DNA of 64,000 bases, from positions 2,824,001 through 2,888,000 of the forward strand of contig NZ_JARBAX010000001.1 in the NCBI RefSeq assembly GCF_028807635.1, read 5' to 3'. This stretch comes from Streptomyces spiramyceticus. GTDB lineage: Bacteria; Actinomycetota; Actinomycetes; Streptomycetales; Streptomycetaceae. How positions within the stretch are numbered: the first letter of the stretch is position 1; each line of letters opens with the position of its first letter. The notes beneath the pieces are model-generated. The model had not been told where the DNA came from and made no database searches. It saw only the letters and a program-made list of their open reading frames with translations. Below, in pieces: positions 1 through 64,000 of the stretch. The translations under genes were made by a program, and so were the position numbers.

Positions 1-2771
1 GCCCTGGAGGGGGCCACCGGTAGCAGCGGCAGGCCCGTCGTGAGCGGCAGCAGGTCGGGGGCGTCGGCGATCACCGCGTCCGCCGCGTCGACGACCCGTA
101 CCTCGCCGTCCACGACCGCGCGCAGCTCGTCGGGGAGGGTCACCTGGTCGGGGTCGAGGAACGCCAAAGCGCCGTACAGGCCGTGCAGTTGACGTGCACT
201 GACCGTGCGGTCGGGGTCCGCGAGGCGGCCCAGGAGCTCGGCCGCGCCGCCCGGCTCGTCGAGGAGTGCGGCCACGGAGGTCCGTACGCCCAGGGCCCGC
301 AGGACCTGCTCGTCCTCGAAGCCGGTCGCGTCCACGGACGCGTACAGCCCGTCGAGCAGCGGATCGCCGCCCGCCGACCTGAGGCCCGCGGGGCGGCGCC
401 CGTCGAGGACGGGGTGGTCGCGCAGCCACCATGCGGTGTACGGGCGTACGGACTGCGTCGTGCCGTCCGGCAGCAGTACGCGCACGGGCTGGGTCAGCGC
501 GTCCCGCAGCGGGGGCTGGGCGAGCAGCGCGAGGGCCTGCGGCCAGGCGTCGTCGTCCACCAGGTCCAGGTCGCGTACGGCGACGATCTCGGTGGCGACC
601 GGCGGCACGGGCGTTTCCGGCAGCTGGTCGAGGATGTCCTCGCACCACACGTCCACGGCGTCCAGCAGGCCGACGTCGTCGGGCTCGGCGAAGTCACCCT
701 CGCGCGGCTCCAGTTCGTCGGGGTCGAGTACGACGTCCGTCGTCCGTACGAGCGCGAAGTTGGCCAGGACACCGCAGGCGGTGAGCGGCTGCTCGCCCCA
801 GCGGGCGGCAAGATCCGCGTCGCACAGCGCGAGCTCGTCCTGGCGCATGATGTGCGCGAACGGGCTGTGGGGCAGGACGAGTTCACCGGCGGGCGAGAGC
901 TCGCCGTCCTCGTCGGGAAGGGCGAGCGCGCCCAGCCAGGGCTCGTCGCCCGGCGAAAGCTCGGCGTCCCGTACGAGCGCCAGAACCGTTTCCGCCAGCT
1001 CCTCGGCGTCGGGCGCGTCCTCGTCCCACATCCCGCCGTCGTCCATCGAGGCGGCGACCGCGAGCCGCACCTGCGGGGTGGTCAGCACGGCGCGCGGGGT
1101 GGCGGGCAGTGCGCCGAGCTTTTCGAGGAGGGGGTGGGCGGCGTCGGGGTGGGCCACCTTCAGGCCGAGGCGGGCGAGCTGCGCCGGGTCACCGCCGTCC
1201 TCCGCGAGCGGCAGCAGCACCTGCCGGGGGCCGATCGCCGTACGACCACTGGCGAGCGGCACCGGCAGCCCGGAGAGGCGGTCCGGGTCCACGCCGGCCA
1301 GCGACTCGTACAGCCGGTGCCACCAGGCGGGGTCGCGCTCGGCGCCCGCGAGGCGCTCGATGGCGTCGCCCAGCGGCAGCCGGCCCACGCCGAGGGTGCG
1401 CAGCTCGGCGCGGCGCTCCAGCCCTGCGGGCAGCAGCGTCGGCAGGACCTCGGCCATGACACGCACCGTGTCCGCGCCCGCACCCTCCACGACCTCCGCC
1501 TCGAACGGGCGCAGGGCGGTGAGTTCCTCGGACGGCGCGGCCGGGGCGAGGAACGCGACGCGCGGCAGCCGGTCGGTGATCGCCCGGCGCAGCGCCCCGT
1601 CCAGCTCGCTCTTGCCGAGCGGGCCGGGGACGAGGTCGACGGTGGCGGTGGAAACGGGCTCCCAGTCGCCGAGCAGTTCGGCGTACGCATCGGCCGCGCG
1701 CTGCACGAGGAAGTCGGTCAGCGGGCCTGGCGCCGGGTGGCGGCGGGTGGTGTCCAGCGGCAGCGACGCGATCAACAGGGCGGGGACGCCGAGGGGTTCG
1801 TCGGTCGGCGTGGGCGCGTGTACGACGGGAGCCGTGCGGGGCTGCTGCGGTGCGCCTTCCAGGTCCACGGGGACGGCCCAGGTGACCGCCCAGTGGGGGC
1901 GCAGGCGCTCCTCGACGGGGCGGTCGGCGAGGAGGGCGGGCTTGAGGTTGCCGGTGTGGGTGACGGTGCGCCAGCGGGTGGTGCCGCGGGCGGTGTCGTC
2001 GATGTGCACGTAGTCCTCGTGCACGGTCCGGGTCAAGATCCTTGCGGCGTCGGGCGTTTCGACGACGACCTCGGTCAGCCCCGGCAGGGTCAGCAGCAGG
2101 GCGTCGTCGATGCCGTCGAGGAGATGCTGGACGAGGTCGACGGCGCCGCCGTCGCGCAGCGGGAGGACGACGACGGTGTCGTACCCGTTGGGCGCGGTGC
2201 CCTCTGCGGGCAGCGGCAGCCGGAGCAGGGGTACGTGCCCGTCGCGGCGGCGCAGCTCGTCGGCGAGCCCACCGCTCTGCGCGCCCTGGGCGGCGTGCTC
2301 CGCCAGGCCCCGGGCTTCGGCCAGGGACCAGCGGACGCCGCCGTGCCGGCCGAGGACGGCGGGCTCGTCGCTGACCGCCAGCACGGCGGCGAACCCGACG
2401 CCGAAGCGGCCGACGGCGCTGTCCGTGTCCTCGCGCTTGGCGGAGGCGCGCAGGGTGCTGAGCGATTCGACGCCGGCGGCGTCGAGGGGGGCGCCGGTGT
2501 TGGCCGCGGCGAGGACGGCGGGGGCGTCGGCGGTGGCCGCGTGCAGGGTGAGCCGGAGCCGGCCGGTCACTCCGGCGCGGGCGGCGGCGTCGGCGGCGTT
2601 CTGCGCCAGCTCTACGACGAGGCGGTCGCGGTAGCCGCCGAGAGCGAGGTCCTCCTCGGCGTTGGCGTCCTCGCGGAAGCGGGCGGAGCTCGCGGTCCAC
2701 GCGTCGAGCACCCCACGTCGCAGCCGCGCCGTCCCGAACGGATCGGCCTCGTCGGTCGCCCTGACGCTCAC
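1..2771 (-). CDS. Sacsin/HSP90-like GHKL ATPase domain protein (3' end outside window)
   Basis: The minus-strand frame is open for at least 923 codons from a GTG at 2771, which has GGAG six bases upstream, and it runs off the left edge. About the first 170 residues look like a GHKL (Bergerat) ATP-binding fold: an N-box 'LVVELAQNAADAA' at residues 51-63 and a glycine-rich lid 'VGRFGVGFAAVLAV' near 120-133. This matches the sacsin N-terminal ATPase family, annotated in actinomycetes as HSP90-like. The rest is a long, acidic region rich in Leu and Asp with no motif I recognise, and no membrane segment is seen. A chaperone or scaffold role is family inference only; no partner is known. It stands alone, with a repeat-rich gap upstream. 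Confidence 0.85.
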   Translation of the reverse strand, partial: MSVRATDEADPFGTARLRRGVLDAWTASSARFREDANAEEDLALGGYRDRLVVELAQNAADAAARAGVTGRLRLTLHAATADAPAVLAAANTGAPLDAAGVESLSTLRASAKREDTDSAVGRFGVGFAAVLAVSDEPAVLGRHGGVRWSLAEARGLAEHAAQGAQSGGLADELRRRDGHVPLLRLPLPAEGTAPNGYDTVVVLPLRDGGAVDLVQHLLDGIDDALLLTLPGLTEVVVETPDAARILTRTVHEDYVHIDDTARGTTRWRTVTHTGNLKPALLADRPVEERLRPHWAVTWAVPVDLEGAPQQPRTAPVVHAPTPTDEPLGVPALLIASLPLDTTRRHPAPGPLTDFLVQRAADAYAELLGDWEPVSTATVDLVPGPLGKSELDGALRRAITDRLPRVAFLAPAAPSEELTALRPFEAEVVEGAGADTVRVMAEVLPTLLPAGLERRAELRTLGVGRLPLGDAIERLAGAERDPAWWHRLYESLAGVDPDRLSGLPVPLASGRTAIGPRQVLLPLAEDGGDPAQLARLGLKVAHPDAAHPLLEKLGALPATPRAVLTTPQVRLAVAASMDDGGMWDEDAPDAEELAETVLALVRDAELSPGDEPWLGALALPDEDGELSPAGELVLPHSPFAHIMRQDELALCDADLAARWGEQPLTACGVLANFALVRTTDVVLDPDELEPREGDFAEPDDVGLLDAVDVWCEDILDQLPETPVPPVATEIVAVRDLDLVDDDAWPQALALLAQPPLRDALTQPVRVLLPDGTTQSVRPYTAWWLRDHPVLDGRRPAGLRSAGGDPLLDGLYASVDATGFEDEQVLRALGVRTSVAALLDEPGGAAELLGRLADPDRTVSARQLHGLYGALAFLDPDQVTLPDELRAVVDGEVRVVDAADAVIADAPDLLPLTTGLPLLPVAPSR

Positions 2772-2962
2772 GCTTGTCTCCGCTCTGCTCTGTCACGATG
2801 TGCGGCCCGAACGTACCGTGCGCCGGTGGATGCTCGGCGCCAGGCCGGACCGGACGTCCGCCGCTCGCGACTTCCCTCTCCCAGCCCCTGCCCGATTTCA
2901 GCCACGCAAGCGCCCCACCCCGACAAAAAACGCCCTAATCGGGCACCACCGCCGGGCGACGG

Positions 2963-3222
2963 GGGCGCGGTGCGGGTGCGGTGCGGGTGCGGTGCGCGTG
3001 CGGTGCGGGTGCGGTGCGCGTGCGGTGCGGGTTGCCTGCGGCGCGTTTCCCCTACCCGCCCCTTCCCGAACTGGGGCTCCGCCCCAGACCCCGCTCCTCA
3101 AACGCCGGAGGGGCTGGTAATCCGGGGGCTGGGGCTTCCCCCCACGCGGCGGCAGCCGCAAATGTCACAGCCGGGAAGGGGCGGGTAGGGGAACTGCGCC
3201 GCAGGCAAGCGCCGCACCGCAC
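2963..3222. repeat. Long palindromic Streptomyces intergenic repeat with GC-rich tandem run
   Basis: The gap at 2772-3248 holds no gene. From about 2963 there is a tandem run of a GCGGTGCGGGT-type unit. It is followed by two arms, 3034-3067 and 3173-3206, that are inverted copies of each other (32 of 34 bases match). Between them lie a GGGGCT/AGCCCC hairpin near 3071-3085 and an 'aacgccggaggggct' motif. Related arms occur at 44008-44045, 44176-44209 and 62245-62279. It probably folds in RNA downstream of the DUF3027 gene and may act as a terminator. Confidence 0.75.
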
Positions 3223-3248
3223 CGCCCAGAGGCCGTCAGGCCACCGCC

Positions 3249-4175
3249 TCAGGAGTGGCCGAGCTCCTCCGTCGGCTCGTCCGTCGTCGTCGGCACTGAT
3301 CCGCCCTCCGGATCCGGCCTCAGCGGAAACGCGTCCGTCCCCATCGAATCCAGCACCGGCGGCGCCGGCCGCAGCGGCTTCGGCATGACCGCGGCCTCGG
3401 AGTGGCCCCCGCAGCCGTACGCCAGGGACACCACATGCCCGTCCGCGGGCGAGAATTCGTTCGCGCACACACCGAACGCCTGCCGCAGCGACCCCGCCAA
3501 CGGCACCAGGAACGCGCACGTCACGCACGTGGCCGGCGCAGCCTGCGCCATGGGGGTCTTCGCGCCGTACGACTCGTCCCAGCGGTCGGCCGCGATGTGC
3601 AGCCCGTACCGCGACAGGACCCGCGCACGCCGCATCCCCAGCTCTTCGGCGACCGCCGCGATCGAACCGCGCGAAGGCACCAGCGGCAGCGCGGCCGGCG
3701 GGCCGTCCGTGACTTCCGCGTCCTCCGCCTCGACGAGCTCGGCCATCTCCTCCGAGACCGCGGAGTCCGGTGGCGGCATGTCCTCGCCCGTGTAGCCGGG
3801 CTCCAGGCGCAGATCGTCCGCCTCAGTGGGAAGGAGGTCGCCCGGCCCCATGTCGCCGGGGCGCAACCGCTCGCTCCACGGCACCCATTCGGGTGCCAGC
3901 AGTGAATCGGGTCCCGGCAGCAGAACCGTCTCGTCGACCGTGACCAGCTTGGCCCGCGACGCGCGGGCGACCGTCACCGCCCAGCGCCAGCCCCGGTAAC
4001 CGGGTTCCTTGCACTCGAAAAGGTGCGTGACGACCCGGTCACCCTCCGCGAAGAGGGAGACATGCTCGCCGACCACCCCGGGGAAGGCGGCCTCCTCGGC
4101 CGCCTCGCGGGCAAGGTCTACCGCCTCGGCGCACAGGCGGTCAGGGGTTCGGCTTCGCGTCGTCGCAGCACTCAC
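3249..4175 (-). CDS. DUF3027 family protein
   Basis: The product is 308 residues from the GTG at 4175, which gives the N terminus 'MSAATTRSRTPDRLCAEAVD'. An ATG at 4334 would add 53 poorly conserved-looking residues. It matches the actinobacterial DUF3027 family, of unknown function. Visible features are a basic helical start, a middle section rich in Trp and Glu, a 'RGSIAAVAEELGMRR' stretch around residue 200 that could be a small helix-turn-helix, and a C-terminal Cys/His cluster (CVTC, later CANEF and CGGHSE) that could bind a metal. No signal peptide is seen. It is divergent from the MFS gene across a 475-base gap. Family assignment is fairly sure; function is unknown. Confidence 0.85.
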   Translation of the reverse strand: MSAATTRSRTPDRLCAEAVDLAREAAEEAAFPGVVGEHVSLFAEGDRVVTHLFECKEPGYRGWRWAVTVARASRAKLVTVDETVLLPGPDSLLAPEWVPWSERLRPGDMGPGDLLPTEADDLRLEPGYTGEDMPPPDSAVSEEMAELVEAEDAEVTDGPPAALPLVPSRGSIAAVAEELGMRRARVLSRYGLHIAADRWDESYGAKTPMAQAAPATCVTCAFLVPLAGSLRQAFGVCANEFSPADGHVVSLAYGCGGHSEAAVMPKPLRPAPPVLDSMGTDAFPLRPDPEGGSVPTTTDEPTEELGHS

Positions 4176-4650
4176 AGGTCTCGCTTCTCTCCTACGCCGT
4201 CTCACGGGTGCGCCAACGGATGCCCGTACGAGTACGAGATACGAGGTGCGAGCTGCGGGCGGAGCGGACCGGAGGGCCGCGTCGACGTCCGCGCCCGACC
4301 TGTCTCGGTCTCGGGCGCACTTTCTGTCACCCATTCTGCGGGATGACGGAGAGGCGCGCGGCCGAGGACAACCGCCGGTGGCGCGCTACGCACGCTACCC
4401 CCTCTGCCGCCCCGGGCCCACCTGCACGCCTCCTTTGCCGGACTTCGGACGTGAGGAAGGGGCGCGCAAGCCCGCGTGAGGCCCCGTAAAGCAGGGAAAG
4501 CGTGTGGAAAGCACGCCGAAAGATCGAGAGCGGCCGGAATGTCCTGGCGAAGGAGACGAACGCCGGACGTACGGAAAAACGACTCGCCGACCGGCCCCAC
4601 CGGGCCCCGTTTCCGGTTCGCCTCCGGGGGGCTTGGGGCACTATGACGAC
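4176..4650. other. Divergent intergenic region, no gene recognised
   Basis: These 475 bases separate the DUF3027 gene from the MFS gene, which diverge, so promoters for both must lie here. I could not pick a convincing -35/-10 pair. Open frames crossing it are extensions or shadows of the flanking genes. Confidence 0.5.
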
Positions 4651-6018
4651 GTGGTTGCCGCAAAGCCGTCCGACGGATCCGGTCCACTCCGCAGAGCGGG
4701 CCGTGCGGTCGGCCGCGCCCTGCACTTGCCGTTCACCGGTACGGCCAAGGGCATCCGCCGCGCCACCCACGCCCACGGAGCGGGCGAGTCCGGTCTCGGC
4801 AAGCTGATCGAGCTGCACGCCGTGAACGGCGCCGGCGACATGATGATCACCATCGCGCTCGCCTCCACGGTCTTCTTCTCCGTCCCCACGGACGAGGCAC
4901 GCGGCCGCGTAGCGCTCTATCTGGCGGTCACCATGGCCCCCTTCACGATCCTCGCCCCGGTGATCGGCCCGCTCTTCGACCGCATTCCGCACGGCCGCCG
5001 GGCGGCCATGGCGGGTGCGATGCTGGCCCGCTCGATGCTGGCGGTCGCGATGTCCGGCGCGGTGGCGACGGGCGATCTGGAGCTGTATCCGGCGGCGCTG
5101 GGCGTGCTGGTGTCTTCGAAGGCGTACGGAGTCGTACGCAGCGCCGTCGTCCCACGCCTCCTCCCGCCCAAGTTCTCCCTCGTAAAGGCGAACTCGCGGG
5201 TGACCCTGGCCGGTCTGCTGGCGACGGGCCTGGCCGCTCCGGTAGGGGCGGGTCTGCAGGCGATCGGGCCTCAGTGGCCGCTGTACGGGGCGTGCGCGCT
5301 GTTCACCGTCGGCGCGTTCCTGGCGTTCACGCTGCCGCACAAGGTCGACTCCGCGAAGGGCGAGCGGAAGGCCATGCTGCTGGAGCACGGCCTGGAGCAC
5401 GGCCACCTGCAGCACCGCAAGCCCGGCCTGCGGACCGTCGGGCCTTCCGTACTGCACGGCCTCCAGGCCAATGCGGCGATTCGCGGCCTGTCCGGTTTCC
5501 TGATCTTCTTCCTGGCGTTCCTGCTGCGCGACGACCCGCTCGGCGGGCAGAGCGCCGCCGTGTCGCTGGGGATCGTCGCCGTCGCGGCGGGGGTGGGCAA
5601 CGCCCTCGGTACGGCCGTGGGGGCGTGGCTCAAGTCCCGCGGCCCCGAGAAGATCATCGCGACGGTGCTGGGGCTGACGCTGTGCGTGGCCATCGGCGCG
5701 GCGGTGGTCTTCGGCGGGCTGATGGTCGCGGTGCTCGGCGCGACCGCCGGCCTGGCCCAGGCCCTGGCCAAGCTGTCGCTGGACGCCCTGATCCAGCGGG
5801 ACGTGCCCGAGCAGGTACGGACGTCCGCGTTCGCCAGGTCGGAGACGCTGCTCCAAATGGCGTGGGTGGCGGGCGGAGCCATCGGAATCGCCCTGCCGCT
5901 CAACGGCTCGCTGGGCATGGGCGTCGCAGCGGGCCTTCTCGCGACGGGCGCGGCACTGTCCGTACGGGGCCTCCTGCACGCTCCCCGGCGCGGCACGCCG
6001 CACCCCCGCGCGGCGTGA
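4651..6018 (+). CDS. Major facilitator superfamily transporter
   Basis: A membrane protein of 455 residues with about twelve hydrophobic segments in two halves separated by a basic cytoplasmic loop near residues 230-260. It contains MFS-like loop residues ('DRIPHGRRAAMAGAMLARS' after the second helix pair). I chose the GTG at 4651 because the frame before it lacks the composition of a real protein. It is probably a proton-driven exporter; the substrate cannot be told. It ends 27 bases before the DUF2771 lipoprotein gene and reads into the mqnB-mqnD run, so these four are likely co-transcribed in part. The start is uncertain by up to 49 codons. Confidence 0.9.
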   Translation: MVAAKPSDGSGPLRRAGRAVGRALHLPFTGTAKGIRRATHAHGAGESGLGKLIELHAVNGAGDMMITIALASTVFFSVPTDEARGRVALYLAVTMAPFTILAPVIGPLFDRIPHGRRAAMAGAMLARSMLAVAMSGAVATGDLELYPAALGVLVSSKAYGVVRSAVVPRLLPPKFSLVKANSRVTLAGLLATGLAAPVGAGLQAIGPQWPLYGACALFTVGAFLAFTLPHKVDSAKGERKAMLLEHGLEHGHLQHRKPGLRTVGPSVLHGLQANAAIRGLSGFLIFFLAFLLRDDPLGGQSAAVSLGIVAVAAGVGNALGTAVGAWLKSRGPEKIIATVLGLTLCVAIGAAVVFGGLMVAVLGATAGLAQALAKLSLDALIQRDVPEQVRTSAFARSETLLQMAWVAGGAIGIALPLNGSLGMGVAAGLLATGAALSVRGLLHAPRRGTPHPRAA

Positions 6019-6045
6019 GGTGCGCCGGGCGATAGCCTTCGCCCC

Positions 6046-6543
6046 ATGACCGTTGCGCTCCTCTCTGGTAAGGCCCGCCGCACCACCGCTGTCATCGGCG
6101 CCGTGTCGGCCGGGCTCCTCGTCCTGTCCGCCTGCGGCGACAAGCCGACGCCGCTCGCGACCGTGACGGTCGGCACGGATTCGGTGCACACCGAGGCCTC
6201 GTGCTACAACGACGGCTCCGCGATCAAGGAATCCCTGCTCCAGGGCTGCCTGAACAAGAAGGCCGAGAAGACCGTCAAGGTCTCGATGGACGACAAGGTC
6301 CGCTTCGGCGTCGACCCCGAGATCGCCGACGAGGGCTGGACGCTCTTCATCAACGGCCAGCAGGCCGAGCAGGAGCCGTACAAGAAGTCGTACCGCTCCA
6401 TCCCGGGCAGTGCCTTCTTCGCCGCCCAGCAACAGCAGCAGCCGGGCGCCCCGAGCCCCGACGAGGCGCAGGTCAGCATCGTCGAGACCAAGGGCAAGAA
6501 GCTCACCGGCATCTGGCACTTCAAGCTGGAGAAGACCTCCTGA
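6046..6543 (+). CDS. DUF2771 family lipoprotein
   Basis: A 165-residue exported lipoprotein. A basic start and hydrophobic stretch end in the lipobox 'LSAC' (Cys at residue 30), so it should be lipid-anchored on the outer face of the membrane. The mature part has two further Cys (in 'EASCYND' and 'LQGCLNKK') that could pair, an acidic core, and a Gln/Pro linker 'QQQQQPGAPSP' before the last strand. It matches DUF2771, an actinobacterial family of unknown role. It lies directly upstream of mqnB (gap 28 bases). Position next to menaquinone genes hints at no clear function. Confidence 0.88.
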   Translation: MTVALLSGKARRTTAVIGAVSAGLLVLSACGDKPTPLATVTVGTDSVHTEASCYNDGSAIKESLLQGCLNKKAEKTVKVSMDDKVRFGVDPEIADEGWTLFINGQQAEQEPYKKSYRSIPGSAFFAAQQQQQPGAPSPDEAQVSIVETKGKKLTGIWHFKLEKTS

Positions 6544-6571
6544 CCACCCTCCTGACCAGGAGGAACACCTG

Positions 6572-7207
6572 ATGCGTGTTCTCGTCGTGACCGCGGTACC
6601 CGCCGAGCGGGACGCGGTCACGCGCGCGTTCGGCCCCGGTTTCGCGGTCGATGTCATCGCTGCCGGGGTGGGCCCGGCGGCCGCCGCCGCAGGAGCCGCG
6701 ACCGCGCTGGCCGCTCGCCCGTACGGCCTCGTGATCTCGGCCGGGATCGGCGGCGGGTTCCGGCTCGTCGCCCCGCCCGAGTCCGTGGTCGTCGCCGACG
6801 CGATCGTCGCGGCCGATCTGGGCGCCGAGACCCCCGACGGCTACGTCCCGGTGACCGCCCTCGGCTTCGGCACCGTGGAGCACCGGCCGCCCGCCGCTCT
6901 CGTACGGGCCGTCGCGGACGCCACCGGCGCGGTGACCGGCACCGTGCTGACCGTCTCCACCGTGACCGGTTCCGCCGCCCGGGCCGACGAACTGCGCGCC
7001 CGCCATCCGCAGGCCGCCGCGGAGGCGATGGAGGGCTTCGGCGTCGCCGAGGCGGCCGCGCTGCACGGCGTGCCGGTGCTGGAGATCCGCGCCGTGTCGA
7101 ACGCGGTGGGGCCGCGCGACCGGTCGGCCTGGCGCATCGGGGAGGCACTGGATGCGCTCAGCGCGGCGTTCGGGAAGCTCGCGCCCGTACTCGAAGGTTG
7201 GGAATGA
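6572..7207 (+). CDS. mqnB: Futalosine hydrolase
   Basis: The enzyme cleaves futalosine to dehypoxanthine futalosine and hypoxanthine in the futalosine route to menaquinone. The 211 residues have the nucleoside-phosphorylase/MTAN fold: 'VTAVPAERDAV' at the start, the glycine motif 'ISAGIGGGF' near residue 53, and the purine-binding stretch 'EAMEGFGVAEAAALHGVP' near 150, with the Met-Glu pair typical of MTAN-like hydrolases. The ATG at 6572 has a strong AGGAGG eight bases upstream. Its stop is one base before the mqnD start, so the two are translated from one message. mqnA and mqnC must lie elsewhere in the genome. Confidence 0.95.
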   Translation: MRVLVVTAVPAERDAVTRAFGPGFAVDVIAAGVGPAAAAAGAATALAARPYGLVISAGIGGGFRLVAPPESVVVADAIVAADLGAETPDGYVPVTALGFGTVEHRPPAALVRAVADATGAVTGTVLTVSTVTGSAARADELRARHPQAAAEAMEGFGVAEAAALHGVPVLEIRAVSNAVGPRDRSAWRIGEALDALSAAFGKLAPVLEGWE

Positions 7208-7208
7208 C

Positions 7209-8072
7209 ATGACTGACAGGTTGCGGATCGCCTATTCGCCTTGCCCGAACGACACCTTCGTCTTCGACGCGTGGGCGCACGGCCGGGTGCCGGGGGCGCC
7301 CGAGCTCGATGTGACGTTCGCGGACATCGACATCACCAACGGGATGGCGGAGCGCGGGGAATTCGACGTGCTCAAGGTGTCGTACGCCGTGCTGCCGTGG
7401 GTCCTTGAGGAGTACGCACTGCTGCCGTGCGGCGGGGCACTGGGGCGGGGCTGCGGGCCGCTGGTGCTTGTGAACAAGCACAGCCTGGCCCGGGAGGCCG
7501 GTGTCGACCTGACGGGGAAGACCGTCGCCGTGCCGAGCGAGCGCTCGACGGCGTATCTGCTGTTCCGGCTGTGGGCGGCGGATGTTCTGCCGGGTGGGGT
7601 CGGCGAGGTCGTCGTCATGCCGTTCCACGAGATCATGCCGGCGGTGCGCGACGGCAAGGTCGACGCGGGGCTCGTCATCCACGAGGCGCGCTTCACCTAT
7701 CAGGATTACGGACTGCACTGCCTCGCCGACATGGGCGAGCACTGGGAACTGACGACCGGCCTGCCGATCCCGCTGGGCGCGATCATCGCCAAGCGCTCGC
7801 TGGGCACGGAGCGCCTGCACGACATCGCGGCGGCGGCGCGGACGTCGGTGCTGATGGCGTGGGACGACCCGCAGGCGTCGCGGCCGTACGTGCTGGAGCA
7901 CGCGCAGGAAATGAATCCAGCGGTGGCGGATCAGCACATTGGGCTGTACGTGAACGAGTTCACGGCGGATTTGGGTGAGGACGGGTACGCGGCGGTACGG
8001 GGTTTGCTCACACGGGCGGCGGCGGAGGGCCTGGTTCCGCCCCTGGACCGGGACGCGCTGGCGTTCGAGTAA
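7209..8072 (+). CDS. mqnD: 1,4-dihydroxy-6-naphthoate synthase
   Basis: MqnD converts cyclic dehypoxanthine futalosine to 1,4-dihydroxy-6-naphthoate, the last ring-forming step of the futalosine pathway. The 287 residues show the family signature 'IAYSPCPNDTFVFDAW' at the N terminus and the two-lobed periplasmic-binding-protein-like fold. 'GLVIHEARFTYQ' near residue 155 holds the conserved His proposed as the catalytic base. Length fits the family. It follows mqnB with a one-base gap, and the pair ends at a strong hairpin. Confidence 0.96.
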   Translation: MTDRLRIAYSPCPNDTFVFDAWAHGRVPGAPELDVTFADIDITNGMAERGEFDVLKVSYAVLPWVLEEYALLPCGGALGRGCGPLVLVNKHSLAREAGVDLTGKTVAVPSERSTAYLLFRLWAADVLPGGVGEVVVMPFHEIMPAVRDGKVDAGLVIHEARFTYQDYGLHCLADMGEHWELTTGLPIPLGAIIAKRSLGTERLHDIAAAARTSVLMAWDDPQASRPYVLEHAQEMNPAVADQHIGLYVNEFTADLGEDGYAAVRGLLTRAAAEGLVPPLDRDALAFE

Positions 8073-8073
8073 C

Positions 8074-8112
8074 TTTCTCCGCCCCGCCCCTTTCGGGGGC
8101 GGGGCGGAGAAA
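8074..8112 (+). terminator. Hairpin terminator after mqnD
   Basis: A perfect 17-base inverted repeat (arms 8074-8090 and 8096-8112, five-base loop TTTCG) starts right after the mqnD stop. It lacks a T run, as is usual in Streptomyces. It can also serve the convergent cold-shock gene. Confidence 0.8.
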
Positions 8113-8218
8113 CGGCCCGCCGCAGGCGACGCGCCTACGCGTCGGCGAGTGACGACAACGCCGCAGATGGGCGTGCCAAGCCCCGCGGACCAGGCATGAT
8201 CCGCCGGACACGCCCTAG
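8113..8218. repeat. CTAG-ended repeat element, copy 1
   Basis: Reading inward from 8218 on the minus strand, the first 58 bases match 56 of 58 with the start of the element at 45404-45512. These include the 22-base end that begins CTAGGGCGTGTCCGGCGG. Beyond that (8113-8160) the sequence differs and contains a small palindrome GACGCG/CGCGTC. The far end has no second CTAG end, so this copy is a longer variant or is truncated. Its terminal CTAG supplies the TAG stop of the cold-shock gene. Confidence 0.7.
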
Positions 8219-8598
8219 ACGTCCAGCTGGTCCGCCACCGCACGCAGCAGGCCCGCGATCTTCTTGCCCGCCGCCTTGTCCGGGTAACGCCCGCGCTCCA
8301 GCACCGGCGTAATGCTCTCCAGCAACGTGGTCAGGTCCTGCACGATCGAGGCCAGTTCGTCCGGTTTGCGCCGCTGCGCGGCCGCTACCGACGGGGTCGG
8401 GTCGAGGATCGTCACCGTCAGCGCCTGGTCACCGCGTTGACCTGCCACGACGCCGAACTCGACACGCTGGCCGGGCTTCAGGGCGTCGACTCCGGCAGGG
8501 AGCACCGACGAGTGAACGAAGACGTCGCCGCCGTCGTCGCGGGAGAGAAAGCCGAAGCCCTTCTCGCTGTTGAACCACTTGACCTTGCCGGTAGGCAC
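8215..8598 (-). CDS. Cold-shock domain protein with C-terminal extension
   Basis: The 127-residue product begins with a cold-shock (OB-fold) domain over residues 1-65. It carries the RNP1-like 'KGFGFLSRD' and RNP2-like 'VFVHSS' single-strand nucleic acid binding motifs. A further 60 residues are predicted helical ('ELASIVQDLTTLLESITPVL'), which classical 67-residue Csp proteins lack. The GTG at 8598 has GAGG six bases upstream. It probably binds RNA; the tail may oligomerise or bind a partner. The TAG stop is the end of the repeat element at 8218. Confidence 0.92.
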   Translation of the reverse strand: MPTGKVKWFNSEKGFGFLSRDDGGDVFVHSSVLPAGVDALKPGQRVEFGVVAGQRGDQALTVTILDPTPSVAAAQRRKPDELASIVQDLTTLLESITPVLERGRYPDKAAGKKIAGLLRAVADQLDV

Positions 8599-8759
8599 GT
8601 CTGTCCTCGTCCTCGTACTCGTCGTTGTTGAAGTGGAAAACGGCTCTGGATAGCACTGCAGCGGGTCGTAGGACCCGCCACCACCAAGGCTAATGGTCCA
8701 GGGGCTGGTGACAAGACGGCACCGGGTGGTTCCTCCGGGCAGGGAACTACCCTGGGCGG

Positions 8760-9008
8760 GTGAGTACTGAAACCCAATCAACCCAGGCCGAGGCCGGGGA
8801 CCGACTGGTTCGCGTCGGTGCCGTCGTCTTCTTCGTCGGCGCACTGGCCACGCTGGTCACGGTCGCCCCGCTGTTCCTCGGTACCGAGCCGTTCCCCTCG
8901 GTGGCGTACGCCGTGTGCATGCTGATGGGCGCCGGTTTCATGATCGCCGCCGCCGGGGTGCTCCGGTCGATCGCCGCGCAGCGGCGTCAGGCGCGTTCCG
9001 CGCAGTAG
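8760..9008 (+). CDS. Small integral membrane protein
   Basis: An 82-residue protein with two membrane helices (about residues 19-40 and 49-69) and a short basic tail 'RSIAAQRRQARSAQ'. No family is recognised beyond conservation I expect in Streptomyces. It has no clear ribosome-binding site; a TACCCT hexamer ends six bases before the GTG, so the message may be leaderless. Its 3' end overlaps the convergent HAD gene by 22 bases. Confidence 0.75.
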   Translation: MSTETQSTQAEAGDRLVRVGAVVFFVGALATLVTVAPLFLGTEPFPSVAYAVCMLMGAGFMIAAAGVLRSIAAQRRQARSAQ

Positions 9009-9610
9009 GAGTTCAGCCAGGCCGGGAACGTGGTGAGGTCGGCCAGGACCACGTCCGCACCGGCCTCGCGCAGTTCGTCCACGCCGCAGGGACCGGTGGG
9101 TACGGCAACGGACAGCGCGTCCGCCGCCCGCGCCCCGCGTACGTCCCCGGTGTGGTCGCCGACGTACACCGACGCGCCGTGCTCGCGCAGAGCCTCCGCC
9201 TTGGCCTCCGCCCAGAGCCAGCCGATGACGGCGTGCGGCTCGATGCCGAGGTGCGCGAGGTGGAGCTTGGCGTTCGGCTCGTGCTTCGCGGTGACGACGA
9301 CGGCCCGGCCGCCGGCAGCCCGTACCGCCGCGACGGCTTCACGCGCGCCCGTCATGGCGGGGGACGGCGTGATGGCGTACTCCGGGTAGATCGCGCGGTA
9401 GCGGTCGCCCATCTCCTGGATACGGGCGGCGGGGAACCAGTGCGCCAACTCCAGCTCCAGGGGCGGGCCGAGCCGGGTGACCGCCAGGTCGGCGTCGATG
9501 TATGTCCCGGTCTCGGCGGAAAGCGCCTGATACGCGGCCCTGATGCCGGGCCTGGAGTCGATGAGCGTCATGTCCAGGTCGAAACCGACCGTCAGCGGGT
9601 GCGTAGCCAT
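8987..9610 (-). CDS. HAD-superfamily phosphatase (phosphoglycolate phosphatase-like)
   Basis: A soluble 207-residue HAD hydrolase. Motif I 'FDLDMTLIDS' near residue 10 holds the nucleophile and acid/base aspartates. Motif II is the Thr of 'VVVTAK' near 115, and motif IV is 'VYVGDHTGDVRGA' near 160. A helical cap sits between motifs I and II, as in the Gph/PGP subgroup. The ATG at 9610 was preferred to one at 9619 because family members start close to motif I. The substrate cannot be told from sequence. Its end overlaps the facing small membrane protein gene. Confidence 0.9.
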   Translation of the reverse strand: MATHPLTVGFDLDMTLIDSRPGIRAAYQALSAETGTYIDADLAVTRLGPPLELELAHWFPAARIQEMGDRYRAIYPEYAITPSPAMTGAREAVAAVRAAGGRAVVVTAKHEPNAKLHLAHLGIEPHAVIGWLWAEAKAEALREHGASVYVGDHTGDVRGARAADALSVAVPTGPCGVDELREAGADVVLADLTTFPAWLNSYCAERA

Positions 9611-9688
9611 GACGGCCATTGTGCCGATACGCAGTGTGCCGACGAGGGCCCCCCGGCCCCGGCCCGCCCCAACACCCCACCCGTACAC

Positions 9689-9707
9689 TTAGCCAAGCCT
9701 TACCAAC
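9689..9707 (+). promoter_or_regulatory. Iron-box-like operator (DmdR/IdeR type)
   Basis: TTAGCCAAGCCTTACCAAC matches 14 of 19 positions of the actinomycete iron box TWAGGTTAGSCTWACCTWA. It lies 17 bases before the remnant start codon at 9724, where iron repressors normally bind. Confidence 0.5.
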
Positions 9708-9723
9708 CTCCCGATTGGGCCAG

Positions 9724-9908
9724 ATGCGAGCCGCCGCCAGCCACCCCGGACGCATCCTGGTGACCCGCCGCATCGGCTGGACGACTGCGGCCGTCGCGGC
9801 TCTCCTGCTCTCTTCACGGTCGACGACGAGCTGTGGATCCAGGGCATCGGCTACACCGCCGCAGGCGAGATCCTGGACGAGATGCAGGGCTTCCTGACCA
9901 AGAAGTAG
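9724..9908 (+). pseudogene. Remnant of an iron-siderophore binding lipoprotein gene
   Basis: An ATG at 9724 opens a signal-peptide-like start ('ILVTRRIGWTTAAVAALLL'). About 100 bases in, a different frame gives 'FTVDDELWIQGIGYTAAG' and on to a TAG at 9906-9908. The second part resembles the extreme C terminus of iron-siderophore substrate-binding proteins, which end in a 'GIGxTAAxxxLDD' helix. The two ends together encode only about 60 residues against about 330 expected, so most of the gene seems deleted, with the frame broken at the join. The iron-box-like site upstream fits this origin. Family call is by memory of the motif only. Confidence 0.5.
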
Positions 9909-9951
9909 CAGGAAGCAGCAAGAAGCAGACGGCTGACGGAATCAGGCGGTG

Positions 9952-11022
9952 TCAGCGCCTCCGCGCCCGCCACACCAGGTACAGCGCGGAGGCGACGGCC
10001 GCCGCCTGTACGACCACGGGCCACATGCCCGAGATCGCCTCGCCCATCGCGCCCTGCGCTATCGGCTCTCCCCAGCGCCCTTCCGTCCGGCCCCACAGCC
10101 AGACGACGCCGCCCGTCGCGACCAGCCCCGGCAGGCCGAGCACCGCCCACTTCGCCTGGGCGCGGCTGATGCGCTGGGAGGCGTACGCGAGGAGCCAGCC
10201 GCCACCCAGCGCGAGCCAGTTGCGGAACACGGCGCCGCCGACGAGCAGCGCAGCGGCGAGCAGCAGGACGAGGTGGGCGGGCGGGCGTGATGCGGCAGCC
10301 GGCGCCGGTTCCGGCTCGGTTCCTGTGGCCGTACGGCGCAGGAGCCTCGGACGCCAACGGCGCGGGGCGTCGTCGGGCGCCTTCTCGACAGCCTCGGCTT
10401 CCGCCTCCGCCTCTGCCTCCGCTTTCTCCGCCTCCGCCTTGGCGGGCTCCCTGGACGGCGGGGGCTTCAGTATTTCCGGGATCTCGACCCCGCCGACGAA
10501 ACCGGGCACTGTCGCGCCCATGCCGAAAGGCCCCGGCTCCACGCGCCACCAGTCGGGTTCGCTGCCCTGCGGGCCGAGTTCGTCCGTGCCCGCGAGGTGC
10601 GGCGGGGACGCGGCGTGGGACGACTCGGCGACAGGCTCGCCGTGCGACTCGAACGCCTTGTCGCGGGTGCGCGGGCGCGGAATCCGCAGCGAACGCCCCT
10701 TCGGCTCCGTCGACTTGTCTCGCTGCCCCGGCAGTACGGCCGACCGCCCCGCGGGCCGCGACCGCCCCGCCCGCTCCGCAGAACCCGGCAGCGACCCGCC
10801 CGACGCCGCCTGCACCAGCTCGGCCGGAGAACCGATCCTGCCCAGGATGCGGCGTACCGCCGCCGGACTGTCCGGGCCCGGCTTCGCGCGCTGACGGTCG
10901 ATCTCCTCGCGCAGCGCGGACACCAGCCGCATCCGGGCCGCGGAGGGCAGCTGGTGCTGCTGAGCCAGGTCTCCGACCCGGCTCAGATAGTCGTAGACGA
11001 GCTGATCGCTCTCGATCCCCAC
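9952..11022 (-). CDS. Membrane protein with N-terminal HAAS-like domain
   Basis: A 356-residue protein. Residues 1-80 form a helical module ('YDYLSRVGDLAQQHQL', then 'RMRLVSALREEIDRQRA' and 'RILGRIGSPAELVQAA') like HAAS/DUF1700-type cytoplasmic domains. A long low-complexity linker includes a Glu-Ala run (near residues 225-240). The last 120 residues hold about four membrane helices. The GTG at 11022 was chosen over an upstream start because the helical domain begins there. It diverges from the helicase-associated gene. Function unknown; HAAS domains often pair with PadR regulators or sensory membrane modules, but no PadR gene is here. Confidence 0.8.
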   Translation of the reverse strand: MGIESDQLVYDYLSRVGDLAQQHQLPSAARMRLVSALREEIDRQRAKPGPDSPAAVRRILGRIGSPAELVQAASGGSLPGSAERAGRSRPAGRSAVLPGQRDKSTEPKGRSLRIPRPRTRDKAFESHGEPVAESSHAASPPHLAGTDELGPQGSEPDWWRVEPGPFGMGATVPGFVGGVEIPEILKPPPSREPAKAEAEKAEAEAEAEAEAVEKAPDDAPRRWRPRLLRRTATGTEPEPAPAAASRPPAHLVLLLAAALLVGGAVFRNWLALGGGWLLAYASQRISRAQAKWAVLGLPGLVATGGVVWLWGRTEGRWGEPIAQGAMGEAISGMWPVVVQAAAVASALYLVWRARRR

Positions 11023-11148
11023 TCGACGGTCCGTCCCCTCGCCCTCCGGCTGCCCTGCGGCCGCCCTGCGACTGCCTGCACCGACGGTAGCGCCACACCG
11101 GCTACCGTGGGGCGGATGGGGACCGGCGAGCGCAACCAGGAGGCGCAC

Positions 11149-13692
11149 GTGTCCGAAGGATCAGGCGCAACGCCACCACGCACGCTCGCGGAAGCCCTGC
11201 GCACCCGCGACGACGCGTCGCTGGCCGCGTTGCTGCGCGCCCGCCCCGACCTGCTCTCGCCCGTCCCGAGCGACCTCTCGCAGCTCGCCACCCGTGCGGC
11301 GACCCGCGCCTCCGTCGTGCGTGCCCTGGAGCACCTCGACCGGTTCACGCTCCAGACTGCCGAGGCCCTCGCTGTGGCGCCCGACCCGGCTCCCTACGAG
11401 GCGCTGCGCTCGCTGATGACCGGCGACGACGGCGACCCGGCGATCGACGCCGCGCTGCCCGGGGCCGTCGCCACCCTGCGCGAGCAGGCGCTGCTGTGGG
11501 GCGGCAACGACCGGCTGCGGCTGGTGCGTACCGCTCGCGAGCTGCTCGCCCCCTCCCCCGGGCACCCGTCCCCCACCGGCCTCGGCCCAACCGTCGCCGA
11601 GGCGACCGCCGGGATGTCGCCGGGGCGGTGGCAGGAGATCCTGGCCGCGGCCGGGCTGCCCACCACGCACGACCCGGTGTCGGCCGGCGCCGCGCTGACC
11701 TCGCTGTTCACCGACCGCGCCCGCATGTCGGCGCTGCTCGACACGGCCCCGCCCGAGGCCCTGATGGTGCTGGAGCGGCTGGTGTGGGGGCCGCCGTACG
11801 GCGAGGTGACCGCCGACCCCACGCGGCCCGTGCGCTGGCTGCGCGACCGCGGCCTCCTGCTGCCCACGAGCCTGCGTACGGTCGTGCTGCCGCGCGAGGC
11901 CGCCCTGCATCTGCGCGCCGGGCGCGCGCACCGCACGCCGGAGCCCGTGCCGCCCGCCGTCACGCCCGCCGCTGAATACAGTCCCCAGGTTGTGGACCGT
12001 ACGGCCGCGGGCCAGGCGTACATGGCGCTGTCCACCATCGAGGAGCTGCTCAAGGACTGGAACGAGGGCGGCCCGGCCGTCATGCGCTCCGGCGGCCTGA
12101 GCGTCCGCGACCTCAAGCGCACGGCCACCGCCCTCGACCTGCCGGAGCCCACGGCCGCCTTCTGGGTCGAACTGGCTTACGCGGCGGGGCTGTTGGCGCC
12201 GGACGGCGAGCCCTCCGAGCGGTACGCCGCCACGCCCGCGTACGACGACTGGCTCGACCTCGCGCCGCAGGACCGCTGGGCCCGCCTCGCCGCCGCCTGG
12301 CTCAACGCCACCCGGACGGCGGGCCTGATCGGCGGCCAGGACGTCAAGGGCCGCGCCCTCTCGGCCCTCGGCCCCGACCTCGACCGCTCGGCGGCCCCCG
12401 AGGTACGCCGCCGCGTCCTCGACCTCCTCGCCGGACTCCCCGAGGGCGCCGCGCCCACCCCGGAGAATGTGCTGGCCCGGCTGCGCTGGGAGCGCCCGCT
12501 GCGCGCCGCCGCCGCTTCCGCTCCCGACGGCGGCGGTGACCTGCGCTCCCGTATCGCCCTGTGGACCCTGAACGAGGCCGAACTCCTCGGCGTCACAGGC
12601 CGGGGCGCACTCTCCGCCCACGGCCGCGCACTGCTGGGCACGGGCCGGGCGGGTGCGGGCCGGGCGGCTGCCGACCGGGCAGAGACGGGCCGGGCGGGCG
12701 GCGCGGCCCGGCCGAGTGACGCCGAGGCCGCCGCGTCCGCCGTGCGCGCCGCCGTACTGCTCGCACCGCTCATCCCCGAGCCCCTCGACCACGTACTCCT
12801 CCAGGCCGACCTCACCGCCGTCGCACCCGGCCCGCTCCAGCGCCCGCTCGCCGACACGCTGGGCGTCCTCGCCGACGTCGAGTCGAAGGGCGGGGCGACG
12901 GTGTACCGCTTCACGCCCGCCTCCGTACGCCGCGCACTCGACGCCGGACACGCCGCCTCCGACCTCCACACCTTCCTCGCCGCACACAGCCGTACGCCCG
13001 TACCGCAGCCGCTGAGCTACCTCATCGACGACGTCGCCCGGAAGCACGGGCACCTCAGGGTCGGCGCCGCTTCCGCCTATGTGCGCTGCGACGACGACGC
13101 GATGCTGGGCGAGATCCTCGCCGACAAGCGGTCGCAGCCGCTGGGCCTGCGACGCCTCGCCCCCACGGTGCTGGCCGCGCAGACCGACCCGGCGACGCTC
13201 CTCGAAGGCCTGCGCTCGATGGGCTTCGCGCCCGCCGCCGAGTCCGCGGCCGGAGACGTGCTGATCACCAGGACCGATGCCTACCGCACGCCGCCCCGCA
13301 CCGCGCCCGCCCCTGTCCCGGAGGGGCCGCCGACGCCGGACGACACGCTGCTGGGCGCGGCGCTGCGCGCGATCCGGGCCGGCGACATGGCGTCGACGGC
13401 TGTGCGCAAGGACACCCCGGCAGAGCGGTCGGAGGGGCACGCGAAGTCCCCCGGGGAGCTGCCCCGCACCACCGCCGCCGAGACCCTCGCCACCGTCCAG
13501 GCCGCGGCCCTCACCGGCTCGGCCGTCTGGATCGGGTACGTCAACGCGGAAGGCGCGGCCAGCCAGCGCGTGATCGCGCCGGTGCGTGTCGAGGGCGGTT
13601 TCGTGACGGCGTACGACCACACGGCCGACGAGGTACGGACGTACCCGCTGCACCGCATCACGGGCGTCGCGGAGCTGGCCGACAGTCCGTAG
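11149..13692 (+). CDS. Helicase-associated (XPB N-terminal-like, Helicase_C_3) protein
   Basis: An 847-residue soluble protein, very rich in Ala, Leu and Arg. It matches the actinobacterial family annotated as helicase C-terminal / XPB-Ssl2-like N-terminal domain, with repeated winged-helix-like segments and a C-terminal WYL-like section ('GSAVWIGYVNAEGAA' near residue 785). I see no Walker A or DEAD box, so it is not itself a motor. A perfect AGGAGG ends six bases before the GTG at 11149, fixing the start; the frame upstream is a shadow. An XPB helicase lies 1.5 kb downstream on the same strand, so a joint role in DNA repair or transcription-coupled remodelling is likely but inferred. Confidence 0.88.
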   Translation: MSEGSGATPPRTLAEALRTRDDASLAALLRARPDLLSPVPSDLSQLATRAATRASVVRALEHLDRFTLQTAEALAVAPDPAPYEALRSLMTGDDGDPAIDAALPGAVATLREQALLWGGNDRLRLVRTARELLAPSPGHPSPTGLGPTVAEATAGMSPGRWQEILAAAGLPTTHDPVSAGAALTSLFTDRARMSALLDTAPPEALMVLERLVWGPPYGEVTADPTRPVRWLRDRGLLLPTSLRTVVLPREAALHLRAGRAHRTPEPVPPAVTPAAEYSPQVVDRTAAGQAYMALSTIEELLKDWNEGGPAVMRSGGLSVRDLKRTATALDLPEPTAAFWVELAYAAGLLAPDGEPSERYAATPAYDDWLDLAPQDRWARLAAAWLNATRTAGLIGGQDVKGRALSALGPDLDRSAAPEVRRRVLDLLAGLPEGAAPTPENVLARLRWERPLRAAAASAPDGGGDLRSRIALWTLNEAELLGVTGRGALSAHGRALLGTGRAGAGRAAADRAETGRAGGAARPSDAEAAASAVRAAVLLAPLIPEPLDHVLLQADLTAVAPGPLQRPLADTLGVLADVESKGGATVYRFTPASVRRALDAGHAASDLHTFLAAHSRTPVPQPLSYLIDDVARKHGHLRVGAASAYVRCDDDAMLGEILADKRSQPLGLRRLAPTVLAAQTDPATLLEGLRSMGFAPAAESAAGDVLITRTDAYRTPPRTAPAPVPEGPPTPDDTLLGAALRAIRAGDMASTAVRKDTPAERSEGHAKSPGELPRTTAAETLATVQAAALTGSAVWIGYVNAEGAASQRVIAPVRVEGGFVTAYDHTADEVRTYPLHRITGVAELADSP

Positions 13693-13734
13693 GACATAAG
13701 ACCTTCCGGCGGTGAACCGCCGTACCGTTGAGGA

Positions 13735-14547
13735 ATGAAGCGTCCGGAACAAAAGCTCGAACCGCTCGACGTGACCGACGAAGAGCGCAGGACGCTGGAG
13801 AGCTGGGTCCGGCGGCGCAGGACCGCCCAGTCCCACGAAGCCAAGGACATGGCCCTGCGCGCCCAGATCGTGCTGGCCTCGACCCGCCCCGGCGACGACG
13901 GAAACCCCGTGTCACCGCGTGTCGTGGCGCACCGACTGGGGATCTCCTACGAGACCGCGGCGAAGTGGCGCAGCCGGTTCGTGGAGGACCGGCTGGACGG
14001 GCTGACCGGCCCCGACGTGCCCTTCGTCCCCGACGTACCGGCCGACGAGACGGCGCGCCGTCCCGCACCGCCGGGGCCGTCCGCCGAACCGTTCGACCCG
14101 GACGAGGTGTACGACGTGGTGGGGCTGTATCTGGCTCCGCCCGAGCGGGCCATGGCCCTGTGCACGGCCGAAAAGCCGTCGCACACCGCTCCCCCGGCCG
14201 AGGCCGCCGCACTCCTCAGCGCACTGGACGCGACCACGGGCGAGGTCCTCGGCTCGCTGCACCGCAGGCACCGGGCGGTCGAGTTCCGCAGGTTCCTGTC
14301 CAGGGTCGACGCGGACGTCCCCGAGGAGCTCCAGGTACACGTCGTCTGCGACAACTACGCCACCCACCGGGCGCCGACCGTGAAGAACTGGCTGCTGGCA
14401 CACCCCCGCTTCCACCCGCACTTCACGCCCGCGGACTCGCCGTGGCCGACGCTGCGGCTGGGGTCCGTACCCGCCGTGGAGGAGGACGTCCGCCTGTGGT
14501 CCGCCGCGTGGGACGCCGCGCCGAAGCCGTACGTCTGGACGGCCTGA
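13735..14547 (+). CDS. IS630-family transposase-derived protein, catalytic residues lost
   Basis: A 270-residue intact protein clearly built like an IS630 transposase. It has a helix-turn-helix at about residues 58-85 ('RVVAHRLGISYETAAKWRSR') and a DDE-type core ('GSLHRRHRAVEFRRFL', 'HVVCDNYATHRAPTVKNWL', 'HPHFTP') ending 'PKPYVWTA'. Of the three catalytic acids, the first (normally Asp in a VDEK motif) is Ala145, the second is kept (Asp206), and the third (Glu of LVERWF) is gone because that stretch is replaced. No terminal repeats are seen. It should not transpose but may still bind DNA, so it looks domesticated. It sits between the helicase-associated gene (gap 42 bases) and the lipoprotein gene. 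Confidence 0.8.
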   Translation: MKRPEQKLEPLDVTDEERRTLESWVRRRRTAQSHEAKDMALRAQIVLASTRPGDDGNPVSPRVVAHRLGISYETAAKWRSRFVEDRLDGLTGPDVPFVPDVPADETARRPAPPGPSAEPFDPDEVYDVVGLYLAPPERAMALCTAEKPSHTAPPAEAAALLSALDATTGEVLGSLHRRHRAVEFRRFLSRVDADVPEELQVHVVCDNYATHRAPTVKNWLLAHPRFHPHFTPADSPWPTLRLGSVPAVEEDVRLWSAAWDAAPKPYVWTA

Positions 14548-14584
14548 GAGGGCCTGCTCGGCGGGCGGCCTCAGCGAGCCGACC

Positions 14585-15028
14585 TCAGCGGGGGACGAGA
14601 CCGGTGCCGGGCGCCGCCGTCAGCGACGCCTGCCAGGTCCCCTCCTTGTCGCACGCCTTGCCGTTGGGCCAGTGCTCGGTCATCCGGACCTTCGCGCTGT
14701 CGTCCATGATCACGCGGCCGCCCTCGACCGTGGTGACCTTGAACCGCACGTCCAGTTCCTTGTCCCGTACGTCGTCGGGCACCAGCACCCGCATGCCGGC
14801 GACGGCCTCCCCGGCATCCTGGGCCCGCTCCTCGCACCGCCCGTCGGCGCACAGGCGCAGGACGACGGGCCCGGGATCCTTCGCGCCGCCGGGTTCGTAG
14901 CTCACGCTGATCCCGGGCACGCCGCCGATCAGCGTGCAGGTACGGGTGCCGTCGCCGAGACCGCAGCCGACGAGGGTCAGGGTGAGCAGCGCGAAGGGCA
15001 AGGCTGCGGTACGGATGCGGATGGTCAC
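14585..15028 (-). CDS. Secreted lipoprotein, unknown function
   Basis: A 147-residue lipoprotein. From the GTG at 15028 a short basic start and hydrophobic stretch end in the lipobox 'LVGC'. The mature domain has paired Cys (in 'RTCTLIG', 'LRLCADGRCEE', 'GKACDKEG') and beta-rich spacing. No family is recognised. A GGGGGCC run lies a few bases before the GTG. It diverges from the XPB helicase gene with 146 bases between. Confidence 0.8.
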   Translation of the reverse strand: MTIRIRTAALPFALLTLTLVGCGLGDGTRTCTLIGGVPGISVSYEPGGAKDPGPVVLRLCADGRCEERAQDAGEAVAGMRVLVPDDVRDKELDVRFKVTTVEGGRVIMDDSAKVRMTEHWPNGKACDKEGTWQASLTAAPGTGLVPR

Positions 15029-15174
15029 GAGGCCCCCAGGTCGTTGTGGGAGAACCGTATCCGCAGGGGATCCGCACGGGATCCACACGGGCCACGACCT
15101 GTATCGCGCTCAGTACGGCACACTGGACGTTTGGCCGTACGAGCCGACATTCCGCAGAAAGGGCCGAAGCACGC

Positions 15175-16812
15175 GTGAACGGACCCCTCATCGTCCAGAG
15201 CGACAAGACCCTGCTCCTGGAAGTCGATCACGACAGGGCCGACGCCTGCCGCCGTGCCATCGCGCCCTTCGCCGAGCTGGAGCGCGCCCCCGAGCACATC
15301 CACACCTACCGGGTGACGCCGCTCGGCCTGTGGAACGCGCGGGCCGCCGGTCACGACGCCGAGCAGGTCGTCGACGCGCTCGTCGAGTTCTCCCGCTACC
15401 CCGTCCCGCACGCGCTGCTCGTCGACGTCGCCGAGACGATGGCCCGCTACGGCCGCCTCACCCTCTCCAAGCACCCCGTGCACGGTCTCGTCCTGACGTC
15501 CACGGACCGCCCCGTACTGGAAGAAATCCTCCGCTCGAAGAAGGTCCAGCCGCTGGTCGGGACCCGTATCGACGCGGACACGGTCGCCGTCCACCCCTCC
15601 GAGCGCGGCCAGATCAAGCAGACGCTGCTCAAGTTGGGCTGGCCCGCGGAGGACCTCGCGGGTTACGTCGACGGCGAGGCGCACGCGATCGAGCTCGCGG
15701 AGAACGGCTGGGCGCTGCGCCCGTACCAGAAGCAGGCCGTCGAGGGCTTCTGGCACGGCGGCTCGGGCGTCGTGGTCCTCCCCTGCGGCGCCGGCAAGAC
15801 CCTGGTCGGCGCGGGCGCCATGGCCCAGGCCAAGGCGACCACCCTGATCCTCGTCACGAATACGGTTTCCGCGCGCCAGTGGAAGCACGAGCTGGTGAAG
15901 CGGACCTCGTTGACCGAGGACGAGATCGGTGAGTACAGCGGTACGCGGAAGGAAATCCGCCCCGTCACCATCGCGACGTACCAGGTCCTGACGACGAAGC
16001 GGAAGGGCATCTACCCGCACCTGGAGCTCTTCGACTCCCGTGACTGGGGCCTGATCGTGTACGACGAGGTGCACCTGCTGCCCGCGCCCGTCTTCAAGTT
16101 CACGGCGGACCTCCAGGCGCGGCGCCGGCTCGGGCTCACGGCGACGCTCGTGCGCGAGGACGGCCGCGAGTCGGACGTCTTCTCGCTGATCGGGCCGAAG
16201 CGTTTCGACGCGCCCTGGAAGGAGATCGAGGCACAGGGTTACATCGCCCCGGCGGACTGTGTCGAGGTCCGGGTCAACCTGACCGACAGCGAGCGTCTCG
16301 CCTACGCGACGGCCGAGACGGAAGAGAAGTACCGCTACTGCGCGACGACCGCGACCAAGCGGAAGGTGACTGAGGCGCTGGTACGGAGGTTCGCCGGCCA
16401 GCAGATCCTGGTCATCGGCCAGTACATCGACCAGCTGGACGAGCTGGGCGAGCACCTGGACGCGCCGGTCATCAAGGGCGAGACGTCCAACGCGCAGCGC
16501 GAGAAGCTCTTCGAGGCGTTCCGGCAGGGCGAGATCAGTGTGCTGGTCGTGTCGAAGGTCGCGAACTTCTCGATCGACCTGCCGGAGGCGACGGTCGCCA
16601 TTCAGGTGTCGGGCACGTTCGGCTCCCGGCAGGAGGAGGCGCAGCGCCTCGGCCGCGTGCTGCGCCCGAAGGCGGACGGGCACCAGGCGCACTTCTACTC
16701 GGTGGTCGCGCGCGACACGATCGACCAGGACTTCGCGGCGCACCGCCAGCGGTTCCTGGCGGAGCAGGGTTACGCGTACCGGATCGTGGACGCGGACGAG
16801 CTGATGGCGTAA
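15175..16812 (+). CDS. XPB-type DNA repair helicase
   Basis: A superfamily 2 DNA helicase of 545 residues. Walker A 'PCGAGKTLVGAG' lies near residue 205, the DEAD-like box is 'VYDEVH' near 300, motif III is 'GLTATLVREDG', and motif VI 'QRLGRVLRPK' lies near 495. An N-terminal damage-recognition-like domain precedes the motor, as in bacterial and archaeal XPB. It should unwind DNA 3' to 5' using ATP. The GTG at 15175 gives the natural N terminus 'MNGPLIVQSDKTLLLEV'; the Shine-Dalgarno is weak. Many actinobacteria carry this gene next to the helicase-associated protein at 11149. Here three features separate them. Confidence 0.95.
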   Translation: MNGPLIVQSDKTLLLEVDHDRADACRRAIAPFAELERAPEHIHTYRVTPLGLWNARAAGHDAEQVVDALVEFSRYPVPHALLVDVAETMARYGRLTLSKHPVHGLVLTSTDRPVLEEILRSKKVQPLVGTRIDADTVAVHPSERGQIKQTLLKLGWPAEDLAGYVDGEAHAIELAENGWALRPYQKQAVEGFWHGGSGVVVLPCGAGKTLVGAGAMAQAKATTLILVTNTVSARQWKHELVKRTSLTEDEIGEYSGTRKEIRPVTIATYQVLTTKRKGIYPHLELFDSRDWGLIVYDEVHLLPAPVFKFTADLQARRRLGLTATLVREDGRESDVFSLIGPKRFDAPWKEIEAQGYIAPADCVEVRVNLTDSERLAYATAETEEKYRYCATTATKRKVTEALVRRFAGQQILVIGQYIDQLDELGEHLDAPVIKGETSNAQREKLFEAFRQGEISVLVVSKVANFSIDLPEATVAIQVSGTFGSRQEEAQRLGRVLRPKADGHQAHFYSVVARDTIDQDFAAHRQRFLAEQGYAYRIVDADELMA

Positions 16813-16835
16813 GCACTCCGCCCAGGAGGTACGGG

Positions 16836-17171
16836 TTAGGAGTTGCCGTCGAGAAGGATGAGCAGAGGCGCCAGGACCAGCAGTGCGTACTGCGCCTTTA
16901 CGAGCCCGCTCTTCGGCGCGAAAAGGGCGGCCAGGCCTGCGAACCCCGCCGGGTAGAGCACCGCGAAACCGGCGTCGATGAGCGGGCCGCCGATCCCCTT
17001 GCCCTGCATGGCATCGGCCAGCGTGAGCATCATGCACAGCACCAGGTCGGCCACCAGCAGCACAAGTCCGATGCCCGCCGCCACACGGACGTCCTTCGCG
17101 GACCGGACGGAGGGGGCGGCCGTGGGTACGGCGGCCGGGGCGTCGGTCGTGTTCGCGTCGTTCGTCGTCAT
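16836..17171 (-). CDS. Small membrane protein with three helices
   Basis: A 111-residue protein. A Thr/Ala/Pro-rich cytoplasmic start (about 30 residues) is followed by three hydrophobic helices at about 35-57, 68-88 and 92-107. No family is recognised. The ATG at 17171 was chosen; the longer frame to 17249 adds a basic stretch unlike a membrane-protein start. It lies downstream of the GT87 gene on the same strand (gap 74 bases). Confidence 0.75.
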   Translation of the reverse strand: MTTNDANTTDAPAAVPTAAPSVRSAKDVRVAAGIGLVLLVADLVLCMMLTLADAMQGKGIGGPLIDAGFAVLYPAGFAGLAALFAPKSGLVKAQYALLVLAPLLILLDGNS

Positions 17172-17245
17172 AGGCCCACTCAAGCGCGTCGTGGCTGCGA
17201 AGTCGTGAGTACGGATGCTCATCCGTTCCCGGATGCGGACGCCAC

Positions 17246-18478
17246 TCAATCGCGACGCCCCCGCCCCGCGACACCGGCGAGGTACTCGTTCCAGCCCCGC
17301 CCCCGGGACTCACCACGCGGCCCCGGCACCTCGGGCCGAGGCCCGTCGGCTCCGGCACGGCCCCGCATCGCCACCCACACCACCAGCCCCACCCCCAGCA
17401 GCGGATAAGGCGAAGCCAGAACCTGCTGCCACCACGCGAACCGCAGATCCAGGTCGCCGTCGTGCGGCAGCACCCACATCGTGCGCGCCGCGAAGGCCAC
17501 CCCCACCACCGCCGCGAGCCGCACCCGCTTCTCCGCGACCAGCACCGCCACCACCGGCACGCACCACACCCAGTGGTGGGACCAGCTGATCGGCGAGACC
17601 AGCAGCGCGGTGAGCGCGGTGACCAGCACGCCCCACACCGGGCCGGAGCGGCGTGCCACCCAGAGCCCGGCGAGGCCGACCAGCGCCGCAGGCACCATCC
17701 ACAGGAGCCCGGGCTCCGCATCGTGCAGTACGCGGGCGAACAGGCCCTGCAGCGACTGGTTGTCGACGATCCACGCCTTGCCGACCCGCCCGGTCTCGAA
17801 GATCCGCCGGGTCCAGAAGTCGACGCTGGCGTGCGGGAGTACGAGCGCGCCGAGAAGCACCGTGCCGACGAAGGAGGCGAGTGCGGTCAGGCCGGCCCGT
17901 ACGCGACCGGTGATCAGCAGGTAGACGATGAAGATGGCCGGTGTGATCTTGATGCCGGCCGCGATACCGACGGCGAAGCCCTTGCCGACGGCGTCGTCCC
18001 TGCGGGACAGGTCCCACAGGACGAGACAGACCAGGGCCAGGTTGATCTGCCCGAAAAGGATCGTCTGGAAGACGGGTTCGAGCCAGAGGCCGACGGCGGT
18101 GCCCGCGAGGACGAGAGCGGGCCGCGCGGGCCCGGCCGGGATCCCGGCGAACCGGCAGGAGAGGTGCACCAGCAGTGCGAGGAGCGCCGCGTTGCCCACG
18201 GCGAAGGCGACCTTGAGAGCGCCGAGGGGCAGCCAGATCGTCGGCACGAAGAGGATCGCGGCGAACGGCGGATAGGTGGCGGGCAGCTTCCACTCGGTGA
18301 CGGTGAAGCCGTACAGATCGGTGCCGTTGGCGACGGCCGCACCTTCCGCCCGGTAGACGAGGGTGTCGGCCATGGGGATGTGCTGGACCAGGCAGAGCGA
18401 GGCCAGCGCGGCCAGCGATACGGCGAGCAAGATGCCCGAGGCGATCAGTGAACGAGGGGTCGCGCTCCGGTTTTCCAC
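17246..18478 (-). CDS. GT87 (DUF2029) membrane mannosyltransferase-like protein
   Basis: A 410-residue polytopic membrane protein with about ten helices. It matches the GT-C fold GT87 family, which in actinobacteria includes PimE-type polyprenol-phosphate-mannose-dependent mannosyltransferases. The short loop after helix 1 ('MADTLVYRAEGAAVANGTDLYG') carries the Asp expected in GT-C enzymes and is followed by 'YPPFAAILFVP', both typical of the family. It should transfer a sugar outside the membrane to a lipid or protein acceptor, which cannot be told here. The C-terminal 40 residues are Arg/Gly-rich and cytoplasmic. Confidence 0.88.
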   Translation of the reverse strand: MENRSATPRSLIASGILLAVSLAALASLCLVQHIPMADTLVYRAEGAAVANGTDLYGFTVTEWKLPATYPPFAAILFVPTIWLPLGALKVAFAVGNAALLALLVHLSCRFAGIPAGPARPALVLAGTAVGLWLEPVFQTILFGQINLALVCLVLWDLSRRDDAVGKGFAVGIAAGIKITPAIFIVYLLITGRVRAGLTALASFVGTVLLGALVLPHASVDFWTRRIFETGRVGKAWIVDNQSLQGLFARVLHDAEPGLLWMVPAALVGLAGLWVARRSGPVWGVLVTALTALLVSPISWSHHWVWCVPVVAVLVAEKRVRLAAVVGVAFAARTMWVLPHDGDLDLRFAWWQQVLASPYPLLGVGLVVWVAMRGRAGADGPRPEVPGPRGESRGRGWNEYLAGVAGRGRRD

Positions 18479-18535
18479 GGCCGCGACCCTAGTGGATCGA
18501 CGCGCCGCGCATCGGAACGGGACCTCAAACGGACG

Positions 18536-18739
18536 TCAACGGAGCTTTACGCCCGCTTCCTCCCCGTACTCCCGGTACTCCCCGAGGACGGCCACGCTGA
18601 ACGCCGCGCCCGTGAAAACCCTGACGGCGCGTAGCGCGGAGCCGATGACGTGGACGGGGTGACCGGCGCCGAGGGCGGTCGCCCCGAGGGGCCGGGTGCG
18701 GTGGACGGACGGGCCTGGGGTGAAGGTCGCTGAACTCAT
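18536..18739 (-). CDS. Small hypothetical protein
   Basis: A 67-residue protein from the ATG at 18739, starting 'MSSATFTPGPSVHRTRPLG', with a mildly hydrophobic middle and an acidic end 'GEYREYGEEAGVKLR'. An in-frame ATG 39 bases upstream is an alternative; neither start has a well-spaced ribosome site. Codon use looks coding. No family is recognised. Confidence 0.55.
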   Translation of the reverse strand: MSSATFTPGPSVHRTRPLGATALGAGHPVHVIGSALRAVRVFTGAAFSVAVLGEYREYGEEAGVKLR

Positions 18740-19013
18740 GTCTCCATGATGGATTTCGGACATTCCCTGCACATCGGCCCACGGTCTGAATTCCCGCGCC
18801 ACCCGCCTACGTCTGGGGGGTGACACCAACCCTGAGTCCGTCCCCGACGAGGACCGGGCGCCCGTACTCCCCCACAAAAACCATTCGCCCGCGCCGCAGC
18901 CGCGCAGCTACAATCCCCGGTCTCCCCGCCTCCCCCTGTGGAGCGCCGCCGCCCGGACGGAAACCGGCCGGCAGCCACCCCCGTGATCCCCGCGTACAGC
19001 CGGAGGCAACACC

Positions 19014-21119
19014 GTGCCCGCGCACGCCCCTGACCCCAGATCCGCTCCCACAACCGACCCACTGGCCCGTGAGCGCGCCCACCTCACCTCCTCGCGCGCC
19101 GCGCTCCGCGCCATGCGCGAGGACGTGCAGTCCCTCGACATCCGCGACGTCACCGCGAACTGGGTGAACGCCGTCGTCCTCACCGCGCAGATCGAGGACC
19201 GCATCAAGGCGCTGGCCGATCTCGCCCACACCCCGCTCTTCTTCGGCCGCCTCGACTATCTGCACCGCGTCGGCGCGGACCGGGCGGAGGGCGCGGAGGG
19301 GGAGCAGTTCTACATCGGCCGGCGGCACGTCCACAACGCCGACGGCGACCCCATGGTCATCGACTGGCGCGCGCCCGTCTCGCAGCCCTTCTACCGGGCG
19401 TCCAAGAAGGACCCCATGGACGTCGGGCTGCGCCGCCGCTTCGGGTACACGGGCGGCGAGCTCACGGCGTACGAGGACGAGTACCTCACCGATCCGCGGG
19501 AGTCCGAGCAGACCAGCAAGCTGCTCCAGGCCGAGATCGAGCGGCCGCGCGTGGGTCCGATGCGCGACATCGTCGCGACGATCCAGCCCGAGCAGGACGA
19601 GATCGTACGGTCCGGGCTCGCCGGTTCCGTGTGTGTGCAGGGCGGCCCCGGCACCGGCAAGACCGCCGTCGGCCTGCACCGCGTCGCGTACCTCCTCTAC
19701 GCGCACCGCGAGCGGCTCGCCCGCACCGGCACGCTCGTCATCGGGCCGAACAAGTCCTTCCTGCACTACATCGAGCAGGTCCTGCCCGCCCTCGGCGAGC
19801 TGGAGGTCAAGCAGGCGACCGTCGACGACCTGGTCGCGCACGTAGAGGTGCGGGGCGAGGACGAAGCGGCGGCCGCGGTCGTCAAGGGCGACGCCCGCAT
19901 GGCGGAGGTGCTGCGCCGCGCGCTGCGTTCGCACGTCACGATGCCGACCGAGCCGCTGGTGGTGGTCCGCGGGTCGCGGCGGTGGCGCGTACCGGCGTAC
20001 GAACTGGAGGAGATGGTCCAGGAGTTGCTGAACCGCGACATCCGTTACGGCGCCGCCCGCGAGGCACTTCCGCAGCGCATCGCGCATGCCGTTCTCGTAC
20101 GGATGGAGCAGGCGGGCGAGGCGCCGGACGACCGGGTGCAGGACGCGGTGGCCCGGAATGCGGCCGTCAAGGCGGTGGTCAAGGCGGTCTGGCCGCCCAT
20201 CGAGCCCGCAAAGCTGGTGCTGCGGCTGCTCGCGGACGCGGAGTTCCTGGCCGCGCACGCGAACGGCATCCTCACGGAGGACGAGCAGAAGACGATCCTG
20301 TGGGCCAAGCCCGCGCGGAGCGTCAAGGCCGCGAAGTGGTCAGCTGCGGACGCGGTGCTGATCGACGAGGCGAACGACCTGGTCTCCCGTACGCACTCCC
20401 TCGGCCATGTGGTCCTCGACGAGGCGCAGGACCTGTCCCCCATGCAGTACCGCGCGGTGGGCCGCCGCTGCACGACAGGCTCGGCGACGGTGCTGGGCGA
20501 CCTGGCGCAGGGCACGACGCCGTGGGCGACGGCGAGCTGGGCGGACGCGCTGACGCACCTGGGCAAGCCGGACGCGCTGCTGGAGGAACTGACGGCGGGC
20601 TTCCGCGTACCGCGCGAGGTGATCGCCTACGCGTCGCGGCTGCTGCCGCACATGTCGCCGGGCCTGGCGGAGGTGCGGTCGGTACGTGAGTCACCGGGGT
20701 CGCTGGAGATCCGGGCGGTGGGCCGCGACGCCACGCCGGGCGACGCCGCCGCCACCTCGGCGGCGCTGGACGCGGCGGCGGTGGCGGCCTGCGCGGAATC
20801 CCTCGCCCACGAAGGCTCCATCGGCCTGATCGCCGCCGACGCCCGCATCCCGGCACTCGCCGAGGCCCTGGCCGCGGCGGGGATGCCGTACCTCGCGCCC
20901 GGCGAGGAGACGACCGCCGACTCCCGGCTGACGCTGGTCCCGGCATCGCTCGCCAAGGGTCTGGAGTACGACTACGTGGTGCTGGACGAGCCCGCGGCGG
21001 TCGTCGACGGCGAACCGGACGAACGGACCGGGTTGCGCCGGCTGTACGTCGCCCTGACGCGCGCGGTATCGGGCCTGACGGTGCTGCATGCGTCACCGCT
21101 GCCGGCTCAGTTGGGCTAG
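19014..21119 (+). CDS. helD: HelD-like superfamily 1 ATPase (RNA polymerase recycling factor)
   Basis: A UvrD/Rep-like ATPase of 701 residues. It has the split layout of HelD: an N-terminal coiled-coil-like arm (residues 15-75), Walker A 'GGPGTGKT' at 210-217, the DExQ box 'VLDEAQDLSPMQY' near 475, and C-terminal motifs 'KGLEYDYVVLDE' and 'RRLYVALTRA'. HelD proteins pry open RNA polymerase to release nucleic acid and, in some actinomycetes, rifamycins. The GTG at 19014 has GGAGG seven bases upstream, and a good -10, TACAAT, is at 18909-18914. I see no rifamycin-associated inverted repeat upstream, so a resistance role is not indicated. It converges on cutC across a strong hairpin. Confidence 0.9.
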   Translation: MPAHAPDPRSAPTTDPLARERAHLTSSRAALRAMREDVQSLDIRDVTANWVNAVVLTAQIEDRIKALADLAHTPLFFGRLDYLHRVGADRAEGAEGEQFYIGRRHVHNADGDPMVIDWRAPVSQPFYRASKKDPMDVGLRRRFGYTGGELTAYEDEYLTDPRESEQTSKLLQAEIERPRVGPMRDIVATIQPEQDEIVRSGLAGSVCVQGGPGTGKTAVGLHRVAYLLYAHRERLARTGTLVIGPNKSFLHYIEQVLPALGELEVKQATVDDLVAHVEVRGEDEAAAAVVKGDARMAEVLRRALRSHVTMPTEPLVVVRGSRRWRVPAYELEEMVQELLNRDIRYGAAREALPQRIAHAVLVRMEQAGEAPDDRVQDAVARNAAVKAVVKAVWPPIEPAKLVLRLLADAEFLAAHANGILTEDEQKTILWAKPARSVKAAKWSAADAVLIDEANDLVSRTHSLGHVVLDEAQDLSPMQYRAVGRRCTTGSATVLGDLAQGTTPWATASWADALTHLGKPDALLEELTAGFRVPREVIAYASRLLPHMSPGLAEVRSVRESPGSLEIRAVGRDATPGDAAATSAALDAAAVAACAESLAHEGSIGLIAADARIPALAEALAAAGMPYLAPGEETTADSRLTLVPASLAKGLEYDYVVLDEPAAVVDGEPDERTGLRRLYVALTRAVSGLTVLHASPLPAQLG

Positions 21120-21143
21120 GCGGGCGCCGACGGCGGGCATGTT

Positions 21144-21188
21144 CTCAATCGCCGGAGGGCTGAAAAATCAGCCCCTCCGGCGATTGAG
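21144..21188. terminator. Bidirectional hairpin terminator between helD and cutC
   Basis: Arms at 21144-21163 and 21168-21188 pair over about 20 bases with one bulged base around a short A-rich loop. The stem carries the CTCAATCGCCGGAGG motif of Streptomyces intergenic repeats. It lies between two convergent genes. Confidence 0.8.
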
Positions 21189-21222
21189 GACTTCGGGAGG
21201 TGCGGGGTGGGGAAACAAACCC

Positions 21223-21915
21223 CTACCCCGCGTCCAGCACCGCCCGCCACTCCCGCACCGCCCCCGCATCGACCCCCGCCGACCATCCCCCCGGCCGCGC
21301 CGCCCCGCCGATGTGGAACGCGTCGATACCGGCGCCGAGCAAGCGCGGCAGATGGTCGAGGCGCAAGCCTCCACCCACCAGGATCTGCGGTTCGTACCCG
21401 GGCTCACCCGTGCGCGCCGCCTCCGCCACAAGCGTCGCCATGCCGTCGTCGACCCCGTCCGCCGAGCCCGCCGTGAGGTACGTGTCCAGGCCCGGCAGAT
21501 CCGCGAGTTGCTTCCGCAGCGCGTCGCGGTCGGCGGCGCGGTCGATCGCCCGGTGGAAGGTCCAGTGGCAACCGTTCAGTTCCGCGACCAGCCGCTCGAC
21601 GGCGACGAGATCCGGGTTGCCGTCCGCGTCCAGGAAGCCGAGCACGAACTCCTCCGCGCCCTCGCCCCGCAGCTCCCGCGCCTTCCGTACGAGCACATCC
21701 ACATCCCCCGCCGCGAAGCCGTCGGCAACCCTGAGCATCACGCGCAGCGGGATGTCCACGGAGGCGCGGATCCGGCCGAAGGTCTCACGGGACGGGGTGA
21801 GACCGTCCGCCGCGATGTCCGTGACCAGTTCGAGCCGGTCCGCCCCTCCGGTCTGGGCGGCGATCGCATCCTCCGCGTCGAGGGCGATCACCTCCAGGAC
21901 TGCACGGTTGCTCAT
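21223..21915 (-). CDS. cutC: CutC family copper homeostasis protein
   Basis: A soluble 230-residue (beta/alpha)8-barrel of the CutC family. The opening 'LEVIALDAEDAIAAQTGGADRLELV' is diagnostic, 'PLRVMLRVADGFA' follows near residue 65, and the barrel end 'DAFHIGGAARPGG' lies near 205. CutC is linked to copper tolerance and binds Cu(I) in some species; no enzyme activity is settled. I chose the ATG at 21915 (GGGG five bases upstream). It lies next to the copper ATPase region, though no CsoR-type site is seen directly before it. Confidence 0.92.
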   Translation of the reverse strand: MSNRAVLEVIALDAEDAIAAQTGGADRLELVTDIAADGLTPSRETFGRIRASVDIPLRVMLRVADGFAAGDVDVLVRKARELRGEGAEEFVLGFLDADGNPDLVAVERLVAELNGCHWTFHRAIDRAADRDALRKQLADLPGLDTYLTAGSADGVDDGMATLVAEAARTGEPGYEPQILVGGGLRLDHLPRLLGAGIDAFHIGGAARPGGWSAGVDAGAVREWRAVLDAG

Positions 21916-22002
21916 GTGACCCCATTCCATCGGGCGGCGGCTACTACAGGTCTAGTCCAATAGTCACCCTACGGGTAGCACACGGCCCCGCGCATCAGCG
22001 CG

Positions 22003-22908
22003 TCAGTGCGCGTGGCCACCCGCCTCGACCCCGCCACCCGCAGAGACCGTGAAGGCCGCGGTACGGACCTTGCCCTCGTGCCGGAAGTCGAGGAAGAGGC
22101 GGTACGCACCGGAGCTGGGCGCAGTGGCGGTGAAGGACACCTCGGGCCCCGGCCCCCCGTCGTTCGGGTGGACGTGCAGATACGCGAGGTCGCCGGAGCG
22201 CAGGGCGACCAGGTGTCCGTACGCACCGAGGTACGGCTGGAGGTCGGTGACGGGCTTGCCGCCCTTGGCGACGGTCAGCCTGAGCTCGCGGGCCGCGCCG
22301 GGGCGCAGCCCGCCGGCGAGGGTGACCTCGTAGCCGTCGACTTCGGCGGTCGCCTCGACCGGCGGCAGTGCGGCAGGCGCGTACGCGCCGGAGACGGCCA
22401 GGTCGGCGCCGAGCGTCACCCCCTCGGCACCCTTCCTCGCAGGCGTGAAGTCGGCGAACGCGCGGTAGCCGCCCGCCTTGGGCAGTTCGACGGGGACGGA
22501 CCACGTGCCGTCGGCTGCGCGGACCGGATGCAGGTGCCGGTAGGCGGTGAGATCACGCGAGGCGACGATGAAGTGCAGCTCCTTGCCGTGCTCGCGCTTG
22601 TACGCCGTGACCTTGCGCCCGCTCCCGTCCCGGACGGAGAAGCGCACCTCGGTACGTTCACCGGCCTTGATACGCGAGGTCTCCAGGTCCAGGGCGTATC
22701 CGCGCTCGGAGATCTGGAGCCCGCCGGGGGCGGTGCCGTCCGACCCGCGCTCGCCCTTCTCCCCGCGCCCGTCGTGACCGCCGTGCGGCGACGCAGCCGG
22801 GCGCTCGTCCGCGACGACGGGCCCGACACCCTTTCCCACTCCGTACGCCGTGCCGAAGGTCGCGGCGAGCGCGGCAGCGAAGGCGGTGATCTTCAGTCCG
22901 GTGTTCAT
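22003..22908 (-). CDS. Secreted His-rich protein of the copper region
   Basis: A 301-residue exported protein. A signal peptide or N-terminal anchor ('ITAFAAALAATFGTAYGVG') is followed by a His/Gly linker ('ASPHGGHDGRGEKG'). Two beta-sandwich-like repeats each contain HLHP/HVHP motifs ('YRHLHPVRAADGTW', 'LAYLHVHPND'), and the end is 'AGGHAH'. The His clusters suggest metal binding. It diverges from copA across a shared region with two CsoR-type operators, so it is very likely copper-induced. A role in binding or passing copper outside the membrane is inferred. Confidence 0.85.
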   Translation of the reverse strand: MNTGLKITAFAAALAATFGTAYGVGKGVGPVVADERPAASPHGGHDGRGEKGERGSDGTAPGGLQISERGYALDLETSRIKAGERTEVRFSVRDGSGRKVTAYKREHGKELHFIVASRDLTAYRHLHPVRAADGTWSVPVELPKAGGYRAFADFTPARKGAEGVTLGADLAVSGAYAPAALPPVEATAEVDGYEVTLAGGLRPGAARELRLTVAKGGKPVTDLQPYLGAYGHLVALRSGDLAYLHVHPNDGGPGPEVSFTATAPSSGAYRLFLDFRHEGKVRTAAFTVSAGGGVEAGGHAH

Positions 22909-22961
22909 GACGGTCTCCAGGGAGCGATGGGGCGACGACTGATGTTGTTGTTACACCGACG

Positions 22962-22989
22962 ACAATACCCCCAGGGGGTATAACGTCAA
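22962..22989 (-). promoter_or_regulatory. Promoter of the secreted copper protein with CsoR-type operator
   Basis: On the minus strand a -35 TTGACG (22984-22989) and a -10 TATTGT (22962-22967) are 16 bases apart. The 17-base palindrome ATACCCCCAGGGGGTAT (22965-22981) fills the spacer and overlaps the -10. It matches the operator form of Cu(I)-sensing CsoR repressors, so copper should relieve repression. Confidence 0.8.
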
Positions 22990-23003
22990 CCGGATTCAAC
23001 GCC

Positions 23004-23065
23004 TTGCATCAGATGGGGGCTGGGGGTATACATGACCCACCAGAACCAATACCCCCCAGGGGTAT
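23004..23065 (+). promoter_or_regulatory. copA promoter with CsoR-type operator
   Basis: A -35 TTGCAT (23004-23009) and a -10 TATACA (23027-23032) are 17 bases apart. A GGGGGTATAC half-site lies across the spacer end. A full operator ATACCCCCCAGGGGTAT (23049-23065) follows just after the expected start point. A CsoR tetramer bound there would block copA. Confidence 0.8.
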
Positions 23066-23090
23066 TCAGCGGCGTACCGAGGAGCAAGAC

Positions 23091-25355
23091 ATGCCCACCA
23101 CAGCAGCCGGCACCCCCACTCCCACCCAGGTCGAACTGGCCATCGGCGGCATGACCTGCGCCTCCTGCGCCGCCCGTATCGAGAAGAAGCTCAACCGCAT
23201 GGACGGCGTCGAAGCCACCGTCAACTACGCCACCGAGAAGGCCAAGGTCAGCTACCGGGGCGAGGAGGTCTCCGTACAGGACCTGATCGCCACCGTGGAG
23301 GCCACCGGCTACACCGCGAAGGAGCCCGCCCCGCCACCCACAGAGCCCCAGGAGGTGCCGTCGGACACGGAAAGCGCGCACGACGAACTGCGGCCGCTCC
23401 GCCAGCGGTTGATCACCGCAACCCTCCTCGCCGTGCCCGTCGTCGCGATGGCGATGGTCCCGGCGCTCCAGATTCAGTACTGGCAGTGGCTGTCCCTCAC
23501 CCTCGCCGCGCCCGTCGTCACCTACGCCGCCTGGCCCTTCCACCGCGCCGCCTGGACCAACGCCAAGCACGGCGCGGCCACCATGGACACGCTGATCTCG
23601 GTCGGCACATCGGCGGCGTTCCTCTGGTCCCTCTGGGCACTGTTCTTCGGGACAGCCGGAACACCCGGCATGACCCACCCCTTCGAGCTGACGATCTCGC
23701 GCAGCGACGGCGCCGGGAACATCTATCTCGAAGCCGCCGCCGGAGTCACCGCGTTCATCCTGGCCGGGCGCTACTTCGAGGCCCGCTCGAAGCGGAAGGC
23801 GGGCGCCGCCCTCAAGGCACTCCTCGAACTCGGCGCCAAGAGCGTCACCGTCCTGCGGGAGGGCCGCGAGGAGACCATCCCCACCGCGGACCTGGCCGTC
23901 GGCGACCTTTTCCTCGTACGCCCGGGAGAAAAGATCGCCACCGACGGCACTGTCGTCGAAGGCACCTCCGCTGTCGACGCCGCCATGCTCACCGGCGAGT
24001 CCGTCCCCGTCGAGGTCGGCCCCGGCGACTCCGTCACCGGAGCGACCCTGAACGCCGGCGGCCGCCTGGTCGTCGAGGCCACCCGGGTCGGTGCCGACAC
24101 CCAACTGGCCAGGATGGCCAAGCTGGTCGAGGACGCCCAGAACGGCAAGGCGGCCGCCCAGCGCCTGGCCGACAAGATCTCGGCCGTCTTCGTGCCCGTC
24201 GTCATCGCCCTCGCGCTCGGCACGCTCGGCTTCTGGCTCGGCAACGGATCCGGCCTGACCGCCGCCTTCACGGCCGCCGTGGCCGTACTGATCATCGCCT
24301 GCCCGTGCGCCCTGGGCCTGGCCACCCCGACCGCCCTCATGGTCGGTACGGGCCGTGGCGCGCAGCTCGGCATCCTGATCAAGGGCCCGGAGGTCCTGGA
24401 GAACACCCGCAAGGCCGACACGATCGTCCTCGACAAGACCGGCACGGTCACCACGGGCCGTATGACCCTGCTCGCCGTCCACACCGCCGACAGCACGGAC
24501 CGCGCCGAAGTCCTGCGCTTGGCAGGCGCGTTGGAGCACGCGTCCGAGCACCCGGTCGCCCGGGCGGTGGCGGCCGGCGCCACGGCGGAGCTGGGCGGCC
24601 TGCCCGTCCCCGAGGACTTCGCGAACGTCCCGGGCCTCGGCGTCCAGGGCATCGTCGAGGGTCACGCCATACTGGTCGGCCGCTCAACACTCCTCGGGGA
24701 GTGGGCGATGGAGCTGCCGGCCGAGCTGGAGCGCACCAGGGGCGAGGCCGAAGCAGCCGGACGTACAGCCATCGCGGTGGCCTGGGACGGCGAGGCGCGC
24801 GCGGTCCTGGAGGTCGCCGACGCGGTGAAGGAGACCAGCGCGGAGGCGGTACGCAGGCTGCGCGCCCTGGGCCTCACCCCGATCCTCCTGACCGGCGACA
24901 ACAAGGCCGTCGCCGAGTCGGTGGCCCGCGAGGTCGGCATCGACGAGGTCATCGCGGAGGTCATGCCGCAGGACAAGGTCGACGTGGTCAAGAAGCTCCA
25001 GGCGGAGGGCCGCAGCGTCGCGATGGTCGGCGACGGCGTCAACGACGCGGCGGCGCTCGCGCAGGCCGACCTGGGCCTGGCCATGGGCACGGGGACGGAC
25101 GCCGCGATCGAGGCGGGCGACCTGACGCTCGTACGGGGCGACCTGCTGGCCGCCGCCGACGCGATCCGCCTCTCCCGCAAGACGCTCGGCACCATCAAGT
25201 CGAACCTCTTCTGGGCCTTCGCCTACAACGTGGCGGCCCTGCCGCTCGCGGCATCCGGCCTGCTCAACCCGATGATCGCGGGGGCGGCGATGGCGTTCTC
25301 GTCGGTCTTCGTGGTCGGCAACTCGCTGCGGCTGCGCGGCTTCCAGGCGGCGTGA
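23091..25355 (+). CDS. copA: Copper-exporting P1B-type ATPase
   Basis: A 754-residue Cu(I) efflux ATPase. One N-terminal heavy-metal-associated domain carries 'GMTCASC' (residues 20-26). Eight membrane helices follow, with the transport-site '[20 protein letters not shown]' in helix 6. '[10 protein letters not shown]' is the actuator loop, '[10 protein letters not shown]' holds the phosphorylated Asp, 'SEHPVARA' is the HP nucleotide motif, and '[18 protein letters not shown]' is the hinge. All key residues are present. The ATG at 23091 has GGAG seven bases upstream. It is expressed from a CsoR-type promoter shared with the divergent His-rich protein; csoR itself is not in the window. Confidence 0.97.
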
Positions 25356-25373
25356 CGGCTCCGGTGCCCGCCC

Positions 25374-25475
25374 GGCGGGCGGATGCGGTGGGCGGTGCGG
25401 TGGGGCGGATGCGGTGGGGCGGATGCGGTGGGGCGGATGCGGTGGGCGGATGCGGTGGGCGGATGCGGCGGCCGT
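25374..25475. repeat. Tandem GC-rich repeat downstream of copA
   Basis: About seven copies of a GGATGCGGTGGGGC unit (13-14 bases, with small length changes) fill the start of the 257-base gap between copA and the histidine kinase gene. The rest of the gap to 25612 shows no gene. Confidence 0.75.
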
Positions 25476-25612
25476 GCGGGAAAGCCCCGCAGTGTTACGG
25501 CACGGTCGCATCCGGTGCCCGGCGGGACCCGGACCCTCCGTGAGCCGGGAGCAACCCGTCTCTTACCGCCGCGAAACCGCGCCGGTCATACCGGTTCGTA
25601 CCGTCGTCGGGT

Positions 25613-27568
25613 GTGACGCGTAATCAACGGCACCGCCTGCCGCACCTGCCCGCCCTGCCCGGTTGGGGCACGATCCGGGGACGGGTGGCCATCGTGCTCG
25701 CCGTCCCCACCTGCCTGCTGCTCGTCGTGACCGGCCTCGGGGTCGCCGACCGGGCGGCCGACTGGTCGGCCGCCCGGGAGAGCGCCGGGCACGTCGAACT
25801 CGTGCTGAAATCACAGGACTTGGTGCGCGAGCTGCAGCGTGAGCGCGGCCTCACCAACGGCCTGCTCGGCGGCGCCGACGAGTACCGCGACGACGTCGAC
25901 GCCCAGCGCACCCGCACCGACACCGCCCGCAGCGAATTCGACGCCCTGCTCGCGGCGGGCGACGCGGGAGCGGACACCGGCCATGCCGTACGCAAGGCAC
26001 TCACCCCGGTCACGGCACTGACTTCCTTACGCGGTCAGGTCGACGACGGCACGGCCCGGCGTGCCCCGACCCTGACCGCGTACACCAAGGCGATCGAGGC
26101 ACTGATCAGCGCCGCGGCGGCAGAACCGGACCGTGGGGACCGGGCCCTCGCCGATTCGTTGGGCGCCTTGGAGGCTCTCGCCAGGGCCACCGAGGCGGTC
26201 GCCCTGGAGCGCGGCTCCCTCAACGGGGTTTTCGCGGCGGGGCGGTTCAAGGGCCGCGAGTTCCTCGACTTCACCGAGGTGCGGGCGGACCGCCTTGCCT
26301 CCCTGCGCCAGTACGCCGAACTCGCCACCCCCGCCCAGGAATCCGCACTCAGCTCCGCCTTCGACACCCCCGAAGCCCGACGCGCCACCGGCTACGAGAA
26401 GCAGGCCGAGGGCGGCGCCGACGGCTCCGAGCTCACCGTCGCCCCCGCCCAATGGTGGTCGTCGATGACCGCACTGGTCGACAGACTCCACGGCGTACAG
26501 CAACAGACAGGCTCCGACGTACGAAGCCACGCGGACCGGCTCGGCGACGAGGCCACCGCCGAACTGGGCGGATTCATCGGCCTCGGTGTGCTGATCCTCG
26601 CGGTGGCCACCGCACTCGCCCTGCTCTCCGCGCGCTCGATCACCCGGCCGCTCGGTGCGCTCGCCGACGAGGCGGACGCGGTGGCCCGCACCGGACTTCC
26701 GGCAGCCGTCGCCCGGATCCAGGAGGCCGAGGCGGGCGACGAGCTTCTTCCCGAGCCTGCCCGCGAAGTCCCCGACGGCGCACGTGAGTTCATCCAGCTC
26801 GCCGCCGCTCTGCGCAACGTCGAGCACACCGCGATCGGGCTCGCGGCCGAACAGGCAGTCCTGCGCCGCAACAGCTCCGAGTCGCTCGCCAGCCTCGGCC
26901 GCCGCAACCAGGTGCTTCTCTCCCGTCAGCTCGGCCTGATCACCACCCTGGAGAGCCAGGAGGTCGACCCGGACGCCCTCGGTGAGCTCTTCGAACTCGA
27001 CCACCTGGCCACCCGGATGCGCCGCAACGCGGAGTCGCTGCTCGTGCTCGCTGGGGAGGAGTCGCCGCCGCGCACCTGGGCGGGCCTGGTGACGGCGTCC
27101 GAGGTGGTGCAGTCGGCGATCGCCGAGGTCGAGCAGTACCAGCGCGTCGCCGTCGTCGACGTCCAGGACGGCCGGATCCGCGGCCGGGCCGTCGCCGAGC
27201 TCTCCCATCTGCTCGCCGAGCTCATCGAGAACGCCCTGATCTTCTCGCCGCCCTCGCGTCCGGTCGAGGTCTACGGCTGGCGCGACGGCGGCGAGTACTG
27301 CATCGCGGTCGTCGACCGCGGAACCGGCATGAGCACCGAGGACCTGGCCCGCTCCAACGCCCGCCTCGCGGGCCGGGAATCCTTCCTGGTCGCCCCCAGC
27401 CGCTACCTCGGCCACTACGTCGTCGGAACTCTCGCCGCCCGGCTCGGCGCCCAGGTCGAACTGCGCCCGACCCAGGGGCAGGACGGGGCGTGCGGGGTCA
27501 CGGCATACATCGCCCTGCCGAGCAGCCTCGTCGAGGCCCCGGAGATCCAAGCAATGACGACGATCTGA
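25613..27568 (+). CDS. Nitrate/nitrite-sensing-type histidine kinase (conservon CvnA-like)
   Basis: A 651-residue membrane sensor. Helix 1 spans about residues 26-46. A large extracellular helical domain of the NIT type follows ('ELQRERGLTNGLLGGADEYRDD'). Helix 2 spans about 315-337 and a HAMP-like linker is 'RSITRPLGALADEADAV'. The C-terminal HATPase domain has an N-box 'LLAELIENALIFSPP' near 535 and G-box 'VDRGTGMS' near 565. No clear phospho-acceptor His box is seen. In Streptomyces such kinases usually head four-gene conservons with roadblock, DUF742 and Ras-like GTPase genes; none follow here, so this is an orphan. The GTG start at 25613 has no strong ribosome site. Confidence 0.88.
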   Translation: MTRNQRHRLPHLPALPGWGTIRGRVAIVLAVPTCLLLVVTGLGVADRAADWSAARESAGHVELVLKSQDLVRELQRERGLTNGLLGGADEYRDDVDAQRTRTDTARSEFDALLAAGDAGADTGHAVRKALTPVTALTSLRGQVDDGTARRAPTLTAYTKAIEALISAAAAEPDRGDRALADSLGALEALARATEAVALERGSLNGVFAAGRFKGREFLDFTEVRADRLASLRQYAELATPAQESALSSAFDTPEARRATGYEKQAEGGADGSELTVAPAQWWSSMTALVDRLHGVQQQTGSDVRSHADRLGDEATAELGGFIGLGVLILAVATALALLSARSITRPLGALADEADAVARTGLPAAVARIQEAEAGDELLPEPAREVPDGAREFIQLAAALRNVEHTAIGLAAEQAVLRRNSSESLASLGRRNQVLLSRQLGLITTLESQEVDPDALGELFELDHLATRMRRNAESLLVLAGEESPPRTWAGLVTASEVVQSAIAEVEQYQRVAVVDVQDGRIRGRAVAELSHLLAELIENALIFSPPSRPVEVYGWRDGGEYCIAVVDRGTGMSTEDLARSNARLAGRESFLVAPSRYLGHYVVGTLAARLGAQVELRPTQGQDGACGVTAYIALPSSLVEAPEIQAMTTI

Positions 27569-27585
27569 CCGCCCGAAAAAGAGAC

Positions 27586-27617
27586 TACCCCCAGGGGGTA
27601 TGCGGGTTACCTAGACT
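27586..27617 (+). promoter_or_regulatory. CsoR-like operator and leaderless promoter before the HD-domain gene
   Basis: TACCCCCAGGGGGTA (27586-27600) is identical over 15 bases to the core of the operator at 22965-22981. A -10 TAGACT (27612-27617) ends six bases before the ATG, which has no ribosome site, so the message should be leaderless. The operator covers the -35 zone. Confidence 0.7.
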
Positions 27618-27623
27618 CTGCCC

Positions 27624-28280
27624 ATGCCCGACCACCACGCCGCTCACGCCGATCTCCGGACCCGCTGGCACCACACCGTCCTCGCGGCCCGCGACGGCAT
27701 CCCCGAGCCCGACCCGATGCCGTACGCCGAGAATCTCCTCGCCCGCTGGGCCGAGCCGCAGCGGCGGTACCACACCACCGACCACCTGATCGCGGTCCTG
27801 GACCACATCGACACCCTGGTCGCCCACGCCGAAGACCCGGCCGCGGTCCGCCTCGCCGCCTGGTTCCACGACGCGGTCTACCGCCCCGACCGCTCCGAGA
27901 ACGAGGAGCGCAGCGCCGCCCTCGCCGAGCTCGCCCTCCCCGAACTCGGCATCGACGACGCCCGCACCGCCGAAGTCGCCCGCCTGGTCCGCCTCACCGT
28001 CACGCACGCCCCCGAGCCCGGCGACACCAACGGCGAGGTGCTCTGCGACGCGGACCTGGCGATCCTGGCGGCGGGCCCGGAGGCGTACGCCGCCTACGCG
28101 GCATCGGTACGGGAGGAGTACGGCTTCGTACCGGACGAGACGTTTCGCGAGGGCCGGGCGGCGGTCCTGCGCCAGCTCCTCGGCCTCCCGAGGCTGTTCC
28201 GTACGCCGCACGGGCAGGCGGAGTGGGAGGCGCGGGCACGGCAGAACCTGACGACGGAGCTCGATCTGCTACGCGTCTGA
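27624..28280 (+). CDS. HD-domain metal-dependent hydrolase
   Basis: A soluble 218-residue HD-superfamily protein. A His pair in 'RRYHTTDHLIAVLDHI' is followed by the HD motif in 'AAWFHDAVYRPDRS' and a later 'CDADLAIL' Asp, giving the usual H...HD...D metal site. This resembles the small HD proteins annotated as predicted metal-dependent phosphohydrolases; the substrate is probably a nucleotide, but I cannot say which. The ATG at 27624 is probably leaderless, and a CsoR-like operator sits just upstream. Its end overlaps the facing DUF4031 gene by 12 bases. Confidence 0.88.
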   Translation: MPDHHAAHADLRTRWHHTVLAARDGIPEPDPMPYAENLLARWAEPQRRYHTTDHLIAVLDHIDTLVAHAEDPAAVRLAAWFHDAVYRPDRSENEERSAALAELALPELGIDDARTAEVARLVRLTVTHAPEPGDTNGEVLCDADLAILAAGPEAYAAYAASVREEYGFVPDETFREGRAAVLRQLLGLPRLFRTPHGQAEWEARARQNLTTELDLLRV

Positions 28281-28610
28281 GCCATCCCCCACCGGGTCCG
28301 AGCCCACCCGGTCCGAGCCCACCCGGTCCGAGCCCACCCGGTCCAAGCCCACTCGCCCCTTACGCCGCCGCAGCCCCGCCTCCGTAAGCCTCCGCACGAG
28401 CTCCTTCGAGCCCACCTGGACCGCGCCCGCCGCCACCGCATCCGCATACCGCGATTCCGGGATGTCGTAGTGGTCCCGCTCGAACGCCCGCGCCGGCGCC
28501 CCGATCGACGCCGCGAAGGCGTGCAGTTCGTCGTACGACACGTCGCTTACCAGGTGCGACCACATCCGACCGTGTCCCGGCCACGTCGGCGGGTCGATGT
28601 AGAGGGTCAC
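28269..28610 (-). CDS. DUF4031 family protein
   Basis: A 113-residue protein whose first 85 residues match DUF4031 ('YIDPPTWPGHGRMWSHLVSD', then 'ELHAFAASIGAPARAFERDH'). The conserved Asp, Trp and His residues suggest a small enzyme or binding domain of unknown role. The last 25 residues are a repeat, VGSDR four times, encoded by a 15-base tandem repeat, and look disordered. The GTG start shares GTGA with the stop of the upstream gene, so translation is coupled. Confidence 0.82.
   Translation of the reverse strand: MTLYIDPPTWPGHGRMWSHLVSDVSYDELHAFAASIGAPARAFERDHYDIPESRYADAVAAGAVQVGSKELVRRLTEAGLRRRKGRVGLDRVGSDRVGSDRVGSDPVGDGSDA
28296..28351. repeat. 15-base tandem repeat in the DUF4031 gene
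   Basis: Nearly four copies of GTCCGAGCCCACCCG, one with a single change. It keeps the frame and encodes VGSDR repeats. Confidence 0.8.
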
Positions 28611-28966
28611 TGCAGCGCACCCACGCGCGCGACGATCACAGCCGCCTTCGCACACACCCAGTGCGGGTCGGGCCCCAGTTCCGGTTCGACCTCCAGAGCG
28701 TGCGGGTCCGAGTCCACGCAGACCGGGCAGAGCGGCCAGCGCCCGTACCGTTCGAGGAGCGCGTCCTGTACGTCCTGGGCGACCAGCCCGACGACGTACT
28801 CCACACCCTCGGGCCACTGTTCAACCCACCAACGGCGGTGCGCGACCGCGTCCTCGACCAGCGACACGACGTCCGCCACGGCCACCTCGCGGGCCGTCAG
28901 GTCGGCCATGACGAGCGCGCGGGCCGCGTGCAAGGCCTGTTCCAGGGCAGAGGTCGTGGGGTCCAT
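28607..28966 (-). CDS. Hypothetical protein with CPVC motif
   Basis: A 119-residue soluble protein. A helical N-terminal half ('ALHAARALVMADLTAREVAV') is followed by Trp/Glu-rich helices and a 'WPLCPVCVDSDPHALEVEP' segment, then 'HWVCAKAAV'. The three Cys and nearby His could hold zinc. No family is recognised. It is the first gene of a two-gene operon with the DUF4031 gene, overlapping it by four bases. Confidence 0.78.
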   Translation of the reverse strand: MDPTTSALEQALHAARALVMADLTAREVAVADVVSLVEDAVAHRRWWVEQWPEGVEYVVGLVAQDVQDALLERYGRWPLCPVCVDSDPHALEVEPELGPDPHWVCAKAAVIVARVGALQ

Positions 28967-29007
28967 GAAGCCATTGTCACTCGGCGGCCGGGAGGCCAGG
29001 AGAAGGG

Positions 29008-29040
29008 TTGACGCTCAAGGGTCCTGAAAATATCTTTCAG
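29008..29040 (+). promoter_or_regulatory. rpiR promoter with palindromic operator
   Basis: A -35 TTGACG (29008-29013) and a -10 TATCTT (29031-29036) are 17 bases apart. The GTG at 29043 begins six bases after the -10, so the message is likely leaderless. CTGAAAATATCTTTCAG (29024-29040) is an inverted repeat over the -10, a good place for autorepression by the RpiR protein. Confidence 0.7.
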
Positions 29041-29042
29041 TA

Positions 29043-30002
29043 GTGACCAATGAAGTGAAGGAAATTTTTAGCGCCGGTTCCGGCGGTAATGCCGGCGCCG
29101 GCGGTGCGGGCAGCGCCCCGCCCGCCCCCGCCGCCCTCGCAGCCAAGGTACGGACCCTCGCCCCGTCCATGACCCGATCCATGCAGCGCGTCGCCGAAGC
29201 CGTCGCCGCCGACCCCGCCGGCTGCGCCGCCCTCACGGTCACCGGTCTCGCCGAACTCACCGGCACCAGCGAGGCCACCGTCGTCCGCACCGCCCGCCTC
29301 CTCGGCTACCCCGGCTACCGCGACCTGCGCCTCGCGCTCGCCGGGCTCGCCGCCCAGCAGCAGTCGGGCCGGGCCCCCGCCGTGACCGCGGACATCGCGG
29401 TCGACGACCCGATAGCGGACGTCGTCACGAAGCTCGCGTACGACGAACAGCAGACCCTCGCCGACACCGCCGCCGGGCTCGACACCGTGCAGCTGGGCGC
29501 GGCCGTCACCGCGCTCGCGACCGCCCGCCGTATCGACATCTACGGCGTCGGCGCCTCCTCCCTCGTCGGCATGGACCTCGCCCAGAAGCTGCTGCGCATC
29601 GGCCTGATCGCGCACGCGCACACCGACCCGCACCTCGCCGTCACCAACGCCGTGCAGCTGCGCTCCGGCGACGTCGCCATCGCGATCACGCACTCCGGCT
29701 CGACGGGCGACGTGATCGAGCCGCTGCGGGTCGCGTTCGACCACGGGGCGACGACGGTCGCGATCACGGGCCGCCCGGACGGTGCTGTGTCGCAGTACGC
29801 GGACCACATCCTCACCACTTCGACGGCCCGCGAGAGCGAACTGCGCCCGGCCGCGATGTCGTCCCGTACCAGTCAACTGCTCGTCGTGGACTGCCTGTTC
29901 ATAGGCGTCATGCAGCGTACGTACGAGACGGCGGCCCCCGCGCTGGCCGCCTCGTACGAGGCACTCGCGCACCGCCACAGCCCCCGCAGCAGCAACCGCT
30001 GA
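29043..30002 (+). CDS. RpiR family transcriptional regulator with SIS domain
   Basis: A 319-residue regulator. After a Gly/Ala-rich start, residues 35-110 form the RpiR helix-turn-helix ('LTVTGLAELTGTSEATVVRT'). Residues 150-290 form a sugar-isomerase (SIS) domain with 'YGVGASSLVGMDLAQKL' and the phosphosugar loop 'THSGSTGDV'. It should bind an amino-sugar phosphate such as MurNAc-6-phosphate or GlcNAc-6-phosphate and control the adjacent murQ, as MurR does in enterobacteria. The GTG at 29043 fits a leaderless message. murQ follows by 45 bases on the same strand. Confidence 0.92.
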   Translation: MTNEVKEIFSAGSGGNAGAGGAGSAPPAPAALAAKVRTLAPSMTRSMQRVAEAVAADPAGCAALTVTGLAELTGTSEATVVRTARLLGYPGYRDLRLALAGLAAQQQSGRAPAVTADIAVDDPIADVVTKLAYDEQQTLADTAAGLDTVQLGAAVTALATARRIDIYGVGASSLVGMDLAQKLLRIGLIAHAHTDPHLAVTNAVQLRSGDVAIAITHSGSTGDVIEPLRVAFDHGATTVAITGRPDGAVSQYADHILTTSTARESELRPAAMSSRTSQLLVVDCLFIGVMQRTYETAAPALAASYEALAHRHSPRSSNR

Positions 30003-30047
30003 CGTGCCCTGACCTGGCCTGACCAGCACCCGAAAGAGCCGCTCCTC

Positions 30048-31001
30048 ATGACCTCCACCTCTTCCCCTTCCTCCGCCTCCTCCACGTACTCCGAACTGCG
30101 CGCGGAGCTCGCCACGCTCACCACCGAAGCGTTCCGTCCCGAACTCGCCGACATCGACCAGCAGCCGACGCTCGACATCGCCCGCGTCATGAACGGCGAG
30201 GACCGCACCGTCCCCGAAGCCGTCGCCGCACAGCTCCCGCGCATCGCCGCCGCGATCGACGCCACGGCCGGGCGCATGGCCCGCGGAGGCCGCCTGATCT
30301 ACGCGGGCGCGGGTACGGCGGGCCGCCTGGGCGTACTGGACGCGAGCGAGTGCCCGCCCACCTTCAACACCGACCCCTCCGAGGTCGTGGGCCTGATCGC
30401 GGGCGGCCCTTCCGCAATGGTCGAGGCCGTCGAAGGCGCGGAGGACAGCAAGGAACTGGCGGCGGCGGACCTGAACGCGCTGACTCTCACCGCGAACGAC
30501 ACGGTCGTCGGCATCTCGGCCTCGGGCCGCACCCCGTACGCGATCGGCGCGGTAGAACACGCCCGCAGCCTCGGAGCCCTGACCATCGGCCTGTCCTGCA
30601 ACGCGGACAGCGCGCTGGGCGCCGCCGCCGAGCACGGCATCGAAGTCGTCGTAGGCCCGGAGCTCCTCACCGGCTCCACCCGCCTCAAGGCGGGCACGGC
30701 CCAGAAGCTCGTACTCAACATGATCTCGACGATCACGATGATCCGCCTCGGCAAGACGTACGGAAACCTGATGGTCGACGTACGGGCCTCCAACGAGAAG
30801 CTGCGCGCCCGCTCACGCCGCATCGTCGCGCTCGCGACGGGCGCATCGGACGAGGACATCGAGGCCGCGCTGACCGCGACGGACGACGAGGTGAAGCCCG
30901 CGATCCTCACGATCCTCGCGGGAGTCGACGGCGGGACGGCCGAGCGGCTCCTGACGGAGTCGGGGGGCCACCTCCGCGCCGCGCTCCAAGCCACCGAGTG
31001 A
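30048..31001 (+). CDS. murQ: N-acetylmuramic acid 6-phosphate etherase
   Basis: MurQ splits the lactyl ether of MurNAc-6-phosphate to give GlcNAc-6-phosphate and D-lactate in peptidoglycan recycling. The 317 residues contain the SIS fold, with 'IYAGAGTAGRLGVLDASECPPTF' near residue 85, 'GISASGRTPYAIGA' near 160, and 'GSTRLKAGTAQKLVLNMIST' near 215. These hold the active-site Glu and phosphate contacts. A Ser-rich start of about 20 residues precedes the domain. Its product would enter the NagA step encoded at 47960. Confidence 0.96.
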   Translation: MTSTSSPSSASSTYSELRAELATLTTEAFRPELADIDQQPTLDIARVMNGEDRTVPEAVAAQLPRIAAAIDATAGRMARGGRLIYAGAGTAGRLGVLDASECPPTFNTDPSEVVGLIAGGPSAMVEAVEGAEDSKELAAADLNALTLTANDTVVGISASGRTPYAIGAVEHARSLGALTIGLSCNADSALGAAAEHGIEVVVGPELLTGSTRLKAGTAQKLVLNMISTITMIRLGKTYGNLMVDVRASNEKLRARSRRIVALATGASDEDIEAALTATDDEVKPAILTILAGVDGGTAERLLTESGGHLRAALQATE

Positions 31002-31078
31002 CCCCCCACGCCGCACCTCCCCCACACAGCAAGCGACCCGCCTCGGGCTGGGCCCAGGCCTCTGACAGCGACCGGAAG

Positions 31079-31639
31079 TCAGTCCGACGCAGCCGTACGC
31101 AAGAACCGCACCAGGTCATCCACGCTGTACCCGAGCGCCGGCCCCCGCTCGGCGGCCATCAGCAGCAATTGCCCCACGATCTCCGCGCCCCAGCCGTCCG
31201 TACCGTCCGAGGACCACTCCCACAGCTTCTCAATGCCGAGATCGGTCATGAGCAGCCCATGCTCAGCACGGATCTCGGCACAGAGCACGGCGACCGCATC
31301 GAGCAGCGTGGCCCCCGGCCGCTCGCAGCGCAGTCCGAAGTACCCACCAAAGTCCCTGACTTCACACCCCTCGGGCGGTCGAGCCTTGAGCGCGTCATAC
31401 CGAGGATCGTCGAACTTCGGGTAGTCCACGACCGGACAGTGGAGCAGGTTGAACCTCTGCCACCCCGGCGGCAGCGGCGGCGGAGGCCGATACGCGGTCA
31501 TCCCGAAGGCCTCCGTCACGAGCGCGCTCGCCTCGTCCGACGTGTTGGCCGTCATCGTGACGGTTCTGCTCCCGTCGTCACCAACGGCGGCCCACTGCCC
31601 GGTGCTCTCATCTCGACTGCATTGAATCGAAAGTCCCAT
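31079..31639 (-). CDS. Hypothetical protein
   Basis: A 186-residue acidic soluble protein. Visible features are a Pro-rich loop ('YRPPPPLPPGWQRF' near residue 50) and a helical C-terminal half with 'LLDAVAVLCAEIRAEHGLLMTDLG' and 'YSVDDLVRFLRTAA'. No family is recognised. The ATG at 31639 has a GGGAGC run upstream. It converges on murQ, with 77 bases between. Confidence 0.75.
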   Translation of the reverse strand: MGLSIQCSRDESTGQWAAVGDDGSRTVTMTANTSDEASALVTEAFGMTAYRPPPPLPPGWQRFNLLHCPVVDYPKFDDPRYDALKARPPEGCEVRDFGGYFGLRCERPGATLLDAVAVLCAEIRAEHGLLMTDLGIEKLWEWSSDGTDGWGAEIVGQLLLMAAERGPALGYSVDDLVRFLRTAASD

Positions 31640-31678
31640 ACCGTTACGCTCCCACCCGCCACTGACAACGCCCCCACC

Positions 31679-31882
31679 TCACGGCAGCCGCCCCTCACTG
31701 TTGATCGCCCGAACCCGCGCCCGCAGCACCTCCCCCGGCGGCGCCGGCGCCATCGCCTCCGGCGGGCAGTCCCACTCCCGCCCGCCGCCCGGCGGCCTCA
31801 GCTGTACGTACGGCCCCTCCCGCCCCATGACCTGCCCGACGCGTCCGGTGCGGGAGTCGATCACGTACCTTCCGGCGCTCAT
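31679..31882 (-). CDS. Small hypothetical protein beside the XRE/DUF397 module
   Basis: A 67-residue basic protein with beta-rich spacing ('RYVIDSRTGRVGQVMGREG', 'YVQLRPPGGGREWDCPPEAM'). Proteins of this type are common in Streptomyces next to XRE/DUF397 pairs. Its ATG overlaps the stop of the gene before it by four bases (ATGA), so the two are translated together. Function unknown. Confidence 0.78.
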   Translation of the reverse strand: MSAGRYVIDSRTGRVGQVMGREGPYVQLRPPGGGREWDCPPEAMAPAPPGEVLRARVRAINSEGRLP

Positions 31883-32088
31883 CGCCGCACCTCATGCAGT
31901 ACGGCGACGAGCCGCAGCGCGGTGTCCAGGTTGCAGCGGCCGAGATCGACCAGGGGGTACGGCTCGTTGCCCGCGCTCGACACCGGGTCGACGCGCAGGG
32001 AGGGCAGGGCCACCCCCGCCGCACCCAGCTCGGTCCGGAGCTGCCCCACGGCGTCTTCCACGGCCCGTAGGCGCTCATTCGCCGTCAT
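31879..32088 (-). CDS. Small hypothetical protein, coiled-coil-like
   Basis: A 69-residue helical protein ('ERLRAVEDAVGQLRTELGAAG', then 'NLDTALRLVAVLHEVRR'). I chose the ATG at 32088, with AGGA six bases upstream, over a TTG at 32103. It forms a coupled pair with the next gene and diverges from the XRE regulator across 119 bases, within which ACACAGCGTGT (about 32131-32141) is a short palindrome that could bind that regulator. Confidence 0.72.
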   Translation of the reverse strand: MTANERLRAVEDAVGQLRTELGAAGVALPSLRVDPVSSAGNEPYPLVDLGRCNLDTALRLVAVLHEVRR

Positions 32089-32207
32089 CGCCATCCTTGC
32101 CAACCTCCACGCTGAGTGTCCGCATTACGTACACAGCGTGTCCGGTGCACGGCTAGCCTGAGAAGAACGACGGCCCAACAACCCCACCTGTACAACAGGG
32201 AGTTGCC

Positions 32208-33047
32208 ATGCCCGGACCAAAGGACCTCGACCCCTCCTCCTCCCCTCGCGCCCTCCTCGGAGCCGAACTGCGCCACGCGCGCGAGAAGTCCGGCCTTACG
32301 CAGGCGGAGCTCGGCGAGCCGCTGTTCGTGAGCGGCTCGTTCATCGGCCAACTGGAGTCGGGGACACGGCGGATGATGCCGGAGTACGCGGTGAAGATAG
32401 ACGAGATCCTCGGGACGGGCGGCTTCTTCGAGCGGAACTGCAAGGCGTCCACGAAGTCCAAGTACCCGGACCACTTCGCGGAAGCGGCGGAGGCGGAAGC
32501 GATCGCGACGGCCATCAAGGAGTACGGGCCGCTGCTGATCCCGGGTCTGTTGCAGACGGAGCCGTACGCCAGAGCCATCTTCCGCGCGTACCAGCCGACC
32601 GCGACGGAGGAGGTCATCGACGAGCTGGTGGCAGCGAGGCTGGAGCGGGCGCGACTCCTCGACGATCCAACAAAGCCGCTGTTGTGGACGGTGCTGGACG
32701 AGGCGGTGCTGCGCCGCATGGTCGGCGAGCCCGTGGAGATGGCGGAGGCGCTGCGCCATGTGACGGCGATGATCCGCCGCCACCGGGTCATCGTGCAGGT
32801 GCTGCCGTTCGGGGCGGGCGCCCACGCGGCCCTCAACGGCTCTCTCAAGCTGATGGCTTTCGAGGACGCTCCCCCGCTCGCCTACCTCCAAGGCCTGGGC
32901 ACAGGGCAGTTGCAGGACGATCCGGCAACTGTCGCCCGCCACGAACTCACGTACGATTTAGTCAGGGCCATGGCACTGTCACCCAAGGAATCCCTGGCCC
33001 TGATCGAATCAGTGGCGGAGGATTACGCGCATGAAGATCAGCCCTGA
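32208..33047 (+). CDS. XRE family regulator with DUF5753 domain
   Basis: A 279-residue regulator. Residues 15-70 are an XRE/Cro helix-turn-helix ('LRHAREKSGLTQAELGEPLF', 'VSGSFIGQLESGTRRM'). From about residue 100 the DUF5753 domain follows ('YGPLLIPGLLQTEPYARAIF', 'RRHRVIVQVLPFGAGAHAAL'). Such proteins pair with small DUF397 partners in Streptomyces development and antibiotic control (the WhiJ/BldB-type modules); the specific target here is unknown. Its 3' end overlaps the DUF397 gene by 17 bases. Confidence 0.93.
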   Translation: MPGPKDLDPSSSPRALLGAELRHAREKSGLTQAELGEPLFVSGSFIGQLESGTRRMMPEYAVKIDEILGTGGFFERNCKASTKSKYPDHFAEAAEAEAIATAIKEYGPLLIPGLLQTEPYARAIFRAYQPTATEEVIDELVAARLERARLLDDPTKPLLWTVLDEAVLRRMVGEPVEMAEALRHVTAMIRRHRVIVQVLPFGAGAHAALNGSLKLMAFEDAPPLAYLQGLGTGQLQDDPATVARHELTYDLVRAMALSPKESLALIESVAEDYAHEDQP

Positions 33048-33237
33048 GTACGACCTGAGCGCGGCGACCTGGCACAAGTCCAGCTACAGCGGCGGCGACG
33101 GCGGCGACTGCCTCGAAGTCGCCGCCGGTCACCCCGAGATCGTCCCCGTTCGTGACTCCAAGAACCCCGGCGGCCCGAAGCTCGTGTTCCGGGCCGACGC
33201 CTGGGCCGCATTCGTCACGGGCCTCAAGCGGCACTAG
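33031..33237 (+). CDS. DUF397 domain protein
   Basis: A 68-residue partner protein. The DUF397 signature is clear: 'WHKSSYSGGDGGDCLEVA', 'VPVRDSKNPGGPKLVF', 'AWAAFVTGLK'. DUF397 proteins work with XRE/DUF5753 regulators, probably by modulating their DNA binding in an antitoxin-like way. The start overlaps the regulator gene, which suggests matched production. Confidence 0.95.
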   Translation: MKISPEYDLSAATWHKSSYSGGDGGDCLEVAAGHPEIVPVRDSKNPGGPKLVFRADAWAAFVTGLKRH

Positions 33238-33251
33238 CAAACAGCAGCGCC

Positions 33252-33290
33252 CGCCTGCCCTCCACCCCGCACTGGGGTGGAGGGCAGGCG
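33252..33290. terminator. Bidirectional hairpin terminator
   Basis: Perfect 17-base arms (33252-33268 and 33274-33290) around a five-base loop GCACT, between the convergent DUF397 and protease genes. Confidence 0.85.
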
Positions 33291-33303
33291 CCGTGGTGTG
33301 GTG

Positions 33304-34485
33304 TCAGATGCCGTCGGTGAAGAGGAGCCGGTTGGGCGAGTCCGGGCTGACGCCGGTCAGCACGTCCTTGGTGGAGTTGTCGTCGAGCCAGCCGGCGGTT
33401 TCCGCCGGGTCCGCCCACGGGTGGGTCGCCTCGTACAGCAGTGCCGCCCCGGCGACGTGCGGCGAGGCCATGGAAGTGCCGTTCAGCGCGACGCTCCCGC
33501 CGCCCAGCTTGGCCGAAACGATGGCGGTACCGGGGGCATAAATCGCCAGGCATGCACCGTGGTTGGAGAAGAACGCCTGCTCGTCGTTGCCGTTGCTCGC
33601 GCCGACCGTGAACGCGCCTTCCGCAGAGGCCGGGGAGACGTTGCAGGCGTCCACCGAGTCGTTGCCCGCCGCGACAACCGGCAGGACGCCACTGTCGTAG
33701 AGGGCGTTGGCGGCGGCGTTCACCAGGAGGGACTTCTGCCCGCCGAGCGAACCGTTGAGTACGGCCGGATTGGTGGGGTTCCATGCGGCGTGCGCCGCCG
33801 TCCATTCGAAGCCGGCGATGATCCCGGCGTTGCTGCCCTTGCCCTGGCAGTCGAGGACCCGGACGCTGATGAGACTCGCCTTGCGTGCCACGCCGTACGT
33901 CTTGCCGCCGACCGTGCCTGCGACGTGCGTGCCGTGACCATTGCAGTCCGCCCCGTTGCGTCCATCCCCGATGGCGTCGAATCCGGGCCTGGCACGCCCT
34001 TCGAACTCGGAGTGGCAGTAGTCGATGCCGGTGTCGAGGATGTACGCGTTGGCTCCGGCGCCGGTCGCGTTGGCGGTGAACTGGCCGTCGAGCGGCAGGT
34101 AGCGTTGATCGATCCGGTCCAGGCCCCAGGACGCGGCGGGCCCCGAGGCGCGGACCTCGGTGTCCTGCTCCACGGCCTGCACGTTCGGAAGCGCGCGGAC
34201 CTTGGCCAGTTGAGCGTCTGTGAGCTTGGCGGCGAAGCCCCGCATCACCTTCTTGTAGCTGAACAGGGGGGTCACGTCCACGTCACTCGCAGCTGCGGCG
34301 ACGTCGGCCGTGGGCTTGAGCGAGACGAGGTACTGGCCGGGGACGGGGTTGTCCGAGAGCCGGAGCGGAGCGGGATCGGAACGCTCCGCCGGTGCGGCGG
34401 ACTGTGCGGAGGCGGACAAGGGACCTGTGACCGCCAGGACAGCGGTGATGGCAGCCGCGAGGGCAAGCCTCATCGAGGTTGACAT
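33304..34485 (-). CDS. Secreted subtilisin-like serine protease (S8)
   Basis: A secreted protease of 393 residues from the ATG at 34485. The signal peptide is residues 1-28 ('LALAAAITAVLAVTGPLSASA'). An I9 propeptide-inhibitor domain spans about 35-115 ('GQYLVSLKP', 'GFAAKLTDAQLAKVRALPNV'). The S8 catalytic domain follows, with Asp151 (DTGID), His184 (GHGTHVAG) and the Ser of 'NGTSMASPHVAGAALLYEA' near 340. It resembles the proteinase K/aqualysin branch. Four or more Cys in the mature part probably form disulfides. It should degrade protein outside the cell. Confidence 0.95.
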   Translation of the reverse strand: MSTSMRLALAAAITAVLAVTGPLSASAQSAAPAERSDPAPLRLSDNPVPGQYLVSLKPTADVAAAASDVDVTPLFSYKKVMRGFAAKLTDAQLAKVRALPNVQAVEQDTEVRASGPAASWGLDRIDQRYLPLDGQFTANATGAGANAYILDTGIDYCHSEFEGRARPGFDAIGDGRNGADCNGHGTHVAGTVGGKTYGVARKASLISVRVLDCQGKGSNAGIIAGFEWTAAHAAWNPTNPAVLNGSLGGQKSLLVNAAANALYDSGVLPVVAAGNDSVDACNVSPASAEGAFTVGASNGNDEQAFFSNHGACLAIYAPGTAIVSAKLGGGSVALNGTSMASPHVAGAALLYEATHPWADPAETAGWLDDNSTKDVLTGVSPDSPNRLLFTDGI

Positions 34486-34600
34486 GCCCACGAGAGAACC
34501 ATGCAGAAACGATCACGCACAATAACTCTGCGCGCCTATCTGAATACTTTCGGTAGTGAAACCGGAAGTGTGCCCCCCGCTACCCCGGAGCTCAAGCCGC

Positions 34601-34760
34601 AAGCCCCGAGCCCTCCTTGGTGACTCCTCCCCCCAGATAAATCCGGCGGGCTTCTCCTGTCGGTGGCTAGGCCACGTCGGGAAGGACCAGCCCGGCCCTG
34701 AGTGCGACGTTCCAGGCGCCCACGCGGTCTGCGTGGTCGACGTGCTGGCATGAGGTGCAC
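34601..34760 (-). ncRNA. Predicted omega RNA (reRNA) and right end of the TnpB element
   Basis: Read on the minus strand after the tnpB stop, a hairpin (34630-34652, AGCCCGCCGGATTTATCTGG-type) is followed by GAGGAGTCA (34621-34629). That is the usual form of IS605/IS1341 right ends. TnpB guide RNAs overlap the 3' end of tnpB and run out through this end. The next bases into the flank (34620 down to about 34601) would then be the guide. Exact ends are not known. Confidence 0.5.
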
Positions 34761-35875
34761 TGGAACTTTTCGCCGTCGCGGTTCTCGGCATCCACGTGCC
34801 CGCATTTGGGGCAGGTGCGCGAGGTGTTGCGGGGGTCCACCGGGATCAGTACACGACCGGCGCTTTCAGCCTTGTGCGCGAGGATGCCCAGGAACACCCC
34901 CCAACCCGCGTCAAGAATGTTGCGGTTCAGCCCGGATTTCGATGCGGCGCCGTTCGGCAGGAACGCGCCGGGCGTCTCGGGGTCGGGCTTCGGCTTGGGG
35001 GTGCGAACCATGTTCGCGATGCTCAGGCGCTCGTGACCTATCTGGTCGTAGTCGCGGACTATCGCAAGCGCGGTCTTGTGCGCGTGGTCGGTGCGCTGAC
35101 GGCGCACCTTGCGGTGAAGCTTGGCAACCTTCTCCACCGCCCGGCGGTGCTTCGCCGTACGGTTCTCCCGCTTACGGCGCGGGAACGCCTTGAGTGCCCG
35201 TTGGGATTCGGCCAGGGCTTCGGCGTTGCGCTTGCCGTGCCGGGGGTTGGGGACGTGGGCGCCCTCACTGGTGGTCAGGAAGTGATTCACGCCCATGTCG
35301 ATGCCGGTCACGGCGCCGGTTGCGGGCAGCGGTTCGCCGGGCACGTCGTCACAGGCGAGGATGACGTACCACTGCCGTCCCTCGCGCTTGACCGAGACGG
35401 TCTTGACGCGGCCCTTCACGGTCCGGTGTTGGTGCACGCGGACGTGCCCGACACCTTGTAGCCGGACGCGGGTGACAGGGGCGTGCGGGGTGGAGTCCCA
35501 CCGGCAGCCGTCACCGTCCTTCGGGAAGTCCACGGTGTCGAACCAGTTCACTCCCCGAAATCGGGGGTATCCGGGCTTCTCACCGGCCTTCACGCGCCTA
35601 AAGAACGCCTGAAACGCCTTGTCCAGACGGCGCAAGGTGGCCTGCTGCGAGGAGAAAGACCAGCGGCCCTGACGCTCGGGGTCGAACGCCCGGATCTCCT
35701 TGAGCTGCGCGGACTGCTGTCCGTACTTGACGCTCGTCTTCGAAGCGTGCCGGTAGGCGTCGCGGCGTTCCTGTAACGCCCCGTTGTAGAGCGAGCAGTG
35801 ATCCCGCAGCATCTCGGAAAGAGCCTGCGCCTGGCGGACGGTGGGGCGGAGGAGGAATCTGTACGCCCGGTGCAC
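34667..35875 (-). CDS. tnpB: TnpB RNA-guided nuclease of an IS1341-type (IS200/IS605) element
   Basis: A 402-residue TnpB, of the family ancestral to Cas12. The RuvC-like site is intact: Asp193 in 'GIDMGVNHF', Glu282 in 'IGHERLSIANM', and Asp383 in 'HADRVGAWN'. A zinc ribbon is formed by Cys355, Cys358, Cys373 and Cys376. A basic N-terminal wedge domain ('RFLLRPTVRQAQALSEMLRD') precedes it. The GTG at 35875 has AGGAGG nine bases upstream. No tnpA is present, so the element could not move alone. TnpB cuts DNA at sites matching the guide RNA, favouring retention of the element. Confidence 0.95.
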   Translation of the reverse strand: MHRAYRFLLRPTVRQAQALSEMLRDHCSLYNGALQERRDAYRHASKTSVKYGQQSAQLKEIRAFDPERQGRWSFSSQQATLRRLDKAFQAFFRRVKAGEKPGYPRFRGVNWFDTVDFPKDGDGCRWDSTPHAPVTRVRLQGVGHVRVHQHRTVKGRVKTVSVKREGRQWYVILACDDVPGEPLPATGAVTGIDMGVNHFLTTSEGAHVPNPRHGKRNAEALAESQRALKAFPRRKRENRTAKHRRAVEKVAKLHRKVRRQRTDHAHKTALAIVRDYDQIGHERLSIANMVRTPKPKPDPETPGAFLPNGAASKSGLNRNILDAGWGVFLGILAHKAESAGRVLIPVDPRNTSRTCPKCGHVDAENRDGEKFQCTSCQHVDHADRVGAWNVALRAGLVLPDVA

Positions 35876-35891
35876 GGTCGGCTTCCTCCTT

Positions 35892-36178
35892 CTACTTCTT
35901 CGTCCAGGGGCGTTCCCACTGGGTCGTCGCCTCGGTCGGCGCGGTCAGCGCCCGCTTACGCTCCGCCCGCCGACCGGCACACTGCCGATACGGACACGCT
36001 CCGCCAGATCGACACGGGCGTGATGACCCAGGTGTCCACCGAGGAGCGTCAGGACCTTCTCATCCGCCGAACCCAGACGCAGCCGGTCACGGATACGCGC
36101 ACCGGCAGGAGCCGCAACCGTGAACGGAGCGGCCAGCGTACGCAGTTCGCGCCTCTTCCTCCGTGCATCGAGTGCCAC
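35892..36178 (-). pseudogene. N-terminal fragment of a TnpB-like accessory gene, frameshifted
   Basis: From about 36178 the minus strand encodes 'ALDARRKRRELRTLAAPFTV' and 'LGSADEKVLTLLGGHLGHHA', ending 'VDLAERVRIG'. This resembles the start of TnpB-like accessory proteins of IS200/IS605 elements. A frameshift near 35955-35965 then leads to 'ERKRALTA', the next conserved stretch of that family, in another frame that ends at a TAG (35892-35894). The rest of the gene is missing. The intact tnpB starts only 17 bases further on, so this looks like an older element broken by, or next to, the newer one. Family call is moderate. Confidence 0.5.
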
Positions 36179-36468
36179 CAGCGGCCTCCTCCCCACTCGC
36201 CCACAGCGGACATAGCCACCCCCACAGGGAACAGCCCAGCAAGAACACAAGCCCCGCAACGCCGTACCGTTCACCCAAACGAGGTATCCGACGGCCAACA
36301 ACGGCCTACAACCACATCAACAGCTGTCAACCCGTACGGCGCCACCGTCCCCCCGACCCCGTCAACATCACCCTCGACGCCCAGAAGCTCAAGGACTACG
36401 CCCACTAACGGCGCGGCGCCCCGGGGCCACGCCGTGCCCCGAGTGCCAGGGATGTCAGGATGGGGACC
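36179..36468. other. Intergenic region before the cyclophilin gene
   Basis: This 290-base stretch has lower GC than its surroundings and no gene I can support. It probably holds old insertion-element flank at its left and the cyclophilin promoter at its right. Confidence 0.45.
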
Positions 36469-36966
36469 ATGACAACCAAGGTCTACTTCGACATCACGAT
36501 CAACGACGAGCCCGCCGGGCGGATCTCGTTCAACCTGTACGACGACGTGGTCCCCAAGACCACGGAGAACTTCCGCGCCCTCGCCACCGGCGAGAAGGGC
36601 TTCGGCTACGCCGGCTCGTCCTTCCACCGGGTCATCCCGGACTTCATGCTCCAGGGCGGCGACTTCACCCGCGGCGACGGCACAGGCGGCAAGAGCATCT
36701 ACGGCGAGAAGTTCGCGGACGAGAACTTCCAGCTGAAGCACACCAAGCCGGGCCTGCTCTCGATGGCCAACGCCGGCAAGAACACCAACGGCTCGCAGTT
36801 CTTCATCACCACCATCGCGACCCCGTGGCTGGACGGCAAGCACGTCGTGTTCGGCGAGGTCGCCGACGAGGCCAGCATGAATCTGGTCAAGAAGATCGAG
36901 AGCTACGGCTCCCAGAGCGGCCGTACCAGCGCCAAGGTCACCATCTCCGACAGCGGCGTGCTCTAG
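36469..36966 (+). CDS. ppiA: Cyclophilin-type peptidyl-prolyl cis-trans isomerase
   Basis: A cytoplasmic cyclophilin of 165 residues. The active-site stretch is '[20 protein letters not shown]' near residue 50. It also has '[20 protein letters not shown]' near 95-115 and '[12 protein letters not shown]' near 120. The catalytic Arg, the Gln and Phe of FMLQGG, and the Trp for cyclosporin binding are all present. No signal peptide, so it acts on proteins inside the cell. I chose the ATG at 36469 (GGGG a few bases upstream) over 36460. Length fits Streptomyces CypA. Confidence 0.96.
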
Positions 36967-36999
36967 CCGCACACCCGGTAACGAGTAACCAGTAACGCC

Positions 37000-37035
37000 C
37001 GAAGGCGGCACCCCCTCGCAGGGGTGCCGCCTTCG
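37000..37035. terminator. Bidirectional hairpin terminator between cyclophilin and groEL
   Basis: Perfect 15-base arms (37000-37014 and 37021-37035) with a six-base loop, between the convergent genes. Confidence 0.85.
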
Positions 37036-37069
37036 GTTGCGTGCGTAACAGGACTTACCGAGCCGGGGC

Positions 37070-38879
<1,810 letters not shown>

Positions 38880-38956
38880 GCCGTCCCAGCGGGACACGCG
38901 CGCCGTCGCCGCACCCGGGCACGCCCGGTGACGCACACGGCACGTACAAGGCACGC

Positions 38957-38994
38957 ATGAAGGGCCCGTACCCGACCGGGTACAGGCCCTTCAT
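38957..38994 (-). terminator. Hairpin terminator after the cold-shock gene
   Basis: ATGAAGGGCC...GGCCCTTCAT arms with an inner GTACCC/GGGTAC pair form a long stem 40 bases after the cold-shock stop, before the groEL promoter. Confidence 0.8.
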
Positions 38995-39033
38995 ACGTGA
39001 GTGCGTCGGTGGCCGATCGCGCCGCGCCGAAAG

Positions 39034-39237
39034 TCAGACGGCGAGCTTGACCATGTCCGCCTGCGGACCCTTCTGGCCCTGCGAGATCTCGAATTCGACT
39101 CGCTGACCCTCTTCAAGGGTGCGGTACCCGTCCATCTGGATCGCGCTGTAGTGGACGAAAACATCCGCACCACCGTCGACCGCGATGAAGCCGTACCCCT
39201 TCTCCGCGTTGAACCACTTGACGGTGCCCTGAGCCAT
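39034..39237 (-). CDS. CspA-type cold-shock protein
   Basis: A classical 67-residue cold-shock protein: '[20 protein letters not shown]' (RNP1 'KGYGFI'), 'VFVHYSAI' (RNP2), and '[20 protein letters not shown]'. It binds single-stranded RNA or DNA and keeps mRNA unfolded in the cold. The ATG at 39237 is preceded by a leader of about 115 bases from the promoter near 39360-39387. It differs from the longer 8215 protein in having no tail. Confidence 0.95.
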
Positions 39238-39359
39238 GCCTAACTCCCCTATTACTGGCCCTTGCACAGGACCGCACTTCGCGGACCCGGGTCAGACCTG
39301 CACCCCAACCAGCCCTCCGACAGGAGAGGGTGTGCGCCGGAACGCGTCGACCGCGGCTG

Positions 39360-39387
39360 AATGTATCTGCCCAACTGCCCTCTGCAA
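39360..39387 (-). promoter_or_regulatory. Probable promoter of the cold-shock gene with long leader
   Basis: On the minus strand, -35 TTGCAG (39382-39387) and -10 TACATT (39360-39365) are 16 bases apart. Transcription would start near 39353 and give a leader of about 115 bases, as is usual for cold-induced csp messages. The rest of the 422-base gap (39238-39659) has no gene I can support. Confidence 0.55.
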
Positions 39388-39602
39388 CAGGTCAATCGGA
39401 CGAGAATTCTGGGCGCGGGGGAATGCGCGAATACGAAAAATTCCCCGGATTCCAGGGCAAGTCGGGCCGGACAAAGCGCGCATGAGCGGCAATTGGCTCG
39501 CAGACTTTGGCTGCTTCTTGACGTGCGCGGACGCATTCTCATATGCGTGGGGCACAAGCAGTGGAGGGGACTGCCCCAACTGTACCGCGCTCAACCATGC
39601 AG

Positions 39603-39639
39603 AATTGCCCCCTCCGCTTCTATCGCGGAGAGGGCAATT
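39603..39639 (-). terminator. Hairpin terminator after the sulfur-carrier gene
   Basis: AATTGCCC-CTCCGC and GCGGAG-GGGCAATT arms pair with small bulges around a short loop, 20 bases after the sulfur-carrier stop. Confidence 0.8.
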
Positions 39640-39659
39640 GCAGTGACTTTAAGCGTCGG

Positions 39660-39935
39660 TCAGCCGCCTGCGACGGCCGGAATGATCGAAACACCGGCGC
39701 CGTCCGGAGTGGGCGTGTCGAGCCCCTCCTCGAAGCGCACGTCGTTGTCGTTGACGTACACATTCACGAAGCGGCGCAGCTTGCCCTGGTCGTCCAGAAC
39801 GCGGGCCGCGATGCCCGTGTGGTTCTTCTCCAGGTCGGCGATGACCTCGGCGAGGGTCGCGCCCTCGGCCGTCACCTCGGCCGCGCTGTTCGTGTACGTA
39901 CGGAGAATCGTGGGGATGCGGACGTTGACGCTCAT
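39660..39935 (-). CDS. Ubiquitin-like sulfur-carrier protein (MoaD/ThiS/CysO type)
   Basis: A 91-residue beta-grasp sulfur carrier: 'VNVRIPTILRTYTNSAAEV' at the start, 'LRRFVNVYVNDNDVRFEEGL' in the middle, and the free C-terminal 'IPAVAGG'. The final Gly-Gly is adenylated and turned into a thiocarboxylate by an E1-like enzyme, which then gives sulfur to a synthase. The start overlaps the stop of the threonine-synthase-like gene by four bases (ATGA), so the two are made together, and both lie behind a SAM riboswitch. CysO in mycobacteria pairs with a cysteine synthase; here the partner is a threonine-synthase homologue. No molybdopterin gene is nearby. Confidence 0.93.
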   Translation of the reverse strand: MSVNVRIPTILRTYTNSAAEVTAEGATLAEVIADLEKNHTGIAARVLDDQGKLRRFVNVYVNDNDVRFEEGLDTPTPDGAGVSIIPAVAGG

Positions 39936-41248
39936 GCGAGGCCAGCCTCTCGGAAAGAGTCCAGGTTGGGGCGGATGACGGCGGACTGGCCCGTGGTCGG
40001 GGCAACCGCCTCAAGAGTCTTCAGGCCGTCGCCCGTGTTGAGCACGACGGTGGTGAGCGTCGGATCCAGCAGCCCGGCCTCGATGAGCTTCTTCGTCACG
40101 CCGACGGTCACGCCGCCCGCGGTCTCCGCGAAGATGCCCTCGGTCTCGGCCAGCAGCTTGATCGCGTCCACGACCTGCTCGTCGTTGACGTCCTCGACCG
40201 CGCCGCCCGTGCGGCGGGCGATGTCCAGGACGTACGGGCCGTCGGCCGGGTTGCCGATCGCGAGCGACTTGGCGATCGTGTTCGGCTTCTGCGGCCGTAC
40301 GACGTCGTGCCCGGCCTTGAACGCGGTCGACACCGGCGAGCAGCCCTCCGCCTGGGCGCCGAAGATCTTGTACGGCTTGTCCTCGACCAGGCCGAGCGCG
40401 ACGAGCTCCTTCAGCCCCTTGTCGATTTTCGTGAGCTGCGAGCCCGAGGCGATCGGGATGACGATCTGGTCCGGCAGCTGCCAGCCGAGCTGCTCGCAGA
40501 TCTCGTACGCCAGGGTCTTGGAGCCCTCGCCGTAGTACGGGCGCAGGTTGACGTTGACGAAGCCCCAGCCCTCGCCCGCCGGGTCGCCGATGAGCTCCGA
40601 GCAGAAGCGGTTGACGTCGTCGTAATTGCCCTCGATGCCGACCAGGTCGCCACCGTAGACGGAGGCCATGACGACCTTGCCCTGCTCCAGGTCGTGCGGG
40701 ATGAACACGCAGGAACGGAAACCGGCCCGAGCGGCGGCGGCGCCGACCGCGCCGGCCAGGTTGCCGGTGGAGGAGCAGGAGAGGGTGGTGAAACCGAACG
40801 CGCGGGCGGCCTCGACGGCGATGGCGACGACACGGTCCTTGAAGGAGTGCGTCGGGTTGCCGGAGTCGTCCTTGACGTACAGGCCGCCGGTGACGCCCAG
40901 CTCGCGGGCGAGGTTGTCGGCCTTGACCAGCTTGGTGAAGCCGGGGTTCAGGCTCGGCTTCGACGCCACGTCGGCGGGGACGGGAAGCAGCGGGGCGTAA
41001 CGCCAGATGTTGTCCGGACCGGCCTCGATCTGCTTGCGCAGCGCGTCGGCGTCGCCGAGGGGGAGGTCGTATGCGACTTCGAGCGGACCGAAACAGGAAG
41101 AACACGCGAAGATCGGACCGAGTTCGAATCGCTCTCCGCACTCGCGGCAGGAAAGCGCGGTGGCGGGGCCCAGGTCTACGGGCAGGGAATTCGTGGCGCT
41201 TGCGTCGGCGTTTGCGTTCGCGTCGGTTTCAGCAGTCTGCACAGCCAT
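39932..41248 (-). CDS. thrC: Threonine synthase family PLP enzyme; candidate sulfur-carrier-dependent homocysteine synthase
   Basis: A 438-residue fold-type II PLP enzyme. An N-terminal zinc-ribbon-like CREC...CSSC pair lies near residues 35-55. The PLP lysine is in 'DDSGNPTHSFKDRVVAIA' near 130, 'SCSSTGNLAGAVGAAAARAG' follows near 165, and the glycine loop 'PIASGSQLTK' near 265 binds the cofactor phosphate. By family it would convert O-phosphohomoserine to threonine. Two features argue for another use: it overlaps a sulfur-carrier gene by four bases, and a SAM riboswitch leads the operon. Streptomyces normally have a separate hom-thrC-thrB operon. So I suspect replacement by sulfide from the carrier, giving homocysteine. 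Start at the ATG at 41248. Confidence 0.92.
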   Translation of the reverse strand: MAVQTAETDANANADASATNSLPVDLGPATALSCRECGERFELGPIFACSSCFGPLEVAYDLPLGDADALRKQIEAGPDNIWRYAPLLPVPADVASKPSLNPGFTKLVKADNLARELGVTGGLYVKDDSGNPTHSFKDRVVAIAVEAARAFGFTTLSCSSTGNLAGAVGAAAARAGFRSCVFIPHDLEQGKVVMASVYGGDLVGIEGNYDDVNRFCSELIGDPAGEGWGFVNVNLRPYYGEGSKTLAYEICEQLGWQLPDQIVIPIASGSQLTKIDKGLKELVALGLVEDKPYKIFGAQAEGCSPVSTAFKAGHDVVRPQKPNTIAKSLAIGNPADGPYVLDIARRTGGAVEDVNDEQVVDAIKLLAETEGIFAETAGGVTVGVTKKLIEAGLLDPTLTTVVLNTGDGLKTLEAVAPTTGQSAVIRPNLDSFREAGLA

Positions 41249-41267
41249 GGTGGCGAGGCCCTTTCTC

Positions 41268-41391
41268 CTCATCTTCCCCACGACGCATTTCGCCGTGAGA
41301 CGGAATTGGCACCGTCCCCACCGTTACCTCGCGGTCGGCGGAATGGTTGCCGGGACTTCAACGGGCCGTTCCCTCTGTCCCTCTGGATGAG
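41268..41391 (-). promoter_or_regulatory. SAM riboswitch (S-box) upstream of the threonine-synthase-like gene
   Basis: Read on the minus strand from 41391, closing stem P1 is CTCATC (41386-41391) with GATGAG (41268-41273). Between them are the S-box core pieces in order: AGAGGGACAGAGGGAACGG, then GGCCCGTTGAAGTCCCGGCAACC (given here in two parts, GGCCCGTTGAA and GTCCCGGCAACC), and GGTGCCAATTCC. The order and spacing match SAM-I aptamers. The last P1 strand runs straight into GAGAAAGGG, which can serve as the ribosome site of the gene at 41248. SAM binding should therefore act on translation. Confidence 0.85.
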
Positions 41392-41548
41392 CGCTATGGC
41401 ATCGGAGCTGGGACCCGATGCATTTGTTCCACGCGACCACCCCGACATGCGACGGTGATCCGCGTTGTTCAAGACTGTAACCGAAGGCCCGGACGCTTGA
41501 GATAGTCGTCCGCACCGCGAGATGGATCATACGGAGTAGGAGAGGCGC

Positions 41549-42496
41549 GTGCTGGAAGAGGTGGAGCGCTGGCTGGACCGTCGGTCCTGGTCCGCGGCCG
41601 ACCGCCCGCTCGACCGGCTGATCTCGGCCAAGGCGGCCGGGCGCGGCACCACCGTCAGTGTCGTGCTGCCCGCCCTCGACGAAGAGGCGACGGTCGGCGA
41701 GATCGTCACAGTGATACGCCGCGAGCTGATGGAGGCCGTACCGCTGGTCGACGAGCTGGTAGTGATCGACTCCGGCTCGAAGGACCGTACAGCGCAGGTC
41801 GCGGCGGCAGCGGGCGCGCGGGTCGTGCACCGCGACGACATACTGCCGCGCATTCCGGCCGCGCCCGGCAAGGGTGAGGTGCTGTGGCGCTCACTCCTGG
41901 TGACGACCGGTGACATCGTCTGCTTCGTCGACGCGGACCTGAAGGACTTCTCCGCCTCGTTCGTCTCGGGCATCGTCGGGCCGCTGCTCACGGATCCCGA
42001 TGTGCAGTTCGTGAAGGCGATGTACGACCGCCCGCTCGGCGCGGCCGCAGGTCAGGGCGGCCGGGTGACCGAGCTGGTGGCCAGGCCGCTGCTCAATCTG
42101 CACTGGCCGCAGCTGGCCGGGTTCGTCCAGCCCCTGGGCGGCGAGTACGCGGCGCGTCGCTCGCTCCTGGAGCGGCTGCCCTTCCCCGTCGGTTACGGAG
42201 TGGAGCTGGCCCTGCTGATCGACTCGCTCCACACGGTGGGCCTGGACGCGCTGGCCCAGGTCGATGTCGGCGTACGCAGGCACCGCCACCAGGACGGCCA
42301 GGCGCTCGGCCGGATGGCCGCCGCGATATACCGGACGGCTCAACTGCGCCTGTCGCGCGGCCACTTGGTGCGTCCTTCGCTGACCCAGTTCGAGCGGGGC
42401 GACGAGGGGTTCGTACCGCGTACGCATGTGGTGGACACGGAGGAGCGGCCGCCGATGCGCGAGATCGAGGAGTACGAGGAGCGCCGCGCGGCGTGA
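41549..42496 (+). CDS. gpgS: Glucosyl-3-phosphoglycerate synthase
   Basis: A GT81 glycosyltransferase of 315 residues. It moves glucose from NDP-glucose to 3-phosphoglycerate. A GT-A fold is visible: 'VSVVLPALDEEATVGEIVTV' near residue 38, 'ELVVIDSGSKDRT' near 70, the metal-binding 'VCFVDADLKDF' near 120, and acceptor-side 'QPLGGEYAARRSLLERLPFPVGYG' near 190. The product is the precursor of glucosylglycerate, a solute or methylglucose-polysaccharide starter in actinobacteria. A GpgP phosphatase gene is not next to it. The GTG at 41549 has AGGAGAGG upstream. It leads into otsA (gap 71 bases). Confidence 0.94.
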   Translation: MLEEVERWLDRRSWSAADRPLDRLISAKAAGRGTTVSVVLPALDEEATVGEIVTVIRRELMEAVPLVDELVVIDSGSKDRTAQVAAAAGARVVHRDDILPRIPAAPGKGEVLWRSLLVTTGDIVCFVDADLKDFSASFVSGIVGPLLTDPDVQFVKAMYDRPLGAAAGQGGRVTELVARPLLNLHWPQLAGFVQPLGGEYAARRSLLERLPFPVGYGVELALLIDSLHTVGLDALAQVDVGVRRHRHQDGQALGRMAAAIYRTAQLRLSRGHLVRPSLTQFERGDEGFVPRTHVVDTEERPPMREIEEYEERRAA

Positions 42497-42567
42497 AGGA
42501 GACGGTCGTCGGCGAGGTCCGGCCGTACGCACGTTTGAGGGGTTACAGGAAGGGCTAGGTTCGCCAC

Positions 42568-43974
42568 ATGGTTTCCGAGGTTTCCTCCGAGCACGCTGCC
42601 CAGATTCTCGTCGCTTCCAATCGCGGCCCGGTGACGTACACGCTCGCCGGGGACGGCTCGCTGGCCGCCAGGCGCGGCGGGGGCGGCCTCGTCTCGGGCC
42701 TGTCGGCGATCGGCCAGGGCGCCGAGTCGCTGTGGGTGTGCGCGGCGCTCGGGGACGGCGACCGGGAGGCGGTACGGCGCGGGGTCGGAGAGCCGGGCGT
42801 ACGGATGCTCGCCATCGACGCCGGTGTGCACGCGGACGCGTACAACGGCATCGCGAACTCGGTGCTGTGGTTCGTCCACCACCTGCTCTACCAGACGCCG
42901 CTGGAGCCGGTCTTCGACGCGGAGTTCCGGCGCCAGTGGGCGGCGTACGAGACGTACAACCGCGCCTTCGCCGGGGCGCTGGCGGCGGAGGCGGCGCCGG
43001 GGGCCGCCGTGCTGGTGCAGGACTACCACCTGTGCCTGGTGCCCGGCATGCTGCGCGAGCTGCGCCCCGACCTCAGGATCGGCCACTTCTCGCACACGCC
43101 GTGGGCGCCTGTGGACTACTTCCGCCTGCTTCCCGACGACATCGCGCGTCAGCTGGTGCGCGGTCTGCTGGGCGCGGACAGGGTGGCGTTCCTGACCCGG
43201 CGCTGGGCGGACGCTTTTGGGGCGTGCGCGGTGGATGTGCTGGGGGCCGGGGCCCTGGACGGGACGGCGGTCGGGGTGCACGGGCTCGGCGCGGACGGGG
43301 ACTTCCTGCGGGAGCGGGCGCATCGGCCGGACGTGGACGAGTGCCTGGTGCGGCTGCGCGAGCGGGTCGGGGCCGGGCGGAAGACGATCGTCCGTGTTGA
43401 CCGTACGGAACTCTCCAAGAACATCGTGCGCGGACTGCTCGCGTACCGGCGGCTGCTCGCGGACCGGCCGGAGTGGCGCGGGCAGGTGGTGCACATCGCC
43501 TTCGCGTACCCGTCGCGGCAGGACCTGGCGGTGTACCGCGACTACACGGCGGCCGTACGGACCCTGGCGGAGGAGATCAACTCCGCGTACGGGACGGCTG
43601 ATTGGCAGCCGGTGCTGCTGGAGCTGGACGATGATTTCGCCCGGTCGCTGGCGGCGTACCGGATGGCCGATGTGGCGCTGGTCAACCCGATCAGGGACGG
43701 CATGAACCTCGTCGCGAAGGAGGTGCCGGTCGTCTCCGACGAGGGGTGCGCGCTGGTGCTGTCGCGGGAGGCGGGGGCGTACGAGGAGCTCGGCGACGAC
43801 GCGATCGTCGTCAACCCGTACGACGTGACGGCGACGGCGGAGGCGCTGCACGAGGCGCTGACGATGGCGCCGGAGGAACGGGCGGCACGAACGAAGCGGC
43901 TGGCCGCGGCGGCGACGGCGCTGCCTCCGGCGGCGTGGTTCCTGGACCAGTTGAACGCGCTGGTTTCGGATTAG
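42568..43974 (+). CDS. otsA: GT20 family trehalose-6-phosphate synthase
   Basis: A 468-residue GT-B enzyme of the OtsA family. It would join NDP-glucose and glucose-6-phosphate to trehalose-6-phosphate. Substrate-site motifs are kept: the glycine loop 'RRGGGGLVSGL', 'YNGIANSVLWFVHHLLYQTP', 'VQDYHLCLVPGMLRE', 'FSHTPWAPVDYF', the Arg/Lys pair of 'VDRTELSKNI', and 'NPIRDGMNLVAKEV'. The HTPW in place of the E. coli HIPF marks an actinobacterial subgroup, so a related acceptor (for example glycerol phosphate) cannot be excluded. It follows gpgS and faces otsB across a palindromic repeat. Confidence 0.9.
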   Translation: MVSEVSSEHAAQILVASNRGPVTYTLAGDGSLAARRGGGGLVSGLSAIGQGAESLWVCAALGDGDREAVRRGVGEPGVRMLAIDAGVHADAYNGIANSVLWFVHHLLYQTPLEPVFDAEFRRQWAAYETYNRAFAGALAAEAAPGAAVLVQDYHLCLVPGMLRELRPDLRIGHFSHTPWAPVDYFRLLPDDIARQLVRGLLGADRVAFLTRRWADAFGACAVDVLGAGALDGTAVGVHGLGADGDFLRERAHRPDVDECLVRLRERVGAGRKTIVRVDRTELSKNIVRGLLAYRRLLADRPEWRGQVVHIAFAYPSRQDLAVYRDYTAAVRTLAEEINSAYGTADWQPVLLELDDDFARSLAAYRMADVALVNPIRDGMNLVAKEVPVVSDEGCALVLSREAGAYEELGDDAIVVNPYDVTATAEALHEALTMAPEERAARTKRLAAAATALPPAAWFLDQLNALVSD

Positions 43975-43983
43975 GGCGACGGG

Positions 43984-44228
43984 CGCGGGCGGGGTGCGGT
44001 GCGGGTTGCCTGCGGCGCAGTTCCCCTACCCGCCCCTTTCCCGAAACGTGGGGGCAAGCCCCCAGACCCCCGGACGAAGTCTGGGGAGTGCCCTCAAACG
44101 CCGACGGGCTGAAAGTTGCCGTAAATTCAGCCCCTCCGGCGCTTGAGGAACGGGGTCTGGGGCGGAGCCCCAGGTCGGGAAGGGGCGGGGTGGGGAAAGC
44201 GCCGCAGGCAACCCGCACCGCACCCGTG
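43984..44228. repeat. Long palindromic intergenic repeat between otsA and otsB
   Basis: Arms at 44008-44045 and 44176-44209 are nearly perfect inverted copies of each other. They match the arms at 3034-3067 and 3173-3206. The inside carries GGGGTCTGGGGCGGAGCCCC and an AACGCC/GGCGCTT pair. It sits between two convergent genes and should fold into a strong hairpin. Confidence 0.8.
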
Positions 44229-44230
44229 CC

Positions 44231-45076
44231 CTAACCCGACGCCAGCGCCGCCAGCAGCCGGACCACTCCCACCGGACCCTCCACCACCAAATCCGCCCGC
44301 TCCGCGAGCTCCCGCACCTCGCTGCCGCTGCACACCAGCAGCCCCGGCACGCCCTCTGTGCGCAGCTTCTCCACCGCCGAGAACGCCGCCATGTCGCCGA
44401 GGTCGTCGCCCGCGTACAGGACACAGCCCGCGTCGACCTCCCGTACGTACTCGGCCAGCGCCAGGCCCTTGTCCATGCCGGGTGGGCGCAACTCCAGTAC
44501 CAGGCGGCCGGGTTCGACGATCAGGCCGTGGCGGGCGGCCAGCTCGGCCAGCGGGGCGCGCAGCGCTTCGAAGGCCGCCTGCGGGTCGGCGGCGCGGCGC
44601 GTGTGCACGGCGACGGCCTGGCCCTTCTCCTCTATCCAGGAGCCTCGCCAGGCACCGATGCCGTCGAGGAAGCCGGGGAGTTCGGCGCGGGCCGCCTGCA
44701 CGCCGGGGTGCGGGGCGGGGGCGTGGACCGTGCCGCTGACGGCGTCCCAGCGCTCGGCGCCGTAATGGCCGAGGACGACCAGGTGTTCGAGGCCGGGGAC
44801 TCCGGCGAAGCCGCCGTAGCGGACGGCGACGCCCGCCGGGCGGCCCGTGATCACGGCGACCGATCCGACGCGCGGCGCGAGCGCCGAGAGCGCGGGTACG
44901 GCGCCGGGGTGGGCGCGGGACTGCTCGGGGTCGGGGACGATCTCGGCAAGCGTGCCGTCGAAGTCGAGTGCGACGACCGCCCGTTCCGGCGCCGCCAGCA
45001 GCGCGGCCAGGCCGTCGCGGCCGGCCTGCGTGACAGGCGTGAAGTCGCTCGGCAGGGGGTGCGGTTGACTGCCCAT
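44231..45076 (-). CDS. otsB: Trehalose-6-phosphate phosphatase
   Basis: A 281-residue HAD phosphatase of the OtsB type. Motif I is 'VVALDFDGTLAEIVPDPEQS' near residue 35, motif II is 'VAVITGRP' near 73, the cap has 'GSWIEEKGQAVAVHTR' near 145, and motif IV is 'VLYAGDDLGDMAAFSAVEKL' near 220. It should dephosphorylate trehalose-6-phosphate made by the adjacent otsA product, or possibly glucosylglycerate phosphate from GpgS. It faces otsA and is followed upstream on the same strand by DUF3263. Confidence 0.93.
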   Translation of the reverse strand: MGSQPHPLPSDFTPVTQAGRDGLAALLAAPERAVVALDFDGTLAEIVPDPEQSRAHPGAVPALSALAPRVGSVAVITGRPAGVAVRYGGFAGVPGLEHLVVLGHYGAERWDAVSGTVHAPAPHPGVQAARAELPGFLDGIGAWRGSWIEEKGQAVAVHTRRAADPQAAFEALRAPLAELAARHGLIVEPGRLVLELRPPGMDKGLALAEYVREVDAGCVLYAGDDLGDMAAFSAVEKLRTEGVPGLLVCSGSEVRELAERADLVVEGPVGVVRLLAALASG

Positions 45077-45116
45077 GCCCAGACCCTACCGGCGTACGGC
45101 GCCCCCGGCACGGGGG

Positions 45117-45365
45117 TCAGCGACGCTCGCGGCGGGCTTCTCGCACGCGGCGGAGGCGGTTGACCGTAACGGGGTCGTGGGCGAGTGCGCGCGGGTCGTC
45201 GAGGAGGGCGTTGAGGAGCTGGTAGTAGCGGGTCGGCGAGATGCCGAGCTGCTCGCGTACGGCACGCTCCTTGGCGCCGGGACCGGACCAGGACCGGCGC
45301 TCGACGGCGAGAACGGCACGGTCCCGGTCGGAGAGCTCGGGACTGTGCGCGTCGTCGTCAGGCAT
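45117..45365 (-). CDS. DUF3263 family small helix-turn-helix-like protein
   Basis: An 82-residue protein with 'LSDRDRAVLAVERRSWSGPG' and 'KERAVREQLGISPTRYYQLL', which matches DUF3263. The second stretch looks like a helix-turn-helix, so a DNA-binding role is plausible but unproven. It lies 40 bases upstream of otsB on the same strand. Confidence 0.88.
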   Translation of the reverse strand: MPDDDAHSPELSDRDRAVLAVERRSWSGPGAKERAVREQLGISPTRYYQLLNALLDDPRALAHDPVTVNRLRRVREARRERR

Positions 45366-45403
45366 ACGGGCAGTGTAGGACGGCGTAAGTCCCGCTGATG
45401 GTT

Positions 45404-45512
45404 CTAGGGCGTGTCCGGCGGATCATGCCTGGGCCGCGGGGCTTGGCACGCACATCTGCGCTGATATAGCGCCGCACCCTGAAGCCGGCCTGATCCGCCG
45501 GACACGCCCTAG
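45404..45512. mobile_element. MITE-like element with 22-base terminal inverted repeats, copy 2
   Basis: A 109-base element. Its ends, 45404-45425 and 45491-45512, are perfect inverted copies over 22 bases and begin with CTAG. It has no coding capacity. The first 58 bases match the copy at 8161-8218 at 56 positions. The terminal CTAG gives the TAG stop of the adjacent sugar-binding protein gene (45509-45511). Such ends fit a short non-autonomous element of an IS using a TA or CTAG target. Confidence 0.75.
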
Positions 45513-46777
45513 TCCGCGTTCTCGGTCGCCGCAGCCTCGCGCCCGATCGCTCCCAGCGTGCTCGCCGGGTTGCCGTTCGGCCCCACCGTCCCGCCGATCT
45601 GAAGCTTGATGTTCTCGCTGACCTTCGCCCAGGACGTCTTGCCCACCGGATAGAGCGTCGACTCGGGCAGCGCCTCAAGGAACGGCCACAGGTCCTTGTT
45701 GGCGGGGTCCTCGCCCATCCGCTCGGAGGCGGAGACGGTGACCGGCAGCAGGTCGTACTGGTCGGCGAAGTCGAGGACGTTCTCGTCGCTGTAGGCGAAG
45801 TCGAGGAACGCGCCGATCTCCTTGCGGTGGCCGTTCTGCTTGAAGCCCATCATCCAGTCGGCCACGCCCATCGCGGACTTGGCCTTCCCGTCGGGGCCGG
45901 GCAGCGGGACCATGCCGACCTTCACGCCGTTCTTCTCGGCCTGCTGCATGAGGGAGGGGTGGCCGTTGAGCATGCCGACCTCGCCCTCGGCGAACGCCGT
46001 GAAGGCGGGCTGGCGGTTGAGCTTGCCGGGCGCGACGGGGCCCGTCAGGTTCTCGGCGACGAGGTTGTTCTTCAGCCAGTCGAACGTCTTGATGTTCTGC
46101 TCGGAGTCGATGGTGTACGTACCGACCGAGTCGGTGTAACCGCCGCCGCCGCTGAGTATCCACATCATGGTCTCGGCCTGCGCCTCCTCGCCTCCCAGCG
46201 GCAGCGCGAACGGGTACTTCACGCCGCGCTGCTTGAGCGTCCTGGCCGCGCTCTCGATGCCGGCCCACGTCTTGGGGGGCTTGAGGCCTGCCTGGGTGAA
46301 GAGCGACTCGTTGTAGAAGAGCAGCCGGGTGCTGGCCACGAACGGGATGCCGTACTGCACCCGGTTGACCTCGCCCGCGTCGGCGAGCGGCGCGAGGAGA
46401 TTGGCCTGTACGGGGATGGAGAGCAGGCTGTCGGCCGAGTAGAGCTTGTCCTGGGCCGCGTAGTCGGCGTACGCGCCGATCTGGGCGATGTCGGGGGCCT
46501 TGCCGGCCGCGACCATCTCGGCGACCTTGCGGTCGACGTCTTTCCAGTCGTAGATCTGTACGTCGACCTTGATGTTCTTGTTCTTGGCCTCGAAGGCGGT
46601 GGCGACGCCGTCCCAGTACTGCTTGGTGCTGTCGCCGCCTTCCAGGTCGTAGTCCGCCGCAACGAAGGTGAGGGTGATGTCACCCTCGTCCGAGCTGCTG
46701 CTTCCGCATCCGGCCAGCGCCACTGTCATACCCAGTGCGGCCACTGTCGCGGTCAAACCCAAGAAGCGCCGGTGCAC
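45509..46777 (-). CDS. ABC transporter sugar-binding lipoprotein
   Basis: A 422-residue extracellular solute-binding lipoprotein of the sugar type. The lipobox 'LAGC' (Cys at residue 24) is followed by a Ser/Asp linker. Typical stretches are 'FDWLKNNLVAENLTG', 'AFTAFAEGEVGMLNGHPSL' and 'VADWMMGFKQNGHRKEIGAF'. No permease or ATPase genes are beside it, so its transporter lies elsewhere or is shared. It diverges from nagK across a region with two DasR-like sites, so an amino sugar is the likely ligand, by inference. GTG start at 46777. Confidence 0.9.
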   Translation of the reverse strand: MHRRFLGLTATVAALGMTVALAGCGSSSSDEGDITLTFVAADYDLEGGDSTKQYWDGVATAFEAKNKNIKVDVQIYDWKDVDRKVAEMVAAGKAPDIAQIGAYADYAAQDKLYSADSLLSIPVQANLLAPLADAGEVNRVQYGIPFVASTRLLFYNESLFTQAGLKPPKTWAGIESAARTLKQRGVKYPFALPLGGEEAQAETMMWILSGGGGYTDSVGTYTIDSEQNIKTFDWLKNNLVAENLTGPVAPGKLNRQPAFTAFAEGEVGMLNGHPSLMQQAEKNGVKVGMVPLPGPDGKAKSAMGVADWMMGFKQNGHRKEIGAFLDFAYSDENVLDFADQYDLLPVTVSASERMGEDPANKDLWPFLEALPESTLYPVGKTSWAKVSENIKLQIGGTVGPNGNPASTLGAIGREAAATENAD

Positions 46778-46865
46778 AGCTCTTTCCCACCCTCATTCGT
46801 TGTCCCAGACGACCCCCGTGACGCCCGACATGTCTACGAGCAGCAATTTTCACCTACTGATCACA

Positions 46866-46881
46866 TGAGGTCTACACCACT
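46866..46881. promoter_or_regulatory. DasR-type operator (dre), site 1
   Basis: TGAGGTCTACACCACT matches 12 of 16 bases of the DasR consensus ACTGGTCTAGACCACT, with 11 of 12 in the right part. It is 88 bases before the sugar-binding protein start and about 120 before nagK. Confidence 0.6.
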
Positions 46882-46957
46882 CCGGTCTCACTTCCGCAAC
46901 ACCTTCCCTCCCCCTCCCGTTCCCGGTCCTGTTCCCTCTTCCGCCACACAAGAGCGA

Positions 46958-46973
46958 AGTGGACTAGACCTTT
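46958..46973. promoter_or_regulatory. DasR-type operator (dre), site 2, at the nagK promoter
   Basis: AGTGGACTAGACCTTT matches 13 of 16 bases of the dre consensus. It lies 27 bases before the nagK GTG and would overlap the -35 zone of a promoter whose -10 (GAGACT, 46989-46994) ends six bases before that GTG. Confidence 0.65.
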
Positions 46974-47000
46974 CGCGGGTCGACGCGCGAGACTGTTCTT

Positions 47001-47960
47001 GTGAAACACGTCATCGCCCTCGATGTGGGCGGCACCGGGATGAAGGCCGCGCTCGTCGGGGCGGACGGCACACTGCTGCACGAGGCACGCCGGGCCACCG
47101 GCCGTGAGCGGGGGCCCGACGCCGTCGTCGAGTCCATCGCCGGCTTCGCCGCCGAGCTCCGCGCGTACGGCGAGGAGCGGTACGGCGAGAGCGCCTCCGC
47201 CGCCGGCGTCGCCGTCCCCGGCATCGTCGACGCCGAGAACGGCATCGCCGTCTACGCCGCCAACCTCGGCTGGCACGACGTACCCATGCGCGATCTGCTG
47301 AGCCGCAGGCTGCACGGCGTGCCCGTCGCCCTCGGCCACGACGTCCGTACGGGCGGCCTCGCCGAGGGCCGTATCGGCGCCGGCAGGGGCGCGGACCGGT
47401 TCCTGTTCGTACCGCTGGGGACCGGGATCGCCGGGGCCATCGGGATCGACGGGAAGATCGAGGCCGGTGCCCACGGGTGCGCCGGCGAGATCGGGCACAT
47501 CGTCGTACGCCCTGGCGGCCCTCCGTGCGGCTGCGGCCAGCGCGGCTGCCTGGAACGCCTCGCCTCCGCCTCCGCCGTGTCCGCCGCCTGGGCAGCCGCG
47601 TCCGGCGACGCGGACGCCGACGCCGCCGACTGCGCCAAGGCCGTCGAGTCCGGGGACTCGCGGGCCCAGGACGTGTGGCGGGAGGCCGTCGGCGCGCTCG
47701 CCGACGGGCTCGTCACCGCGCTCACCCTGCTGGACCCCCGCACTCTGATCATCGGTGGCGGTCTCGCCGAGGCGGGGGAAACCTTGTTCACACCACTGAG
47801 GGCCGCCGTCGCGGAACGCGTCACGTTCCAGAAACTGCCCGAGATCGTTCCGGCGGCCCTCGGGGACACCGCCGGATGCCTGGGCGCGGGGCTGCTCGCC
47901 TGGGATCTTCTCGCCACGGAATCCACGGAATCCACGGAATCCCAGGAGGTATCCGCCTGA
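47001..47960 (+). CDS. nagK: ROK family N-acetylglucosamine kinase
   Basis: A 319-residue ROK sugar kinase. The ATP site is 'IALDVGGTGMKAALVGADG' at the start and 'FVPLGTGIAGAIGIDG' near residue 137. The ROK zinc motif is 'GCAGEIGHIVVRPGGPPCGC' followed by GQRGCLE near 160-180. By context it makes GlcNAc-6-phosphate for NagA, whose ATG overlaps this stop by one base. The C-terminal end carries a TES repeat from a nine-base tandem repeat. Probably leaderless at the GTG and DasR-controlled. Confidence 0.93.
   Translation: MKHVIALDVGGTGMKAALVGADGTLLHEARRATGRERGPDAVVESIAGFAAELRAYGEERYGESASAAGVAVPGIVDAENGIAVYAANLGWHDVPMRDLLSRRLHGVPVALGHDVRTGGLAEGRIGAGRGADRFLFVPLGTGIAGAIGIDGKIEAGAHGCAGEIGHIVVRPGGPPCGCGQRGCLERLASASAVSAAWAAASGDADADAADCAKAVESGDSRAQDVWREAVGALADGLVTALTLLDPRTLIIGGGLAEAGETLFTPLRAAVAERVTFQKLPEIVPAALGDTAGCLGAGLLAWDLLATESTESTESQEVSA
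47914..47940. repeat. Nine-base tandem repeat at the nagK 3' end
   Basis: Three copies of CCACGGAAT in frame, encoding TES repeats just before the nagA ribosome site. Confidence 0.75.
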
Positions 47961-49114
47961 TGGCCGGACGCGCTGCAACCAAGGTTCTCTCCGGTGCCCG
48001 GGTGGTGCTGCCGACCGGGACCGTCGAGAACGGGCGGGTCATCGTCGACGGCGGCCGCATCGCCGGAGCCGCACCGGCCGACGCCCCGGCGCTCGACCTC
48101 TCCGGCCACTGGATCGTGCCCGGCTTCGTCGACATGCACGTACACGGCGGCGGCGGCGCTTCCTTCACCTCCGGGACCGCCGAGGACGTACTCACGGGTG
48201 TACGCACCCACCGCGAGCACGGCACCACGACCATCACGGGGTCGCTGGTGACCGGCGAGATGGACGTACTCGCCAGGCAGGCCGCGCTGCTCTCCGAGCT
48301 CGTCGAGCAGGGCGACCTGGCGGGCATCCACTTCGAGGGCCCGTTCATCTCGCCCTGCCGCAAGGGCGCGCACAGCGAGGACCTGCTGCGCGACCCCGAC
48401 CCGGCGGAGGTCCGCAAGCTGATCGACGCGGCGCACGGCACGGCGAAGATGGTCACCCTCGCCACCGAACTGCCCGGCGGCATCGAGTCCGTACGACTGC
48501 TTGCCGAGCACGGAGTCGTCGCCGCGATCGGCCACACGGACGCGACGTACGAGCAGACCGTCGAGGCCATCGAAGCGGGCGCGACCGTCGCCACCCACCT
48601 CTACAACGCGATGCCGGCGCTCGGCCACCGCACTCCGGGCCCGATCGCCGCACTGCTCGAAGACGAGCGGGTCACGGTCGAGCTGATCAACGACGGCACC
48701 CATCTGCACCCCGCCGCGCTGGAGCTGGCGTACCACCGCGCGGGCGCGGCCAGGGTCGCGTTCATCACGGACGCGATGGACGCGGCGGGCTTCGGCGACG
48801 GCACGTACCTCCTCGGCCCCCTTGAGGTGGAGGTGAAGGACGGGGTCGCGCGCCTCGCCGAGGGCGGTTCGATCGCCGGGTCCACGCTCACGCTCGACAC
48901 GGCCTTCAAGCGTGCGGTGACGATCGACCGGCTGCCCGTCGAGGACGTCGTACGTTCCATCTCGGCCAATCCGGCCCGCCTGCTCGGCGTCGACGACAGG
49001 GTCGGATCGCTGGAGCCCGGCAAGGACGCGGACCTGGTGGTGCTGGACGCGGAGTTCACGCTGAAAGGCGTGATGCGCAAGGGCGAATGGGTGATTGAAC
49101 CGCAAGGGGCTTGA
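47960..49114 (+). CDS. nagA: N-acetylglucosamine-6-phosphate deacetylase
   Basis: NagA removes acetate from GlcNAc-6-phosphate to give glucosamine-6-phosphate. The 384 residues carry the amidohydrolase metal site: 'GFVDMHVHGGGG' near residue 55, the Glu of 'GIHFEGPFISP' near 125, the His of 'AIGHTDATYEQT' near 192, 'THLYNAMPALGHRTPG' near 213, and the Asp of 'AFITDAMDAAGFG' near 270. AGGAGG lies 11 bases before the ATG, and the start overlaps nagK by one base. The operon ends at a classical terminator. Confidence 0.97.
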   Translation: MAGRAATKVLSGARVVLPTGTVENGRVIVDGGRIAGAAPADAPALDLSGHWIVPGFVDMHVHGGGGASFTSGTAEDVLTGVRTHREHGTTTITGSLVTGEMDVLARQAALLSELVEQGDLAGIHFEGPFISPCRKGAHSEDLLRDPDPAEVRKLIDAAHGTAKMVTLATELPGGIESVRLLAEHGVVAAIGHTDATYEQTVEAIEAGATVATHLYNAMPALGHRTPGPIAALLEDERVTVELINDGTHLHPAALELAYHRAGAARVAFITDAMDAAGFGDGTYLLGPLEVEVKDGVARLAEGGSIAGSTLTLDTAFKRAVTIDRLPVEDVVRSISANPARLLGVDDRVGSLEPGKDADLVVLDAEFTLKGVMRKGEWVIEPQGA

Positions 49115-49123
49115 TTTTGGACG

Positions 49124-49158
49124 GCGGTTGGCCCTGAGCGCTGGGCCAACCGCTTTTT
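49124..49158 (+). terminator. Intrinsic terminator after nagA
   Basis: Perfect 11-base arms (49124-49134 and 49143-49153) with an eight-base loop, followed by a T-rich run (TTTTTCTTT). One of the few U-tailed terminators in this window. Confidence 0.9.
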
Positions 49159-49237
49159 CTTTGGCATGATCACCCCGAAGAGAAGGCCAGCAAACGCTTT
49201 CTACGGATGCCGAACCGACCGCCGACGGGGGCCTTGA

Positions 49238-50164
49238 GTGATCCTGACGGTCACGCTGAACACCGCACTCGACATCACGTACCGCGTCCCGGCCCTGACC
49301 CCGCACGCCTCGCACCGCGTCACCGACGTCGCCGAACGCCCCGGCGGCAAAGGCCTGAACGTCGCCCGCGTACTGGCGGCCCTGGGCCACGACACGGTAG
49401 TGACGGGCTTCGCGGGCGGCCCGGCAGGTGCCGTACTTCGCGACCTCCTGGCACCCCTCGCCCCCGTCGACGCACTCGTCCCGGTCGCCGGAACGACCCG
49501 CCGCACCATCGCCGTGGTCGACGACACGACCGGCGACACCACGCAGCTCAACGAGCCCGGCCCGGCCGTCACCCCCGAGGAGTGGGCAGCGTTCCTCGCC
49601 TCGTACGGGAAGCTCCTCCGCGACGCCGAAGCGGTGGCCCTCTGCGGCAGCCTGCCCCCGGGCATCCACGTCGGGGCGTACGCCGAACTCGTCCGGCACG
49701 CCCGAGCCGCCGGCGTTCCCGTACTCCTCGACACCAGCGGCGAACCCCTGCGCCGGGGCATCGCCGCCCGCCCCGACCTCGTCAAGCCCAACGCCGACGA
49801 ACTCGCCCAGCTCACCGGCTCCCGCGAGCCCCTGCGCGCCACCCACGACGCCCGCCGCCGGGGCGCGCACGCCGTGGTCGCCTCGCTGGGCGCGGACGGC
49901 ATGCTCGCCGCGACGGCCGAAGGCATGTGGCAGGCGACCCCGCCGACCCGCATGAAGGGCAACCCGACCGGCGCGGGCGACTCGGCAGTGGCCGGAATCC
50001 TCTCCGGCCTGGTCGAACAACTCCCCTGGCCGCAGCGCCTCGCAAGGGCGGTCGCACTCTCGGCGGCGACGGTGGCGGCACCGGCGGCGGGCGAGTTCGA
50101 CCCGGGGACGTACGAAGACCTACTGCCCAGGGTCGAAGTCACCGCGCACGCGACGGCGGCGTAA
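49238..50164 (+). CDS. PfkB family sugar-phosphate kinase (1-phosphofructokinase-like)
   Basis: A 308-residue PfkB/ribokinase-fold kinase. 'LTVTLNTALDITYRVPAL' at the start, the glycine-rich 'VAERPGGKGLNVARVLAALG' near residue 32 and the catalytic 'NPTGAGDSAVAGILSG' near 247 are typical of the FruK/LacC branch. It should phosphorylate fructose-1-phosphate or tagatose-6-phosphate; which is not decided by sequence. It starts 123 bases after nagA, beyond its terminator, so it has its own promoter. The GTG at 49238 has GGGGGCC upstream. Confidence 0.9.
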   Translation: MILTVTLNTALDITYRVPALTPHASHRVTDVAERPGGKGLNVARVLAALGHDTVVTGFAGGPAGAVLRDLLAPLAPVDALVPVAGTTRRTIAVVDDTTGDTTQLNEPGPAVTPEEWAAFLASYGKLLRDAEAVALCGSLPPGIHVGAYAELVRHARAAGVPVLLDTSGEPLRRGIAARPDLVKPNADELAQLTGSREPLRATHDARRRGAHAVVASLGADGMLAATAEGMWQATPPTRMKGNPTGAGDSAVAGILSGLVEQLPWPQRLARAVALSAATVAAPAAGEFDPGTYEDLLPRVEVTAHATAA

Positions 50165-50174
50165 AATCGTCAGC

Positions 50175-51137
50175 TCACTTGTGGCCGGCGATGAGTTCCA
50201 GCCGGTCGAGGTTCGCCTCGCACTGGTCGCCGTCACCGCACGAAATCACGACCGTGTTCTCGCCCTCGGTGAGGTTGATGTAGGCGTAGGTGTTGGTCCA
50301 GCCCTTGTCCCACGCACCCTCCGCCGCGTTGGCGAAGTTCTTCATGTTCAGGCCGCTGCCGTGCGGCTTCCCGTTGACCGTCAGCGACGTCTTGGCGTCC
50401 TTGCCGGGTACGCCGTAGTCGATCGACAGCGTGTACGCACCCGCCTTCGGCACCTTCACCTTCCAGGTCGCCGAGGCGCCCGGGGTGTTCAGCGGGACGT
50501 ACGCACCGCTCGACGACTTCGCGCCGGGGATCGTCGTGTCCGTGGAGACGCCGGAGAGCTGGAGCTGCGCCGCGTCCTGCTTCGGCAGCTCCGCGGGCTC
50601 CTGTGCCTTGTCCGTCGGGTCCTCGCTCGGCTTGACCGTCTGGCCCGCCGACGAACCGCCGCCGCCCGTTCCGCCCGCCTGCGTGCCCTTGTCCTCGTCC
50701 TTGCCGCTGGTCATCAGCGCGACACCGATGCCTATGACGACCACCGCGACCACCGCGACGGCGCCGATCAGCAACCCCTTGGTGTTGGGTCCGCCACTTC
50801 GGCCGCCTCCGCCTCCGCCGGTCACCGGGACCTGGCGGGTCGGTGCACCGCCAGGCCGGGTCTCGGGGGCCGCGTAGTGGGCGTTGGGCTGGTGGTACTG
50901 CTGCTGCGGGGGGACCTGCTGCGCGTACTGCTGCTGCGGCTGGCCGTACTGCCGCTCGCCGACCGTCCGCACCTGGTTGTACGACGTTCTCGGCACCCCG
51001 GGCTGCGAGGCGGGACCCGGGTAGCCGTAGCCGCCCGAGCGGGGCGGCGTGGCGCCTGCCGCCTGGCCGTCCTCGTAGAGGTAGCCGAACGGATCGTCGT
51101 CCTCGGGCGTGCTCGTGCCGTTGTTCGCGGCAGTCAT
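50175..51137 (-). CDS. Membrane-anchored carbohydrate-binding-module protein
   Basis: A 320-residue protein. The cytoplasmic N-terminal 110 residues are rich in Tyr, Gln and Pro ('QYGQPQQQYAQQVPPQQQYH'). A single membrane helix follows near residues 122-142. A Gly/Ser/Asp linker leads to a C-terminal beta-sandwich of the CBM6/35 type ('WKVKVPKAGAYTLSIDYGVP', 'GWTNTYAYINLTEGENTVVI', 'CEANLDRLELIAG'). It should bind a wall or matrix polysaccharide outside the cell. Alone it has no catalytic domain. It converges on the PfkB gene, ten bases apart. Confidence 0.85.
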   Translation of the reverse strand: MTAANNGTSTPEDDDPFGYLYEDGQAAGATPPRSGGYGYPGPASQPGVPRTSYNQVRTVGERQYGQPQQQYAQQVPPQQQYHQPNAHYAAPETRPGGAPTRQVPVTGGGGGGRSGGPNTKGLLIGAVAVVAVVVIGIGVALMTSGKDEDKGTQAGGTGGGGSSAGQTVKPSEDPTDKAQEPAELPKQDAAQLQLSGVSTDTTIPGAKSSSGAYVPLNTPGASATWKVKVPKAGAYTLSIDYGVPGKDAKTSLTVNGKPHGSGLNMKNFANAAEGAWDKGWTNTYAYINLTEGENTVVISCGDGDQCEANLDRLELIAGHK

Positions 51138-51259
51138 CCCTGGTCACTCCTCACCATGTTCGCCAGCCGTCGCCGACCGGGCGAGCCTACCCCGAACGGG
51201 CAAGCCGAACGTTTGGTCCGGATCACAGTGATGAGCGGAGCGACGAGCGGCGCCCGGTG

Positions 51260-52957
51260 CTAGCCCGCACGCCTGTGCACCTTGGCACGGGATCGTTTCT
51301 CGACGTACATCCGCTGGTCGGCGGATTGCAATACCTCGTCCGCCGACATGCCGCAGCTGGCCCAGCCGATGCCGAAGCTGGCACCGACGCGGACCGCCCG
51401 TCCGTCGACGCGGATCGGCGGAATGATGGCATTGCGCAGGCGTACGGCGAGGTCGGCGGCGTCCGCGTTGCCGAGGCCGTCCGCGAGGACGACGAATTCG
51501 TCACCCCCGAGGCGGGCGACCGTATCGCCGTCGCGCACGCAGGTCGTAAGACGGCGGGCGACCTCGATCAGGACGGCGTCGCCGGTGTGGTGTCCGAAGC
51601 GGTCGTTGATCGACTTGAAGCCGTCCAGGTCGCAGAAGAGGACGGCCAGCCCCTTCGTGCCGTCGTCGTCCCCGGCGGGGCCGCCGCCTGCGGGCGCGAC
51701 CATGTGGACGTGGTGGTCGAAGGAGCCCGCGTCGGTGTGCGGGTCGTAGTCGAAGCCGTGCTCGGGGACGACGGTCCCGGGGGCCGCCGGTTCGTACGCC
51801 GCGTCCAGCGCCTCCACGGCGGTGGCGCGCACGGAGTGCGGGCGGCGGCACAGCCGGGAGCTGAGGCGGGAGCGCAGCTCGGCGCTGTTGGGCAGGCCGG
51901 TGAGTGCGTCGTGCGAGGCGCGGTGGGCGAGGTGCAGCTCGTGCCGCTTGCGCTCCTCGATGTCCTCGACGTGGGTGAGGAGGAAGCGGGGGCCGTCGGT
52001 GGTGTCGGCGACGACGGAGTTGCGCAGAGACACCCACACGTACGTCCCGTCGCGCCGCCCCAGTCTCAGCTCGGCGCGACCGCCCTCCGCGGAGGTGCGC
52101 AGCAGCGTGCCGATGTCCTCGGGGTGGACGAGGTCGGCGAAGGAGTAGCGGCGCATCGCGGAGGCGGGGCGGCCGAGCAGCCGGCACAGGGCGTCGTTGG
52201 TACGGAGCAGGCGGCCGTGCTGGTCGCCGCCCATTTCGGCGATGGCCATGCCGCTGGGGGCGTACTCGAAGGCCTGCCGGAAGGACTCCTCGCTGGCGCG
52301 CAGGGCCTGCTGCTCGCGTTCGAGGCGGACCAGGGCGCGCTGCATGTTTGCGCGAAGCCGGGCGTTACTGATCGCAATCGCCGCCTGGGACGCGTACATC
52401 TGGAGCGCCTCCTGGCCCCACGCGCCGGGGTGCCTGCCGTTGCGCGGGCGGTCGACGGAGATGACGCCGAGGAGCTCGCGCCCGCCGCCGGGTGGGGGTC
52501 CCCCCGGGCGAGCGGAGCCGAGCCTGGGGGAGTACATGGGCGCGTAGAGGCGGTCCATTGGGTGCCACTCGTCGGCGAAGCGCGGTTCGGGGCCTTCGGT
52601 GTGCCACTGGGGCACGTCGTCCTCGACGAGGACCCAGCCCTCGGTGTGCGGGATGAAGCGCAGGTCGCCCCACACCTCGCCCATGGAGAGCCGGCGTTCC
52701 CAGGAGGCGCGGGAGCCGACGCGGCCCATGATCAGGGCTTCGGCGGCGGAGTTGCCGGCGAAGGCCGCTATGACCAGGTCGCCGTCCGGCTGTACGAGGT
52801 TTACGCAGGCCAGCTCGTAACCGAGGCCGGCGACGATTCCGTCGGCCACGGCCTGCAAGGTGTCAGCCAGGCTGCGGGCCGTGTTGAGGTCCGCGACCAC
52901 CTGGTGCAGCTGCCGCAGCGTCGCAAGGCGCACGTACGGCTCCGACTCGGCCTCCAT
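51260..52957 (-). CDS. cdgB: GAF-PAS-GGDEF diguanylate cyclase
   Basis: A soluble 565-residue c-di-GMP synthase. A GAF domain spans about 20-205 and a PAS/PAC domain about 225-345 ('RQAFEYAPSGMAIAEMGGDQ'). The GGDEF domain has an insert of about 60 residues rich in Pro and Gly, and the active site 'ARLGGDEFVVLADGL'. The RDGD just before it is a product-inhibition (I-) site. This domain order is that of CdgB, a BldD-controlled enzyme of Streptomyces development. I chose the ATG at 52957 because GGGAGAGC lies before it; a start at 53002 is possible. Confidence 0.94.
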   Translation of the reverse strand: MEAESEPYVRLATLRQLHQVVADLNTARSLADTLQAVADGIVAGLGYELACVNLVQPDGDLVIAAFAGNSAAEALIMGRVGSRASWERRLSMGEVWGDLRFIPHTEGWVLVEDDVPQWHTEGPEPRFADEWHPMDRLYAPMYSPRLGSARPGGPPPGGGRELLGVISVDRPRNGRHPGAWGQEALQMYASQAAIAISNARLRANMQRALVRLEREQQALRASEESFRQAFEYAPSGMAIAEMGGDQHGRLLRTNDALCRLLGRPASAMRRYSFADLVHPEDIGTLLRTSAEGGRAELRLGRRDGTYVWVSLRNSVVADTTDGPRFLLTHVEDIEERKRHELHLAHRASHDALTGLPNSAELRSRLSSRLCRRPHSVRATAVEALDAAYEPAAPGTVVPEHGFDYDPHTDAGSFDHHVHMVAPAGGGPAGDDDGTKGLAVLFCDLDGFKSINDRFGHHTGDAVLIEVARRLTTCVRDGDTVARLGGDEFVVLADGLGNADAADLAVRLRNAIIPPIRVDGRAVRVGASFGIGWASCGMSADEVLQSADQRMYVEKRSRAKVHRRAG

Positions 52958-53254
52958 TGTTCGCTCTCCCCGAGACCTCGACAGCAACTCCAGGATTCTC
53001 ATCGCCGTACTTTTGTTGCACTATCACGCCACTGAATCACAGCGAGCTGCCCACCCGGTACACAGGGTCAGCAATTACTCGGCTCTGTGAGTCAAGTCAC
53101 ATCTGGGGGAGGAGGGTGGCGTGAGGAGGGTGGAGCGCTCCCGATGATTTTTGAACGCAAATACGGACACACGGAGACGCGCAAACCGGTCCTAGGACCT
53201 GCCTGGTCCCAACGCCCGATGCGGCGGCGAGGCGCCGGGCATAGCGTTCCGGGT

Positions 53255-53812
53255 GTGTTCCAGAAGACCTCCCCCCAGCCACCTCTCTCCATCCCCCATC
53301 CTGAGGGGGTGAGCAACGAGAAGTTCCGCGCCGCGATGTCCCGTTTCACCGCGGGCGTCACGCTGGTGACCGCGCACGATCCGGACAGTGGTGCGAGCGG
53401 TGAGGACGTCGGCATGACGGCGACGGCCTTCATGTCGGTGTCGCTGGACCCGCCGCTGGTGCTGGTGAGCGTGAGAAACGGCTCGCGCATGGACGACCTG
53501 CTGGCCGAGCAGCCGCTGTGGGCGGTCTCGCTGCTCTCGGAGAACCAGCGGCAGATCGCGGGACGGTTCGCGATGAAGGGCCGGCTCAGCGACCGCCTCC
53601 TCTTCCAGGACGTCCCCTATACGCGGGGCGCCGTCTCGGGGGCCCCGCTGATCGGCGGGGCGCTCGCGGTGGTGGAGTGCAGGACCGAGAAGCGGGTGGA
53701 GGCTGGAGACCACACGCTGGTGATCGGCCGAGTGCTGGAAGTGGGGCTGCCGAACGCGGACGACGGTCCGCTGACGTACTTCAAGGGCCGCTACCGGCAC
53801 TTGGGGCCTTAG
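53255..53812 (+). CDS. Flavin reductase-like FMN-binding protein
   Basis: A flavin reductase-domain protein of 185 residues from the GTG at 53255. The domain begins 'FRAAMSRFTAGVTLVTAHD' and continues 'MTATAFMSVSLDPPLVLVSV' and 'NADDGPLTYFKGRYRHLGP'. It should bind FMN and reduce it with NAD(P)H, supplying a partner enzyme or acting alone; no two-component monooxygenase is nearby. A GTG at 53309 is an alternative, shorter start. Neither start has a well-spaced ribosome site. The stop is 46 bases before the convergent ArfB gene. Confidence 0.88.
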   Translation: MFQKTSPQPPLSIPHPEGVSNEKFRAAMSRFTAGVTLVTAHDPDSGASGEDVGMTATAFMSVSLDPPLVLVSVRNGSRMDDLLAEQPLWAVSLLSENQRQIAGRFAMKGRLSDRLLFQDVPYTRGAVSGAPLIGGALAVVECRTEKRVEAGDHTLVIGRVLEVGLPNADDGPLTYFKGRYRHLGP

Positions 53813-53858
53813 TCCCGGATAGTCCTGTTATCCGCTGTTAGTCCCAGCCCCGTGGGCC

Positions 53859-54287
53859 CTAGTCCCAGCCGCCGCCCGCACGCCCGCGCTTCGTCTCGCT
53901 GCGCGCCTTCTTGTTGCGCAGGCGGCGCTCGTTGATGCCTCGGGGGATCTTCTTGGCCTTGCGGGGCTTGGGCGGTGGCGCCGTCGCTTCGGCGAGCAGG
54001 GCTGCCATCCGCACCAGCGCGGTCTCGCGGTTGCGCCACTGCGAGCGGTGCTCGGACGACCGTACGGAAACGACGCCGCCCACGAGCCGGGACGCGAGGC
54101 GCTCCAGCGCGCGCTCCTTCCAGACCGGAGGCAGCGTTTCCGTCCTGGCGAGGTCGAAGCGCAGTTCCACTTGCGAGTCGCTGGTGTTGACGTGCTGTCC
54201 GCCCGGCCCGGAAGACCTGGAGAAACGCCACATGAGCTCTGCCTCGGGCAGGGAGACAGAACCGCGGATGATGTGGGGACCGGACAT
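53859..54287 (-). CDS. arfB: Alternative ribosome-rescue factor / peptidyl-tRNA hydrolase (ArfB)
   Basis: A 142-residue codon-independent release factor. The hydrolysis motif is 'SSGPGGQHVNTSDSQVELRF' with GGQ at residues 29-31, and the basic tail 'PRKAKKIPRGINERRLRNKK' enters the mRNA channel of stalled ribosomes. No codon-recognition domain is present, as expected. It frees peptides from ribosomes stuck without a stop codon. ATG at 54287. It faces the flavin reductase gene. Confidence 0.95.
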   Translation of the reverse strand: MSGPHIIRGSVSLPEAELMWRFSRSSGPGGQHVNTSDSQVELRFDLARTETLPPVWKERALERLASRLVGGVVSVRSSEHRSQWRNRETALVRMAALLAEATAPPPKPRKAKKIPRGINERRLRNKKARSETKRGRAGGGWD

Positions 54288-54444
54288 GTGTCCAATGATC
54301 CCGTGCTTGCGGTGCTCGCGTCACCCTCTTTTCGGCTTACGGGGGAACTGGGCGGCGTCCTGTCCGCGTTATGACTGGTGACGGTAGCTTCGGATCCGAC
54401 ATGTGCTGCGAAGCCCGCACAACTTCAAGGAAGAGGACATCCCG

Positions 54445-55020
54445 ATGGCTGTAAGTCTGTCCAAGGGCGGCAACGTCTCGCTCACCAAGGAGGCCCCCGG
54501 CCTGACCGCCGTCACGGTCGGCCTCGGCTGGGACGTCCGCACGACCACCGGTACGGACTTCGACCTCGACGCCTCCGCGATCGCGGTCAACCCCACCGGC
54601 AAGGTCTACTCCGACGGCCACTTCGTCTTCTTCAACAACAAGTCGACGCCGGACCAGACCATCGTCCACACCGGTGACAACCGCAGTGGCGAGGGCGCCG
54701 GCGACGACGAGGCGATCAACGTCAACCTGGCGGGCCTGCCCGCCGACGTGGACAAGATCGTCTTCCCGGTCTCGATCTACGACGCCGAGAGCCGCTCGCA
54801 GAACTTCGGCCAGGTGCGGAACGCGTACATCCGTATCGTCAACCAGGCCGGCGGCACCGAGATCGCCCGCTACGACCTGAGCGAGGACGCCGCCACCGAG
54901 ACCGCCATGGTCTTCGGCGAGCTCTACCGCAATGGCGCGGAGTGGAAGTTCCGCGCGGTCGGCCAGGGTTACGCGTCCGGTCTGACGGGCATCGCCCAGG
55001 ACTTCGGCGTCAACGTCTGA
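54445..55020 (+). CDS. terD: TerD-family stress protein
   Basis: A 191-residue TerD-domain protein: '[20 protein letters not shown]', '[20 protein letters not shown]', and the Ca-binding-like '[20 protein letters not shown]'. TerD proteins bind calcium and are linked to tellurite and stress tolerance and, in Streptomyces, to differentiation. The ATG at 54445 has an AGGAAGAGG run upstream. Two strong hairpins follow the stop. Confidence 0.95.
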
Positions 55021-55039
55021 CGTATGCAGGTGTGTTACT

Positions 55040-55074
55040 GAGAGAGCCCCGGCCACTCCGGCCGGGGCTCTCTC
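55040..55074 (+). terminator. First terminator after terD
   Basis: Perfect 15-base arms (55040-55054 and 55060-55074) with loop ACTCC, 20 bases after the terD stop. Confidence 0.9.
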
Positions 55075-55100
55075 GCGTCTGCGCGCCAAGTAGCGGTGCG

Positions 55101-55124
55101 GGGCCCCGACTTCGGTCGGGGCCC
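55101..55124 (+). terminator. Second terminator after terD
   Basis: Ten-base arms GGGCCCCGAC and GTCGGGGCCC closed by a TTCG tetraloop, just downstream of the first hairpin; the pair should stop transcription before the M4 protease gene. Confidence 0.85.
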
Positions 55125-55267
55125 TCCGTCTTTCCCGCATAACGGACAGTGTTACGCACCCTTCGGACAAGAACCGGTCAAGAACTTGTCGAGCCACTGT
55201 CAACGACCGTTCATTCGGTGACATTCTCTCTCGCGCCGCCCCCCACGGCCCGATTGAAGGAGTCCGA

Positions 55268-56914
55268 GTGAGCCAGCAGTCCCCCGCTCCCCGCGCCCTC
55301 TCGCGCAAGACCGCGATCCGCGCCGCCGCACTCGCCGCCTCGGCCGCCATGGTCGTCGTCGGCGTACAGGCCGGTTCCGCCACCGCCGCCCCCGAGGCCA
55401 CCGACCGCGCGGCGGCTGCCACCGCCGTACCGCTCAGCGCCTCCCAGCGGGCCGCCGCCGTCAAGGACGCCCAGGCGGGGGCTGCTGCCACCGCCGGGAA
55501 GATCGGGCTCGGCGGCAAGGAGAAACTCGTCGTACGTGACGTCATCAAGGACGCCGACGGCACCGTCCACACCCGCTACGAGCGGACGTACGACGGCCTG
55601 CCCGTCCTCGGCGGCGACCTCGTCACCCATACCGCCAGAAGCGGCGCGCTCAAGGGCGTCGACAAGGCCACCAAGTCCCGTATAGCCGTGGCGTCGACGG
55701 ACGCCGCGATATCCACCGCCACCGCGAAGAAGTCCGCCCTCGCCGCCTCCGACGAGAAGGACACCACCGCCAAGGCGCCGCGCAAGATCGTGTGGGCCGG
55801 GAACGGCTCGAAGCCCGTCCTCGCCTTCGAGACCGTCGTCACCGGCCTCCAGCACGACGGCACGCCCAGCGAACTCCACGTCATCACCGACGCCACCACC
55901 GGCAAGAAGCTGTACGACTTCGAGGCCATCGAGACGGGCTCCGGCACCGGCCAGTACAGCGGCACCGTCACCCTCGGCAGCTCCACCGGCGGCTCCGGCT
56001 TCACCCTCACCGACGCCACCCGCGGCGGCCACAAGACGTACGACCTGAACCAGGGCACCAGCGGCACCGGCACCCTCTTCACCGACGCCGACGACACCTG
56101 GGGCGACGGCACCCCCGCCAACCGCCAGACCGCGGCCGTCGACGCCCACTACGGCGCCGCGCTCACCTGGGACTTCTACAAGACCCAGTTCCAGCGCAAC
56201 GGCATCAGGGGCGACGGCGTCGCGGCGTACACCCGCGTCCACTACGGCAACGCGTACGTCAACGCCTTCTGGTCCGACCAGTGCTTCTGCATGACCTACG
56301 GCGACGGCGCGGCCAACCAGAAGCCGCTCACCTCGATCGACGTCGCGGGCCACGAGATGACCCACGGCCTCACGTCCGCAACCGCGGGCCTGCGCTACAG
56401 CCGCGAGTCCGGCGGCCTCAACGAGGCGACCAGCGACATCCTCGGCACGTCCGTGGAGTTCTACGCGGCGAACAGCAGCGACGTCGGCGACTACCTCATC
56501 GGCGAGAAGATCGACATCCGCGGCAACGGCACCCCGCTGCGCTACATGGACAAGCCGAGCAGGGACGGCAATTCCGCCGACTACTGGTCGCGCAACGTCG
56601 GCCGCCTCGACGTCCACTACTCGTCGGGCCCGGCCAACCACTTCTTCTACCTGCTGTCGGAGGGCAGCGGCGCGAAGACCATCAACGGTGTCTCCTACGA
56701 CTCCCCGACGGCCGACGGCTCGACGCTCACCGGCATCGGACGGGTCAAGGCGTACCAGATCTGGTACAAGGCCCTTTCCACCTACATGACTTCGTCCACC
56801 GACTACGCGGGCGCACGCGTCGCGACGCTCAAGGCGGCGGGCGACCTGTACGGCGCGAGCAGCGTGGAGTACCAGGCGGTCGCGGCCACCTGGACCGCGA
56901 TCAACGTGAAGTAA
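55268..56914 (+). CDS. Secreted thermolysin-family (M4) neutral metalloprotease
   Basis: A secreted zinc protease of 548 residues. A signal peptide (to about residue 41, 'GSATAA') is followed by the FTP/PepSY-type propeptide ('TRYERTYDGLPVLGGDLVTH'). The M4 catalytic domain has 'DVAGHEMTHGLTSATAGLRY' (two His ligands and the catalytic Glu) and 'SGGLNEATSDILGTSVEF' (third Glu ligand). The reactive His is in 'RLDVHYSSGPANHFFYLL'. Length fits the griselysin group. The GTG at 55268 has AAGGAG six bases upstream. Its 3' end overlaps the convergent M1 peptidase gene by 14 bases. Confidence 0.96.
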   Translation: MSQQSPAPRALSRKTAIRAAALAASAAMVVVGVQAGSATAAPEATDRAAAATAVPLSASQRAAAVKDAQAGAAATAGKIGLGGKEKLVVRDVIKDADGTVHTRYERTYDGLPVLGGDLVTHTARSGALKGVDKATKSRIAVASTDAAISTATAKKSALAASDEKDTTAKAPRKIVWAGNGSKPVLAFETVVTGLQHDGTPSELHVITDATTGKKLYDFEAIETGSGTGQYSGTVTLGSSTGGSGFTLTDATRGGHKTYDLNQGTSGTGTLFTDADDTWGDGTPANRQTAAVDAHYGAALTWDFYKTQFQRNGIRGDGVAAYTRVHYGNAYVNAFWSDQCFCMTYGDGAANQKPLTSIDVAGHEMTHGLTSATAGLRYSRESGGLNEATSDILGTSVEFYAANSSDVGDYLIGEKIDIRGNGTPLRYMDKPSRDGNSADYWSRNVGRLDVHYSSGPANHFFYLLSEGSGAKTINGVSYDSPTADGSTLTGIGRVKAYQIWYKALSTYMTSSTDYAGARVATLKAAGDLYGASSVEYQAVAATWTAINVK

Positions 56915-58316
56915 CGGGCTTCTTCTTGCCGTAGAGCCAGGTGTCCCAGAGGGCCTTCAGGTCCTTGCCGGACTTCTTCTCGACGTACGCCGTGAAGTCG
57001 TCCGTGGACGCGTTGCCGTGGCGGTGGGTGCTGGCCCAGCCCCGGACGATGCCGAAGAAGGCATCGTCGCCCACCGCCTCACGCACCTTGTGGAGCACCA
57101 TCGCGCCGCGCCCGTAGACGGGGTCGCCGAAGAGGTCCGACCCGGAGGGCGGCTCGGCGGGCGGGAAGGCCCAGTTGGCCTTGTTGTCGAAGGCCTCGGC
57201 GAAGTTGCGATCGGCGGGAATGTTCGCAAAGTCCTCGTCCCAGAGCCATTGTGCGTACGTCGCGAAGCCCTCGTTGAGCCACATGTCCCGCCAGGACTTC
57301 GGCGTGACGGAGTTGCCGAACCACTGGTGGGCGAGCTCGTGGACGAGCAGCCCGTCGGCGGGCGGGCCGGGGAAGACGGGCTTCGTCTGGGTCTCCAGGG
57401 CGTACCCGGCGTCGCCGCCGCGCTCGACGATCGCGCCGGCCGACGAGAAGGGGTAGGGGCCGAAGGTCTTGATCCCCCACTCGACGATGTCCGGGATGCC
57501 GGCGATGCTTTCGGCGCTGCCCTTGGCGACGGCCGGGTCGACGGCGGTGAACACGGGCAGTCCGGACGGGGTCCGGGTCGCCTTCGTCTCGAACTTCCCG
57601 ATGGCGACGGTGGCGAGGTAACCGGCCATCGGCTCGCCGGAGTGCCACGCGAAGGCGGTACGGCCGCCCCGGGTGCGCTCGCTCCTCAACTCCCCGTTGG
57701 AGATGGCCTTCAGCCCCTCGGGGACGGTCACCGTGATGTCGTACGACGCCTTGTCGCTGGGGTGGTGGTTGCCGGGGAACCACGCCATGGACCCGAGCGG
57801 CTCGCCGAGCGCGAGCGCGCCGTCCGCCGTCCGCAGCCAGCCCTCTTCGGATTCGTCCGCGTCGGTGATGGTGGCCGGCCGGCCGGAGTAGCCGACAACG
57901 GTACGGAAGGTCTCGCCGTCGGTGGGACCGGCGCCGGAGCGCGGGGTCAGGGTCAGCTCGTCGCCCGCGCGGCTGACGGCGACCTTCTGTCCCTCGACGG
58001 TCGCGGAGGTGACGTTCATGCCGTGCAGGTCGAGGTTGAAGGCGCTGAGGTCCTGGGTGGCGCGGGCGGTGATCTCGGCGGTGGCCTCCAGGCGGCGGGT
58101 CTCGGGGTCGTAGTCGAGGTTCAGGGTGTAATGCGTGACGTCGTAGCCGCCGTTGCCGAGCTCGGGGAAGTACGGGTCGCGTACGCCGGGGGCGCCCGGT
58201 TCGGCGGTTGCGCGGCCGGTGGGCTCACCAGTGGCGCTGGTGGTGCAGGAGGTGAGGGCGAGGAGGGCGGCAGCGGCGGCCGGGGCACAGCGGCGTACGC
58301 GAGTCCATTGATCCAC
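56901..58316 (-). CDS. M1 family aminopeptidase, lipoprotein
   Basis: A 471-residue M1 peptidase. The lipobox 'LTSC' (Cys at residue 24) marks surface anchoring. A beta-rich N-terminal domain follows, with 'RGGDAGYALETQTKPVF', an E-containing variant of the exopeptidase loop (the usual GAMEN is not kept). The zinc site is 'LLVHELAHQWFGNSV' with the third ligand in 'DMWLNEGFATYAQWLW', and the catalytic Tyr is in 'PVYGRGAMVLHKV'. It should take amino acids from peptide N termini outside the cell. It faces the M4 protease gene. Confidence 0.93.
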   Translation of the reverse strand: MDQWTRVRRCAPAAAAALLALTSCTTSATGEPTGRATAEPGAPGVRDPYFPELGNGGYDVTHYTLNLDYDPETRRLEATAEITARATQDLSAFNLDLHGMNVTSATVEGQKVAVSRAGDELTLTPRSGAGPTDGETFRTVVGYSGRPATITDADESEEGWLRTADGALALGEPLGSMAWFPGNHHPSDKASYDITVTVPEGLKAISNGELRSERTRGGRTAFAWHSGEPMAGYLATVAIGKFETKATRTPSGLPVFTAVDPAVAKGSAESIAGIPDIVEWGIKTFGPYPFSSAGAIVERGGDAGYALETQTKPVFPGPPADGLLVHELAHQWFGNSVTPKSWRDMWLNEGFATYAQWLWDEDFANIPADRNFAEAFDNKANWAFPPAEPPSGSDLFGDPVYGRGAMVLHKVREAVGDDAFFGIVRGWASTHRHGNASTDDFTAYVEKKSGKDLKALWDTWLYGKKKPVTSR

Positions 58317-58386
58317 ACCAGGGATCTTATGCGCGGATTACTCCGCTTTCCCGGCCGCAGGCCGCCCGCCTCCGCACTCGGGCTGC

Positions 58387-58944
58387 CTACTTGGCCAGCG
58401 CCGCGACACCCGCCTGCGCGAACTTCTCGTCCAGGTCGCCGCTCGGCGCACCGGCCACGCCGATGCCCGCGATCGGAGCGCCGTTGACCTGCACCGGGGC
58501 GCCGCCCGCGAGGAACAGGGTGCCGGGGATGTCCTTCAGGTTGGGGGCCGTGGCGAGGCGCTTGACCAGCTCCGAGGTGGGCGCGTTCCAGGAGACCGCG
58601 GTGAACGCCTTGCGCTCGGCGGACTCGTAGGACTGCGGGCCCGCGCCGTCGCCGCGGAGCGTGACGACGGTGTTGCCGTTGCGGTCGACGACGGCGACGG
58701 TGATGCGCTGGTTCTCGCTCTCGGCGGCCTCCAGGGTGGCCTGGGCGGCCCGGGTGGCGGCGGCCACGGTCAGGTGGGTGGACTGCTGGAGGTTCTTGTC
58801 GGCGGTGTCGGCCTTGACGGCGACGGCGGGCGCGGCGGCGGGCTCGGTGGCGTTCGCGGACATCGCGCCGAAGGTGCCTGCGCTGAGGGCGGCAGCGGCG
58901 ACGGCACCGGTCAGGACACGGGCGCGCAGCGAGAGCTTCTTCAT
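58387..58944 (-). CDS. hbpS: Extracellular heme-binding protein HbpS (GlcG/HbpS family)
   Basis: A 185-residue secreted GlcG/HbpS-family protein. The signal peptide ends near residue 32 ('MSANA'). The domain shows 'THLTVAAATRAAQATLEAAE', 'ITVAVVDRNGNTVVTLRGDG', 'AERKAFTAVSWNAPTSELV' and the end 'GAPIAGIGVAGAPSGDLDEK'. In Streptomyces HbpS binds heme and iron outside the cell and tunes the SenS sensor kinase under redox stress. The senS-senR genes start 179 bases away on the other strand, which is the known arrangement. ATG at 58944. Confidence 0.93.
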   Translation of the reverse strand: MKKLSLRARVLTGAVAAAALSAGTFGAMSANATEPAAAPAVAVKADTADKNLQQSTHLTVAAATRAAQATLEAAESENQRITVAVVDRNGNTVVTLRGDGAGPQSYESAERKAFTAVSWNAPTSELVKRLATAPNLKDIPGTLFLAGGAPVQVNGAPIAGIGVAGAPSGDLDEKFAQAGVAALAK

Positions 58945-59122
58945 GGTGGCTCCAAGGGGGTGGTGTGTTCGGACTTGCTGTCTCTGCCATAGATCCTGGT
59001 GCCGCCACCGGGCCCGTACGGTCGGCGGACCGGCTACGTCTCCGTCAGCCGATCGGTTGATGCGGGTCTGGTCCCGCCGGGTCACCATGGGGACGTAAGC
59101 GCAGGTCAGCAAGGAGAGAACG

Positions 59123-60343
59123 GTGCAGCAGCAGCACGACCGGCACGACCCCGACGCGCGCTGGCTCGCGCCCGTGATGCACGCGGCGTTCTTCCTGCTG
59201 CTCGGCGCCTCGCTCGCCCGGTTCCTGCTGCGGCACCCGGGCGAGGCGCGCACCCCGTGGATCATCGCGCTGAGCATCACGCTGGCGCTGCTGTACGTAC
59301 TGGGGCCGGTCCTGGGCCCCACCGCCGCCGCCACTGCCCCTACCGCCCCCACCACCCCCGCTGCCTCCCGCCCCGCTCCACGCCGGCTGATCTGGCTGGG
59401 CGCGGTCGTGGCCGTGTGGGTGGTGCTGGTCGTCCTCGCGCCGAGTTTCGCATGGTGCGCGGTGCCGCTCTTCTATACGGGGTTGCGTACGCTCCCGTCG
59501 CGCGCCGCACTCGCCCTGGTCGCGCTGCTCACCGCGTTCGTGGTCGCCGCGCAGCTCCAGCTGGCGCAGGGCGGCTTCGACCCGAACCTGGTGGTGGCGC
59601 CGCCCGCGGTGGCGGCCGTCGCGACGGCTGTGTTCGTCCACATGCAGCGGCAGGCCGCGCGGCAGCGCACGCTCATCGACGACCTGATCCGTACGCGCCG
59701 CGAGCTGGCCGCCACCGAGCGGCGCGAGGGCACGCTGGCCGAGCGCCAGCGCCTCTCCATGGAGATCCACGACACCCTCGCCCAGGGCCTGTCCAGTCAG
59801 CAGATGCTGCTCCAGGCGGCGGACCGCACGTGGGACGCGGACCCCGAGACGGCCCGCCGCCATGTGCGTACAGCGGAATCGATCGCCGAACGCAACCTCG
59901 CCGAGGCCCGCCGCTTCGTCCACGACCTGGCCCCCGCCGACCTGGCGCAGGGCGGCGGCCTGGAGGAGGCGCTGCGCAGGGTGGCGGCCCGCGAGTCGGC
60001 GGCGTTCCGCGTCGACGGGACGCCGACCGTGCTGCCCGACCGGGTGCAGTCGGCCCTGCTGCGGATCGCCCAGGGCGCGCTGGCGAACGTACGGGAGCAC
60101 GCGAACGCGCGGGCGGCGGCGCTGACCCTGACGTACCTGGGCGACCAAGTGGTCCTGGACATCGCCGACGACGGCACGGGCTTTGTGGCAGCCGCGTCCG
60201 CTCCCACCGGCGGCGTACGCGGCCACGGCCTGCCCGCGATGCGGGCCCGCGTGCACCAGCTCGGCGGCACCCTGACGATCGAATCGGCCCCCGGCGAAGG
60301 CACGGTGCTGTCCGCCGCGATCCCCCTGGAGCACACCTCGTGA
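59123..60343 (+). CDS. senS: Redox-stress sensor histidine kinase SenS
   Basis: A membrane histidine kinase of 406 residues with about five helices in the first 175 residues and a Thr/Pro/Ala-rich outer loop. The phospho-acceptor is His216 in 'LSMEIHDTLAQGLSSQQMLL' (HisKA_3), and the ATPase domain has 'ALANVREHANARAA' and 'DIADDGTGF'. With HbpS as the outside partner it senses heme/iron and oxidative state and phosphorylates SenR. The GTG at 59123 has AAGGAGAG upstream. It overlaps senR by four bases. Confidence 0.93.
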   Translation: MQQQHDRHDPDARWLAPVMHAAFFLLLGASLARFLLRHPGEARTPWIIALSITLALLYVLGPVLGPTAAATAPTAPTTPAASRPAPRRLIWLGAVVAVWVVLVVLAPSFAWCAVPLFYTGLRTLPSRAALALVALLTAFVVAAQLQLAQGGFDPNLVVAPPAVAAVATAVFVHMQRQAARQRTLIDDLIRTRRELAATERREGTLAERQRLSMEIHDTLAQGLSSQQMLLQAADRTWDADPETARRHVRTAESIAERNLAEARRFVHDLAPADLAQGGGLEEALRRVAARESAAFRVDGTPTVLPDRVQSALLRIAQGALANVREHANARAAALTLTYLGDQVVLDIADDGTGFVAAASAPTGGVRGHGLPAMRARVHQLGGTLTIESAPGEGTVLSAAIPLEHTS

Positions 60344-60990
60344 CCCCGTCTTCGACCGCATCTTCGACCGCACCGGTACGCATCCTGCTCTGCGACGACC
60401 ACGCCGTCGTACGCGCCGGACTGCTCGCACTCCTGGGCAGCGAACCGGACATCGAGGTCGTCGGCGAGGCGGGCAGCGGCGAGGAGGCGGTGGCGATGGC
60501 CGCGAAGCTGGCCCCGGACGTCGTCCTGATGGACCTCCAGCTGGGCGCGGGCATCGACGGCGTGGAGGCCACCCGCCGTATCGCCCCGACCGGCGTCCAC
60601 GTCCTGGTCCTCACGACGTACGACACGGACGCCGACATCACCCGCGCCATCGAGGCGGGCGCCACCGGCTACCTGCTGAAGGCCGAACGCCCCGAGGAGC
60701 TCTTCGCGGCGATCCGCTCGGCCGCCCAGGGCCGCACCACGCTGTCGCCACCGGTCGCCAGCCGCGTGATGGACCGGATGCGCGGGGCGGCCCGGCCGAC
60801 GCTGACGGAACGGGAGACGGACATCCTGGGCCAGCTCGCGCAGGGCCTGGGCAACCGGGAGATCGCCCGCGCGCTGTTCATCAGCGAGGCGACGGTGAAG
60901 ACCCACCTGGGCCGGATCTACGCCAAGTTGGGCGTGGACACCCGCTCCGGCGCGGTGGCGGTCGCGAAGGAGCAGCGGCTCCTCCCGTGA
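60340..60990 (+). CDS. senR: NarL-family response regulator SenR
   Basis: A 216-residue regulator. The receiver domain (residues 12-130) has acidic pocket 'LLCDDHAVVRAG', phosphorylated Asp65 in 'VVLMDLQLGAG', and 'LVLTTYDTD'. A LuxR-type helix-turn-helix follows ('LTERETDILGQLAQGLGNRE', 'ISEATVKTHLGRIYAKLGV'). SenR controls antioxidant genes and hbpS in studied Streptomyces. GTG start inside the senS stop (GTGA), so translation is coupled. Confidence 0.94.
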   Translation: MTPSSTASSTAPVRILLCDDHAVVRAGLLALLGSEPDIEVVGEAGSGEEAVAMAAKLAPDVVLMDLQLGAGIDGVEATRRIAPTGVHVLVLTTYDTDADITRAIEAGATGYLLKAERPEELFAAIRSAAQGRTTLSPPVASRVMDRMRGAARPTLTERETDILGQLAQGLGNREIARALFISEATVKTHLGRIYAKLGVDTRSGAVAVAKEQRLLP

Positions 60991-61075
60991 GCGCGGGTCC
61001 CTCCGCCGGGAGGCGGAGAGGGTCCGCCGCAGGGGAGGAAGCGGAGCTGCCGGGCGCGGGGCGAGTCTGTACCCC

Positions 61076-61648
61076 ATGACAACAGCCACGCCGGCCAGGA
61101 CATCCACGACGGACACGACACCCTGGACGGACGCAACATCCACGACGGACACGACAGCCACGCCGGACACGACAGCCAGGACGACCGTCGCTCCGCCCGC
61201 GCCCCGCTGGGCACGCCGCACCGCCCACGCGATCGTGCTGTGCGCGGTCCCCTCGGGCCTGTGGCGCCTCGCGATGGCGTCCGGGATCTACGTCGGTTAC
61301 AGCGACGAGGTTCTGCGCGACGCCTACGGCATCCCCGGCTGGGGCATCGCCTACGTCGTGGGGCTGGCGATCGTCCAGGAGTGCGCCGCGCTGGTCCCAC
61401 TGCTGCTGGTGAGCGACCGGCGGCGGCTGCCCCGCCCGAGGGCGGTCGCCGGTGCGGCAGGGGCGATTTCGCTCCTCGTGACCCTGTTCGCGCTGAGTCA
61501 GCTGGTGCTGCTGTTCTTCGTCGAGGGCGACCAGAACATGAGCGGCAACTGGAACATCCTGACGGGTCTCTGTTACGCGCCCCTGTTCGCCGTAGGTCCG
61601 CTTCTCGGTGCGGTGACCTGGTCGTACCGGAAGCGCCACCGGGCATGA
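61076..61648 (+). CDS. Integral membrane protein with Thr-rich N terminus
   Basis: A 190-residue membrane protein. The first 40 residues are a low-complexity Thr/Asp run ('TSTTDTTPWTDATSTTDTTA') from DNA tandem repeats. Then come four or so membrane helices ('YGIPGWGIAYVVGLAIVQEC', 'AGAISLLVTLFALSQLVLLF', 'LTGLCYAPLFAVGPLLGAVT'). No family is recognised. ATG at 61076. It lies 85 bases after senR, and its stop precedes the next gene by 13 bases. Confidence 0.78.
   Translation: MTTATPARTSTTDTTPWTDATSTTDTTATPDTTARTTVAPPAPRWARRTAHAIVLCAVPSGLWRLAMASGIYVGYSDEVLRDAYGIPGWGIAYVVGLAIVQECAALVPLLLVSDRRRLPRPRAVAGAAGAISLLVTLFALSQLVLLFFVEGDQNMSGNWNILTGLCYAPLFAVGPLLGAVTWSYRKRHRA
61095..61185. repeat. Degenerate tandem repeat in the membrane protein gene
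   Basis: Repeated ACGACGGACACGACA-like units of 12-15 bases, in frame, encoding the Thr/Asp-rich start of the protein. Confidence 0.65.
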
Positions 61649-61661
61649 CACCATCGACCAC

Positions 61662-62165
61662 GTGCTCGACATCGGCTACTCCCTCTCCCGCCGCTTCCCG
61701 GACCCCCCGCAGACGGACTACCGGCGTGCCGGCGTGCACGACCTGCGGCACGACCTCTTCTGCGGCGACGTGTACCTCGCGGACACGAAGGCGGACCGCG
61801 AAGTATCCACAGCCTGGGGATGGGTGCCGGTGCTCGACTTCGCGTGGGCGCTGTGCGACATCGTCGAGCAGCTCGACCAGGATCCGCGCGGCAGCCGGTC
61901 GGCGAAGCCGCAGTACGCGGAGCTGGACTTCACGGAGTCGACGGACCGGATGCTCTTCGAGCGGCGGTTCGGCTGGGTCGACATCGAAGCCGACTGGATG
62001 CCGGTCGAGGAGGCCCCGCTCACCTTCAGCCACCGGCTGCTGCGGCGGGAGGCTAGGGACTTCCTGCACGACCTGATCGCGGACCTGACGGACATGCACG
62101 ACGGCTTGGCGGACAACCCGGCGATCTGGGACCTGCAGGCAAGATTCCCCCGAGTGCAGGCTTAG
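61662..62165 (+). CDS. Hypothetical protein (DUF7878-like)
   Basis: A 167-residue acidic soluble protein rich in Asp, Trp and Phe: 'DLRHDLFCGDVYLADTKADR', 'WGWVPVLDFAWALCDIVEQL', 'LLRREARDFLHDLIADLTDM'. It resembles DUF7878-type immunity-like or hypothetical proteins of Streptomyces, a weak call. The GTG at 61662 follows the membrane protein gene by 13 bases, so they may be co-transcribed. Confidence 0.75.
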   Translation: MLDIGYSLSRRFPDPPQTDYRRAGVHDLRHDLFCGDVYLADTKADREVSTAWGWVPVLDFAWALCDIVEQLDQDPRGSRSAKPQYAELDFTESTDRMLFERRFGWVDIEADWMPVEEAPLTFSHRLLRREARDFLHDLIADLTDMHDGLADNPAIWDLQARFPRVQA

Positions 62166-62199
62166 CCCCCAGGCGCTCTTAACCCCCGGCACTTTCAGC

Positions 62200-62580
62200 C
62201 GTCCGGCGTTTTGAGGACCGGGGTCTGGGGCGGAGCCCCAGTTTCGGGAAGGGGCGGGGAGGGGAACTGCGCCGCAGGCAACCCGCACCGCACCGGCGCC
62301 GCACGCACAACCCCGTAGGCACCGGGGGGCAGGCCACCCGCACGGGCACCGGCGCCCGCGCACCGCACGCGCCGCACAACCGCACCGCACCCGCGCCGCA
62401 GGCACCCGCACCGCCCCGACGTCCGCGCCGCACGCACCGCACCGCACCGCACACGCACCGGCCCCCGCGCACCGCACGCGTCGTACACCCCCGCGCACCG
62501 CGCCCGCGCCGCAGGCACCCCGCACCACCGAACCGGTCGCACCCCGCCCCACCGCACCCGCGCCGCAGGCACGCGCACCT
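62200..62580. repeat. Half palindromic repeat and GC-rich tandem run
   Basis: The gap at 62166-62592 has no gene. From 62203 it holds GGGGTCTGGGGCGGAGCCCC and one arm (62245-62279) of the long repeat seen at 3173-3206 and 44176-44209. It then has about 300 bases of degenerate CACCGCACCCGCGCCGCAGG units. It lies between convergent genes. Confidence 0.75.
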
Positions 62581-62592
62581 ACTCTCCCCCCG

Positions 62593-63294
62593 CTACTCTC
62601 CCCCCGCCCGCTCCACCCGCACCCCCATCTCCGCAGCAAACGCCGAAGCCAAGTCCACCAACTGCGCCGGACTGATCACCGCCCCCGCCAACCGCCCCAC
62701 CCCCCGAGCGATCTCCAGCTCTGCGACCGCCCGCAGATCGACATCCCGCATCGTCACGCCCGTAAAGTCCACCCCCCGCAGCACGCAGCCGCGGAACTCC
62801 ACCCGCTCCAGCCGCGCACCCCCGAAGTCCGGCTCCACCAGCACGCAGCCGTCGAAGACGACGTCCTTCAGGTGCGCCGTACGCAGGTTCAGGTAATCGA
62901 TCTTCCCGCCGCGCACCAGCACGCGCTCCAGCGACGCCCCGTGCAACTGGACCCCGCCCAGCCGGGCGTCGATCACCTCCACGTCGCGCAGTGACGCCTC
63001 GGCCAGGTCCGTGCCCACGCCGCGCACCCCGTCCAGCACCGAGTCGACGAAGCGCGCCCGGCCCAGCAGGGTCTCGTCGAGTGCGACGCCGTAGAGCCCG
63101 CAGTCCATGAACCGCGCGCCGCGCCCCTCCTGCCCCACCAGGTCCAGGTCCCGGAACTCGACCCCGTCGTAGTCCCCCTCGGACTCCAGCTCCCCGCCCG
63201 CAAAAGGCGCGAGCGGCGGCAGCCGCACCCCGGGCCGCCGTACGGGCCGTACCGCCTGGGCCGGGGACTTCTTCGCCTTCGTGTTCCGTGCCAT
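62593..63294 (-). CDS. Pentapeptide-repeat protein
   Basis: A 233-residue protein whose middle (about residues 50-190) follows the A(D/N)LXX-type pentapeptide pattern: 'VEFRDLDLVGQEGRGARFMD', 'ARFVDSVLDGVRGVGTDLAE', 'AHLKDVVFDGCVLVEPDFGG'. These fold into a right-handed quadrilateral beta helix; some mimic DNA and protect gyrase. The basic start 'MARNTKAKKSP' and helical end do not tell the role. ATG at 63294. It diverges from the oxidoreductase gene. Confidence 0.9.
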   Translation of the reverse strand: MARNTKAKKSPAQAVRPVRRPGVRLPPLAPFAGGELESEGDYDGVEFRDLDLVGQEGRGARFMDCGLYGVALDETLLGRARFVDSVLDGVRGVGTDLAEASLRDVEVIDARLGGVQLHGASLERVLVRGGKIDYLNLRTAHLKDVVFDGCVLVEPDFGGARLERVEFRGCVLRGVDFTGVTMRDVDLRAVAELEIARGVGRLAGAVISPAQLVDLASAFAAEMGVRVERAGGE

Positions 63295-63425
63295 CCACCC
63301 ATGCTGGACCACCCCACTGACAATCCCCCGGCCCCCAATGTCACATCCGCGCCCCCGCCATCCGTCACAACCCGCGAGAGCGTCGAGCGACGCGACAGGC
63401 AACGCGGCAAGGAGACCGGAAGAGA

Positions 63426-64000
63426 ATGAACCAGCCCCGACCCCACATCACCGTCATCGGCGGCGGCTTCGCCGGCCTCACCGCAGCCATCACCGCGGCC
63501 GAGTCCGGCGCCAGGGTGACCCTGCACGAGGCCCACCACACGCTCGGCGGCCGCGCCCGCACCGCCGAGGGACCGTACAAGACCAACGAGGGACCGCACG
63601 CCCTCTACAGCGGCGGCCCGCTCTGGACCTGGCTCAAGCAGCGCGACCTGCTGGGCCGGATCCTGTCCGTACCCCTCCTGGAAGGCACCCGGTTCCGCTT
63701 CCACCACCACGGCGCTCTCCGCAGGACCCCGCCCCTCGCGATGCTGAAGCCGGCCCTGACGTCCGCAGCCAAGGCGCCGGTGGACGCCGACTTCCTCACC
63801 TGGGCCACAGACCAGGTCGGCGAAGAGGCCGCACGCGCCGCCGCGAACTACATCGGCGTCGCGCTCTTCCACCACGCCCCGGGCACCCTCTCCGCGCGCT
63901 TCGTCCAGGAGCGGCTGCGCCGCGCCCTCAGGCTTCCGCCGGAGGCCCACTACCCGCGCGGAGGCTGGGCATCGGTCGTCGACCGTATGGCCGCGCGCGC
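63426..64000 (+). CDS. FAD-dependent oxidoreductase, phytoene-desaturase-like (3' end outside window)
   Basis: The first 191 residues of a flavoprotein. The Rossmann start 'HITVIGGGFAGLTAAITAAE' (GxGxxG) and 'VTLHEAHHTLGGRARTAEGP' with the GGRA(R) motif mark the amine oxidase / phytoene desaturase (CrtI-like) group. The substrate cannot be told from this part. The ATG at 63426 has GGAG 11 bases upstream. The gene runs off the right edge. Confidence 0.88.
   Translation, partial: MNQPRPHITVIGGGFAGLTAAITAAESGARVTLHEAHHTLGGRARTAEGPYKTNEGPHALYSGGPLWTWLKQRDLLGRILSVPLLEGTRFRFHHHGALRRTPPLAMLKPALTSAAKAPVDADFLTWATDQVGEEAARAAANYIGVALFHHAPGTLSARFVQERLRRALRLPPEAHYPRGGWASVVDRMAAR

Follow-up and report, generated by a model that had tools for sequence, protein, structure and literature searches.

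A SAM-I riboswitch, a threonine-synthase-like enzyme and a sulfur carrier in Streptomyces: a candidate carrier-dependent route to homocysteine in Actinomycetota

The window, a 64,000-nucleotide stretch of the Streptomyces spiramyceticus genome, carries on its minus strand a short unit consisting of a SAM-I (S-box) riboswitch aptamer, a gene for a PLP-dependent threonine-synthase-like enzyme, here called ThrC2, and a gene for a CysO-like sulfur carrier (Table 1). The ThrC2 reading frame (438 aa) opens with an ATG at 41248, 17 nt from the aptamer, and its stop shares four bases (ATGA, 39935-39932) with the start of the carrier gene, an overlap that had been remarked on in an earlier reading of this DNA from its letters alone (the sequence-only reading). 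The carrier has 91 aa and ends in PAVAGG, and the Gly-Gly end claimed in the same reading is therefore borne out. Immediately 3′ of the carrier stop there is an inverted repeat, AATTGCCC-T-CTCCGC / GCGGAG-G-GGGCAATT, which has no T run, is not among the calls of a terminator scan, and is possibly the end of the operon. Farther downstream lie a cold-shock-like protein and then GroEL, and the other neighbors resemble a glycosyltransferase, a CorA-like protein and others (all named by eye); among the gene clusters inspected, no further conserved methionine genes were seen around ThrC2. We take the gene order of S. coelicolor SCO4293-SCO4296 to be the same.

Table 1. Features of the ThrC2 locus, in positions of the window.
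Feature	Position	Strand	Evidence
SAM-I (S-box) riboswitch aptamer	41266..41393	-	RF00162, 76.5 bits, E 3.4e-16
ThrC2, PLP-dependent threonine-synthase-like enzyme	39932..41248	-	TIGR00260 268 bits, PF00291 220 bits
CysO-like sulfur carrier (ThiS/MoaD family)	39660..39935	-	PF02597 61.3 bits
Inverted repeat	39603..39639	-	seen by eye

In a cmscan of the whole window, RF00162 (SAM) was the sole Rfam match above its gathering score, covering the full model (1-108) at 76.5 bits against a gathering score of 44.4; at an E-value of 3.4e-16, a chance RNA match was rejected. The sequence-only reading had placed the aptamer at 41268-41391, at most two bases off at each end, and had proposed a check with Infernal and the Rfam SAM models, which this strong SAM-I match answers. 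The P1 strands are CUCAUC and GAUGAG, and the 3′ strand continues into GAUGAGGAG, likely the ribosome-binding region. No terminator was called by the scan in the ThrC2 leader on the same strand of the window. With a spacing of 17 nt and no terminator detected in the leader, translational control of the operon is likely: SAM bound to the aptamer would stabilize P1, whose 3′ strand abuts the ribosome-binding region, and high SAM would thereby stop translation. In the source genome, this is the only SAM-I found.

The best 80 named relatives at the locus are all from Streptomyces and are 85-94% identical. The SAM-I core together with GATGAGGA occurs as an exact pattern in 79 of these 80 loci and with a one-base variant in the core of the other (L027), and a same-strand reading frame ending in PAVAGG or PAIAGG plus 0-2 residues is present in all 80, with carriers ending in GGC in 49. 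The P1 3′ strand, GATGAG, merges into GAGGAG or GAGGAAA, and the distance from the P1 3′ strand/GATGAGGA to ATGGC is 16-21 nt in 78 of the 79 loci with the exact core; in one locus (entered as -47) ATGGC is absent from the scanned frame. The exact P1 5′ strand was missed in seven loci, as sought in a fixed frame of 50 bases; in six of these the frame contains part of the 5′ half of the aptamer, while L091 shows unassigned sequence there. Conservation in 79-80 of 80 Streptomyces loci indicates that the arrangement of SAM-I, ThrC2 and carrier is not due to chance, and it is kept far outside Streptomyces as well, in other Actinomycetota genomes.

The families that ThrC2 matches best are the threonine synthase models. 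It scores 268.3 bits on TIGR00260 (curated cut-off 167.1) and 220 bits on PALP (PF00291), compared with 32.1 bits on the cysK model (cut-off 351), so it is not a CysM/CysK-type synthase. In a tree of 37 of 108 ThrC2 proteins, 15 of 30 canonical ThrC, 19 of 20 further ThrC-like proteins, and L006, the third ThrC-like protein encoded by the source genome, ThrC2 forms its own clade with support of 100/99. An alignment of 108 of the 109 ThrC2 proteins (one was dropped by a length filter) with 30 canonical ThrC contains 28 columns in which each group is conserved to 90% or more but with a different residue. Among these are canonical S160, N162, R165 and N193, which align to S155, N157, R160 and N188 of PDB 1UIM; we take this structure to be the threonine synthase of T. 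thermophilus, and the four residues to be those around the phosphate of O-phosphohomoserine. They are S, N, R and N in 100% of the 30 ThrC, and in ThrC2 they are replaced by N234, R236, Y239 and S268, respectively, each 98-100% conserved in 108 proteins (R236 and Y239 in 108/108), so that the presumed phosphate-site residues conserved in ThrC are not kept. Judging from sequence, R236 and K274 (the latter in 107/108) could take over for the replaced residues. Of the 20 further ThrC-like proteins, three carry the canonical residues in full or almost in full, and 17 fit neither pattern. ThrC2 also has an N-terminal four-cysteine, zinc-ribbon-like CxxC...CxxC arrangement (in 105-106 of 108), and it retains the PLP-lysine motif SFKDR. 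Because this motif is kept while the pocket is changed, ThrC2 is not simply ThrC, and its pocket would allow for a different nucleophile or substrate.

Annotation would make ThrC2 a second threonine synthase that happens to be under SAM control. The score above the curated TIGR00260 cut-off speaks for this, as does the fact that every name given among the best 120 of 7999 protein matches is threonine synthase; these matches, like the best 120 of 8000 in a second search, are close relatives only. We consider this reading highly improbable. The source genome (G000; 7.08 Mb, 2 contigs, 99.98% complete) has a canonical thrC (322 bits) in the order lysA-hom-thrC-thrB-rho (neighbors named by eye), the separate threonine operon that the sequence-only reading had expected; ThrC2 is neither linked to hom or thrB nor the sole threonine synthase, and its assignment as the ordinary thrC was rejected. 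A second place matching TIGR00260 was likewise seen in 74 of 80 ThrC2 genomes, with at least two matches in each of the 80. Furthermore, the 28 differing columns, the adjoining sulfur carrier, which a threonine synthase does not need, and a methionine-specifier T-box before ThrC2 in one genome (G003, described below) all argue against it.

The carrier scores 61.3 bits on ThiS (PF02597) and, with its Gly-Gly end, is of the CysO type. The source genome encodes four ThiS-family carriers, one of them a CysO-like protein beside CysM, with a JAMM-type peptidase nearby (73.8 bits on a desampylase model, below the cut-off of 130), as well as MoeZ (755 bits, cut-off 647). Since the window carrier is 57% identical to the carrier beside CysM, ThrC2 might be a second carrier-dependent cysteine synthase, a CysM/CysO paralogue using O-phosphoserine or O-acetylserine. 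The S. coelicolor counterparts SCO4293 (putative threonine synthase) and SCO4294 (conserved hypothetical) are tabulated, with values of 0.15 and 0.20, under sulfate assimilation together with cysM, cysN, cysD, cysC, cysH and ssu, a group with one distinct expression pattern in common, although the accompanying section text does not discuss SCO4293/4 (PMC2267785). This listing with the cysM cluster can be read in the same sense. Against it, the source genome already encodes CysM and CysO along with a JAMM-type peptidase, ThrC2 is closer to ThrC than to CysM, and SAM-I and a methionine T-box suit methionine rather than cysteine; we regard a second cysteine synthase as highly improbable.

Streptomyces grow without methionine. 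The known genes for homocysteine synthesis were sought in the source genome. MetX was not found (best E-value 4.6e-5, with six of 22 first-look candidates scored), nor were MetA, DUF39 or MetY, and other known homocysteine routes were rejected on these grounds; the search for metX and metY that the sequence-only reading had called for thus found neither, which, with metA also not found, supports its proposal. The best TIGR01326 match (E 5.7e-60) is presumably the cystathionine enzyme L013, which reaches 342.7 bits against a cut-off of 495. Five PF01053 matches exceed the family cut-off, and none of the three examined is MetY: L013 resembles cystathionine gamma-synthase/lyase (PRK07811, 678 bits, over the cut-off), L014 cystathionine gamma-lyase, and L015 a fragment of methionine gamma-lyase. 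The 11 PALP genes of the genome include the canonical thrC, L006, a CBS (L003) and a CysK/CysM-type synthase. As a separate observation, the only SAM-IV of the genome is followed by a SufS-family desulfurase (253 bits, below the cut-off of 475), which by gene order we take to be the SCO2146 homologue. Speculatively, this desulfurase could supply the sulfur of the carrier, in which case the SAM-I and the SAM-IV would act on a single pathway.

Among 298 Actinomycetota genomes, 109 have ThrC2. The class is sharply bounded, with scores of at least 377 bits in 108 genomes and of at most 215.1 bits for the other matches listed; a copy with a stop in G270 (284.9 bits) was counted as the 109th. MetX and MetY were called with thresholds set by eye at a gap (MetX above 300 bits, MetY below E 1e-80) from the best five or six candidates of a loose first look in each genome, so their absence is not absolute. 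By these measures, 71 ThrC2 genomes have neither gene, 30 have both, two only MetX and six only MetY, while among the 189 genomes without ThrC2, MetX or MetY is present in 142 and neither in 47 (Fisher p 1.3e-11, ignoring phylogeny). With MetX in 32 of 109, MetY in 36 of 109 and at least one of the two in 38, the ThrC2 route is not exclusive. In the 17 genomes of the same genus, taken to be Streptomyces like all 80 relatives at the locus, MetX occurs in six and MetY in five, with neither in 11. The 71 genomes with neither gene span 26 families (counted from labels) and 47 genera; a good number of the assemblies are drafts, and auxotrophs may be among the organisms. MetA occurs in none of them and DUF39 in one (G165). 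In 29 of the 71, no PF01053-like (MetB/MetC/MetY-like) enzyme was detected, defined as a best TIGR01326 E-value above 1e-10 or no match among at most five candidates scored per genome, so that by the genes found there would be no transsulfuration or acyl-homoserine sulfhydrylation. The carrier adjoins ThrC2 in 28 of these 29, and SAM-I lies upstream in 17 of the 20 examined.

These distributions bear on a further alternative, in which L013, as a plant-like cystathionine gamma-synthase, makes homocysteine by transsulfuration from O-phosphohomoserine, leaving ThrC2 with a different role in SAM metabolism. Its PRK07811 score favors this, and plants do form cystathionine from O-phosphohomoserine and cysteine (PMC13257386). 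On the other hand, the 29 genomes without a detectable enzyme of this kind keep ThrC2, and the one SAM-I found in the source genome is on ThrC2 and not on L013. The cystathionine gamma-synthase family also has cystathionine gamma-lyase activity, and a lyase role for L013 fits the presence of CBS and reverse transsulfuration. Overall, we judge transsulfuration by L013 to be very unlikely.

A carrier homologue lies directly downstream of ThrC2 in 90 of the 109 genomes, after one distant match (in L244) was discounted from 91 raw matches. PAVAGG or PAIAGG falls within the last 12 residues in 88 of the 91, and some carriers extend one to six residues beyond the GG motif. No counted carrier adjoins ThrC2 in 19 genomes, in one of which (L238) only 88 bases were available after ThrC2.

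SAM-I was surveyed with strict filters in 80 of the 109 ThrC2 genomes, hand-picked to leave out near relatives. Any SAM-I was found in 71, including 67 that have one less than 600 bp upstream of ThrC2 and on its strand; in 57 the SAM-I by ThrC2 is the only one found. Both carrier and SAM-I adjoin ThrC2 in 58 genomes, and SAM-I occurs beside it without a counted carrier in nine. The 13 genomes in which SAM-I is absent beside ThrC2 (G010, G006, G003, G021, G072, G007, G033, G040, G030, G043, G051, G165, and G131) were scanned more laxly together with three from outside the 80, and this revealed SAM-I upstream of ThrC2 in two of the latter, G013 (L238) and G262 (L173), and not in G054. G003 yielded no SAM-I, and its ThrC2 is instead preceded by a T-box (RF00230) that scores 75.1 bits (E 1.6e-16), short of the gathering score of 93, and that terminates, as judged by eye, in a hairpin and T-run immediately ahead of the ThrC2 start. 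At the specifier loop, GAAC-AUG-A aligns with the consensus GAAa-UUC-a, and the AUG in the UUC columns (read by eye) identifies the specifier as methionine; the antiterminator bulge, UGGU, is consistent with A as the discriminator. Moreover, G163 has an additional SAM-I in front of metY-metX, so that the same class of switch marks known homocysteine genes.

The phylum-wide pattern, the methionine T-box of G003 and the co-expression table of PMC2267785 uphold the role in methionine or homocysteine synthesis that the sequence-only reading had proposed, and we consider it very probable that the operon serves this purpose. The fuller proposal, that ThrC2 makes homocysteine from O-phosphohomoserine in a carrier-dependent reaction, is in our judgment likely. 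MoeZ, whose gene is present, would adenylate and then thiocarboxylate the C-terminal Gly of the carrier; the sulfur would probably be donated by a cysteine desulfurase or by another rhodanese. ThrC2 would bind O-phosphohomoserine, which is made anyway for threonine, and eliminate its phosphate by means of PLP; the carrier thiocarboxylate would then add at C-gamma, where threonine synthase adds water at C-beta. The resulting carrier-homocysteine adduct would have to be freed, perhaps by a JAMM-type peptidase as for CysO-Cys. MetE and MetH then methylate homocysteine, as is well established.

The case for O-phosphohomoserine is built on the elimination of alternatives and not on a conserved binding site, since the presumed phosphate-site residues are all replaced. 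The same replacements would suit a homocysteine synthase that starts from a different carbon compound (homoserine, aspartate semialdehyde, or an acyl-homoserine supplied by an unknown enzyme) or that takes free sulfide in vivo, with the carrier as a delivery aid, and the genomes without a counted carrier, in which SAM-I is found upstream in nine of the 14 examined, could be understood in this way too. Yet the absence of MetA from all 71 genomes in which MetX and MetY were not found, the availability of O-phosphohomoserine through thrB (named by eye in the source genome), and the co-conservation of a carrier with a GG end all weigh against it, and we hold this variant to be unlikely. Returning to carrier-dependent synthesis from O-phosphohomoserine, we lean, with some reserve, toward a still broader statement: that a new PLP family derived from threonine synthase uses a protein thiocarboxylate for gamma-replacement on O-phosphohomoserine, that this is how Streptomyces, and many other Actinomycetota in which a known route was not found, mainly obtain homocysteine, and that threonine and methionine part at O-phosphohomoserine between two related enzymes. 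Points against carrier-dependent synthesis from O-phosphohomoserine include the 19 genomes with no counted carrier, the 13 of 80 with no SAM-I beside ThrC2, and the presence of L013 in the source genome; nor do we know of any enzyme with this PLP fold that carries out gamma-replacement. If the proposal is true, ThrC2 fills the gap left by missing homocysteine genes in 71 of 109 ThrC2 genomes and 11 of 17 same-genus genomes, gamma-replacement joins the activities of its PLP family, the threonine synthase label on every named relative among the best matches needs correcting, and a SAM switch controls the supply of methyl donor in major antibiotic producers.

Previous reports touch on these genes from several sides. 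A group of five "Type V" genes includes both SCO4293 and the cysteine desulfurase gene SCO2146 (PMC3293853), and an ArgR box has been placed at -7 of SCO4293 (PMC5839063). The metE, metH and metK genes of Streptomyces are described as lacking SAM riboswitches (PMC4365011), and true hom and thr genes of other phyla can be under SAM or methionine control (PMC12452182; PMC4239095), a point that weighs against the present proposal. A 2006 survey of ThiS/MoaD operons recorded the cysteine-synthase type in Streptomyces, and its main text uses the word threonine once, for a residue (PMC1779556). We found no proposal of a carrier-dependent ThrC-like homocysteine synthase in the open-licence literature searched.

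The ThrC2 locus resembles the mycobacterial CysM/CysO system in that a PALP-family synthase adjoins a ThiS-family carrier ending in GG, and in that MoeZ and a JAMM-type peptidase are also encoded in the source genome, where the window carrier and the CysO-like one are 57% identical. The mycobacterial pair is a thiocarboxylate-dependent cysteine synthase whose partners are MoeZ and Mec, a JAMM peptidase. In contrast, the window enzyme is ThrC-type and not CysM-type, its product would be homocysteine, and its locus is separate and under SAM-I or a methionine T-box. Wolinella succinogenes reportedly makes methionine by a protein-thiocarboxylate route, HcyS/MetY, attributed to Krishnamoorthy and Begley (2011), in which the synthase is said to be MetY and the substrate an acyl-homoserine. 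Their work on this route is also cited elsewhere (PMC5764234). The likeness is a ThiS-family carrier feeding homocysteine synthesis; the difference is that the enzyme here is ThrC-like and not of the MetY type, and MetY was not found. With threonine synthase itself (TIGR00260; PDB 1UIM, 2D1F, 2ZSJ, 6CGQ), ThrC2 shares the family, the SFKDR motif and presumably the substrate pool, whereas it differs in its separate clade, the N/R/Y/S in place of S155/N157/R160/N188, the four-cysteine N-terminus, and its carrier and SAM-I partners. Finally, O-phosphohomoserine sulfhydrylase activity is known from plants and has been suggested for T. kodakarensis TK1449 (PMC5120207). The overall reaction proposed, from O-phosphohomoserine to homocysteine, is the same as here, but the enzyme there is cystathionine gamma-synthase/beta-lyase-like, and a carrier goes unmentioned in the account of it (PMC5120207).

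The S. spiramyceticus genome carries two SAM switches, the SAM-I element at ThrC2 (the threonine-synthase-like enzyme proposed to make homocysteine with a sulfur carrier) and a SAM-IV element preceding a SufS-family cysteine desulfurase, which adjoins a trpD-like gene (named by eye). This desulfurase is a possible sulfur donor for the ThrC2-paired carrier, and both switches may thus serve one pathway. Among 80 related Streptomyces loci, the carrier ends in GGC rather than GG in 49; the additional Cys would have to be removed or would have a role of its own.

The association of ThrC2 with carrier and switch varies across Actinomycetota. In five loci of family f16, L188 (G007), L183 (G021), L198 (G033), L220 (G043) and L234 (G054), no carrier adjoins ThrC2, and an Rfam scan of these loci gave zero family matches at E 0.05. 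SAM-I was also absent at ThrC2 in the four of these genomes searched for it (G007, G021, G033 and G043). This lineage may have a ThrC2 system that works or is regulated differently.

Other sulfur and threonine-synthase-like genes were also encountered. Besides ThrC2, metY and metX lie side by side, by coordinates, in 5 of 17 same-genus genomes (G092, G132, G146, G259 and G279). A methionine-gamma-lyase-like stretch is perhaps a broken gene, and a third threonine-synthase-like protein has a very long branch in the tree and its own residue signature.

Features in the extracted loci (L numbers)
Feature	Coordinates	Strand	Remarks
SAM-IV riboswitch	L001:1501-1617 (own genome C1:1339488-1339604)	-	Sole SAM-IV found in genome
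SufS-family cysteine desulfurase ORF	L001:2-1342	-	Downstream of SAM-IV
Methionine-gamma-lyase-like stretch	L015:1381-2001	-	N-terminal half missing in that frame
Third threonine-synthase-like protein	L006:1462-2613	-	PRK06450-like; score below PRK06450 cut-off
T-box leader	L179:636-904	+	Upstream of ThrC2 in genome G003; AUG (Met) specifier

In G003, a T-box with a Met specifier occupies the place held by SAM-I in relatives.
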